DNA from: a virus
Strand: one strand, 5' to 3'
Length of the DNA stretch: 32,732 bases
IMG/VR virus record: IMGVR_UViG_3300042505_000668
Span: 1-32,732 of that record
Shown here: positions 1-32,732 of the stretch, one piece after another
How positions within the stretch are numbered: position 1 is the stretch's first letter
Layout: each line of letters opens with the position of its first letter
The notes under the pieces: model-generated
What the model saw: only the letters and a program-made list of their open reading frames with translations
Told to the model about the DNA's origin: nothing
Databases searched by the model: none
Program-made: the position numbers and the translations under genes

Positions 1-67
1 TATTCGTTCCCATTTTGTAGTAGTAATCTAATACTCTTTTAATTCTTTGTAATGGTGATTGTTTCAT
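1..67 (-). CDS. Small basic protein, truncated variant copy (left end)
   Basis: Reading leftwards from an ATG at 67, the frame encodes MKQSPLQRIKRVLDYYYKMG and then runs off the window edge, so it is partial. The first 12 residues match those of the complete gene at 32523-32642, after which the two diverge (VLDYYYKMGTN here, VINFYYKRGVN there). Size, aromatic-basic pattern and position are kept, so this is a diverged homolog rather than noise. No function is recognised. It is either a strain variant of the junction gene or a paralog. Confidence 0.5.
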   Translation of the reverse strand, partial: MKQSPLQRIKRVLDYYYKMGTN

Positions 68-157
68 TTTAAAAAAACGATTAGCCTATACATCGTGAGG
101 TTTTAAAGATAAGTTATATAAAATCAAATCACGTAATTAATATTATCTTATCTTTTG
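32..157. repeat. Terminal direct repeat, left copy (126 bp)
   Basis: Positions 32-157 are identical to 32607-32732. The repeat spans the 5' part of the small MKQSPLQ gene and its upstream region. Identity stops at base 31 on the left, where the sequence becomes homologous but not identical. The right copy stops at the window end. This is what a circular or circularly permuted phage assembly gives when a variant exists at the junction. Joining 32732 to 158 would give a circle of about 32,575 bp. A true packaged terminal repeat cannot be excluded. Confidence 0.9.
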
Positions 158-162
158 GTTAA

Positions 163-1176
163 TTAAAATAAAGTTTCTTGTTTAACAGTTTCTTTAAATC
201 TTTTTTCAGCTTCTTGAAGATTCAATTTAGCTTGTTTAAAGTAACTATCTTTTAACTCGATACCTATTGCTTTTCTACCCATTGAAACAGGACTAAATAC
301 TTCACTACCTACACCCATAAAAGGAGTTAAAACAACTTCATTCGGATTTGAATATAATTCAACTAATCTATCAATTACATCAAGTTGTAGAGGGTGTACA
401 TGCTTTTCGTCATCTTCTTCTTTTGAATCCCTAAAAGGTAAAACATTATCAATTCTAATGTCATCCCAAACACTCGAAGCATAACGTTGCCAAATGTAAT
501 GATTCAATTTAGTAATTTTATCATCTTCATTTATATTGTTTAAGTGTTCCCAAAGTTGAACCTCGTTTAAATCTGAATTATTAGCATTATTCCACGCTCT
601 CAAAATGTTTGGCAAAATTGGAATTTCACCAGCATAATGATTCATTCCAAAAGGGTGTGTTACTGGTGTTTTATTTTCTCCTTTTTTAGTAAAAACTAAA
701 ACATAGTCAGGCATTGCTGTAAAGCACTTTGTACTATCTTCTACTATAAATTTATGCATTAAAGATTGTACCATTGTACGCATACGAACTTTTAAAGGTT
801 CTTTCCAAATTGTAATTCTATTACGATATTCAAAACCGTATTTTGTATGGATTCTAATTATTTCGTTTGGAAAATCCCAAAGCCTACAAGTATTATCAAA
901 AACATCGGTACAATGTACAGCGGTTATACGACCAGACTTTGTAACTCTTGCAATTTCAGCTACTAAAAATTCGTATTGTTGCAAAAATTGTTCTTTATTT
1001 TCACAATTACTAAAATCATTTTCAGAACTTGAATAATTGTAAAGTCCTGCAAAAGGTGGACTATAAATTGATAAATCTATACTTTCATTTTCTAAAGTAG
1101 GCATTACTAACATACAATCACTGTTATAGATTGCGTAGTTATCTGTTACGATTTGTTCTTTTACTTTGTTTTCCAT
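163..1176 (-). CDS. DNA methyltransferase, beta class (N4-cytosine or N6-adenine), phage type
   Basis: A 337-residue protein predicted to transfer a methyl group from S-adenosylmethionine to an exocyclic amino group of DNA. The catalytic motif IV reads SPPF (residues 39-42). The SAM-binding motif comes later as TPFMGVGSE (284-292), followed by GIEL. This IV-before-I order defines the beta class. The segment HPLQLDVIDRLVELYSNP precedes motif I, as usual for the family. SPPF is more often seen in N4-cytosine enzymes, but the base cannot be decided here. The gene starts one base after the helicase stops, and no restriction nuclease is nearby. It is probably an orphan methylase that protects phage DNA or marks it for regulation. 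Confidence 0.85.
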   Translation of the reverse strand: MENKVKEQIVTDNYAIYNSDCMLVMPTLENESIDLSIYSPPFAGLYNYSSSENDFSNCENKEQFLQQYEFLVAEIARVTKSGRITAVHCTDVFDNTCRLWDFPNEIIRIHTKYGFEYRNRITIWKEPLKVRMRTMVQSLMHKFIVEDSTKCFTAMPDYVLVFTKKGENKTPVTHPFGMNHYAGEIPILPNILRAWNNANNSDLNEVQLWEHLNNINEDDKITKLNHYIWQRYASSVWDDIRIDNVLPFRDSKEEDDEKHVHPLQLDVIDRLVELYSNPNEVVLTPFMGVGSEVFSPVSMGRKAIGIELKDSYFKQAKLNLQEAEKRFKETVKQETLF

Positions 1177-1177
1177 G

Positions 1178-2548
1178 TTATAAAAATTTTGGTTTAATTA
1201 AATCTTTGTTAAATTCTTTTACTTTGTGTTCAAATGAACGGTTAACATTTTCAGTTAAATTTTTATGTAGTTGTATTGCTTTTTGTGTTTTTTGTTCTAA
1301 GGCTTCTAATACCCTTGTTTGACCATCAGATATAACCATATCAATAGTAACGTCTTTTGTTTGTCCGAACCTCCAAAAACGTCTTATAGCTTGGTAGTAT
1401 TGTTCGTATGACCAAGTAGGAAAAAATACAGAATGATTACAATGTTGCCAATTTAACCCCATTGAAGTCATTTTTGCTTTTGTTATAAGTCTTTCAATTT
1501 CTCCGTTTGCAAAAGCTAAAAGTATTTCTTCTTTTTTATCGATTGATTGACTACCTATAATTTCAACAGCTTTTGAATCACTTGCTTTTAAAATGCTACT
1601 TTCATTATTTGTGTTACACCAATAAACAGAAGTTTTACCACTTGCTAATTCAATAGCTTTCTCACATCTTTTTTCTTCTGTTTGCTTTTGTTCATGTCTA
1701 ACTTCTGTCATTGATTTTGCAATAGGTGTAAACATTTGTATTTGTCCGTTTACATCTATTAAAGATTGATTTTCTACAACGTGTCTACGAATATTTAATT
1801 CAGGTAAATTATACATATCGTTACTAAAACCTAAATCGCTTGGCATTTTTGCCATAATTGACCATTGATTAACCCACGCAAAGAAATCCTTTTCCGCATG
1901 AGGTTTTAAATAAAACTTTTCTCCTATATTACGATTATTTGAATCTACGCTATTTTGGTTGTTTTTAAAAAACTTACCTAACATATCCATATAACCCATA
2001 TATCCTAAAGCCTCGCTACTTGTTCCTAATTCTATAAAATCGTTTGGACTTGGTGTAGCTGTACTTAAAAAGCGATAAGGTATTTTTTTAACAAAACTTG
2101 TAACTTCTTGTTTAATTTTACCATCAAAATTTTTAAGTATTGAACTTTCATCTAAAATAATACCTTCAAAATCATTTTCATTAAAATAGTGTAAACGTTC
2201 GTAATTGCAAACGACTATTTTTTTAGTATGTTTTCCGTCTTTTGAATATTCAATATCGTCTATACCTAATTTTTCAGCTTCTAAAATAAATTGAAATGCA
2301 ACAGCTAATGGAGTTAATATCAATACTTTTTTATTTGTATGATTAACAATATTTTTAGCTAAAGAAAGTTGTACTAATGTCTTACCTAAACCAGTGTCTA
2401 AAAATACAGCACTACGACCTTTTAAAATAGCTTTTTCAATAACAAACTTTTGAAAATCAAATGCTATATCTGGAATATAATTTGCTTCAAACCCAAAGTT
2501 ACCTATCGAGTGTCTTTTTGATTCTAAAAATTTTTCATATTGTGTCAT
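1178..2548 (-). CDS. SNF2/DEAD-like ATP-dependent helicase or translocase
   Basis: A 456-residue superfamily 2 motor. Visible motifs are Walker A DTGLGKT (51-57), the Walker B/DExx box LDESS (132-136), motif III STATPSPND (162-170), and motif VI QAIRRFWRFGQ (386-396) with its arginine fingers. The RRxxRxGQ form of motif VI is typical of SNF2-like proteins. The start ATG overlaps the stop of the upstream HTH gene (ATGA), and the methyltransferase follows after one base, so the three are probably translationally coupled. Helicase-methylase pairs of this kind occur in many phages. The motor may move along DNA to give the methylase access or may act in replication. No nuclease domain is visible. 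Confidence 0.85.
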   Translation of the reverse strand: MTQYEKFLESKRHSIGNFGFEANYIPDIAFDFQKFVIEKAILKGRSAVFLDTGLGKTLVQLSLAKNIVNHTNKKVLILTPLAVAFQFILEAEKLGIDDIEYSKDGKHTKKIVVCNYERLHYFNENDFEGIILDESSILKNFDGKIKQEVTSFVKKIPYRFLSTATPSPNDFIELGTSSEALGYMGYMDMLGKFFKNNQNSVDSNNRNIGEKFYLKPHAEKDFFAWVNQWSIMAKMPSDLGFSNDMYNLPELNIRRHVVENQSLIDVNGQIQMFTPIAKSMTEVRHEQKQTEEKRCEKAIELASGKTSVYWCNTNNESSILKASDSKAVEIIGSQSIDKKEEILLAFANGEIERLITKAKMTSMGLNWQHCNHSVFFPTWSYEQYYQAIRRFWRFGQTKDVTIDMVISDGQTRVLEALEQKTQKAIQLHKNLTENVNRSFEHKVKEFNKDLIKPKFL

Positions 2549-2691
2549 AACTTATTTATTTTTTCAATTTCTAATTTTTTCCAAGTTCCGTTTTTTAATC
2601 TACTGTCTAAAGTAGGTCTGCTGATTCCTAATTTTTCAGCGAGTTCTTTTTTTTCGTACTTCAAAAGAAGTAATTTAATTTTTTCTTCCAT
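2545..2691 (-). CDS. 48-residue helix-turn-helix DNA-binding protein
   Basis: The ATG at 2691 opens a 48-residue frame. The segment KKELAEKLGISRPTLDSRLK has the pattern of a helix-turn-helix: a first helix, the LGIS turn, then the recognition helix RPTLDSRL. It resembles short Fis- or XRE-type regulators. The stop TGA overlaps the ATG of the helicase gene. Upstream lie a TAnnTTTG promoter (2755-2762) and a 6-bp inverted repeat (2726-2744) that could serve as its operator. It is likely the autoregulator of the helicase-methylase module. Confidence 0.75.
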   Translation of the reverse strand: MEEKIKLLLLKYEKKELAEKLGISRPTLDSRLKNGTWKKLEIEKINKL

Positions 2692-2725
2692 TTGTAAAAT
2701 TTTTTACGTTATTAAGTTTAAAAAT

Positions 2726-2744
2726 AGCGGACACTATATCCGCT
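2726..2744 (-). terminator. Hairpin with T-run, attenuator or operator of the helicase-methylase module
   Basis: On the minus strand the sequence is AGCGGA, a 7-base loop, TCCGCT, then A and five T. The 6-bp stem with its T-run looks like a short intrinsic terminator. It lies about 10 bases downstream of the -7 box at 2755-2762, inside the leader of the HTH gene. It could therefore attenuate that promoter, end the upstream transcript, or be a palindromic operator. Confidence 0.5.
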
Positions 2745-2754
2745 TTGTTGAGTA

Positions 2755-2762
2755 CAAATATA
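2755..2762 (-). promoter_or_regulatory. Bacteroidota-type -7 promoter element
   Basis: The minus strand reads TATATTTG, matching TAnnTTTG. It lies 64 bases before the HTH gene start at 2691 and just beyond the stop of the upstream gene at 2768. No clear -33 TTG box is seen at 19 bases. Confidence 0.45.
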
Positions 2763-2767
2763 TAAAT

Positions 2768-2926
2768 TTATTTTAATAAATACCTAATTTTTTTATTTTT
2801 TATTTCATCAGGTGTATTATTTGCCACTTCAATAGCTTTTAATCTGTTATCTTTTTGGATTTCGTAAGCGGTCGGTATTCTTTTACCTACTGTTACTATT
2901 GTTTTACGTTTGGATAATTTGCTCAT
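2768..2926 (-). CDS. Small basic hypothetical protein (52 aa)
   Basis: The ATG at 2926 opens a 52-residue frame starting MSKLSKRKTIVTVGKRIPTA and ending in TAA at 2768. It overlaps the end of the DnaA-like gene by 23 bases and is rich in lysine and arginine. Dense packing and the lack of other coding potential in the gap support it as the last gene of the early small-gene cassette. No family is recognised. Confidence 0.5.
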   Translation of the reverse strand: MSKLSKRKTIVTVGKRIPTAYEIQKDNRLKAIEVANNTPDEIKNKKIRYLLK

Positions 2927-3425
2927 AAATTTTAAAATCTTCGTTAGTCCAGTTTTTGTAAACCTTGTCGTTTAAATATGTGTTAATTTTTCTTAAATTT
3001 TTAGCCACTTCTAAAATGTGCGGTCTTTTAATTTTTGATTTTATTTCGTCTATTTTATTTTTTCTAATAGTTACAATGTTAGGTTTGGATAATTGTTTAA
3101 CTTTGATTCTTAATGCATCAAAATCGTTTTTTTCTTTAACTTTTAAAAATAAAAACTCATTTGATTTTTTAAGTAATGATTTATCCTTTTTTTGATAACA
3201 TTCTAAAATCATTTTAAAATACACATCATTCTTATAATTGTTATATGTTCTTAAAATGTAAAAAACAGTTGTCCTATCCTTTTTAAGATTTTCAGCTATT
3301 TCTATAATATTCATATTTTCAATATTTTCTTTCGTATAGATAGCCCTTAAATAAACGAATAATTTATCACGTTTATTTGTTGTGATGTCTATGCCGTAAA
3401 ATTCTTTTATTTCGTGTGGTGTCAT
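2904..3425 (-). CDS. DnaA domain IV-like helix-turn-helix protein
   Basis: A 173-residue protein. The N-terminal part (residues about 15-65) contains IIEIAENLKKDRTTVFYILR. This resembles the DNA-binding domain IV of DnaA, whose signature contains a (D/R)HTTV-type turn; here it is KKDRTTV. No ATPase domain is present. The remaining 110 residues are lysine-rich with no motif I recognise. Short DnaA-like proteins in phages are usually thought to bind DnaA-box-like sites to regulate transcription or replication. That role is inferred here. The next gene upstream ends three bases before this start. Confidence 0.55.
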   Translation of the reverse strand: MTPHEIKEFYGIDITTNKRDKLFVYLRAIYTKENIENMNIIEIAENLKKDRTTVFYILRTYNNYKNDVYFKMILECYQKKDKSLLKKSNEFLFLKVKEKNDFDALRIKVKQLSKPNIVTIRKNKIDEIKSKIKRPHILEVAKNLRKINTYLNDKVYKNWTNEDFKIYEQIIQT

Positions 3426-3427
3426 TT

Positions 3428-3514
3428 TTATTTTTCTTTAATTAAGTAATACCATAGCCAAATTATTTTTGACCTTAAAAATTCGTAAGCTATCCAGATT
3501 AAAATGTATTTCAT
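3428..3514 (-). CDS. Possible 28-residue tryptophan-rich peptide
   Basis: An ATG at 3514 opens 28 codons (MKYILIWIAYEFLRSKIIWL and a short tail) ending in TAA at 3428. The frame fills the gap between the stop at 3517 and the start at 3425 exactly. It is hydrophobic with three tryptophans and a basic end, so a short membrane peptide is possible. So short a frame could arise by chance. The perfect fit in the operon is the main support. Confidence 0.3.
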   Translation of the reverse strand: MKYILIWIAYEFLRSKIIWLWYYLIKEK

Positions 3515-3516
3515 AA

Positions 3517-3861
3517 TTAAATTATTTTATCAAAAAATACCACTCCTTTTTTTCTCGCTATTTCGATGTTATCAATAAACTTTTTAATGAACTCGCTTAA
3601 AAGAATTGCATCTGCTTCGTTTAGTTCTGCAATTTGAGTAATCATTCTTTGTTTCATATTTAAACTATTAAGAGCAAATTCTGCGTCGTTTCTGTAAACT
3701 TCGTTATAATGCTTAATTGTTTTTACTTCAAGTGCGTTGTGAAACATATTACCATACTTTTTTTCAAGTCCGGTAAGATTGTAATTATCAAATATATCTA
3801 AAAATAATTGTGCAGTTAAAAGCAATTCCAATGCGTTGTGTGTTTCTTTATTTCGTTCCAT
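3517..3861 (-). CDS. Hypothetical helical protein (114 aa)
   Basis: A 114-residue, mostly helical protein beginning MERNKETHNALELLLTAQLF. No catalytic or metal-binding motif is visible. Its start lies inside the upstream gene (14-base overlap), so it belongs to the early cassette of overlapping small genes. Accessory early phage genes of this type often act on host functions, but nothing in the sequence shows this. Confidence 0.7.
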   Translation of the reverse strand: MERNKETHNALELLLTAQLFLDIFDNYNLTGLEKKYGNMFHNALEVKTIKHYNEVYRNDAEFALNSLNMKQRMITQIAELNEADAILLSEFIKKFIDNIEIARKKGVVFFDKII

Positions 3862-4063
3862 TTTCTTGTAACCATAATTTAATAACGTTAATACTTTTTT
3901 CTAAATCTGTTTTAAATTCGCCTTTCTTTTCTGCTCTTTCTAATCTTTTAACTATATCAAAAAGATATGGATTCCAATTTCTTTCTGTTGCTACCTTATA
4001 AAGTGTACCTTTACTATTATCGTAGTGTTTAGGTGTGTCTAAAGTTTCATCTAAATATGTCAT
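3848..4063 (-). CDS. DUF3310-like small protein
   Basis: A 71-residue protein. The order of elements (a HYD segment near residue 13, a central segment around NPYLFDIVKRLERAEKKG, and a C-terminal DLEKSINVIKLWL helix) resembles the DUF3310 group of phage proteins, once annotated as nucleotide kinases. No nucleotide-binding loop is visible. Its start codon shares a base with the stop of the upstream gene (TAATG), which indicates coupling. Confidence 0.55.
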   Translation of the reverse strand: MTYLDETLDTPKHYDNSKGTLYKVATERNWNPYLFDIVKRLERAEKKGEFKTDLEKSINVIKLWLQENGTK

Positions 4064-4179
4064 TATTCGTAAGATTTAATAAATTGGTCTAATGCGTTTT
4101 TTTCATTTGGTGTTAACTCGCTTAATATTTTTCCGTTAACTGTCCATTTTCCGTTAATTACTTCTATTGTTAGTTTCAT
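4063..4179 (-). CDS. Small hypothetical protein (38 aa)
   Basis: The ATG at 4179 opens 38 codons: MKLTIEVINGKWTVNGKILS, then a helical tail that includes LTPNEKNALDQF. The start of the sequence suggests a beta-hairpin followed by a helix. It overlaps the upstream stop as ATGA and the downstream start as TAATG. This tight coupling makes it a credible gene despite its size. No function is recognised. Confidence 0.55.
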   Translation of the reverse strand: MKLTIEVINGKWTVNGKILSELTPNEKNALDQFIKSYE

Positions 4180-4328
4180 ATTTCTTTTATTTCTCTAATT
4201 TTTACTAATCTAAATGCTTCCCTAAATGATTTATATGCCTCGTCAAAATTAGAAGCGTATATTTCAACTTCTCTATCGATGCACTCGTCTCCTGTTTCTT
4301 TCCAGAAATAAACTCTAAATTTTTTCAT
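4176..4328 (-). CDS. Small hypothetical protein (50 aa)
   Basis: The ATG at 4328 opens 50 codons starting MKKFRVYFWKETGDECIDRE and ending IKEI before TGA. It is rich in charged and aromatic residues and resembles a small beta-alpha fold. The segment EIYASNFDEAYKSFREAF resembles many short phage proteins of unknown role. It overlaps the next gene as ATGA and follows the stop at 4331 by two bases. Confidence 0.6.
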   Translation of the reverse strand: MKKFRVYFWKETGDECIDREVEIYASNFDEAYKSFREAFRLVKIREIKEI

Positions 4329-4330
4329 AA

Positions 4331-4552
4331 TTAATTGTTGTTAAAAAGTTCGTCTAATATTGTAATAAAATCTTTGTCGTTCTTGGCCAAGTCTTGAACT
4401 AAATGATGTGCATCAGACACGCTTAAATTAGTCCATCCGTAGGTATTTTTTAGGTTTGAAATAATACTACCATACAAAGTAGGATATGTTATTTGGTTGC
4501 TTAATAATTTAAATTGATTTCTTTCTGATAATCGTTCCCAAAGTGTTTTCAT
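4331..4552 (-). CDS. Hypothetical protein (73 aa)
   Basis: A 73-residue helical protein starting MKTLWERLSERNQFKLLSNQ. No motif is recognised. The start codon overlaps the upstream stop (TAATG). It is the second gene of the minus-strand early cassette. Confidence 0.65.
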   Translation of the reverse strand: MKTLWERLSERNQFKLLSNQITYPTLYGSIISNLKNTYGWTNLSVSDAHHLVQDLAKNDKDFITILDELFNNN

Positions 4553-4668
4553 TATTTTTTAGTTTTAAAGATTAATATTCCACATATAAGTAATGCACCT
4601 GACATTACAATAAAATTATCGGTACTCATTCCGATAGTTGCAACTGATAAAAAGATAATTGTTTTCAT
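4552..4668 (-). CDS. Small membrane protein (38 aa)
   Basis: The ATG at 4668 opens 38 codons. Two hydrophobic stretches (about residues 3-13 and 19-34) are separated by STDN, and the tail is KTKK. It is the first gene of the minus-strand early cassette, 21 bases after the TACATTTG element at 4689-4696, so it would be the first protein made from that promoter. A short membrane peptide or superinfection-exclusion role is possible but unsupported. Confidence 0.5.
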   Translation of the reverse strand: MKTIIFLSVATIGMSTDNFIVMSGALLICGILIFKTKK

Positions 4669-4772
4669 ATTGTTTGATTTTGATATTGCAAATGTATTAC
4701 GAAAAAACTTTATAAAAAATTTTTTTATTAAAAAAGTTATTTATATATTTGCAGAAATCAAAACTTAATTAT
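4669..4772. promoter_or_regulatory. Divergent promoter and control region
   Basis: This 104-base gap separates genes that run in opposite directions. The minus strand carries TACATTTG (plus coordinates 4689-4696) and the plus strand carries TATATTTG (4744-4751). Both match the Bacteroidota -7 element TAnnTTTG. Neither has a clear -33 TTG at 19 bases; the space between is almost pure A/T. The layout resembles an early switch region, and the XRE-like product of 5061-5267 is the obvious candidate regulator. Confidence 0.6.
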
Positions 4773-4964
4773 ATGAAAATAACAACAGAAACAAAAGAGC
4801 AATTGTACATCACCGAGTTTAAAAATTCAGATGTATCTTTAGAACAATTATTTGATGCGTTTAAAAGTCATCTTGTAGCGTTGACTTGGAATGAAATCAC
4901 AATAGAACAATATATAATAGAATGGTCGGATGAATTAAAAGAAAATAACAATGAAACTAATTGA
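4773..4964 (+). CDS. Hypothetical acidic protein (63 aa)
   Basis: I chose the ATG at 4773 (MKITTETKEQ), 21 bases after the TATATTTG element, over an upstream TTG. The 63-residue product is acidic and helical and contains SLEQLFDAFKSHLVALTWNE. No function is recognised. It is the first of three overlapping plus-strand genes, the only ones on this strand, and the next gene starts inside its end. Confidence 0.65.
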   Translation: MKITTETKEQLYITEFKNSDVSLEQLFDAFKSHLVALTWNEITIEQYIIEWSDELKENNNETN

Positions 4965-5064
4965 ATTTTTTAAACAACTATTTTGTAAGCACAGATGGGC
5001 TTACAATTATAAAAAGAAGTATTACAGATGTAAAGATTGTCACACTAAATTAAATAAGATATGA
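4951..5064 (+). CDS. Small putative zinc-finger protein (37 aa)
   Basis: The ATG at 4951 opens 37 codons. The spacing Cys12-x-His14 and Cys27-x2-Cys30 (CKH, then CKDC) fits a minimal zinc knuckle; lysine and tyrosine residues lie between. It overlaps the preceding gene by 14 bases and the next start as ATGA, so it is translationally coupled to the XRE-like gene. Small CKH-W...CxxC proteins of this kind occur in many phages without known function. Confidence 0.6.
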   Translation: MKLIEFFKQLFCKHRWAYNYKKKYYRCKDCHTKLNKI

Positions 5065-5267
5065 ACATATTAGAAAAACTGATTTCAGAAAATGCGAAAA
5101 ATAAAAATCAATTCGCAAAACTTGTTGGAGAAACACCGCAAACAATTAACGCACAGGTAAAGTCAAAGAATCCACTTTTACCCGCTTATAATTACGCAAA
5201 GATTTTAGGTAAAAAAGAATTGAAAGGAAATGCTAACGGAATAGAAATCCATATTATATTTGGGTAA
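5061..5267 (+). CDS. XRE/Cro-like helix-turn-helix regulator
   Basis: A 68-residue protein. The segment NKNQFAKLVGETPQTINAQV is a typical helix-turn-helix: the FAKLVG helix, a turn, and the recognition helix TPQTINAQV. The size fits a Cro-type DNA-binding protein without a dimerisation or cleavage domain. It is the last gene of the plus-strand unit and would be expected to act on the control region at 4669-4772. No integrase is seen, so it may control early timing rather than lysogeny. Confidence 0.7.
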   Translation: MNILEKLISENAKNKNQFAKLVGETPQTINAQVKSKNPLLPAYNYAKILGKKELKGNANGIEIHIIFG

Positions 5268-5276
5268 CTTAATTAA

Positions 5277-5303
5277 AAAACCACCTTATAACAAGGTGGT
5301 TTT
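5277..5303. terminator. Bidirectional intrinsic terminator
   Basis: CCACCTT and AAGGTGG (5281-5287 and 5293-5299) form a perfect 7-bp stem around loop ATAAC. It is flanked by A on the left and T on the right, so each strand has a T-run after the stem. It lies between the convergent XRE-like gene and the spanin-like gene, whose stop codon is inside the stem, and ends both transcripts. Confidence 0.9.
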
Positions 5304-5834
5304 ATTTTTTATCCAATTAATTACAATAAACAAAACAAATAGTATTCCCACAAGCCACATAAACCGATTAGCGACGATTTTAATAGTTTCTGAATAGTCA
5401 ACCTCTTTAGTTTTTTTTTCTTCTTTAAAATCAACGTTTTGCTTTTCCTTAATAGTTTCTTTTGAGTTGTTATAAATTACCCTTGTATTGTAGATTGTAT
5501 CCTTTCCTAAAAGAATAGGTTTATCTAAATCGACAGGTTCTAATGTAAACGAGTTACTAAACTTTGTTATATCAGTTTCGGTTTCGCTTTTAATTTCAGT
5601 TTCTTCGCTTGACTTTTTAACGCTACCGCAAGAAAATAAAGTTAAAACTAAACAACCTAAAAGTAATTTTGCTAATGTACTTTTAGATTCATCACCTAAA
5701 AAATGTTCACATTTACCATCTTTAAAAGGCACTTCTGTAAAGTAACTTTGCCACATTCCATCTATTGCCTTGTACCTTTTGCAATTGTCTTTTAACGGGC
5801 AATTAAACCCGCTACATTTTGTTATATCAGCCAT
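5286..5834 (-). CDS. Zinc-knuckle/lipoprotein fusion with C-terminal membrane anchor, spanin-like
   Basis: I chose the ATG at 5834 (MADITKCSGF) over an upstream in-frame ATG because it falls after the previous stop. The 182-residue product has three parts. Residues 1-50 carry Cys7, Cys12, Cys18 and Cys42, like small stand-alone proteins of Bacteroidota phages. Residues 53-70 (KLLLGCLVLTLFSC) form a lipoprotein signal with lipobox ending at Cys69. A charged periplasmic linker then leads to a membrane helix at about 157-175. The lipoprotein plus membrane anchor at the end of the lysis genes suggests a spanin. An internal lipobox is odd; see the finding on a possible frameshift. Confidence 0.55.
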   Translation of the reverse strand: MADITKCSGFNCPLKDNCKRYKAIDGMWQSYFTEVPFKDGKCEHFLGDESKSTLAKLLLGCLVLTLFSCGSVKKSSEETEIKSETETDITKFSNSFTLEPVDLDKPILLGKDTIYNTRVIYNNSKETIKEKQNVDFKEEKKTKEVDYSETIKIVANRFMWLVGILFVLFIVINWIKNKTTLL

Positions 5835-5845
5835 AATTATATATT

Positions 5846-7015
5846 TTAAAAAAACAAATTTGTACATAAAATAAATAAACTAAATAAATGTGTAATTCGG
5901 GCAATTTGTCCGTTAAGTTTATGATGTAAAAATCCCTCTATTGCTTTAGGTGCGTGTTGATAACCATTCCTATGATGCCAACTATCAGTACCACTTGGAC
6001 TTCTTAAAGTTTCAACACAAACTCCCATAACATCCTTACTTACTTTATGGTGCAAATGGTGTGTATAAAAATATTTATGTTTGCACGATTGCCAACTATC
6101 CGATTCATGAGCCATTAATAAAGCTAAATTTTCTGTTCTTGCACCATCTCCATGAGTTGAACCTATTAAATTATTAAAGTAAGTATAATATTTACGATGT
6201 GCTATATCAACATTAAAAGTTACATTTTCGCAATTTCTAAAATGCGTTTCTATTACTTGTGCTAAAAAGAAACCATGTGTATAATCGTGATTAGATGGAT
6301 TGTAAGTAACGTGTGTAGGTGCTATTTGCATAAGAATTTCAATAACATCTACATATAATTTTTTTGCTATTATAAAATTAGTATGCCACATTCCGTCAGT
6401 ATCTTGTGGTGTACCTGATGTAGTTTGTCTTTTCGGACTATCAATATGTAAAATGTCATTACCAATAATTAAATTTATTTGGTCAATTTCAAAACCTTTT
6501 ACTTTATTAAGTATTCCTTTTACGCCTTGAAGTACTCTTTGAACTGCTATTTGATTATTGTAAGACTCTCCAACTTCAAACGCACTACATAATTTACCAA
6601 TGTGAATATCTGCTGGGTCAATAACTAATAAATGAGCATCTTTTTTATCTTCGTAAACTATTTTATTGTATTTAGGCACATAATTTTTTAAATCTTCAAT
6701 TACTTCTTTAGCTAATGTTTCAAAACTAAATTCTTTCGGTGATTTGTATAGTGGATTTGTAACACGTACACTTTCGTTCTTTGTTTTTAACCATAACATT
6801 GGAGTACTTTCTGGACTTATTCCAACATTAGTACAAGCGTCTAAAATACCTTTGTTTTTTTCTTTGTATCTTTTTACATAAGTTCTTAATAAATCAACAT
6901 CAGATTTAGTTGATTTTGTTTTTAAAATAGTTTTGGCTATTTCGGTATCACTTTCAATACTTTGTATTAATTCAAATATTTCTGAATCGTAGTGTGACCA
7001 TTTTGAATTTGACAT
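5846..7015 (-). CDS. Calcineurin-like metallophosphoesterase (phage type)
   Basis: A 389-residue protein with the ordered motifs of a binuclear metallophosphoesterase: DIH (136-138), GND (185-187), SNHD (241-244), HGD (288-290) and HHLHH (319-323). The N-terminal 60 residues are helical and may form a helix-turn-helix. Such enzymes cleave phosphodiesters in DNA, RNA or nucleotides. Relatives in phages are often annotated as DNA repair exonucleases of the SbcD/Mre11 type, but no partner ATPase is present. It has its own promoter candidate (7034-7054) and lies between amidase and spanin. The last residues (LFSLFILCTNLFF) may be non-conserved. Confidence 0.75.
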   Translation of the reverse strand: MSNSKWSHYDSEIFELIQSIESDTEIAKTILKTKSTKSDVDLLRTYVKRYKEKNKGILDACTNVGISPESTPMLWLKTKNESVRVTNPLYKSPKEFSFETLAKEVIEDLKNYVPKYNKIVYEDKKDAHLLVIDPADIHIGKLCSAFEVGESYNNQIAVQRVLQGVKGILNKVKGFEIDQINLIIGNDILHIDSPKRQTTSGTPQDTDGMWHTNFIIAKKLYVDVIEILMQIAPTHVTYNPSNHDYTHGFFLAQVIETHFRNCENVTFNVDIAHRKYYTYFNNLIGSTHGDGARTENLALLMAHESDSWQSCKHKYFYTHHLHHKVSKDVMGVCVETLRSPSGTDSWHHRNGYQHAPKAIEGFLHHKLNGQIARITHLFSLFILCTNLFF

Positions 7016-7033
7016 AATTTTATATTTAGTAGG

Positions 7034-7054
7034 TTATTACAACAAAAGTAATAA
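7034..7054 (-). promoter_or_regulatory. Promoter element inside a perfect inverted repeat
   Basis: The minus strand contains TACTTTTG (7043-7050), matching TAnnTTTG, 28 bases before the metallophosphoesterase start. It lies within a perfect 7-bp inverted repeat TTATTAC...GTAATAA (7034-7040 and 7048-7054). This may be an operator over the promoter. In AT-rich DNA a chance match is possible. Confidence 0.4.
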
Positions 7055-7079
7055 AAAAAACCACATATAAAAAAAATAT

Positions 7080-7493
7080 TTAAAAATTAACTTCTTTTAA
7101 CCATTTCTTTACATCAAAACTCGGACACGCCTTATTTACTCCAAAATCCCTATGACCTTGTATAATAGCGTTAGGAAATTGTTTTTTAGCTTGTTTTATT
7201 AAGTATAAAAGACTTTCTTTTTGTTTTGGTGTTCTAGTGTCTTTTGGTTTTCCTTTTTCATCTATGCCACCAATATAACTAAAATGTATTGACTCACTAT
7301 TATAACCTTTTACGCCATTAGTAACTTGTTCGTATTTTGCCAATTCGTGAATAACTCCGTTAGCATCAATCAGTCTGTGATAACCTACCGACTTCCATTT
7401 AAGAGTATTTTTCCAATAGTCTAAAATAGATTGCTTTGTTGCAGTTGGTTGGGAAGCAGTACAATGAATAACTATGTAAGAAATTTTTCTCAT
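7080..7493 (-). CDS. Endolysin: N-acetylmuramoyl-L-alanine amidase (T7 lysozyme-like)
   Basis: A 137-residue amidase of the PGRP/amidase_2 fold, which cuts the bond between N-acetylmuramic acid and L-alanine in peptidoglycan. The zinc ligands can be assigned as His10 (VIHCTAS), His114 (QGHRDF) and Cys123 (KACPSF), with the conserved GYH at 37-39. The length is close to that of T7 lysozyme, with no cell-wall-binding domain and no signal peptide. Export would therefore need the holin encoded upstream. The gene starts one base after the GAF protein gene ends. Confidence 0.92.
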   Translation of the reverse strand: MRKISYIVIHCTASQPTATKQSILDYWKNTLKWKSVGYHRLIDANGVIHELAKYEQVTNGVKGYNSESIHFSYIGGIDEKGKPKDTRTPKQKESLLYLIKQAKKQFPNAIIQGHRDFGVNKACPSFDVKKWLKEVNF

Positions 7494-7494
7494 A

Positions 7495-8121
7495 TTATTT
7501 TAATAAACTACCTATTTCGTTACACATTCTTTTCATTTCGTTTATCTTTTGCCTTTTATTCTGATTGTTATTTTTTGGCACTTCATTTATATAATCAATT
7601 CCAATTAAAGCGAATATCTTACCATTTCTATAATAAGGCACAACAGACAAAGCGTTAATGCCTTGCAATTCTAACATTTGTTTAGTTCTTATATCGTCTA
7701 TTTCAGCCACGTTATCTATAAACATTTTGTATTCAATAACATCTTTTAACCATCTTGAATATAACGCAGTTGGTATATCTTGTAGTCTTTCTGCCTCACG
7801 ACTAACGCCAGTATTTACAACTTCATAATCACAACTCATTTTAGATTTGTGTGAACCATTGTAGTAAATATCCCCATTGTGAAACCTGAAAATATATGCT
7901 CTGTCTGCTTTGGTTTTAATCATTAAATCATTTAACGCATTTTCAATAATTACATCGTCATTTATAGAATTTAACACTATGTCGCTATTTAAAATCTTTA
8001 AATCCAATAACCTTTTAATTTCGCTTGAAAAAACATAGGTTAAAAAAGAAAAAAACAATATTAAAACAAGCCACCATTTAGACTTTATAAGTAATTCAAT
8101 TAGTTTTAGTAAATCAGACAT
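7495..8121 (-). CDS. Membrane-anchored GAF-domain protein
   Basis: A 208-residue protein. Residues about 14-32 form one membrane helix (WWLVLILFFSFLTYVF). After a short linker, residues 60-180 look like a GAF sensory domain, with ADRAYIFRFHNGDIYYNGSH and a later LSVVPYYRNGKIFALIGIDY strand pair. No kinase, cyclase or effector domain follows. It lies between the holin-like gene (8-base overlap) and the amidase, inside the lysis cassette. GAF domains bind small ligands or sense redox state, so a signal-gated lysis factor is one inference. Confidence 0.65.
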   Translation of the reverse strand: MSDLLKLIELLIKSKWWLVLILFFSFLTYVFSSEIKRLLDLKILNSDIVLNSINDDVIIENALNDLMIKTKADRAYIFRFHNGDIYYNGSHKSKMSCDYEVVNTGVSREAERLQDIPTALYSRWLKDVIEYKMFIDNVAEIDDIRTKQMLELQGINALSVVPYYRNGKIFALIGIDYINEVPKNNNQNKRQKINEMKRMCNEIGSLLK

Positions 8122-8311
8122 TTTTAACTTTCATTAAACGTTCAACAATGTTAGTTGCTCCCTCAATAGCTATGTATGATGTTGCAATAATTACCCAATC
8201 AGTTGAAGTAATAACGCCACCGAATAACCCAGCAGACGCTACTACAAAAACCGTTAATTTTCTGCTCACCCATTTTGATAAAAATAAGTCTATTTGTTCT
8301 TTTCTGCTCAT
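8114..8311 (-). CDS. Holin-like small membrane protein
   Basis: A 65-residue protein with two hydrophobic segments (about 18-35 and 38-54), a charged N-terminus MSRKEQ and a basic C-terminus KVKNV. Size, topology and position before the GAF protein and the amidase fit a class II holin, which opens the inner membrane to release the endolysin. The sequence matches no holin family I can name, so the call rests on context and topology. Confidence 0.6.
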   Translation of the reverse strand: MSRKEQIDLFLSKWVSRKLTVFVVASAGLFGGVITSTDWVIIATSYIAIEGATNIVERLMKVKNV

Positions 8312-9912
8312 TATATTTCTCTTAATTGTAATTTTTCAAACATTCTTTTACCTACCTCATCAATTGTGTAAGTATTATAATGTTGTCCGTCATTTGTACC
8401 CCAATCACTTGGTACAGTTACTATTTCAACGTTAGGGATATTCGCAGCTACATAATCTTGTGCAGCTTGAATTGTTGAGTTGTATAAATACCCAGGAGCA
8501 GTAATATCGGCAAGTCTCAAAATAGTAAACCTCATATCCGAGCCATACGAACTATACATACGTGTTACTCGTATAAATTCAATCAAATTAGTTTGATAAG
8601 CATTCGCCCAGGCTAAATTTCCTGAATCTGCTTCACCTTGTATCCATAGAAAATTGTTGAATTTTCTACCACTTCTATTCATCATTGTTAAATTCGCCCA
8701 ACAACCCGTTCCAACTAAAAATGGATTGAAGTTAACCGCTAAAGATTGACCACCAATAGCACGTTTTAACAAGTAATGTTGTTTATTGGTTTGCGATAAT
8801 TCGTAAGCATTTCTGAATTCTACACCCCAATTTCCTGTTGTATCTGTTGTCTGATTAACTCCGAAAATAGTATTTTGATAAGCAACCGCAGTATCATTCC
8901 AATATTTAGATTTTTCAATAGGAAAAGTAATACCTAAATAGGCATTTTCCGCTTGATTATTTCGACCTACTGCATTAGATTGACCTGATAAAACAAATGA
9001 ATCTTCCATTTCACCATAGTACAATTGCGTTTTAGTAACCCCTGATAAAGTTTTACCGCCCCAATTATTTAAAGAATTGTAGTTAACTCCATCTATTTCG
9101 ATATAATCTAATAAACCATCATAATCATAAGCATTAGTACTTGCCCATCTTCCTATATATCTGTAACTAATCGGACTAGCAGCCAAAACAGTTATTGATT
9201 TAAAGAATTGTCCGTTAATATTACAAGTTAACGTTGTTCCTGATTTAATGAATTGAAATTCGAACGAGCCATTTTTGTAAAAATTACGAATATCTTGAAT
9301 ACCTCCAGCTACAATTCCGAAATCATAATTTACACCACCCGTTGAGAAAAATATGTTTTGATTTTGAAAGTACAATCCATTTCCTGTTGCACCTGCTAAA
9401 ATCATAAATCTTTTTTCCGAGCCTTTTCTATCAATTCTGAATTTTACATTCCAATCATTTGCAGTAGTTTGAGTAGTTCCGAAATCAATACTATTTAAAT
9501 TGGTGTTAAAAAGTAAGCCATATTTCACAACATAAGGTGTTGTTTCGTATGTTAAAATATTACTTCCTGAAGTAGCAGTAACCACGCAAGTAATTGGCAA
9601 TCCCTCATCTGTTATTAAAGGTACATAAGTGTTTGTAGTTGCTCCCGAAATATTGCTTGAATTTCTTTTCCATTGATAAGAAATAGTTGCAGTTTCATTA
9701 TACAAACCATCTGTAACAATTATACCACTACCACCAACAAGATAATCACCATAAGTAACAGGTGCTGAAATCATAGTAAATATAGTACCTACAATATTAG
9801 TATCACCTGCCCAACTATTAGCGTGAACAGCACCCCAACTAATATTATTGTTAACTGCTCCTTGTCCCCAACCTATATCATTATTTTTCGCTCCTTGTCC
9901 CCAATCGCTCAT
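8311..9912 (-). CDS. Tail fibre/spike with SGNH carbohydrate esterase domain
   Basis: A 533-residue protein. Residues 1-40 hold a repeated tryptophan-glycine motif (WGQGA at 4-8 and 15-19, WGAV at 27-30) like the N-termini of Bacteroidota phage fibres, probably the attachment part. Residues 50-130 resemble an Ig-like domain, and 135-280 a laminin-G/concanavalin-like domain. The C-terminal part is a sialate O-acetylesterase/CE6-type SGNH hydrolase: SGQSN (309-313, nucleophile Ser312), QGEAD (425-429), and DGQH (508-511, catalytic Asp and His). It probably removes acetyl groups from host surface polysaccharide during adsorption. Confidence 0.8.
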   Translation of the reverse strand: MSDWGQGAKNNDIGWGQGAVNNNISWGAVHANSWAGDTNIVGTIFTMISAPVTYGDYLVGGSGIIVTDGLYNETATISYQWKRNSSNISGATTNTYVPLITDEGLPITCVVTATSGSNILTYETTPYVVKYGLLFNTNLNSIDFGTTQTTANDWNVKFRIDRKGSEKRFMILAGATGNGLYFQNQNIFFSTGGVNYDFGIVAGGIQDIRNFYKNGSFEFQFIKSGTTLTCNINGQFFKSITVLAASPISYRYIGRWASTNAYDYDGLLDYIEIDGVNYNSLNNWGGKTLSGVTKTQLYYGEMEDSFVLSGQSNAVGRNNQAENAYLGITFPIEKSKYWNDTAVAYQNTIFGVNQTTDTTGNWGVEFRNAYELSQTNKQHYLLKRAIGGQSLAVNFNPFLVGTGCWANLTMMNRSGRKFNNFLWIQGEADSGNLAWANAYQTNLIEFIRVTRMYSSYGSDMRFTILRLADITAPGYLYNSTIQAAQDYVAANIPNVEIVTVPSDWGTNDGQHYNTYTIDEVGKRMFEKLQLREI

Positions 9913-10006
9913 TTTGTACTTTTTTTAATTGTTCAACTTTAGCTAAATATAAATTTAACTTTTTAAAATTCTCTATTTTCGGTTTATTATATTTGCCAGC
10001 CACCAT
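9881..10006 (-). CDS. Possible small basic protein (41 aa) overlapping both neighbours
   Basis: An ATG at 10006 opens 41 codons (MVAGKYNKPKIENFKKLNLY, then a basic helix) ending in TAA at 9881. It overlaps the connector gene by 20 bases and the fibre start by 32 bases, covering the otherwise empty gap 9913-9986. The lysine-rich helical composition is typical of real short proteins in this genome. It is not conserved in any way I can show. Confidence 0.4.
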   Translation of the reverse strand: MVAGKYNKPKIENFKKLNLYLAKVEQLKKVQNERLGTRSEK

Positions 10007-10496
10007 AAAAATTGTTTGTATCAGGACTTACATCTTCATTTGAATTACTATTGTATTCAGGATATGTACTTTGATTAAAACACATAAAATCAATAAATCT
10101 TTGAGTATAGCTTTCTGCAATATCCCTTTCTTTTTCAACTAAATAATCTACTTCTGCTTTATCTACGTTTGTAGCACTTTCAGAACTATGTTTAAATAAT
10201 CCTTTATTACTTAAAGTATACGCTGCAAAAGGTAAATAGTAAACCATTGCCCAATGTACTAACATAGGCTTAATGTAAGTCACTAAAAGACTTTTATAAT
10301 CTAAAAATTCAGGTTCATTTATATCGTCGCTTAAAATCAAATCTTGTAACTTTTTATATAATTGCGAACCTAAATAATTTTGTATTGTAATGTCTTGACT
10401 AATTTTGATGTACTCGATAAAATCATCAGCATCTAAATTGCCATTTGCTATTGTAAATTTCTTTACGTCTTCTGTTGATATAAGTAATGCGTACAT
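9987..10496 (-). CDS. Head-tail connector protein (DUF6712-like)
   Basis: A 169-residue helical protein. The N-terminal region (STEDVKKFTIANGNLDADDF) and the central YIKPMLVHWAMVYYLPFAAY resemble small connector or adaptor proteins found just after the portal in Bacteroidota phages. It follows the portal gene by seven bases. The expected role is as a ring below the portal joining head to tail. The assignment rests on resemblance and position. Confidence 0.55.
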   Translation of the reverse strand: MYALLISTEDVKKFTIANGNLDADDFIEYIKISQDITIQNYLGSQLYKKLQDLILSDDINEPEFLDYKSLLVTYIKPMLVHWAMVYYLPFAAYTLSNKGLFKHSSESATNVDKAEVDYLVEKERDIAESYTQRFIDFMCFNQSTYPEYNSNSNEDVSPDTNNFYGGWQI

Positions 10497-10503
10497 AATT
10501 TAA

Positions 10504-12303
10504 TTATTTTATATAAGCTCCTCTTGTAGGAGTGTCTATTGGTCTTGTAGAAACTAAAGATTCATTTTTAATAACGTATCCATATTGTTCTGCTTTACGA
10601 CTTGCAATTTGTTTAGCTTTTGGTGAATTAACATCAATATTAACTCCTTCAAAACTTGCGTAAACTTGCTTATTCCATCTATGATGGCAGAATTTTCCGC
10701 CTTTCCATAACCATACGTTTACTAAAGGACTTCCATTAGGTCCTAAACCTTTTTTCTCACCATCTGCATTAACTCTAACCTCGTTTACTTCTTTGTTTGA
10801 CATTGCTATAATATCTTCTTTTCTGTAAATCTTTTTAGCGTCAATCATTTTTTGGCAAAACTTTCTACTTTTTGAAGTTGTTTCACCTGCGTAAACATAT
10901 CGAGTTATAAAACGAACTCCGTCAATAGTTTCATCTTGTTGGCTTTTTGCGTTTCCTCTTGCAGTACCGGTACTTACTAAATTGATTATTTTAGATAATA
11001 AACTTTGATTTGATTCTTTAGATAACAATTCATTTTCTGCATCGTCATTATCGTAATCAACTTCACTTTCATCAATTAAAAGCCATTTATCATTAGGTGT
11101 TTCACCTAAAGAAATTAAAGCATCTGCAACTGAATCATCTGAACTATTTTCACTTAAACAACAAGTATGCGCTGAAAGTTGCGTTCCTGTTTCTTCTGCA
11201 ACTTGTTCAGAAGTTTGTGCATTTTCTAAATCGGTAAACTCTAAAGGTTGAATAGTTTTAAAGTATAATTTCAACTTGATATTATTAACCGCTAAAATAG
11301 TATCTAACGCTTCAATGATTTCAATCTGATAAGGTTTTATTACTAAATTATCATAAAGTAAAGTAGCAGTTTTAATTTCGTCTGCATTGTTTGAAAATCC
11401 ACCACCTGAATCACGAACTCCTAAAAGCATCGGACTTGTAACTCTATGTCCTACAACTAATTTTTCAAAACATTCTTTAGCCAAATACTCATAATGTTGC
11501 GGTGCATCATTTAATGGTATATCAGTTACTTCAGTTGCATTTTCTTTGCTACTATTAAAAGATACGATTACCTTTTGACCTTTTGCACCTGTTAATTTAC
11601 GTTTTACATCTGCAGAAATTTCTTCTCTTTTTTCTTCGGGTGGTATATTGTTATTAAAGTTTACTACTTTAGTACCACTAAAACCATTCATTACATCGTT
11701 AATCAAATAATCAGAAATTTCTTCTTCTAACTTTGCATAAGGTAACGCACCGCTATAATCAATCGGTGTATAATAATGGTAACCGCTTACATAAGGTCTT
11801 ACAACATAAAGTTCAACTTCTTTTTTATTTCCAAAACCAAACGCAGGTATTCTTTTTAATTCATCACTCGGTTTTTTATTCGCCCAATCAGGATGATAAT
11901 ACCACGCTTCTATTTCGCCTTTATCGTTGCATTTTTCAGCACGTAAAGTATGTATAGGAAAATGTTCAATAAATTTTACTTCGCCCTTTTCATAAACAAC
12001 TTGCATAGCTGCCATTCCTAAAAGTTTTCGCTCTAAAGCAACTTTCTTTAATGCGTTTGGTTTTATAATAGAAATCATTTTAGCATACTCATCAGGCTTT
12101 TTATTAGCGTCTAATGCTGATACACCTTTTCCGTAAATCATATTACTACACCCCGTAATAATAGCGTTGTTTGTGGTGCTATATAAATACCTGTCAATTA
12201 AAAACTGAAAGTAGTTATTATCTGCTCCATATTCCACAAAATCACCTTTTTTACTTTCGTTAATTTGCGGACTTGTATAAGCACTTAAATTTAATACATA
12301 CAT
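10504..12303 (-). CDS. Portal protein with extra C-terminal domain
   Basis: A 599-residue protein. Residues 1-360 resemble portal proteins of Bacteroidota phages: an acidic-aromatic N-terminus, ITGCSNMIYGKG at 49-60, VGHRVTSPMLLGVRDSGGGF at 284-303, and a long clip/stem region. The portal forms the dodecameric DNA channel at one capsid vertex. Residues 365-460 are a low-complexity linker. Residues 462-560 (FITRYVYAGETTSKSRKFCQ, LWKGGKFCHHRW) form a separate domain resembling a minor head/MuF-like module. This explains the large size. It lies far from the terminase, after the capsid and tube genes. Confidence 0.75.
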   Translation of the reverse strand: MYVLNLSAYTSPQINESKKGDFVEYGADNNYFQFLIDRYLYSTTNNAIITGCSNMIYGKGVSALDANKKPDEYAKMISIIKPNALKKVALERKLLGMAAMQVVYEKGEVKFIEHFPIHTLRAEKCNDKGEIEAWYYHPDWANKKPSDELKRIPAFGFGNKKEVELYVVRPYVSGYHYYTPIDYSGALPYAKLEEEISDYLINDVMNGFSGTKVVNFNNNIPPEEKREEISADVKRKLTGAKGQKVIVSFNSSKENATEVTDIPLNDAPQHYEYLAKECFEKLVVGHRVTSPMLLGVRDSGGGFSNNADEIKTATLLYDNLVIKPYQIEIIEALDTILAVNNIKLKLYFKTIQPLEFTDLENAQTSEQVAEETGTQLSAHTCCLSENSSDDSVADALISLGETPNDKWLLIDESEVDYDNDDAENELLSKESNQSLLSKIINLVSTGTARGNAKSQQDETIDGVRFITRYVYAGETTSKSRKFCQKMIDAKKIYRKEDIIAMSNKEVNEVRVNADGEKKGLGPNGSPLVNVWLWKGGKFCHHRWNKQVYASFEGVNIDVNSPKAKQIASRKAEQYGYVIKNESLVSTRPIDTPTRGAYIK

Positions 12304-12305
12304 AA

Positions 12306-12635
12306 TTATTCAAATATTTTATATTCGTTTGTTGTTACGTGTTCAACGTAAGCATCTTTGTTTATACTATACGTGTCTAATGTTTGATTAGTACAAAATA
12401 TCTTATCCCTATAAACGACATTTGTACCATCCTTAATTGTCAAAGTATAATATTTACTTTCTTTAATTGGAAAAATAACAGAAGTAGTAACAAAATATTT
12501 ATCAATTGAAAAAACAGCATCAATTTCAGTTTCAATATTAGTTTCTTCATCACGCAAAACAATAGTATCCGCACTACTACCATATATAATAGCGTTTAAT
12601 GTTTGTGCGGTTGCTTGCTCTTTTAAAATAATCAT
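12306..12635 (-). CDS. Hypothetical structural protein (109 aa)
   Basis: A 109-residue beta-rich protein starting MIILKEQATAQTLNAIIYGS. It is the first gene after the late motif at 12644-12677, and the portal gene starts two bases after it. Position suggests a head-closure, decoration or chaperone role. No motif confirms this. Confidence 0.6.
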   Translation of the reverse strand: MIILKEQATAQTLNAIIYGSSADTIVLRDEETNIETEIDAVFSIDKYFVTTSVIFPIKESKYYTLTIKDGTNVVYRDKIFCTNQTLDTYSINKDAYVEHVTTNEYKIFE

Positions 12636-12643
12636 ATTACTTA

Positions 12644-12677
12644 TTTATTTAAAAACAAGAATTTAACATTTTTGTTA
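12644..12677 (-). promoter_or_regulatory. Late-gene bipartite motif, copy 1
   Basis: The minus strand reads CTTGTTTTTAAATAAA (12644-12659), with a TAACAAAA box whose C lies at 12674, 15 bases further upstream. The ATG of the 109-residue gene is 8 bases downstream. The same block occurs at 14836, 16033 and 23305. A phage-specific late promoter or a conserved 5' leader is inferred. Confidence 0.6.
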
Positions 12678-12682
12678 AAATA

Positions 12683-12715
12683 AAAAAGGAGCAATCAATT
12701 AAGATGCTCCTTTTT
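12683..12715 (-). terminator. Intrinsic terminator after the tail-tube gene
   Basis: AAAAAGGAGCA and TGCTCCTTTTT form a perfect 11-bp stem around an 11-base loop. The minus strand continues with T6. It ends the transcript of the gene at 12736-13263 and lies directly before late motif copy 1. The symmetric A/T flanks make it potentially bidirectional. Confidence 0.85.
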
Positions 12716-12735
12716 AAATTCAAAACTATGAAAAA

Positions 12736-13263
12736 TTAAGAACCTGAAACCACTGTAAATCCTGCAGCCGTTAAAGTGTCACCAATAAAGTTAGCAGGTG
12801 CTTGTTCTTGACCTGTAAGCGTTAATGTATAACCGCTTAAATCACCCATTGCACCACCTGTAACAATTGTACCACCCGTAACCTCGCATCCGTGTTTTAA
12901 ACCTGCATAAAAGAAATTTCCGTTGTTATCTTCTACGATAACCTGACTTCTTCCAAACGCCATCAACTTTAATTCTTTATGGTCTTTAACAGTTAACTTT
13001 TTAAAAGTTAATTCTAAAACTTGTTCGTAAAACGTAGTTCCGTTTTCTCTTGAACTATTAATGTTTTGAGTAAAGGTAGACGCACCTTTTAACTCATATT
13101 TGTAAGCAGTTGGAGTACCTGCTACCGCATCGATAACATCCGTATTTGTTACATCGTAAGTGTATCCTGTTGCATCGCCATAATTAACGAAGTAAACGTT
13201 TTTTAAACCACCTACTGAATCCTTACAAACTTCTAATCTTCCTAATGATAAATCACAAGACAT
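12736..13263 (-). CDS. Probable major tail tube protein
   Basis: A 175-residue beta-rich protein beginning MSCDLSLGRLEVCKDSVGGL, followed by KNVYFVNYGD. It contains GTTFYEQVLELTFKKLTVKD and ends in a run of strands (GYTLTLTGQEQAPA). This layout resembles tail tube proteins of Bacteroidota siphoviruses. Terminators on both sides isolate it as its own unit, as expected for an abundant structural protein. Distance from the other tail genes is unusual, so a capsid decoration protein is the main alternative. Confidence 0.5.
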   Translation of the reverse strand: MSCDLSLGRLEVCKDSVGGLKNVYFVNYGDATGYTYDVTNTDVIDAVAGTPTAYKYELKGASTFTQNINSSRENGTTFYEQVLELTFKKLTVKDHKELKLMAFGRSQVIVEDNNGNFFYAGLKHGCEVTGGTIVTGGAMGDLSGYTLTLTGQEQAPANFIGDTLTAAGFTVVSGS

Positions 13264-13281
13264 AATGTTTATTTTTTATAA

Positions 13282-13312
13282 AAAAAGGCGGTGTTTATTG
13301 CACCACCTTTTT
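13282..13312 (-). terminator. Intrinsic terminator after the major capsid gene
   Basis: On the minus strand AAAAAGGTGGTG and CACCGCCTTTTT pair around a 7-base loop, with one U-G wobble and a T7 tract. Read on the plus strand the same position would be an A-C mismatch, so the hairpin is built for minus-strand RNA. It lies just after the capsid gene stop. Confidence 0.85.
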
Positions 13313-13330
13313 AAGTTAATATTTAATTAA

Positions 13331-14263
13331 TTACGCTGGAGTATATAATACGATTTCTGAACCGATACCATATTGAACCGCTGCAGTAAATCTCATAATT
13401 ACATTTACTGTTTGTGCTCCTGTAACTTCTGCTTGGTCAATTACTCTCACTTCGTTTTGGTCTGATAATAAACCTGTACCAAAATATAAGTTTGATTTTT
13501 GAGCAGCCATCATATAGTTAGAAGCTAATCCGTTTGCAACAAATAATTTAACACCATCAAAAGATAATGAACCATTGTTAAACCATTGTGTACCCATTGC
13601 GTTAGTTCCGTTGGCTCCTAAACCTGAAGCTCCGAAACCGCCCAAAGCACGAACATAAGCACGAGCAACATTTTGAGAAACATAGATATATAAATCTTCT
13701 TTTCCGTAAAGTGCAGCAGGAATAGCATCAACTACTTTTCCTAATTCTGTGATAACATTTGCAGCAGTAACAGTTGTACCTACCACATCAACAACAGTTG
13801 CATCAGCAGTAGCTAAAGGAACGAATCCGTCAAATTCACCTGCGTTTGCAGTTGCACCTCTCCAGATGTTAGTTTCCATTTTTTCAGCTACTTTAGCAGC
13901 AACGTGTCCGATTAAGAAATCAGCAAATGATTTTGGTAAAGTGTCAAAAGCAGACATTCCCATTTCAATTGATTGCCAAGTTGAACGGAAATCTTTTTTA
14001 CATAATTCAAGGTTAACTTGAAACTCCTCAGGAGTGATTACTCTTTCTGTAATTGTTACAGTTGAAGTTGGGTCAAAAGCACAAGTAGCATTTTTTACAA
14101 TTGCATCCGTAGCAATTCTATTGATAACTGATTTATACTTTACGTTTGGCATTACTTCGATACCACCATTTTCAATAGTAGTAGCCGATAATAATGCAGC
14201 AGATATGTATTTCTTTGAAAACTCACCTGCATAGGTTGTTGTGATACTTGTTGTAGTAGCCAT
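13331..14263 (-). CDS. Major capsid protein
   Basis: A 310-residue protein, the size of HK97-fold capsid subunits. It lies right after the scaffold-like gene and before a strong terminator. Features include CKKDFRSTWQSIEMGMSAFD, an Ala-rich helix ADFLIGHVAAKVAEKMETNI like the spine helix, and the C-terminal AAVQYGIGSEIVLY. The base composition is richer in GC than its neighbours, as is common for highly expressed capsid genes. It would assemble the icosahedral head on the scaffold. The family is inferred from position and overall pattern rather than from a diagnostic motif. Confidence 0.75.
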   Translation of the reverse strand: MATTTSITTTYAGEFSKKYISAALLSATTIENGGIEVMPNVKYKSVINRIATDAIVKNATCAFDPTSTVTITERVITPEEFQVNLELCKKDFRSTWQSIEMGMSAFDTLPKSFADFLIGHVAAKVAEKMETNIWRGATANAGEFDGFVPLATADATVVDVVGTTVTAANVITELGKVVDAIPAALYGKEDLYIYVSQNVARAYVRALGGFGASGLGANGTNAMGTQWFNNGSLSFDGVKLFVANGLASNYMMAAQKSNLYFGTGLLSDQNEVRVIDQAEVTGAQTVNVIMRFTAAVQYGIGSEIVLYTPA

Positions 14264-14276
14264 TTTTTTTATTTAA

Positions 14277-14825
14277 TTAATTTGCGATTTTACTCATTAC
14301 TCTGTCGAAAGTTGTCATTTCTCTACCTTGAGAGAAAAGGATTTTTTCAACGTTTTGTTTAGCATCGGGATTGTGTGTTAAAGGTTCAGCTGATAATTCA
14401 ACTACTTCTTTAACTTCCGTTTGTTTTGCTAATTCTGTTTTTAAAGATTCGATTTCAGCCTTTAAATCTTCAATTTCTTTTGAAAAATGTGATTCTCTTA
14501 CTGTTGATTCAATTACCTTTTTAGCTGTTGGTGTTGGTTCCGCTGCTTGTTCAACTTCTACTTCAACCTCTGGAGTTTCCTCTTCTGTTGGTGCAGGTTC
14601 TTTGATTTCAACAATTTCACCCTCAACTGCAACTAAAATCATTCCGTTATCAAGAATATAATCACCTTTTGGCAATGCAACTCTATCTTCACCATTAACA
14701 ATAAACACAGGTTGACCTGCTTCGAATACTTCCGCTTCGATAACAGTCCCATTGTCTAAAGTCATTTGCTCTAATTGGATTTGCATCCCTAAAAGCTTTT
14801 TGATTTCTGTTAGTACGTTTGACAT
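14277..14825 (-). CDS. Scaffold-like head assembly protein
   Basis: A 182-residue acidic protein. The N-terminal half is beta-rich (MTLDNGTVIEAEVFEAGQPV). The middle is a low-complexity acidic stretch (EEETPEVEVEVEQAAEPTPT, about residues 80-100). A coiled coil follows (IEDLKAEIESLKTELAKQ), and the C-terminus ends TFDRVMSKIAN. A coiled coil with a charged C-terminus directly before the capsid gene is typical of scaffolding proteins that line the procapsid. Late motif copy 2 lies just upstream. Confidence 0.65.
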   Translation of the reverse strand: MSNVLTEIKKLLGMQIQLEQMTLDNGTVIEAEVFEAGQPVFIVNGEDRVALPKGDYILDNGMILVAVEGEIVEIKEPAPTEEETPEVEVEVEQAAEPTPTAKKVIESTVRESHFSKEIEDLKAEIESLKTELAKQTEVKEVVELSAEPLTHNPDAKQNVEKILFSQGREMTTFDRVMSKIAN

Positions 14826-14835
14826 ATTAATAATA

Positions 14836-14869
14836 TTTATTTAAAAACAAGGTTTGTTTAATGTTGTTG
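14836..14869 (-). promoter_or_regulatory. Late-gene bipartite motif, copy 2
   Basis: The minus strand reads CTTGTTTTTAAATAAA (14836-14851), with an AACAA box centred at 14866, 15 bases upstream. The scaffold ATG is 10 bases downstream. This is the weakest of the four upstream boxes, although the 16-base core is identical to copies 1 and 4. Confidence 0.6.
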
Positions 14870-14876
14870 TATTTTG

Positions 14877-15257
14877 TTAAAATCCAAACTTTTTAATGTT
14901 TGATATTATTTGATTTATTATATCAATTCTGTTTTTATAATCTTTAGTTACACTTAAAGCTTTTTTATAATCAGTTTGTTGATTTATATCTAAACCTAAA
15001 TCTTTTGCTTGACTTTCTATTTTACCTAATAAACTATTTATATTAGATATTTCAGAATTTAATTTCATTTCAGATTGTTGTGCTACTTTCATTACATTAT
15101 TTAAAGCAGTTTTTACATCTGAATAATAATTAGCACCTTGGTCAGTTCCTGTTGTTAATGCTTTTAAATCGTCAATTAAACCTAATTCTACTTTGTGCGT
15201 TCCTAATTCCGTTTTAGGGAATAATTTACTGAATACTTGTTTTTCTTGTGGTGTCAT
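14877..15257 (-). CDS. Coiled-coil hypothetical head protein (126 aa)
   Basis: A 126-residue, almost entirely helical protein starting MTPQEKQVFSKLFPKTELGT. Heptad-like patterns at about residues 50-120 suggest a coiled coil. It lies between the Cys-rich small gene and the scaffold gene. A role as a minor scaffold or internal head protein is plausible but not shown. Confidence 0.65.
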   Translation of the reverse strand: MTPQEKQVFSKLFPKTELGTHKVELGLIDDLKALTTGTDQGANYYSDVKTALNNVMKVAQQSEMKLNSEISNINSLLGKIESQAKDLGLDINQQTDYKKALSVTKDYKNRIDIINQIISNIKKFGF

Positions 15258-15258
15258 A

Positions 15259-15453
15259 TTATCCGTTTACTCTAATTATTACTCTTGTTCCGTTGTTTTC
15301 TGTAATGGTTACGTTATCAACACCGCTTGTTTTACCAATACCTTGATTTTGTAAATCACCATTGCAACATTCTTTACTATAAGTGTTATCATCACATAGA
15401 CAACCACGCTTACCGCCCGTCGGACTTGTTTTACTTTTTGTTTTCGTGCTCAT
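15259..15453 (-). CDS. Small cysteine-rich head-region protein (64 aa)
   Basis: A 64-residue protein. Residues 13-40 carry GGKRGCLCDDNTYSKECCNG, i.e. Cys18, Cys20, Cys29 and Cys30, followed by LQNQGIG. The second half is a short beta segment. The same Cys-x-Cys...Cys-Cys pattern recurs in small genes between protease and capsid in Bacteroidota phages. It may bind zinc or form disulphides in the virion. It overlaps the protease gene by 23 bases and is followed closely by the coiled-coil gene. Confidence 0.65.
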   Translation of the reverse strand: MSTKTKSKTSPTGGKRGCLCDDNTYSKECCNGDLQNQGIGKTSGVDNVTITENNGTRVIIRVNG

Positions 15454-16024
15454 TTATTAATTGTTTTAATTGTTCTATAATATTTTCTTGTTTACTTAAT
15501 TGCTTTTTTTCTTCTAACTTATCAGCAAAATAACCCTCTAATGAAAAACCTTTTACTTTACCCGTTTTAACATAGTCATTCCAAATAGTCTCGTCTTCAA
15601 CTTTTACCGAAGCCATCCACGTACCAACTGGAACGCTTAAATTGTAAATAGCACTTTTGTCTTTTGCGTTATCTTCAACTATCCAACTTTCAACTACGGT
15701 TAGACCTTTGATTTCTTTTCCGTGTTCTAAAGTCCAATTGTTCTGATTACCATTTTTAAAGAATAATTGACTCGCTTTGTTTACTGTATCTTTTGAAAAG
15801 TAGATATAATACTCATCTTCACCATTACGTCTGTAAATTGGTTTTTCAGGAATTAAAACCGCACCCATTAAGATACGTTTTTCGTTGCTTACTTCTGCAA
15901 GTTTTATTTCTTCTGACTTTAACGCTACAAAATTAGATTCAATTGCAGGAGTTGAAACCACTGAAATAGCATCAACACCGCTTAACTCATCTTTGTCGTC
16001 TATAATTAATTCAATTAAATTCAT
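15431..16024 (-). CDS. Prohead protease (XkdF-like)
   Basis: A 197-residue protein resembling the XkdF-like putative prohead proteases. It starts with a strand and the segment VDAISVVSTPAIESNFVALK, then has LMGAVLIPEKPIYRRN, TLEHGK near residue 100 (possible catalytic His), WIVED and GTWMASVKVE, followed by KGFSLEGYF. These motifs fit the herpesvirus-type serine protease fold that matures the scaffold and capsid. The C-terminal 30 residues are charged and helical. It is the first gene after late motif copy 3. Confidence 0.75.
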   Translation of the reverse strand: MNLIELIIDDKDELSGVDAISVVSTPAIESNFVALKSEEIKLAEVSNEKRILMGAVLIPEKPIYRRNGEDEYYIYFSKDTVNKASQLFFKNGNQNNWTLEHGKEIKGLTVVESWIVEDNAKDKSAIYNLSVPVGTWMASVKVEDETIWNDYVKTGKVKGFSLEGYFADKLEEKKQLSKQENIIEQLKQLINEHENKK

Positions 16025-16032
16025 TTTTTTTC

Positions 16033-16066
16033 TTTATTTAAAAACAACAATTAATATTTTTTGTTA
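16033..16066 (-). promoter_or_regulatory. Late-gene bipartite motif, copy 3
   Basis: The minus strand reads GTTGTTTTTAAATAAA (16033-16048), one base different from the other copies, with a TAACAAAA box whose C lies at 16063, 15 bases upstream. The protease ATG is 8 bases downstream. A hairpin (16119-16146) precedes it. Confidence 0.6.
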
Positions 16067-16118
16067 TATTTGTGCTTTGAGTTTTTTCATAGTTTAAATT
16101 TTTTAGTTATTAATCATT

Positions 16119-16146
16119 AAAGCCACATATTAATTTATGTGGCTTT
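16119..16146. terminator. Hairpin between tape measure and protease genes
   Basis: AAAGCCACATA and TATGTGGCTTT form an 11-bp stem with a 6-base loop. The T6 tract follows on the plus strand, while the minus strand has only TTT before AATGA. It probably ends or attenuates the tape measure transcript. The better T-tract faces the plus direction, where no gene is seen. Confidence 0.6.
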
Positions 16147-16150
16147 TTTG

Positions 16151-16201
16151 TTTTAAGGATATAACCTTAATTTTTATTTTTATTTTAAGGATATAACCTT
16201 A
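16151..16201. repeat. Two 19-bp direct repeats, each with an inverted repeat
   Basis: TTTTAAGGATATAACCTTA occurs at 16151-16169 and again at 16183-16201, 32 bases apart. Each copy contains the inverted repeat TAAGG...CCTTA. The second copy holds the stop codon of the tape measure gene. The role is unknown; paired protein-binding sites or a recent duplication are possible. Confidence 0.8.
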
Positions 16202-18298
16202 TCCTAAACTTGCGTTTTGTACTATGTTTCTATCTAAACTTTGTGCAGTTGTTACATTGTTAGCAACTACATACGCCTGAACAGGTTGCTGATTTCCTAA
16301 AGTTTGAGCAATTTGATTTACTCCGCTATTACCTACAACGTTGAAACTCGGTGCAGCAGTAGCACTACCACCAACAGAACTCGCACTTATTGAAGGAGCA
16401 GAACCACCTCCGCCACCACCTGGAACTTTAACAGAAACTATCTTTTTAACAGTTGCAAATCCTGTAGCAATTGCTCCAGCAGCAGCAACTCCACCCGCAA
16501 CAATTCCAGCTGGACCAGGAATGGATGCAACCATACCTTTATATGCTGACATTGAAGATTGTAAAGTGTCAACGGTTGTAGCAGCAATAGCCATAGCCTT
16601 ACCAGCTACTGTATTTTTTCCTAATAATTCTGATGCTGTCGAAAGTGTTTGACCAATAGCCGCAACCATTTTAGCTTTAGCCTGTGCTTCTAATTCATCA
16701 ATCTTTATTCTTGCATCTGCATATTGCTGTTTTAAAGTTGTTCTTTGCTCTTCTGTTAAAGTTTGGTCATTTGTAATTGTATTTTCTCTTTCTGTTAATA
16801 AATTTCTTTGCTCTTCAAATGATAATAAATCAAATTCTTTTTTAAGCTCTAAATCTTTATAAAGTTGTTCTTGGTCTTTTAATCTTTTATCTTCATCATC
16901 TTTTAACTTATCTTCTTTTTGTTTATCTTTTACTTTCTGTTCTTCTTCCTGTTGTTTTAAAAGAATTCCGTTTCTTTCGTTTAAATATTTTATTTCAAGT
17001 TCATTAGTATCAATTTTATTTTTTTCTAAAAGTGCTTTTTCTTTTTTAAATTTTTCTTCTAATAATTCGAGTTCAGTTTTACCAGCATTTGCATTTTGAA
17101 TCCTTGCATCGTCTGCTATTTTTTTAGCCTCGTCGAATTGCTTTTTTAATTCTTCTTTTGCCTTATCTTGTTGCTCTTTTCTACGTTGTGCATTTTCTTT
17201 AGCACTTGAAACCTCTGCTGTTTTAACCTCAACTAAATGCCTATCCTGTATGTCTTTCTTTTCGTCAAGTGCTTTTCTTACATCTTGATTTTGTTTATTG
17301 AATTGCTTAATACTTTCGTTTGCGGTTTCTTGTTGCTTTTTAATAACTTCTTCATCTGCACCCGCAGCTTTTAAACTTGCTAAAGTATTTAAATTCTTTT
17401 GATAGGTATTTTCCGCAATTGCTCTTTGTGATTTCTCATAAGCTATTTTTTCATCAATCAATTTTAATTCAAGTTTACGAATAGCCTCGGCACTCATTCC
17501 ACTTGCTTTTGCCATTGCAAGTTCTTGCTTTTGCTTTTTATCGAATTGCTCCGAGTTTCTTTCAAGAGTTTTAGTCTGACTTTCTAAAGCAAGTCTATTT
17601 TTTTCAACCGCAGCAGCATTATTTTTAGCTGCTTCTGAATTATCCATAAAGTATTTAGTCAAAGCCACACCCGCTGCAATAAGAGCAACAACAGCTGCTA
17701 TAATTGCCCCTATTGGATTTGCAGCCATAGCAGTATTCCATAACCACTGCCCAGCTGTAACCGCTTTTTGAACTATTGTAAATTTTTGAGCCGACGAACT
17801 TAATGCTTTAAATGCAACTGCACCCTCACGAATACCACGCACACCCTCAGCAAGTGCCATAGCTCCCTGAACTTTTAATAATGCTTTTTCAAGTTCCTCA
17901 CTTTGTCCGCCTGTTAAAGCCATTGCACCTTGTACACCTGCAAAAGCAGAAGTAGTACCTTGCAACGCTCCGCCTAATTTTGTGTCAAATGTCGTAGCTG
18001 CCGCATCAACAACCATATCGGTTTGCATTTGCACACGTCTATAATTACCAACAGACGCAAGTAAATCTTTATACTCTTGAGTTGCTGACTGACCTGCTAA
18101 AGCTAATTCATAAAGTCTATCTTCTGCCTCACCCATTCGAGCAGTTAAAGGTTTTAAATCACCGTAAACTTCCTCAAAAGACGCATCAACGCTTTTAACT
18201 GAATTATCAACTTTCTTTAGTGCCTTATCTAAATTATCTAAACCGCCTACTGCTTGGAGCGTGTTAACATCTATTTCAATCGTCTTTGTGATAGCCAT
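16199..18298 (-). CDS. Tape measure protein
   Basis: A 699-residue protein, the second longest in the genome. It has an N-terminal helical part, a hydrophobic segment at about 190-216 (NPIGAIIAAVVALIAAGVAL), a long Lys/Glu/Gln-rich coiled coil (about 220-550), a second hydrophobic Ala/Gly segment (about 590-625) and a Gly/Ser/Ala-rich tail. This is the classic layout of tape measure proteins, which set tail length and may form a channel in the inner membrane. At about 1.5 angstrom per residue the tail would be roughly 100 nm, which fits a siphovirus. No peptidase domain is visible. Confidence 0.9.
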   Translation of the reverse strand: MAITKTIEIDVNTLQAVGGLDNLDKALKKVDNSVKSVDASFEEVYGDLKPLTARMGEAEDRLYELALAGQSATQEYKDLLASVGNYRRVQMQTDMVVDAAATTFDTKLGGALQGTTSAFAGVQGAMALTGGQSEELEKALLKVQGAMALAEGVRGIREGAVAFKALSSSAQKFTIVQKAVTAGQWLWNTAMAANPIGAIIAAVVALIAAGVALTKYFMDNSEAAKNNAAAVEKNRLALESQTKTLERNSEQFDKKQKQELAMAKASGMSAEAIRKLELKLIDEKIAYEKSQRAIAENTYQKNLNTLASLKAAGADEEVIKKQQETANESIKQFNKQNQDVRKALDEKKDIQDRHLVEVKTAEVSSAKENAQRRKEQQDKAKEELKKQFDEAKKIADDARIQNANAGKTELELLEEKFKKEKALLEKNKIDTNELEIKYLNERNGILLKQQEEEQKVKDKQKEDKLKDDEDKRLKDQEQLYKDLELKKEFDLLSFEEQRNLLTERENTITNDQTLTEEQRTTLKQQYADARIKIDELEAQAKAKMVAAIGQTLSTASELLGKNTVAGKAMAIAATTVDTLQSSMSAYKGMVASIPGPAGIVAGGVAAAGAIATGFATVKKIVSVKVPGGGGGGSAPSISASSVGGSATAAPSFNVVGNSGVNQIAQTLGNQQPVQAYVVANNVTTAQSLDRNIVQNASLG

Positions 18299-18420
18299 TT
18301 TACTTGGTTTTTAAATTCTTGTAGGTTACTTGGTATTTTATATTTTCCTTTTGCGATGTCGACCGCTTCACTTGTTCCCAACTTTTGGAACTCAAGCATT
18401 TCAATAATTAGTTTAAGCAT
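18271..18420 (-). CDS. Small hypothetical protein before the tape measure (49 aa)
   Basis: The ATG at 18420 opens 49 codons (MLKLIIEMLEFQKLGTSEAV, then a basic helical tail) ending in TAG at 18271. It overlaps the upstream gene by 8 bases and the tape measure start by 28 bases, bridging the 114-base gap. The position before the tape measure is where chaperone extensions often lie, but no similarity is seen. Confidence 0.5.
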   Translation of the reverse strand: MLKLIIEMLEFQKLGTSEAVDIAKGKYKIPSNLQEFKNQVKWLSQRRLK

Positions 18421-20668
18421 TTTGTATAATTGGTATTTCAATATTTATATCTACTCCTAATTCGTTTTCCCATTTTCCTGTTATATATCCTATACGTTGC
18501 GAACCCGTTGTGTTTTGTGATATATCTACTCTAATAGTTGTGTCGTTATAATAATCCGTAGGTATGTAATCAATCCACCCATAAAGCGACGCTTGTAACT
18601 CTATATCGGGACTTACATTACGTAATAATAATACTTCAATAGTTTGCTCTCTATTATCAACTTCGTAAAATGGTTCAAAAGAAAATCTATTTCCAATCGG
18701 TACTTCGCCACTACGATAATCAGTTAATAATTCTAACGTAGTTTCACCACTTGTTAAATCAGTTGTTAGCTTGTTTATAGTGTACTTTTTATCCCTTATG
18801 ATAATTCTATCGTTTAACTTAATATCAATCAACTCAACAGGATTAAAATAGCATTTTACAATAACTAATCTACTTTTGATATTGAATATATTACCCAAAT
18901 AGTTTTCGTAGTGTCTTTTGTAAAGTCCGTTTGAAACGTTTGACAAAAACCACGTTGATATTTCTTCACCCCAATTTAAAGTTAAAATAGTTCCGTTACT
19001 ATAATCGTTTGAGAATCTTCTGTATTGGGTTATATGCTGATGTCCGCCCGTTGTTAAATCGATTCTAATATTTGGAGTTACTGTCTGCACCCCATTATCG
19101 TACATCAATAAAGGTTTCGGTAAATAGTTAGCTAAATCAATCTTTTTAAATGTTAGCGTTTGAAAATCACTATTTGTTTTACGCTCATACATTGCATTTT
19201 CAAAAGGTAATTCAACAGTAAAAGTTGAACTTTCTAAACTATCAATTTGTTCATAAGCTAAATCCCCATAAGCAAAATTACGTGTTGATAAAAACAAGTC
19301 ATCAAATTTTGTATTTAATATATTTTCAGATTTTTGATACTTGAAATTTATACTTTTATACATCGAAGTCTTTTTTAAATCAATTTCATCAGTTATAACA
19401 TTTGCTGAAATATCATTATAACGCCCATCATTGTAATAAAGTTCTAACGGAATTAACTCGTAGGTTGTTTCATCTTGCGGAATTATAACAAGGTTAAACA
19501 TTTTGATAAGTCCGCTAACCAAATCAATTAATTTAATATCTGGTGCGTATCTTCCAACGTATATTACAGAACCTATTGTTAATGTAGTTGCAGAAGCCGT
19601 ATAAACTACGCTTGTAATACCAAAAGACCTACGATATAAAAGAGTAGTCGTAAAAGTAAAACCACTTTGAGAACTTATCGAAACTGAATACTTATCTTCT
19701 AAATTTTGAGTAGTTATAGTTCCTGTAAAAAAATTACGAATACCACTATTACCTACAATATTTACAAATGAATTATCTAAAACTCCATTCTTAAAAATTA
19801 GTATGTCGTATGGTTGTGTACTTGCCGTATTTACAGAAACACTTATAGAACGATTGTTGTCTAAACCTGGGAATATTTCAAAACCTACCTCATCAGTTGT
19901 TAAATCCATTTCTGTAAAATCAACGCTACTCTTTGAAGTAAAATTAACTTTCAAAGGCGATACCTTTGGGATAAATGTTTCTGCGTTCTTAAACAACATC
20001 CATAACTTTGTAAATTGTGGATAATCTAAAAATGCACCCGTAAAATTTAAACCATATCTATCGGATATTTTTTGCATTATAATAGACAAAGGAACAGCTG
20101 GAAATAAAGTATTCCATTTTATAGAACCCGCATTAATTGTAACATCATTACTTCCTCCTGTATTGTAATCGTAAATCCTATCATTCGCAAATAACGGATA
20201 AGATACATCGTAAGAAGTGCTTGTAATTCTATTGATTACTTCTGTACTTGTATATGTATGGTTTAAACTACTGAAATCTAAATTAGCAAGTTTATCCTCT
20301 TTTAAAATATCTTTGATACTTTTAGCCTTGCCATAAAATACAATACTATAAGCGTCTAACATTCCGTTTTTATACTTCACATCGTTTAACGCAAACGCAC
20401 CCTCTCTAAAAGTACGTGTGTCTATTTTAATATATCCGTTGTATTTTACCCTATGGTCAAAACCACCATCAATACTACTTTCGTACCAATGCTTAAATAT
20501 TTCGTTATTAGTCGGACTTGCTGGAATAGTAAAACTTTGAGTAAAATCAGTTTTGGCTTTTGATACATCGGCAATATCTTGAACAGATGAAGTAACTGAA
20601 ATTTTTTCATCTTCAAACAATTCAATTCTTTTTGCTATTCCATCTATGTAAATATATAAAGCTACCAT
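18413..20668 (-). CDS. Large tail/baseplate protein (751 aa)
   Basis: A 751-residue beta-rich protein. The N-terminus contains YIYIDGIAKRIELFEDEKIS followed by FTQSFTIPASPTNNEIF, a pattern seen in large tail proteins of Bacteroidota phages upstream of the tape measure gene. It may be a distal tail or tail-hub component (Dit/Tal-like). The C-terminus contains RNVSPDIELQASLYGWIDYI. No hydrolase motif was recognised. The start codon shares a base with the stop of the upstream gene. Confidence 0.6.
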   Translation of the reverse strand: MVALYIYIDGIAKRIELFEDEKISVTSSVQDIADVSKAKTDFTQSFTIPASPTNNEIFKHWYESSIDGGFDHRVKYNGYIKIDTRTFREGAFALNDVKYKNGMLDAYSIVFYGKAKSIKDILKEDKLANLDFSSLNHTYTSTEVINRITSTSYDVSYPLFANDRIYDYNTGGSNDVTINAGSIKWNTLFPAVPLSIIMQKISDRYGLNFTGAFLDYPQFTKLWMLFKNAETFIPKVSPLKVNFTSKSSVDFTEMDLTTDEVGFEIFPGLDNNRSISVSVNTASTQPYDILIFKNGVLDNSFVNIVGNSGIRNFFTGTITTQNLEDKYSVSISSQSGFTFTTTLLYRRSFGITSVVYTASATTLTIGSVIYVGRYAPDIKLIDLVSGLIKMFNLVIIPQDETTYELIPLELYYNDGRYNDISANVITDEIDLKKTSMYKSINFKYQKSENILNTKFDDLFLSTRNFAYGDLAYEQIDSLESSTFTVELPFENAMYERKTNSDFQTLTFKKIDLANYLPKPLLMYDNGVQTVTPNIRIDLTTGGHQHITQYRRFSNDYSNGTILTLNWGEEISTWFLSNVSNGLYKRHYENYLGNIFNIKSRLVIVKCYFNPVELIDIKLNDRIIIRDKKYTINKLTTDLTSGETTLELLTDYRSGEVPIGNRFSFEPFYEVDNREQTIEVLLLRNVSPDIELQASLYGWIDYIPTDYYNDTTIRVDISQNTTGSQRIGYITGKWENELGVDINIEIPIIQNA

Positions 20669-21639
20669 TATATTACATCGTTTATTAGTCCGTAGTTGTA
20701 TTCAAATTCAACTTCGTAGTTAATATTTCTATCTTTTAAATGCGTCTTAATATCAGCACTTTGACTTTTTACTATTGCTGGTTTATTGTCTAAAAGTACA
20801 ACCTGACTTAATAATAAATCTTGAATTAACTCGGAATAGTTTTCATCAACCCACCCCGTGTTACATTTTACTTTTTGCTTACCTTGAAAATTGAACCTTT
20901 GTTTTTGTCCTTGTAACGGATTGTAATCTATTGAAGATGGTAACAGATTGTAATCTTTTGAAGTTACATCTATACCTTGTTGATTTGCTTTAAAGAAAGT
21001 TAGGAATTGCCAACCACCAAAACGATTAATAAATTTACAAACTATTGGCGTGTATTTTGGTTCGCATAATTGTTCAGCGTAAAAGAAATCAGATTCTACA
21101 TTTTCTTCTTCTTCCAATATTGGAAACTTCCACATTCCACGTTCAGTTACATCAACATAACCATAAGAAGTATCATAGTTTTCAATTTCTAAAAAGAAGT
21201 TAACATAATTAGTATCAAAATCCTTAACGTAATTTTTAATATCTAAATTGAATAATGGTAAAATATCAGCATCTGTTACTTGATTATAACCGTTTGAATA
21301 ATTAGTATACCCATTCAAACATACATAAGTTTCAGTATCTAAAAGAGTATCATTTGAATATCTTTTAACTTTCATATAACACCATGTATCAACTTCTTCT
21401 TCTGCTGGTGCTGATACGCTAATGGGTGCAATAGGTTTAATAAATGCAACTGCAAAATTAGATACATTCCACGCTATATCCGTTTGTGATGGACTTGGTA
21501 CTGCTTTAGTTAAAGTATAGTTTGGAGTTGTTGGTTCTGTATCGCCTTTATTCCATAAAAAAACCTCAATCTTTGCGGAAGTTTGACCGACCTCGTTAAC
21601 CTCGATAAAATACGGACTTCTTATAAATATTTTTTTCAT
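20668..21639 (-). CDS. Tail protein of unknown role (323 aa)
   Basis: A 323-residue beta-rich protein beginning MKKIFIRSPYFIEVNEVGQT. Residues 1-110 look like an immunoglobulin or fibronectin-like sandwich (TSAKIEVFLWNKGD). The rest contains CKFINRFGGWQFLTFFKANQ and a C-terminal beta region. It always seems to pair with the downstream 751-residue protein; the two genes share one base here. A baseplate or tail-tip role is inferred. Confidence 0.55.
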   Translation of the reverse strand: MKKIFIRSPYFIEVNEVGQTSAKIEVFLWNKGDTEPTTPNYTLTKAVPSPSQTDIAWNVSNFAVAFIKPIAPISVSAPAEEEVDTWCYMKVKRYSNDTLLDTETYVCLNGYTNYSNGYNQVTDADILPLFNLDIKNYVKDFDTNYVNFFLEIENYDTSYGYVDVTERGMWKFPILEEEENVESDFFYAEQLCEPKYTPIVCKFINRFGGWQFLTFFKANQQGIDVTSKDYNLLPSSIDYNPLQGQKQRFNFQGKQKVKCNTGWVDENYSELIQDLLLSQVVLLDNKPAIVKSQSADIKTHLKDRNINYEVEFEYNYGLINDVI

Positions 21640-22148
21640 TTCTTATTAATTGTATATTGTAAAAATTGTTCTACGTCTAATCCGTATGCTTCTACTAATT
21701 CATCAGGTAACCTTTCAAACGCTTTCTCAAATGGTTTAGTAAAAAATAAACTCGGCTTAATACCATTCTTAAAAATTCCTTTTGCAATTAAAAAAGCAGT
21801 TGATTTATAACTCATAAATTTACCATTTTCTTTATTACGAAATTGAAATCTTCTTTTTGTAACCCAATCTTGTATAGGTTTCAAAGGTGGTCTTTTACTT
21901 TTATAACTAAATGGTGTATCGTATTTCTTTTTAGTTCCGCTTACTCCTTTGTCTTGAAAAGTTCCGTAATCTTCCATTAAAAAAGCCATTCGAAAACTAT
22001 TTGCACCTACTTCAATTTCTTTATCTAAAGAATTATAAAGTTTCTTATCAACGTTTTTACCTTGCTTTGTTAAATTGCTCCTACTTTGCTGAATAACATA
22101 TTTAGCAAATGCGTTTAAATATTCCTTTGTGTTTGTATTCGTTAACAT
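21636..22148 (-). CDS. HK97 gp10-like tail completion protein
   Basis: A 170-residue protein. The segments FLMEDYGTFQDKGVSG, PLKPIQDWVTKRRF, FLIAKGIFKNGIKP and FFTKPFEKAF fit the HK97 gp10/minor tail completion family, in which a YGxxxxxG segment and an A..I...GI..-P..F core are typical. Such proteins sit at the head-tail joint or tail terminator. It overlaps its neighbours by 7 bases upstream and 4 bases downstream. Confidence 0.65.
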   Translation of the reverse strand: MLTNTNTKEYLNAFAKYVIQQSRSNLTKQGKNVDKKLYNSLDKEIEVGANSFRMAFLMEDYGTFQDKGVSGTKKKYDTPFSYKSKRPPLKPIQDWVTKRRFQFRNKENGKFMSYKSTAFLIAKGIFKNGIKPSLFFTKPFEKAFERLPDELVEAYGLDVEQFLQYTINKK

Positions 22149-22564
22149 ATAGTCATATCATTACGAACTACAACATCGAATGTTAACGCCCAACCTGCTA
22201 AATCGTTTTCAAAACGTTCTGTAAAAGGTTCAAAATTTGGTGAACCTGTCAACTCCCAAAAATCATTTCTTAAATCACCACGATTTAACCTATCCATTAC
22301 CCTAACTCCTAAACTCATTTGCGTATTCCAAACATCAACTTTATTACTTTCGTCTTTTTGATTAAGTAAATCCATTAAAAGAATAGTAACATTAAATTGT
22401 ATTACGTTTCCCTGATGCGTTGCCGAGTTAATCATAATATGCGACAAAGGAAATAATGTCCTTTTAGCTAAATCTACTTCGAAAATGTCACCCTCTGTAA
22501 CTGTATTTACAAAAGGTTCATCAAGTAACGCTTCTTTTATTTTATTTATTAAACTATACACCAT
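22142..22564 (-). CDS. Tail terminator-like protein (140 aa)
   Basis: A 140-residue alpha/beta protein beginning MVYSLINKIKEALLDEPFVN. It contains IMINSATHQGNVIQFNVTIL and DLAGWALTFDVVVRND. Size, fold pattern and position next to the gp10-like gene fit a tail completion/terminator protein. It begins inside the -1 frame of the chaperone (11-base overlap). The specific family is not certain. Confidence 0.5.
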   Translation of the reverse strand: MVYSLINKIKEALLDEPFVNTVTEGDIFEVDLAKRTLFPLSHIMINSATHQGNVIQFNVTILLMDLLNQKDESNKVDVWNTQMSLGVRVMDRLNRGDLRNDFWELTGSPNFEPFTERFENDLAGWALTFDVVVRNDMTIC

Positions 22565-22808
22565 TTCTTTTTATGTTTTTTATTTCTATTTCTGTTTTTT
22601 CCTTTTCAAAACTTAACCACATCATTAATTGTGTGATGGGAATTCTTGTAACGGCATCAAATTTGAGTACATCTCCTTGAGCTGCTGCATAGAGTGATTG
22701 ATACCAACCCCATTTTTTTCCAAAATGTTCTTCGCTTGTTCCGATTGTTCCACTTCGTTCTGTATAAAGTCCGCTAAACCGCTCACGCAATCGTTGAGCA
22801 AAGTCCAA
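22554..22808 (-). CDS. Tail assembly chaperone, -1 frame extension
   Basis: This frame has no ATG at its beginning and opens within the T-run at 22807-22815. If the ribosome slips -1 there, residue 164 of the upstream chaperone is joined to 84 residues starting LDFAQRLRERFSGLY and containing FGKKWGWYQSLYAAAQGDVL and TQLMMWLSFEKEKTEIE. This segment looks like the conserved C-terminal part of Bacteroidota tail chaperones. The fusion would be 248 residues and acts like gpGT of lambda, binding the tape measure during tail assembly. Confidence 0.7.
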   Translation of the reverse strand: MDFAQRLRERFSGLYTERSGTIGTSEEHFGKKWGWYQSLYAAAQGDVLKFDAVTRIPITQLMMWLSFEKEKTEIEIKNIKRNGV

Positions 22809-23299
22809 AAAAAAAGCATTGAACCAAGTGCAACATCTAAAGGCATATACTTTAAAACTTCTGCCATATCTTGCGAATCTTTGTTGTATTCTTCAATAGT
22901 ATACAAAGACTTTGTTTTGTTTTTAATCGGTCTGTAAAGCACCGCCATAGCTTTGTGTAATGTTTGCGTGTCGCTTAAATAACTTTCCAAATCGATATAC
23001 TCCCCAGAAGTAATATCTTCTAACTTCGGTATGAATCCAAACTCATAAACCCCTAACTTAAACGTGTTAGTTAGTTTTGGTTTTTGTTTTAATAAATTAT
23101 TTAAATGCGTCAATATTTCGCTTACTTCTGCTATTCTAATTCTTGCAACATCTTTTAATTCTATGTTACAAAATATTTCAATTGTCTTTTGATTAACAAA
23201 ATCACTTGGCTCATTATTTGAAATTAACTTCTCAAACCTTTGATATTGATAAAGAGTTATTTCGTTTAGTGTTTCAGGAATGGTAATATTAATTTTCAT
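22625..23299 (-). CDS. Tail assembly chaperone, unshifted product (gpG-like)
   Basis: A 224-residue protein beginning MKINITIPETLNEITLYQYQ, like other chaperones of this class. Residues 1-164 are shared with the frameshift product. Residues 165-224 (WTLLNDCVSGLADFIQ onwards) are specific to the unshifted frame and overlap 184 bases of the -1 frame. It starts 5 bases after late motif copy 4 and heads the tail operon. A homopolymer sequencing error that merges both frames into one gene is the alternative to programmed shifting. Confidence 0.75.
   Translation of the reverse strand: MKINITIPETLNEITLYQYQRFEKLISNNEPSDFVNQKTIEIFCNIELKDVARIRIAEVSEILTHLNNLLKQKPKLTNTFKLGVYEFGFIPKLEDITSGEYIDLESYLSDTQTLHKAMAVLYRPIKNKTKSLYTIEEYNKDSQDMAEVLKYMPLDVALGSMLFFWTLLNDCVSGLADFIQNEVEQSEQAKNILEKNGVGINHSMQQLKEMYSNLMPLQEFPSHN
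22807..22816 (-). promoter_or_regulatory. -1 ribosomal frameshift slippery site
   Basis: The minus strand reads C followed by nine T and GG. In the zero frame this is CTT TTT TTT TGG; it contains the ideal heptamer T-TTT-TTT. A -1 slip changes the next codon from TGG to TTG and enters the 84-residue conserved frame. No strong downstream stem was identified by eye. Confidence 0.7.
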
Positions 23300-23304
23300 A
23301 TTCT

Positions 23305-23338
23305 TTTATTTAAAAACAAGGTTTTAGGTTTTTTGTAT
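23305..23338 (-). promoter_or_regulatory. Late-gene bipartite motif, copy 4
   Basis: The minus strand reads CTTGTTTTTAAATAAA (23305-23320), with an ATACAAAAA box whose C lies at 23335, 15 bases upstream. The chaperone ATG is 5 bases downstream. A terminator at 23348-23369 ends the packaging transcript just before it. Confidence 0.6.
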
Positions 23339-23347
23339 AAAGTAAAA

Positions 23348-23369
23348 AAGCAATTCGTTAAGATTGCTT
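23348..23369 (-). terminator. Intrinsic terminator after the packaging genes
   Basis: On the minus strand AAGCAAT and ATTGCTT form a 7-bp stem with an 8-base loop followed by further T. The stop codon of the 58-residue gene lies in the loop. It precedes late motif copy 4. Confidence 0.75.
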
Positions 23370-23534
23370 ACTTTTAATTATTTCTACATTATCAAATCTT
23401 ATATTTTCATATTCTTTATTTATATCTAATTCTAAAAAAACAAGATACCTGTTATATATTTTTTCCGAAACTATTATAGATTTATTGCTGCCTATCATTT
23501 TAGATAGTTCGTTTATTATTGTATAATCTTTCAT
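23358..23534 (-). CDS. Small hypothetical protein (58 aa)
   Basis: The ATG at 23534 opens 58 codons (MKDYTIINELSKMIGSNKSI, then a charged tail) ending in TAA within the terminator loop. It follows the stop of the 52-residue gene by 5 bases. No motif is recognised. Confidence 0.55.
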   Translation of the reverse strand: MKDYTIINELSKMIGSNKSIIVSEKIYNRYLVFLELDINKEYENIRFDNVEIIKSKQS

Positions 23535-23539
23535 AATTT

Positions 23540-23698
23540 TTATATTTGATTTGTTGCTTGTTGGTATGCTTGAATTAATTTTTTAATCTCGCCCACGTTT
23601 CTTGGTAAGTTTATTTTAATTTGTCTACCTGTTTTTTTGAGTAGATATATTTCAACTACTGCAATCATTTGTCCGTATGTAGGTTGATTAGTAGACAT
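23540..23698 (-). CDS. Small basic hypothetical protein (52 aa)
   Basis: The ATG at 23698 opens 52 codons (MSTNQPTYGQMIAVVEIYLL, then KKTGRQIKINLPRNVGEIKK). It overlaps the end of the terminase gene by 11 bases. Its strand-helix pattern with a GRQIKINLP segment looks like a real folded small protein. Function is unknown. Confidence 0.6.
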   Translation of the reverse strand: MSTNQPTYGQMIAVVEIYLLKKTGRQIKINLPRNVGEIKKLIQAYQQATNQI

Positions 23699-24848
23699 AG
23701 TAATTACCTTTGTTTGGTGTTCCTATTGATTCCATTTCGTGATACCTAAAAGCATCTATTGCGTGGTTAAAATTATCAATAGGTTTATTTAATTTAGCAC
23801 CCGTTTTTTTATCTTTATCCCAAGAGTATTTTCTTAACTCGTTAATTAAATTAGTACTTGACTTTGTAATTAAATACTCTTGTTCCTGCATAACTTGAAT
23901 ACCAAAGTTAATACTATCAGTACCTTTACGAACTGCTCTTGCATTAATTCCAAATGCTTTTAATTCCGCTATTGATTTTGGTTCTGCACTATCACAATAA
24001 CAATCTTCTTGCGTTTTAATAAACTTTGCTATCTGACTATTTGATAATTCTTTTTGGTAACATATTTCGTTTATGATTCTTTTATCATTCCATTTGTAAA
24101 CTTCAACTATTGCGGTTGGATCATTTGAATATCCAAAGTCAAGACCATAACCTAAAAGTCTTGCATCATTTGGTAATACATCAATAGTTTGCCAATTGTT
24201 AAAAATAACTCCCTCAAGTGTACCTATCTGCCCAAGTCCGTAAACATTGTACCAATTATCCCAATATGCAGAAGTCTTTGCTTTCTCTTTTGCTTTTAAA
24301 ATAAAATTTAGAGCAGATTCAGGACAAGCCTCGTTATCTAAATAATTAACAATTATAAAATCAACATCGTTATCATCTTTTAATTCAGTATGAAACCAAA
24401 ACTCGTTGACAGGATTCCAATCTAAATAAACGCCTTTCTTTGTTCTTGATGCCAATTCTGTATAAGCGTGAAATGTCATATTATTAGCTTCATTCATATA
24501 AAGATAATCACGCCTTGCACCTCTTAATTTTGAATCATTATCCGCACTAAAAAATTCTATTTGAGAACCATTTGCAAAAGTATATTTAAAATCGGTTGCG
24601 TTCCATCGGCTATCAACAAAACGCCCCGTTTCAATCATTATCTTTTTAAAGTCTTTCATTGCACCACGTTTAAGATGTGGTATTGATTCCGCTACAACTG
24701 ATATTTCAGTAAGTTTTGTTTTCGTAGCTATATCAATTAAAATAGGAAGCACCGCAAAAGTTTTACCTGCTGAAGTGCCTCCTTGTATTCCTTTGACAAA
24801 TTTTGTCAAATTTAATATCTTATTTATTACTGTTGTTCTAACAAACAT
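23688..24848 (-). CDS. terL: Terminase large subunit
   Basis: A 386-residue DNA-packaging motor. The ATPase domain has Walker A GGTSAGKT (23-30) and Walker B LYMNE (116-120, catalytic Glu120). The RNase H-fold nuclease domain has a likely acidic triad at Asp237 (GYGLDFGYSND), Asp286 (CYCDSAEP) and Asp365 (NHAIDAFRYH). The length is at the short end for the family. The start overlaps the stop of the small subunit by one base. It cuts concatemeric phage DNA and drives it into the procapsid through the portal. Confidence 0.95.
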   Translation of the reverse strand: MFVRTTVINKILNLTKFVKGIQGGTSAGKTFAVLPILIDIATKTKLTEISVVAESIPHLKRGAMKDFKKIMIETGRFVDSRWNATDFKYTFANGSQIEFFSADNDSKLRGARRDYLYMNEANNMTFHAYTELASRTKKGVYLDWNPVNEFWFHTELKDDNDVDFIIVNYLDNEACPESALNFILKAKEKAKTSAYWDNWYNVYGLGQIGTLEGVIFNNWQTIDVLPNDARLLGYGLDFGYSNDPTAIVEVYKWNDKRIINEICYQKELSNSQIAKFIKTQEDCYCDSAEPKSIAELKAFGINARAVRKGTDSINFGIQVMQEQEYLITKSSTNLINELRKYSWDKDKKTGAKLNKPIDNFNHAIDAFRYHEMESIGTPNKGNYYVY

Positions 24849-25264
24849 TACTTATCAGGAAATAAAGGTTGTTCAGTTACAATTGTATTTTCTTGTCTTT
24901 CTACTAAATTATTTAATCGTTGTGTAATAGATGGATTGTAGATTCCAGCCATACCTCCCTCGATTTGGTCTGTTCTAACTGCCTTACGTATACGTGAACA
25001 GATAGTTTGATAATCTGTATATCTTTGTTCAGTATTAGCAAAATATTGGCTTAAATCACTTATAATTTCGTTATCAAAACACCAACATTCAAAACCATCT
25101 ATTGTTAATGGTCTTTCTTTAGTTCTATAAACCATTTCTGCATCTTTGCCTACATAGTCCTGAACTTTAATAGGATTTTCTTTAACCCATTTTTTATAGG
25201 TTTCAAAATACTCCCACATCTTTTCAGGTGTTTCTATATTTTTTGTTCCTTTAGGTCTTGCCAT
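24848..25264 (-). CDS. terS: Terminase small subunit
   Basis: A 138-residue protein starting MARPKGTKNIETPEKMWEYF, typical of small terminase subunits of Bacteroidota phages. It continues with VGKDAEMVYRTKERPLTIDG and a C-terminal AGIYNPSITQRLNNLVERQE, the part that usually forms the oligomerisation helix. It recognises the packaging site and activates TerL, which it directly precedes with a one-base overlap. Confidence 0.85.
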   Translation of the reverse strand: MARPKGTKNIETPEKMWEYFETYKKWVKENPIKVQDYVGKDAEMVYRTKERPLTIDGFECWCFDNEIISDLSQYFANTEQRYTDYQTICSRIRKAVRTDQIEGGMAGIYNPSITQRLNNLVERQENTIVTEQPLFPDK

Positions 25265-25454
25265 TTTTTCTCATTTCTTTAGTAGTATATTCTAATTTTA
25301 ACACAATTCTATCATTATTTAAATCAGTAAAGTTAACTTGCGTTGTACTTAAATCTTCGTTATCCATTTTACCTGACTTAATATAAGTTATAAAATCCTC
25401 TAATACTTTAATAGAGTTTTCTTTAAACCTATCTTTATCAATATTATTTTTCAT
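25251..25454 (-). CDS. Small hypothetical protein (67 aa)
   Basis: I chose the ATG at 25454 (MKNNIDKDRF) rather than an upstream in-frame start deeper inside the previous gene; the overlap is then 11 bases. The product is charged, with a helix (SIKVLEDFITYIKSGKMDNE) and a beta segment (RIVLKLEYTTKEMRK). Its end overlaps TerS by 14 bases. Function is unknown. Confidence 0.6.
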   Translation of the reverse strand: MKNNIDKDRFKENSIKVLEDFITYIKSGKMDNEDLSTTQVNFTDLNNDRIVLKLEYTTKEMRKNGKT

Positions 25455-25821
25455 TTGTTTGCACCTCGTAAACACGCTCAATTTCTCTTATCATATCACG
25501 CCAACAAGAACCACAAGAAGTTGTCTTAAAATCAATGCTAAAGACTTCCTTGTAAATAATCTTTAAACGTTCCTGACTTTTGATTGTAAGTTGTTCAGGT
25601 TTGGTTGGTAAGAAATCAGTTAACCAAGTGATGTTATCATCTGAAATGCAGTTTGGTTGTCTGTAACTCCAAAGTTTGTTAAGTGCGTCTTTACGTTCAT
25701 TACATCCGCAGTCTATTCCTGTTACTTCTGAAATCTTATCTACGACTGCTTTTATACCTGTTGCAGTTGTGATTTGTTCTATTGTGTCGCCAAGTCCTTT
25801 AGCTTTTCTACCTCTTGCCAT
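25444..25821 (-). CDS. Hypothetical protein with two cysteine pairs (125 aa)
   Basis: A 125-residue protein starting MARGRKAKGLGDTIEQITTA. It carries GIDCGCNERKDALNKLW (Cys38, Cys40) and TTSCGSCWRDMI (Cys103, Cys106). The two pairs could bind one zinc ion. A CGC-xR-LN segment recurs in small phage proteins near packaging or tail genes, but no function is known to me. It lies just before the terminase genes. Confidence 0.7.
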   Translation of the reverse strand: MARGRKAKGLGDTIEQITTATGIKAVVDKISEVTGIDCGCNERKDALNKLWSYRQPNCISDDNITWLTDFLPTKPEQLTIKSQERLKIIYKEVFSIDFKTTSCGSCWRDMIREIERVYEVQTNEK

Positions 25822-25832
25822 TTGTTATAATT

Positions 25833-25988
25833 TTATGTTAATTCAATTGGTATAACCAAATCATTTTTAAATTTATTAAATTCAATTTTTGTCATAATTC
25901 CATTAGAATATTCACATTCGTAATACAAACGCCCTTGTGAATCATCTTGTATTAATTTTACTGATTTTAAATAATATTTATTTTCCAT
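25833..25988 (-). CDS. Small hypothetical protein (51 aa)
   Basis: The ATG at 25988 opens 51 codons (MENKYYLKSVKLIQDDSQGR, then LYYECEYSNG and a helical end) finishing in TAA at 25833. The beta-hairpin pattern and the compact fit between the sigma-like gene (5-base gap) and the 125-residue gene (11-base gap) support it. Confidence 0.6.
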   Translation of the reverse strand: MENKYYLKSVKLIQDDSQGRLYYECEYSNGIMTKIEFNKFKNDLVIPIELT

Positions 25989-25993
25989 ATTTT

Positions 25994-26482
25994 TTATTTT
26001 AAATTGTTATAATCTTCTTGAAATAATTCTCTTAATTTTTTCTTGTGTGCTTTTAGCGAATGAAATATACTCACAAAACTTATGCCAGTTTCTTTTGCTA
26101 ATTTACGCATAGATATATCGTTATCCCTATAAATTGTGAATAGCTTTTTATCGTACATATCCCAACTATTTACTTCGGCTTCGCATTTGGTTCTGAACTT
26201 ATACCATTCAATTTCGTAATTCTCATCAAAATCATCTTCTATTGGTGTATCAATTAATTCTTCTGTCCCAAATTTATTGTAGAATTGGGACAAATATACG
26301 GAACGAATAACAATAAATAAATAACCTTTGTTTAGTTTACCATTTGTAAAGCATTTTTCTTCGCTTGAATACTGATGTAATTTTAAATATACTTCTGAAA
26401 CTATATCTTCGCAATAAGACCTATCAAATATCTTTGCATATTCGATTAGTTGTTTATGGTGTTGAAATAGTTTCTCTAACAT
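25994..26482 (-). CDS. Sigma-70-like protein, candidate late-gene regulator
   Basis: A 162-residue protein with the layout of a small sigma factor. Residues 20-80 resemble region 2 (CEDIVSEVYLKLHQYSSE, then GYLFIVIRSVYLSQFYNKFG). Residues about 112-155 resemble a region 4 helix-turn-helix (NDISMRKLAKETGISFVSIF and HSLKAHKKKLRELF). The middle is an acidic linker. It lies between replication and packaging genes, where many phages place their late activator. It probably directs host RNA polymerase to late promoters; the four late motifs are candidate targets. Confidence 0.7.
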   Translation of the reverse strand: MLEKLFQHHKQLIEYAKIFDRSYCEDIVSEVYLKLHQYSSEEKCFTNGKLNKGYLFIVIRSVYLSQFYNKFGTEELIDTPIEDDFDENYEIEWYKFRTKCEAEVNSWDMYDKKLFTIYRDNDISMRKLAKETGISFVSIFHSLKAHKKKLRELFQEDYNNLK

Positions 26483-26567
26483 TTTATTTTAAATAAATCA
26501 GGAATAGCCAAACCTGAATTAATAACTTTAAATATATAAGCCATTGTAAGAACGTTGCTATTTTTAA

Positions 26568-26575
26568 CAAATATA
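26568..26575 (-). promoter_or_regulatory. Bacteroidota-type -7 promoter element before the sigma-like gene
   Basis: The minus strand reads TATATTTG, 85 bases before the sigma-like start. No clear -33 box lies upstream. The leader holds a weak 5-bp inverted repeat TCAGG...CCTGA (26498-26517). It would start the packaging transcript separately from replication. Confidence 0.45.
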
Positions 26576-26585
26576 GTAATTTATT

Positions 26586-26843
26586 TTAAACTATCACTTT
26601 TTCGAAGCTAAAAAAATTATCAACATAATCAATTTCAATATTAAAACCCTCTTGCAAATGTGTTTTATCTGTGTAACGATATTCTAAAACCCAATGCCAA
26701 TGCTCTGACTTATCAATCCTTTTTGAAGGTTTGCGAGTTTCTTTTACTACTCCGATTAATCGGAATGGTCTTTGACTTGGTGCAGTTTGATTTCTTAAAT
26801 CTGTGTATATCTTTGAACCTTTAACAATGTAAAATAATTTCAT
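26586..26843 (-). CDS. Hypothetical protein (85 aa)
   Basis: An 85-residue beta-rich protein starting MKLFYIVKGSKIYTDLRNQT. It contains RPFRLIGVVKETRKPSKRID and HWHWVLEYRYTDKTH. It overlaps the NinG-like gene by 4 bases and is the last gene of the replication operon. No family is recognised. Confidence 0.65.
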   Translation of the reverse strand: MKLFYIVKGSKIYTDLRNQTAPSQRPFRLIGVVKETRKPSKRIDKSEHWHWVLEYRYTDKTHLQEGFNIEIDYVDNFFSFEKVIV

Positions 26844-27373
26844 TTTAATTCTTTTATTTTTTGTTTATAGATTGCAATAAGTTCTTTTACCTCATCTACG
26901 CTTAATTTAAGCGGTTTGTGTCGCATTTCTAATAGTTCGCTATATTCTTTATCACTTATAACATTTTGAAGTCTTAAATCGTATTCTTTTACGTTTCCGT
27001 GTTTATGTAGGTTACATTCTACGCATTGCCCGTGTACGTTGTTTTCATTAAATCTTAAATTTGGATATGCTCCAACAGAAAAAAAATGCCCAGCGTGAAA
27101 AGTTTTACCTAAATTTTTACCACACGAAATGCAAGGTTTAAGTTTGTCTCTTTGGCGTATGTAAGTATTAAAAACTTTCTGCAAGATATTTAGATAATCA
27201 GACTTTGACATTAATTTTATTTTGATTTCTTTTTTTTCTTGCTTCCAATTTTTAGCGTTTTGCTTTTTCATATACTCTATTGAGCAGCTAATCGAACAGA
27301 CAATTTGAGTACTGTTTTTAGGTGTAAACTTATCTTTGCACACTAAACATTTTCTTTCGTATATCTTAAGCAT
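26840..27373 (-). CDS. ninG: NinG/Rap-like recombination nuclease
   Basis: A 177-residue protein. The N-terminus has two cysteine pairs (Cys9/Cys12 and Cys26/Cys30) forming a zinc finger. A basic helix follows. The core carries CISC (81-84), HAGHFFSVGAYPNLRFNENN (93-112) and CVECNLHKHGN (117-127). This fits the lambda NinG (Rap) family, HNH-like nucleases that trim branched recombination intermediates. It overlaps the upstream gene by 8 bases and works in the same module as ERF and the SSB-like protein. Confidence 0.88.
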   Translation of the reverse strand: MLKIYERKCLVCKDKFTPKNSTQIVCSISCSIEYMKKQNAKNWKQEKKEIKIKLMSKSDYLNILQKVFNTYIRQRDKLKPCISCGKNLGKTFHAGHFFSVGAYPNLRFNENNVHGQCVECNLHKHGNVKEYDLRLQNVISDKEYSELLEMRHKPLKLSVDEVKELIAIYKQKIKELK

Positions 27374-27710
27374 TTCTTTTTTCTGATTTTAAAAATGATA
27401 TGTTTGTACGAATTGCATCGGAGCATCTATAACCTGAATCCATTATCCTACGCAATAAATATAATTCAGGCACTTCTACTTCTGCAAAATTTAAAGCTCT
27501 ATTAACTGTCATCTTTTTATCAGTTGTGAGTTCATAAATTATATTTTCGTATTTCTTTTTAAATATAGCACGTTCACTTTCTAAATAGAATAAAGTTGTG
27601 TTTATCTTTTGAAGTAAAAAGTTAAGACTTTCGCCATCGTTTAGACTTACATCGTCATACGCTTGTATGTAGCTTGTAAGGTTTTCAAGTGTTTTTTCAA
27701 AGTTTGTCAT
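27366..27710 (-). CDS. Hypothetical helical protein (114 aa)
   Basis: A 114-residue helical protein starting MTNFEKTLENLTSYIQAYDD. It contains KMTVNRALNFAEVEVPELYL and MDSGYRCSDAIRTNISFL. It lies between primase-helicase and ninG with short spacing on both sides. A replication accessory role is suggested by position only. Confidence 0.65.
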   Translation of the reverse strand: MTNFEKTLENLTSYIQAYDDVSLNDGESLNFLLQKINTTLFYLESERAIFKKKYENIIYELTTDKKMTVNRALNFAEVEVPELYLLRRIMDSGYRCSDAIRTNISFLKSEKRNA

Positions 27711-27719
27711 AGTGTTATT

Positions 27720-29519
27720 TTAAAATGGTACTTCAGAATTTTCATCATAAGAATTTCCAAAAGCATCAACTGGATTTATAAATGGTAAATTTTCTTTTTC
27801 TTGTATTGGTTCGTTTTTTAAAAGTAAATTATTTGTTTGTATTTTTGTATCTACTTCATAATATCTACCAGAAGGAATATGATAATTAAATTCTAACTCT
27901 TTGCCTATTTCTCCCTGAAAAGAATATTTTGTTTTTAAGTTTGTAAAAGTAGTATAATTTTCATCTCCAAAGTATCTATAAATACAAAATCCATCATGTG
28001 TTTGATTTCTAAAGTCAGCAGAACCAGCAACATCATAAAGACTTGGTTTTTCATAAATACCTTTATCATTCTTTTTCATCTTTGTAGGGTGTGCAATTAC
28101 AATAATTAAAACGTTATTTTGTTGTGCAAATTGCGTTAACCTTGAAAGTGTAATACCTATATTCTCACGTTCACTTTTATTGCCTGTAAATTCTACTTTG
28201 TTCCATGCATCAACTACAAATATATTAATTCCAAATGAAATTATTTGCTCTTTAAACTTTTCAAATAACCAATCCCAATTTGCAAACTCTCCAGCTTCTG
28301 GACTTGTTAAATATATTTTTTGGTTTGCCCATTCATGAAATTGTTTTATTTCTTCTTTGCTTACTCTTTCAGTTCCTTGCACATCGTAAAAATAATTTTT
28401 ACCAATAACTTTTTGAACAAATGTTGAGTAATGTAATTCCATAGGTTGATGTTCTGGACTAAAGAAACTTGCTTTTAAATCGTTTTCTAAAACATAATTT
28501 AAAACTAACCATTCCGTAAAGTTTGATTTACCATGTGAAGGAATACCAGTACCAATACACAAATGACCAAACATTAATTTAAAAATGTTGTTTAATCCTT
28601 TCATGCTTTCATTTTTCAATTCTAAACAATTTGGTAAACCTCCATCGTATAAATCAATCATTTTATCATATAAATCTTCACTTGTAAAAGTTCCGCTTAC
28701 AGGATATTTTTTTGTATTGTAAATTGATTTATTTAAAACTCCAATTTTTAAATCGTCGTTTGCATCTTTACCATCAAATATAACTCTTTCACATCTAAAA
28801 CGCCCCAAACGTTGTGCTATCTTTTCAGCTACATTGTTTCCACTTTCATCATTATCAGTTGCAATATAAAAACGTTTTATTTCTTTTAAATACTTTTCAG
28901 AATTTAACCAGTAGTTATCATTATCGTTTGCACCATTTGGAATAGATATTGCGTTTTTAATTCCTATTTCGTAAAGTGCAAGTACATCAAATTCTCCTTC
29001 AACAATGTACGCTTCATCTTCTCCAATAATTGAATTTATATTGTAAAAAATTGGTTTACCATTTTTAGATTGTGTGAATTTTTTATCTCCTGAACGATAT
29101 TTTTTATTTACAAGTGTATCACTTTCAAAATAGTTGAAAACAACATTACTAACTTCTTTGTTTAAACTCGGTTGATAATATTTTTCTTCTGTAATGTTAA
29201 AATGATTTAAAGTGTATTGATTTATTTTACGTTCAGTTTCGCACCACTTAACCAATTTATCAGAAAGTTTAGTATAATTTTTCCATTCTTGACTTGGTAA
29301 TGTATAATTGTTTTTTACAATTGATTTTTCTACACTATCACGAAAAAATAAAGCACTACAACCATCGTTAAAACATTTTGCCGTTCCGTTATTATGCCAA
29401 ACAGTTAAACTCTTATCTGATTTGTTTTTTCTACCATCATGACATGCTGGACATTTTATCTTTTCAGTTCCTGATGATTTCTTTAATTGAAGTAAATCCC
29501 AATTTTGTATATTTGCCAT
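27720..29519 (-). CDS. Bifunctional primase-helicase (T7 gp4-like)
   Basis: A 599-residue replication enzyme. The N-terminal zinc ribbon uses Cys23, Cys26, Cys49 and Cys54. A TOPRIM fold follows, with VEGEFD (173-178) and TDNDESG (221-227). The C-terminal RecA-like helicase domain has Walker A GIPSHGKSN (325-333), Walker B FVVDAW (434-439) and a following HPTK motif (477-480). This matches the T7 gp4/Twinkle class, which makes RNA primers and unwinds DNA at the fork. No DNA polymerase is encoded, so the phage should use the host polymerase. It follows the winged-helix gene by two bases. Confidence 0.92.
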   Translation of the reverse strand: MANIQNWDLLQLKKSSGTEKIKCPACHDGRKNKSDKSLTVWHNNGTAKCFNDGCSALFFRDSVEKSIVKNNYTLPSQEWKNYTKLSDKLVKWCETERKINQYTLNHFNITEEKYYQPSLNKEVSNVVFNYFESDTLVNKKYRSGDKKFTQSKNGKPIFYNINSIIGEDEAYIVEGEFDVLALYEIGIKNAISIPNGANDNDNYWLNSEKYLKEIKRFYIATDNDESGNNVAEKIAQRLGRFRCERVIFDGKDANDDLKIGVLNKSIYNTKKYPVSGTFTSEDLYDKMIDLYDGGLPNCLELKNESMKGLNNIFKLMFGHLCIGTGIPSHGKSNFTEWLVLNYVLENDLKASFFSPEHQPMELHYSTFVQKVIGKNYFYDVQGTERVSKEEIKQFHEWANQKIYLTSPEAGEFANWDWLFEKFKEQIISFGINIFVVDAWNKVEFTGNKSERENIGITLSRLTQFAQQNNVLIIVIAHPTKMKKNDKGIYEKPSLYDVAGSADFRNQTHDGFCIYRYFGDENYTTFTNLKTKYSFQGEIGKELEFNYHIPSGRYYEVDTKIQTNNLLLKNEPIQEKENLPFINPVDAFGNSYDENSEVPF

Positions 29520-29521
29520 AA

Positions 29522-30241
29522 TTAAAATGCTAAACCTGAATCACGAATACCACCAGTAGGTTTTCTATATCCAGAAGTTAAACTATCTTTTTTTGGTTCT
29601 TTTTCTAACCATTTTTTAGCCGTCAAATATAAAGATTTATATTTTTTATTATCCTTATAATTTTCAATACTATCTAAAATTGAATCAATAGTTTTAATAT
29701 CGTAATCAATTTTTAATTTTTCTACCTCATCAATTGAAATAGATAAATGAACAAAAGAACGGTATGTATTTTTTTCTTTATCTTCTAATTCTAATTCTTC
29801 TTCTAATTCTTCTTCTACTTCATATTTAGAAACCATTCCGTAATGGTTTAAAAGGCTTTCAAACCCTTTAATAGGATTGTCTTTAGATAAATTTAAAGTA
29901 TTATCTTTCAATTCGTTAGGTAATTCATTATAAATATCAATAGCACTTTTTTTCATATTAGTGTTATAATTTTGATGTTTCATAAAATTAACTAATATAA
30001 TGTGATTTTTAATATACTTAACCTTTGAAAGCCTTTCAAACTCTTTTAAAGACTTTTCAATTATATCTTTATTCAATCCAGTATCAAAAGAAATCTTTTT
30101 AATTGAAACCTCATAAATTCCTAACATATTTGTTTTATCATTTGTAATTAAATATAAAAATAATAACTTTTCACTTGGTGTTAAATCCTCTATAAAAGGG
30201 TCTGACCAAAAAGCGGTAGATACACTTCTTAATTTACTCAT
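29522..30241 (-). CDS. Winged-helix replication protein (initiator or helicase loader)
   Basis: A 239-residue protein. Residues 1-95 (FWSDPFIEDLTPSEKLLFLY, then KISFDTGLNKDIIEKSLKEF) form a winged-helix domain typical of phage replication proteins related to DnaD/gpO. The middle has a low-complexity acidic stretch (EVEEELEEELELEDKEKN). The C-terminal part (KKYKSLYLTAKKWLEKEPKK) resembles the end of DnaD-like proteins. It probably binds the origin and loads the downstream helicase. Confidence 0.7.
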   Translation of the reverse strand: MSKLRSVSTAFWSDPFIEDLTPSEKLLFLYLITNDKTNMLGIYEVSIKKISFDTGLNKDIIEKSLKEFERLSKVKYIKNHIILVNFMKHQNYNTNMKKSAIDIYNELPNELKDNTLNLSKDNPIKGFESLLNHYGMVSKYEVEEELEEELELEDKEKNTYRSFVHLSISIDEVEKLKIDYDIKTIDSILDSIENYKDNKKYKSLYLTAKKWLEKEPKKDSLTSGYRKPTGGIRDSGLAF

Positions 30242-30243
30242 AA

Positions 30244-30759
30244 TTAAAACCCTTTATTAATTAAATTATAATATTCGCATGAATTAAATTCTAAACCATC
30301 GATTGTATAATTGTAAGTATAAATTTTAACTGATGTTTTAGATTGTAAATCAATATCATTTTCAGAAATATCAAAATTAAAAATTGATGGCAAATAACAA
30401 ATTGTAGAATCTAAATCAATTTCTTTTCCAATTAAACAAATTTCATAATTAAATAAATGGTCTTTATTTCTTTTTTCTAAATAAGTAATAATACCTTTTA
30501 AATAACCTAATGCTTGAAAAAAAGAACTAACCGAAACTTTATCTTTTTTAAGTTCATAAATCGTAATTATACCTTTCATTTTTGTTTTAAACCCACTATG
30601 ATAATAAGGTTTGCTAATAGAAATTATATCAGAAACACCATAATTTCCAATTCTTAATTGTCTGTAAAATTTACCATAATCTGTTAATCCTTTGTCAGAT
30701 AATTTATCCCTATCGGATAAATAAATGATTTCTTCCAAATCTTTTTCTAAAAATTTCAT
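30244..30759 (-). CDS. Putative PD-(D/E)xK nuclease with QxxxY motif
   Basis: A 171-residue protein. The pattern of a RecB-like nuclease can be traced: helix with Glu9/Glu10, Asp44 in GVSDII, the ExK motif as Glu69-Leu-Lys71 (IYELKK), and Gln82-x3-Tyr86 (FFQALGYLKG). These are the expected catalytic and accessory residues in the right order. It sits between the SSB-like and winged-helix genes, so it could process DNA ends for annealing or act at the fork. No named family is recognised, and the call rests on the motifs. Confidence 0.55.
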   Translation of the reverse strand: MKFLEKDLEEIIYLSDRDKLSDKGLTDYGKFYRQLRIGNYGVSDIISISKPYYHSGFKTKMKGIITIYELKKDKVSVSSFFQALGYLKGIITYLEKRNKDHLFNYEICLIGKEIDLDSTICYLPSIFNFDISENDIDLQSKTSVKIYTYNYTIDGLEFNSCEYYNLINKGF

Positions 30760-30911
30760 ACGTTCCGTATTTTAAATTAAAAAATCCCATCAAGTCAGCA
30801 GTATTGTGAGAAGTGCTTTCCTAATAGGATTTATATAATTTTTTCCGTTATGTTGTAATGCTTCTCACTTCATTACTTTTACAAATATACAAAAAAAACA
30901 ATACAAAAAAC
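30760..30911 (-). promoter_or_regulatory. Promoter and structured leader before the nuclease gene
   Basis: The minus strand has TATATTTG (30882-30889), with TTTG 21 bases upstream at 30911-30914. The transcript would begin with a leader of over 100 bases. It contains a perfect 8-bp inverted repeat GTGAGAAG...CTTCTCAC (30806-30813 and 30861-30868) enclosing an 11-base palindrome TCCTAATAGGA. AAATCC and GGATTT (30782-30787, 30827-30832) also pair. It may be a structured leader, operator or origin. Confidence 0.5.
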
Positions 30912-30939
30912 AAAACCGCTAATTTATTTTAGCGGTTTT
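30912..30939 (-). terminator. Intrinsic terminator after the SSB-like gene
   Basis: AAAACCGCTAA and TTAGCGGTTTT form an 11-bp stem with a 6-base loop. On the minus strand the stem is followed by GTTTTTTGT. It ends the recombination-gene transcript just before the next promoter. Confidence 0.88.
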
Positions 30940-30946
30940 ATTAACA

Positions 30947-31234
30947 TTAAAAAGGTAAATCCGAAGCATCTACAATATCCGCTTCTACAACTGGTATTTC
31001 TAAAGGTGTTGATTCTTTAAGATTACCAAAGTAAAATTTATCTTCCTTTGTAGCACCTTTAAAATTGCTTTGAAAAGATGCACAGTTGCCGTACTTATCC
31101 ACCTCATCGTTAACGTAAACTCTTACGTTTAAATAGATTTTACCATTTTCATTTTTGGTAAATGCTTTGTTACCTGATTTTGCCTGTTCTAATAATTTAG
31201 AAAAGTCAATTGAACCATAAAAACTTTGTGCCAT
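30947..31234 (-). CDS. Single-stranded DNA-binding-like protein
   Basis: A 95-residue protein starting MAQSFYGSIDFSKLLEQAKS. It has a beta segment (KIYLNVRVYVNDEVDKYGNC), and its end is acidic with terminal phenylalanine (DIVDASDLPF). That tail is the hallmark of SSB proteins, which use it to recruit partners. The body is shorter than an OB-fold SSB, so it may be a reduced or divergent form. It lies next to the ERF annealing gene, as SSB genes often do in phages. Confidence 0.55.
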   Translation of the reverse strand: MAQSFYGSIDFSKLLEQAKSGNKAFTKNENGKIYLNVRVYVNDEVDKYGNCASFQSNFKGATKEDKFYFGNLKESTPLEIPVVEADIVDASDLPF

Positions 31235-31245
31235 AATAAATAAAA

Positions 31246-31740
31246 TTAAAGATTAATAAATTCTTGTTGTTGTTGTGTTGTAATTGTGTATTTAGATTTG
31301 ATTTGTTCCAACGAAAAGCCACCTTGTTTTGCTTTAAGTAAAATTTCAGTTGTTGCATTTGGTTTGTTTTGAACTGCTTTTTGTCCATCGTCGTCATCTG
31401 CACCTACACAAACAAAAGATTGCAATGCGTAACGTCTTGCGTAGCTTATTCCACTACCTTGTGCCTGTGCATCGTTTTGCTTGTTGTAGATAATTTCAGT
31501 AAGCGAGTCCATTAACTCGCCTGATTCGTGTAGTAAAATAGTTTTTACAAAGTTTTTGTTTTCAAAGTGTACTATCGGTTGCAATACACTAATACCATGT
31601 GCGTTTAAAACTGGTATTACGGCTTCTCTAATTGCGTTTAAGTCCGCATATTTAGATTTAAAGAATGGATTTGTAGCACCTTTTTTTGGGTTACTCATTT
31701 CCCCTTGTGCGTTTAGTAACGCTGTTGCAATTTGTTTCAT
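31246..31740 (-). CDS. erf: ERF-family single-strand annealing recombinase
   Basis: A 164-residue protein of the ERF superfamily. It contains NPFFKSKYADLNAIREAVIP (24-43) and the signature GSGISYARRYALQSF (95-109) followed by VGADDDDGQ. ERF proteins anneal complementary single strands and help circularise or recombine phage DNA. Length is slightly below the P22 protein, whose C-terminal part is longer. A canonical promoter lies directly upstream, within the end of the previous gene. Confidence 0.9.
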   Translation of the reverse strand: MKQIATALLNAQGEMSNPKKGATNPFFKSKYADLNAIREAVIPVLNAHGISVLQPIVHFENKNFVKTILLHESGELMDSLTEIIYNKQNDAQAQGSGISYARRYALQSFVCVGADDDDGQKAVQNKPNATTEILLKAKQGGFSLEQIKSKYTITTQQQQEFINL

Positions 31741-31771
31741 AAAGATAAGATATTTAATTGATTAAGATTTT

Positions 31772-31802
31772 CAAAGATAAGAATTAAAACGATATACTCA
31801 AA
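31772..31802 (-). promoter_or_regulatory. Canonical Bacteroidota promoter for the recombinase gene
   Basis: The minus strand has TTTG (31802-31799), exactly 19 bases, then TATCTTTG (31779-31772), fitting the TTTG-N19-TAnnTTTG consensus. It overlaps the last codons of the upstream gene and lies 32 bases before the ERF start. It is the best promoter match found. Confidence 0.7.
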
Positions 31803-32233
31803 GAACTTTTGCGTATATTTTCGCTAACTTTTGGCAATTCAACACCATCACTATCGTAAATAGTTTCATTTGACTTTTGAGCTACTTTTAAAAGCATTTC
31901 CCTATCTGTCAAGGCTTGTTTAAGTTGTTGCCATTTCTCATCTTCTGAATAGTTAGGAGTACTTCCGCCATTTCGATACGTTCCTTTGATGCCGAATGCT
32001 TCAAAATTTTCCGCTGGTAAACTATTTTTAAGTTCATCAGTAACAATTGATAGTACTTCATTTACTCTTACAGCTTGTGCGAATAATTCCATTTTATCCA
32101 TTTCGCCACTATCTAATAAGTCAGTAGTAAATTTCTTTGCAGAAAGTTGTAATTCTTTTTTGCTTGGCAGAAAGTTATTAGTGTTAACTTCCTGTTCTTG
32201 CATCATCATTAATAAATTTTTTGTTGCTCCCAT
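31784..32233 (-). CDS. Conserved phage protein near the recombination genes (149 aa)
   Basis: A 149-residue protein starting MGATKNLLMMMQEQEVNTNN. It contains MELFAQAVRVNEVLSIVTDE and a C-terminal KVSENIRKSSLSISF. It is rich in helices and lacks catalytic motifs. Its place ahead of the ERF gene suggests a recombination or host-nuclease control role, but this is inference. A TATCTTTG element at 32257-32264 precedes it. Confidence 0.65.
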   Translation of the reverse strand: MGATKNLLMMMQEQEVNTNNFLPSKKELQLSAKKFTTDLLDSGEMDKMELFAQAVRVNEVLSIVTDELKNSLPAENFEAFGIKGTYRNGGSTPNYSEDEKWQQLKQALTDREMLLKVAQKSNETIYDSDGVELPKVSENIRKSSLSISF

Positions 32234-32256
32234 AATTTTAAAGTTTTAAATTTTGT

Positions 32257-32264
32257 CAAAGATA
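32257..32264 (-). promoter_or_regulatory. Bacteroidota-type -7 promoter element
   Basis: The minus strand reads TATCTTTG, 23 bases before the start at 32233. It lies in an A/T-only stretch without a clear -33 box. Confidence 0.45.
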
Positions 32265-32293
32265 TAAAATATTTTTTTATTTTATACTTTTTT

Positions 32294-32536
32294 TTATAAA
32301 AAAATATTAATTAAGTAATAACCAGCAATTGAACCGAACCCAGCTCCAAAAGAATATATTAGTTTTCTTTTGGTATCAGATAACGCCACACGTGAAACGT
32401 TATAAGACCAAAGTAGGCTAATTGTAAAGCTCGCTAAGAAAATGCCTAAAACGAAGCCTTTTGCGATTAATACTGTATTTATTGCAACAAGTCCTATTTG
32501 TGAGAAACTTGTAAAGAATATTTTAGTGTTTTCCAT
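32294..32536 (-). CDS. Small membrane protein with three helices (80 aa)
   Basis: An 80-residue hydrophobic protein starting MENTKIFFTSFSQIGLVAIN. Three membrane helices are likely at about 13-30, 32-46 and 60-79, with the basic loop SDTKRKL between the last two. It overlaps the upstream 39-residue gene by 14 bases. It resembles small membrane proteins in phage early regions and could serve in superinfection exclusion. Position away from the lysis genes argues against a holin. Confidence 0.65.
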   Translation of the reverse strand: MENTKIFFTSFSQIGLVAINTVLIAKGFVLGIFLASFTISLLWSYNVSRVALSDTKRKLIYSFGAGFGSIAGYYLINIFL

Positions 32537-32642
32537 TTCTTAATATTTTTTTATATAATGTATTTATGCGTTCAGAATTTACGCCTCTTTTATAGTAGAA
32601 GTTAATTACTCTTTTAATTCTTTGTAATGGTGATTGTTTCAT
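32523..32642 (-). CDS. Small basic protein, complete copy (39 aa)
   Basis: The ATG at 32642 opens 39 codons (MKQSPLQRIKRVINFYYKRG, then VNSERINTLYKKILRNGKH) ending in TAA at 32523. A diverged, truncated version starts at 67. The gene overlaps the next start by 14 bases. Conservation of length and pattern between two diverged copies is good evidence that it is translated. Its composition (Lys, Arg, Tyr) suggests nucleic-acid binding. Confidence 0.6.
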   Translation of the reverse strand: MKQSPLQRIKRVINFYYKRGVNSERINTLYKKILRNGKH

Positions 32643-32732
32643 TTTAAAAAAACGATTAGCCTATACATCGTGAGGTTTTAAAGATAAGTTATATAAAATC
32701 AAATCACGTAATTAATATTATCTTATCTTTTG
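32607..32732. repeat. Terminal direct repeat, right copy (126 bp)
   Basis: Identical to 32-157 and ending exactly at the window end. The base before it (32606) is where the two ends diverge. The distance from divergence to contig end is 126 bases, which equals k-1 for an assembly with k of 127. This suggests the end was set by a branch in the assembly graph. Confidence 0.9.

Follow-up and report, generated by a model that had tools for sequence, protein, structure and literature searches.

Late transcription control in phages

Phage-encoded sigma factors with cognate late promoters are already known from T4 (gp55) and SPO1 (gp28 and gp34), and the essentiality of gp55 has been noted (PMC9429907). 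For the tailed phages of Bacteroidota, late transcription control is largely undescribed. The window considered here, a viral DNA of 32,732 nucleotides (IMG/VR record IMGVR_UViG_3300042505_000668), carries four copies of a two-box motif in front of late genes. An earlier note on this DNA had read them as candidate late promoters and linked them to a sigma-like protein of the phage itself. Comparison with hundreds of contigs from related viruses makes it very probable that the sites are the promoters of the late operons (head, tail and lysis) and that they are used by host RNA polymerase carrying a phage-encoded, ECF-like sigma factor. The earlier proposal is backed by the co-occurrence of motif and sigma factor, the control with the reversed motif, the relatives G049 and P12024S, and the position of the sites at operon heads.

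The late promoters of T4 (TATAAATA) lack a -35 box and depend on the clamp and gp33. Like gp55, the protein of the window would be a small phage sigma factor that sends host RNA polymerase to late genes with an AT-rich, -10-like element. Unlike the -10-only, clamp- and gp33-dependent TATAAATA promoters, the sites of the window have a -35-like box at a constant distance upstream, and the protein possesses regions 2 and 4, as ECF sigma factors do. In the SPO1 cascade, too, phage-encoded sigma factors (gp28 and gp33/gp34) act on two-box promoters peculiar to the phage, which serve the middle and late genes; SPO1, however, has a Bacillus host and other promoters, and the comparison is one of descriptions rather than sequences. 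RinA and ArpU are small regulators encoded just before the terminase genes, as is the protein of the window, and control packaging and structural genes. They are described as activators rather than sigma factors, and the protein of the window has no match to either family in Pfam, NCBIfam or PHROGs at the thresholds used.

ECF sigma factors are two-domain proteins whose promoters combine an AAC-containing -35 box, a spacer of about 16-17 bases and a CGT-type -10 box, as in the flavobacterial SM6 motif; in Flavobacterium psychrophilum, CGT -10 boxes have been assigned to them by transcript mapping, and 5.5% of the mapped mRNAs are leaderless (PMC9723704). The window has such a spacing and an AAC in its -35-like box (AACAA/ACAA), and the group of Nonlabens phage P12024S alone also has the CGT-type -10 box (CGTTA[A/T]TA). 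The differences are that the sigma factor of the window is phage-encoded and that the -10 element of its group is an invariant sequence of 14 bases, TGTTTTTAAATAAA, without CGT. The -10 boxes of ECF promoters vary, the CGT type being common but not universal, so that it is not strictly required. To our knowledge, no ECF sigma factor has a -10 element as long as the invariant 14-base core. No report of the motif, its variants or an ECF-like late sigma factor in this phage group was found in open-access full texts. As far as found, a known kind of mechanism, a phage sigma factor with its late promoters, occurs here in a new and widespread form of the ECF type.

Four sites at the heads of late operons

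The sequence TTGTTTTTAAATAAA is present in four exact copies in the 32.7-kb window, all on the minus strand (12644-12658, 14836-14850, 16033-16047 and 23305-23319), and copies with one mismatch are absent from the window. Markov models of order 3 and 4 predict 0.015-0.024 copies. At all four sites, ACAA, which occurs at 0.87% of positions, lies exactly 13 bases 5' of TTG. The base preceding TTG is C, C, G and C at sites 1 to 4, which leaves a 16-mer that is the same in three copies. These results reproduce the earlier description in its coordinates, its gaps to the start codons, its constant ACAA distance and its 16-base core, and they bear out the view that the motif exceeds what AT-rich DNA gives by chance. 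Since the base before TG is variable, the core conserved throughout the family is the 14-mer TGTTTTTAAATAAA rather than a longer sequence.

Putative late promoter 1 has an exact -10-like core at 12644-12657, 8 bases before the ATG at 12635, and a -35-like ACAA box, within TAACAAAA, at 12672-12675. It precedes a 109-aa gene of unknown function followed by the portal gene, and the motif stands before the same gene in relatives, e.g. L020, L032 and L041. At candidate promoter 2, the exact core (14836-14849) lies 10 bases before the ATG at 14825, with ACAA at 14864-14867; here, a 182-aa scaffold-like gene is followed by the major capsid gene. Candidate promoter 3 (exact core at 16033-16046, ACAA within TAACAAAA at 16061-16064) is found 8 bases before the ATG at 16024 of an XkdF-like head maturation protease gene. 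Candidate promoter 4 (exact core at 23305-23318, ACAA within ATACAAAAA at 23333-23336) is found 5 bases before the ATG at 23299, which begins the first gene of the late block after the terminase. The gap upstream of each of the four motif-bearing genes is at least 51 bases. Most late genes inside the operons lack the motif, and the tightly packed ones in the window have none.

Terminator-like hairpins on the minus strand lie 5' of promoter 1 (12683-12715; -15.4 kcal/mol, z -4.66), promoter 3 (16119-16146; -14.8 kcal/mol, z -6.49) and promoter 4 (23339-23374; -7.6 kcal/mol, z -3.25). Site 2 has no stable hairpin upstream; three copies directly following a hairpin or terminator is thus what had been noted before. 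A search of Rfam for an RNA element gave no match.

Some early genes have a host-type TAnnTTTG element in front of them (32257, 31772 and 30882, minus strand), as had also been remarked, and a further candidate -7 element, TATATTTG, lies on the same strand at 26568-26575, within the gap of 103 bases upstream of the sigma gene. The total of 70 matches, against 65 ± 8 by chance, makes both this candidate and the remark on early genes weak. A host sigma-A promoter (Bacteroidota -33 TTG / -7 TAnnTTTG) hidden in the core was rejected, as none of the four sites has a TAnnTTTG in the required register; a downstream -7 element at the right distance is absent from them as well.

The phage-encoded sigma-like protein

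The gene at 25994-26482 (minus strand), with the genes of the small and large terminase downstream of it, encodes a protein of 162 aa. It matches TIGR02985 (Sig70_bacteroi1) over residues 7-152 (E 5e-6, 26.8 bits) and TIGR02937 (E 0.003), both below the curated cut-offs; PHROG sigma factors match it, and Pfam gives no sigma match. The homologue of G049 matches TIGR02985 with an E value of 8e-10, also below the curated cut-off, and the protein of P12024S passes the Pfam Sigma70_r2 cut-off of 24 with a score of 25.2. The AlphaFold model of the window protein (mean pLDDT 80) consists of two helical domains and a low-confidence linker at residues 71-80. In Foldseek, ECF sigma factors head the list of PDB structures that match it from end to end (prob 1.00), and the C-terminal domain fits region 4 of sigma-E on -35 DNA (2h27) with a TM score of 0.82 at 1.4 Å. 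Whole-length TM scores, at 0.3-0.46, are low, an effect of the uncertain linker between the two domains. The length and the layout are those of ECF sigma factors, which comprise region 2 and region 4 only in about 160-200 aa.

On the basis of the protein models and the AlphaFold model, the product can be identified as an ECF-like sigma factor, in keeping with its earlier designation as sigma-70-like; together with the co-occurrence of the motif, they make it the predicted reader of the four promoters. No neighbouring anti-sigma gene was recognised beside it. In the sigma genes of L006, L132 and L136, the linker from region 2 to region 4 is longer by 18 residues, inserted in frame.

Co-occurrence and concerted change of motif and sigma factor

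The co-occurrence was assessed on contigs retrieved through relatives of the sigma factor alone, without use of the motif. In the 1.1 Mb of these contigs, the 14-base core occurs 92 times and its reversal not once. The 33 loci of close relatives account for 34 copies (0.4 expected) and the 78 loci of distant relatives for 58 (0.16 expected). Among the close relatives, the window's own group, ACAA is in its exact place at 32 of the 32 gene-linked core copies. The distant relatives (group C) have an unchanged 14-base core and a weak -35 box, mostly reduced to the C at -17, which 75% of 20 sites have; 55 of their 78 loci, mostly short, are without a gene-linked core. Their sigma factors are better conserved in region 2 than in the recognition helix of region 4. 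These patterns would fit a reading of the core by region 2 and of the upstream box by region 4.

The G039 family (L120, L167, L186 and L215) is very distant and was wrongly placed by the automatic grouping of variants; it has four canonical sites, not sites of the G049 type. In L215, L167 and L186, ACAA and the canonical core stand directly before the sigma gene itself, which suggests a positive autoregulation of the sigma factor.

Most late proteins of G049 are 79-94% identical to those of the window and the sigma factor 63%, with the tape measure and large terminase more diverged. The variant ACAA-N13-GTGTTTTAAT occurs exactly four times in the 30.8 kb of G049, always at the four homologous operon heads, from which the canonical core is absent. 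Two further loci found by the variant motif alone, L334 and L397, encode sigma factors 92% identical to that of G049. L007 (313-11389) combines three sites of the variant type with a single canonical one. It looks recombinant, because the canonical site adjoins a portal gene whose product is 97% identical to the window's, and this site was probably gained by recombination. Across the relatives, signal and sigma factor change together. The large terminase of G049 (L213:4862-5518) shows 37% identity to the window's over the matched part, though the sigma factor and structural genes are close; the terminase appears to have been swapped, with the sigma factor and late promoters kept together.

The cultured phage P12024S was reached via its portal protein, which shares 35% identity with that of the window. 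Its large terminase gene is preceded by one whose product carries a sigma-70 region 2 annotation. Searches of cultured phages by tblastn with the sigma factors of the window, of a group C member and of L228 had given no matches. The canonical core is absent from P12024S, and as its near matches are at chance level, the search was turned to a motif of its own. The late genes of P12024S and its relatives are preceded by AAAACAA-N15-CGTTA[A/T]TA, usually exactly 4 bases before the ATG; P12024S has the -10-like box CGTTAATA behind the shared AAAACAA box, alongside a different sigma factor. Sorted by sigma type, the P12024S group has 29 CGTTA[A/T]TA sites and no canonical ones, whereas the window's group has 51 canonical sites and 1 of the CGTTA[A/T]TA type; against the 29 of the P12024S group, each of the two other large groups has a single such site.

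Alternative explanations

A conserved translation leader was the alternative named at the outset. The A-rich core beside the ATG would then aid the ribosomes of Bacteroidota, which do not rely on Shine-Dalgarno pairing, on late mRNAs. The core does end in an A-rich sequence, and its distance to the ATG is short and nearly constant for a given gene, being 4-11 bases at most sites and exactly 4 in most sites of the P12024S type. However, in a second, recurring cluster of sites the ATG is 20-28 bases away, a leader would not account for ACAA at a fixed spacing about 30 bases farther upstream, and the motif is missing from most operon-internal late genes. In L057, a 62-aa ORF lies between the motif and p224 (97% identical to the window's), so that the motif precedes the ORF and p224 has none of its own. 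G049 and L365 show the same arrangement, their ORF having 61 aa. In L334 and L397, whose sigma factor is of the G049 type, there is no insert, and p224 follows the motif directly. The motif thus leaves the gene and keeps the operon head, which disfavours a gene-specific leader, and the sites all change along with the sigma factor, not the ribosome. As the sole explanation, a translation leader has very little probability. One part of the idea may well hold, as the transcripts may include the A-rich end of the core, to the benefit of translation, and a promoter role and a translation role are compatible.

It is also very improbable that host polymerase with a host sigma factor transcribes the late operons and that the phage protein activates it by binding DNA, as RinA or ArpU would. 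Its gene shares with rinA and arpU the position shortly before the terminase genes, but regions 2 and 4 are both present in the protein, which matches ECF models along its length, if weakly, and neither of those two families at the thresholds used, and the host element TAnnTTTG is not in register within the core. Least probable are operators, i.e. sites where a phage repressor or other regulator binds at the operon heads while the actual promoters lie somewhere else. Operators, too, could recur in a fixed orientation ahead of operons, but palindromic symmetry is absent, the orientation is always that of the gene, and the two boxes have promoter-like spacing and covary with a sigma factor.

Proposed mechanism and its implications

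If the four sites are promoters of the phage sigma factor, each would consist of the -35-like AACAA/ACAA and the -10-like TGTTTTTAAATAAA, with 14 bases between ACAA and TG; that this promoter type is cognate to the phage sigma factor is suggested by their covariation. The sigma factor would be produced earlier in infection, with the terminase, from a host-type promoter. Host core RNA polymerase with the phage sigma factor would then bind the four sites late in infection, region 4 contacting the ACAA box and region 2 the core. Transcription would start within AAATAAA or right behind it, so that the 5' leaders would be very short, and the terminators just upstream would insulate the preceding operons.

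The geometry of ECF promoters would put the starts very near the ATG, above all in the P12024S group, so that leaderless or nearly leaderless late mRNAs are predicted. A more tentative and rather doubtful proposal is that of a lineage-wide sigma-promoter pair, in which an unusually long, invariant -10/initiation element of 14 bases fuses the promoter with the start-codon region and leaves the late mRNAs leaderless or nearly so; in the P12024S group, where the -10 box is fixed 4 bases before the ATG at most sites, the start site would then be the ATG itself.

As the 14-base core is exactly searchable, the late operons of many uncultivated phages become predictable from sequence. The natural variants TGTTTTTAAATAAA, GTGTTTTAAT and CGTTAATA, which share the AACAA box, constitute a system for the co-evolution of ECF-like sigma factors and their promoters, and such sigma-promoter variants offer orthogonal promoters for the genetics of Bacteroidota.

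Spread of the motif

Among the matches listed for IMG/VR, ACAA-N13-TTGTTTTTAAATAAA is found in more than 118 stretches and the reversed pattern in 6. An ATG-led ORF begins 1-25 bases downstream of 130 of 138 sites. A near-match pattern in 38 records gives up to 7 copies per record, nearly always on one strand, and its reversed control has almost no matches. Over the roughly 195 Mb of 64 genomes belonging to one order of Bacteroidota, the core has a density of about 0.6 per Mb; that of the window is 122 per Mb. A chance origin in AT-rich DNA is rejected by the Markov expectation, the counts of reversed patterns and this low density.

ACAA is 97-99% conserved in 119 distinct sites, a figure biased by the many group A loci that were retrieved with a pattern containing ACAA and the core; the unbiased figures are those of the sigma-fetched loci. 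As motif-only scans with 14-15 specified bases return mostly unrelated chance matches, multi-copy or gene-linked matches alone were used. In the core-rich genomes of the Bacteroidota order, a group C sigma factor was present only in the previously known MAG, and no host or prophage was identified there. Recurring late promoters in G006, G020, G025, G035 and G002 have the ATG 24-28 bases downstream and a common leader like GTATAAACCCTTAAAA, perhaps a second conserved class of leaders.

Elsewhere in the window, a small plus-strand gene (5061-5267) among minus-strand genes has the look of a Cro/Cox-like helix-turn-helix protein, with a weak Phage_Cox match below the cut-off. The last 126 bases of the window, at the end of 32576-32732, exactly repeat bases 32-157, and the first 31 bases mismatch their counterpart at 13 positions. 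The contig probably represents the entire phage genome, about 32.6 kb long and assembled as a circle, with the first end of poor quality.
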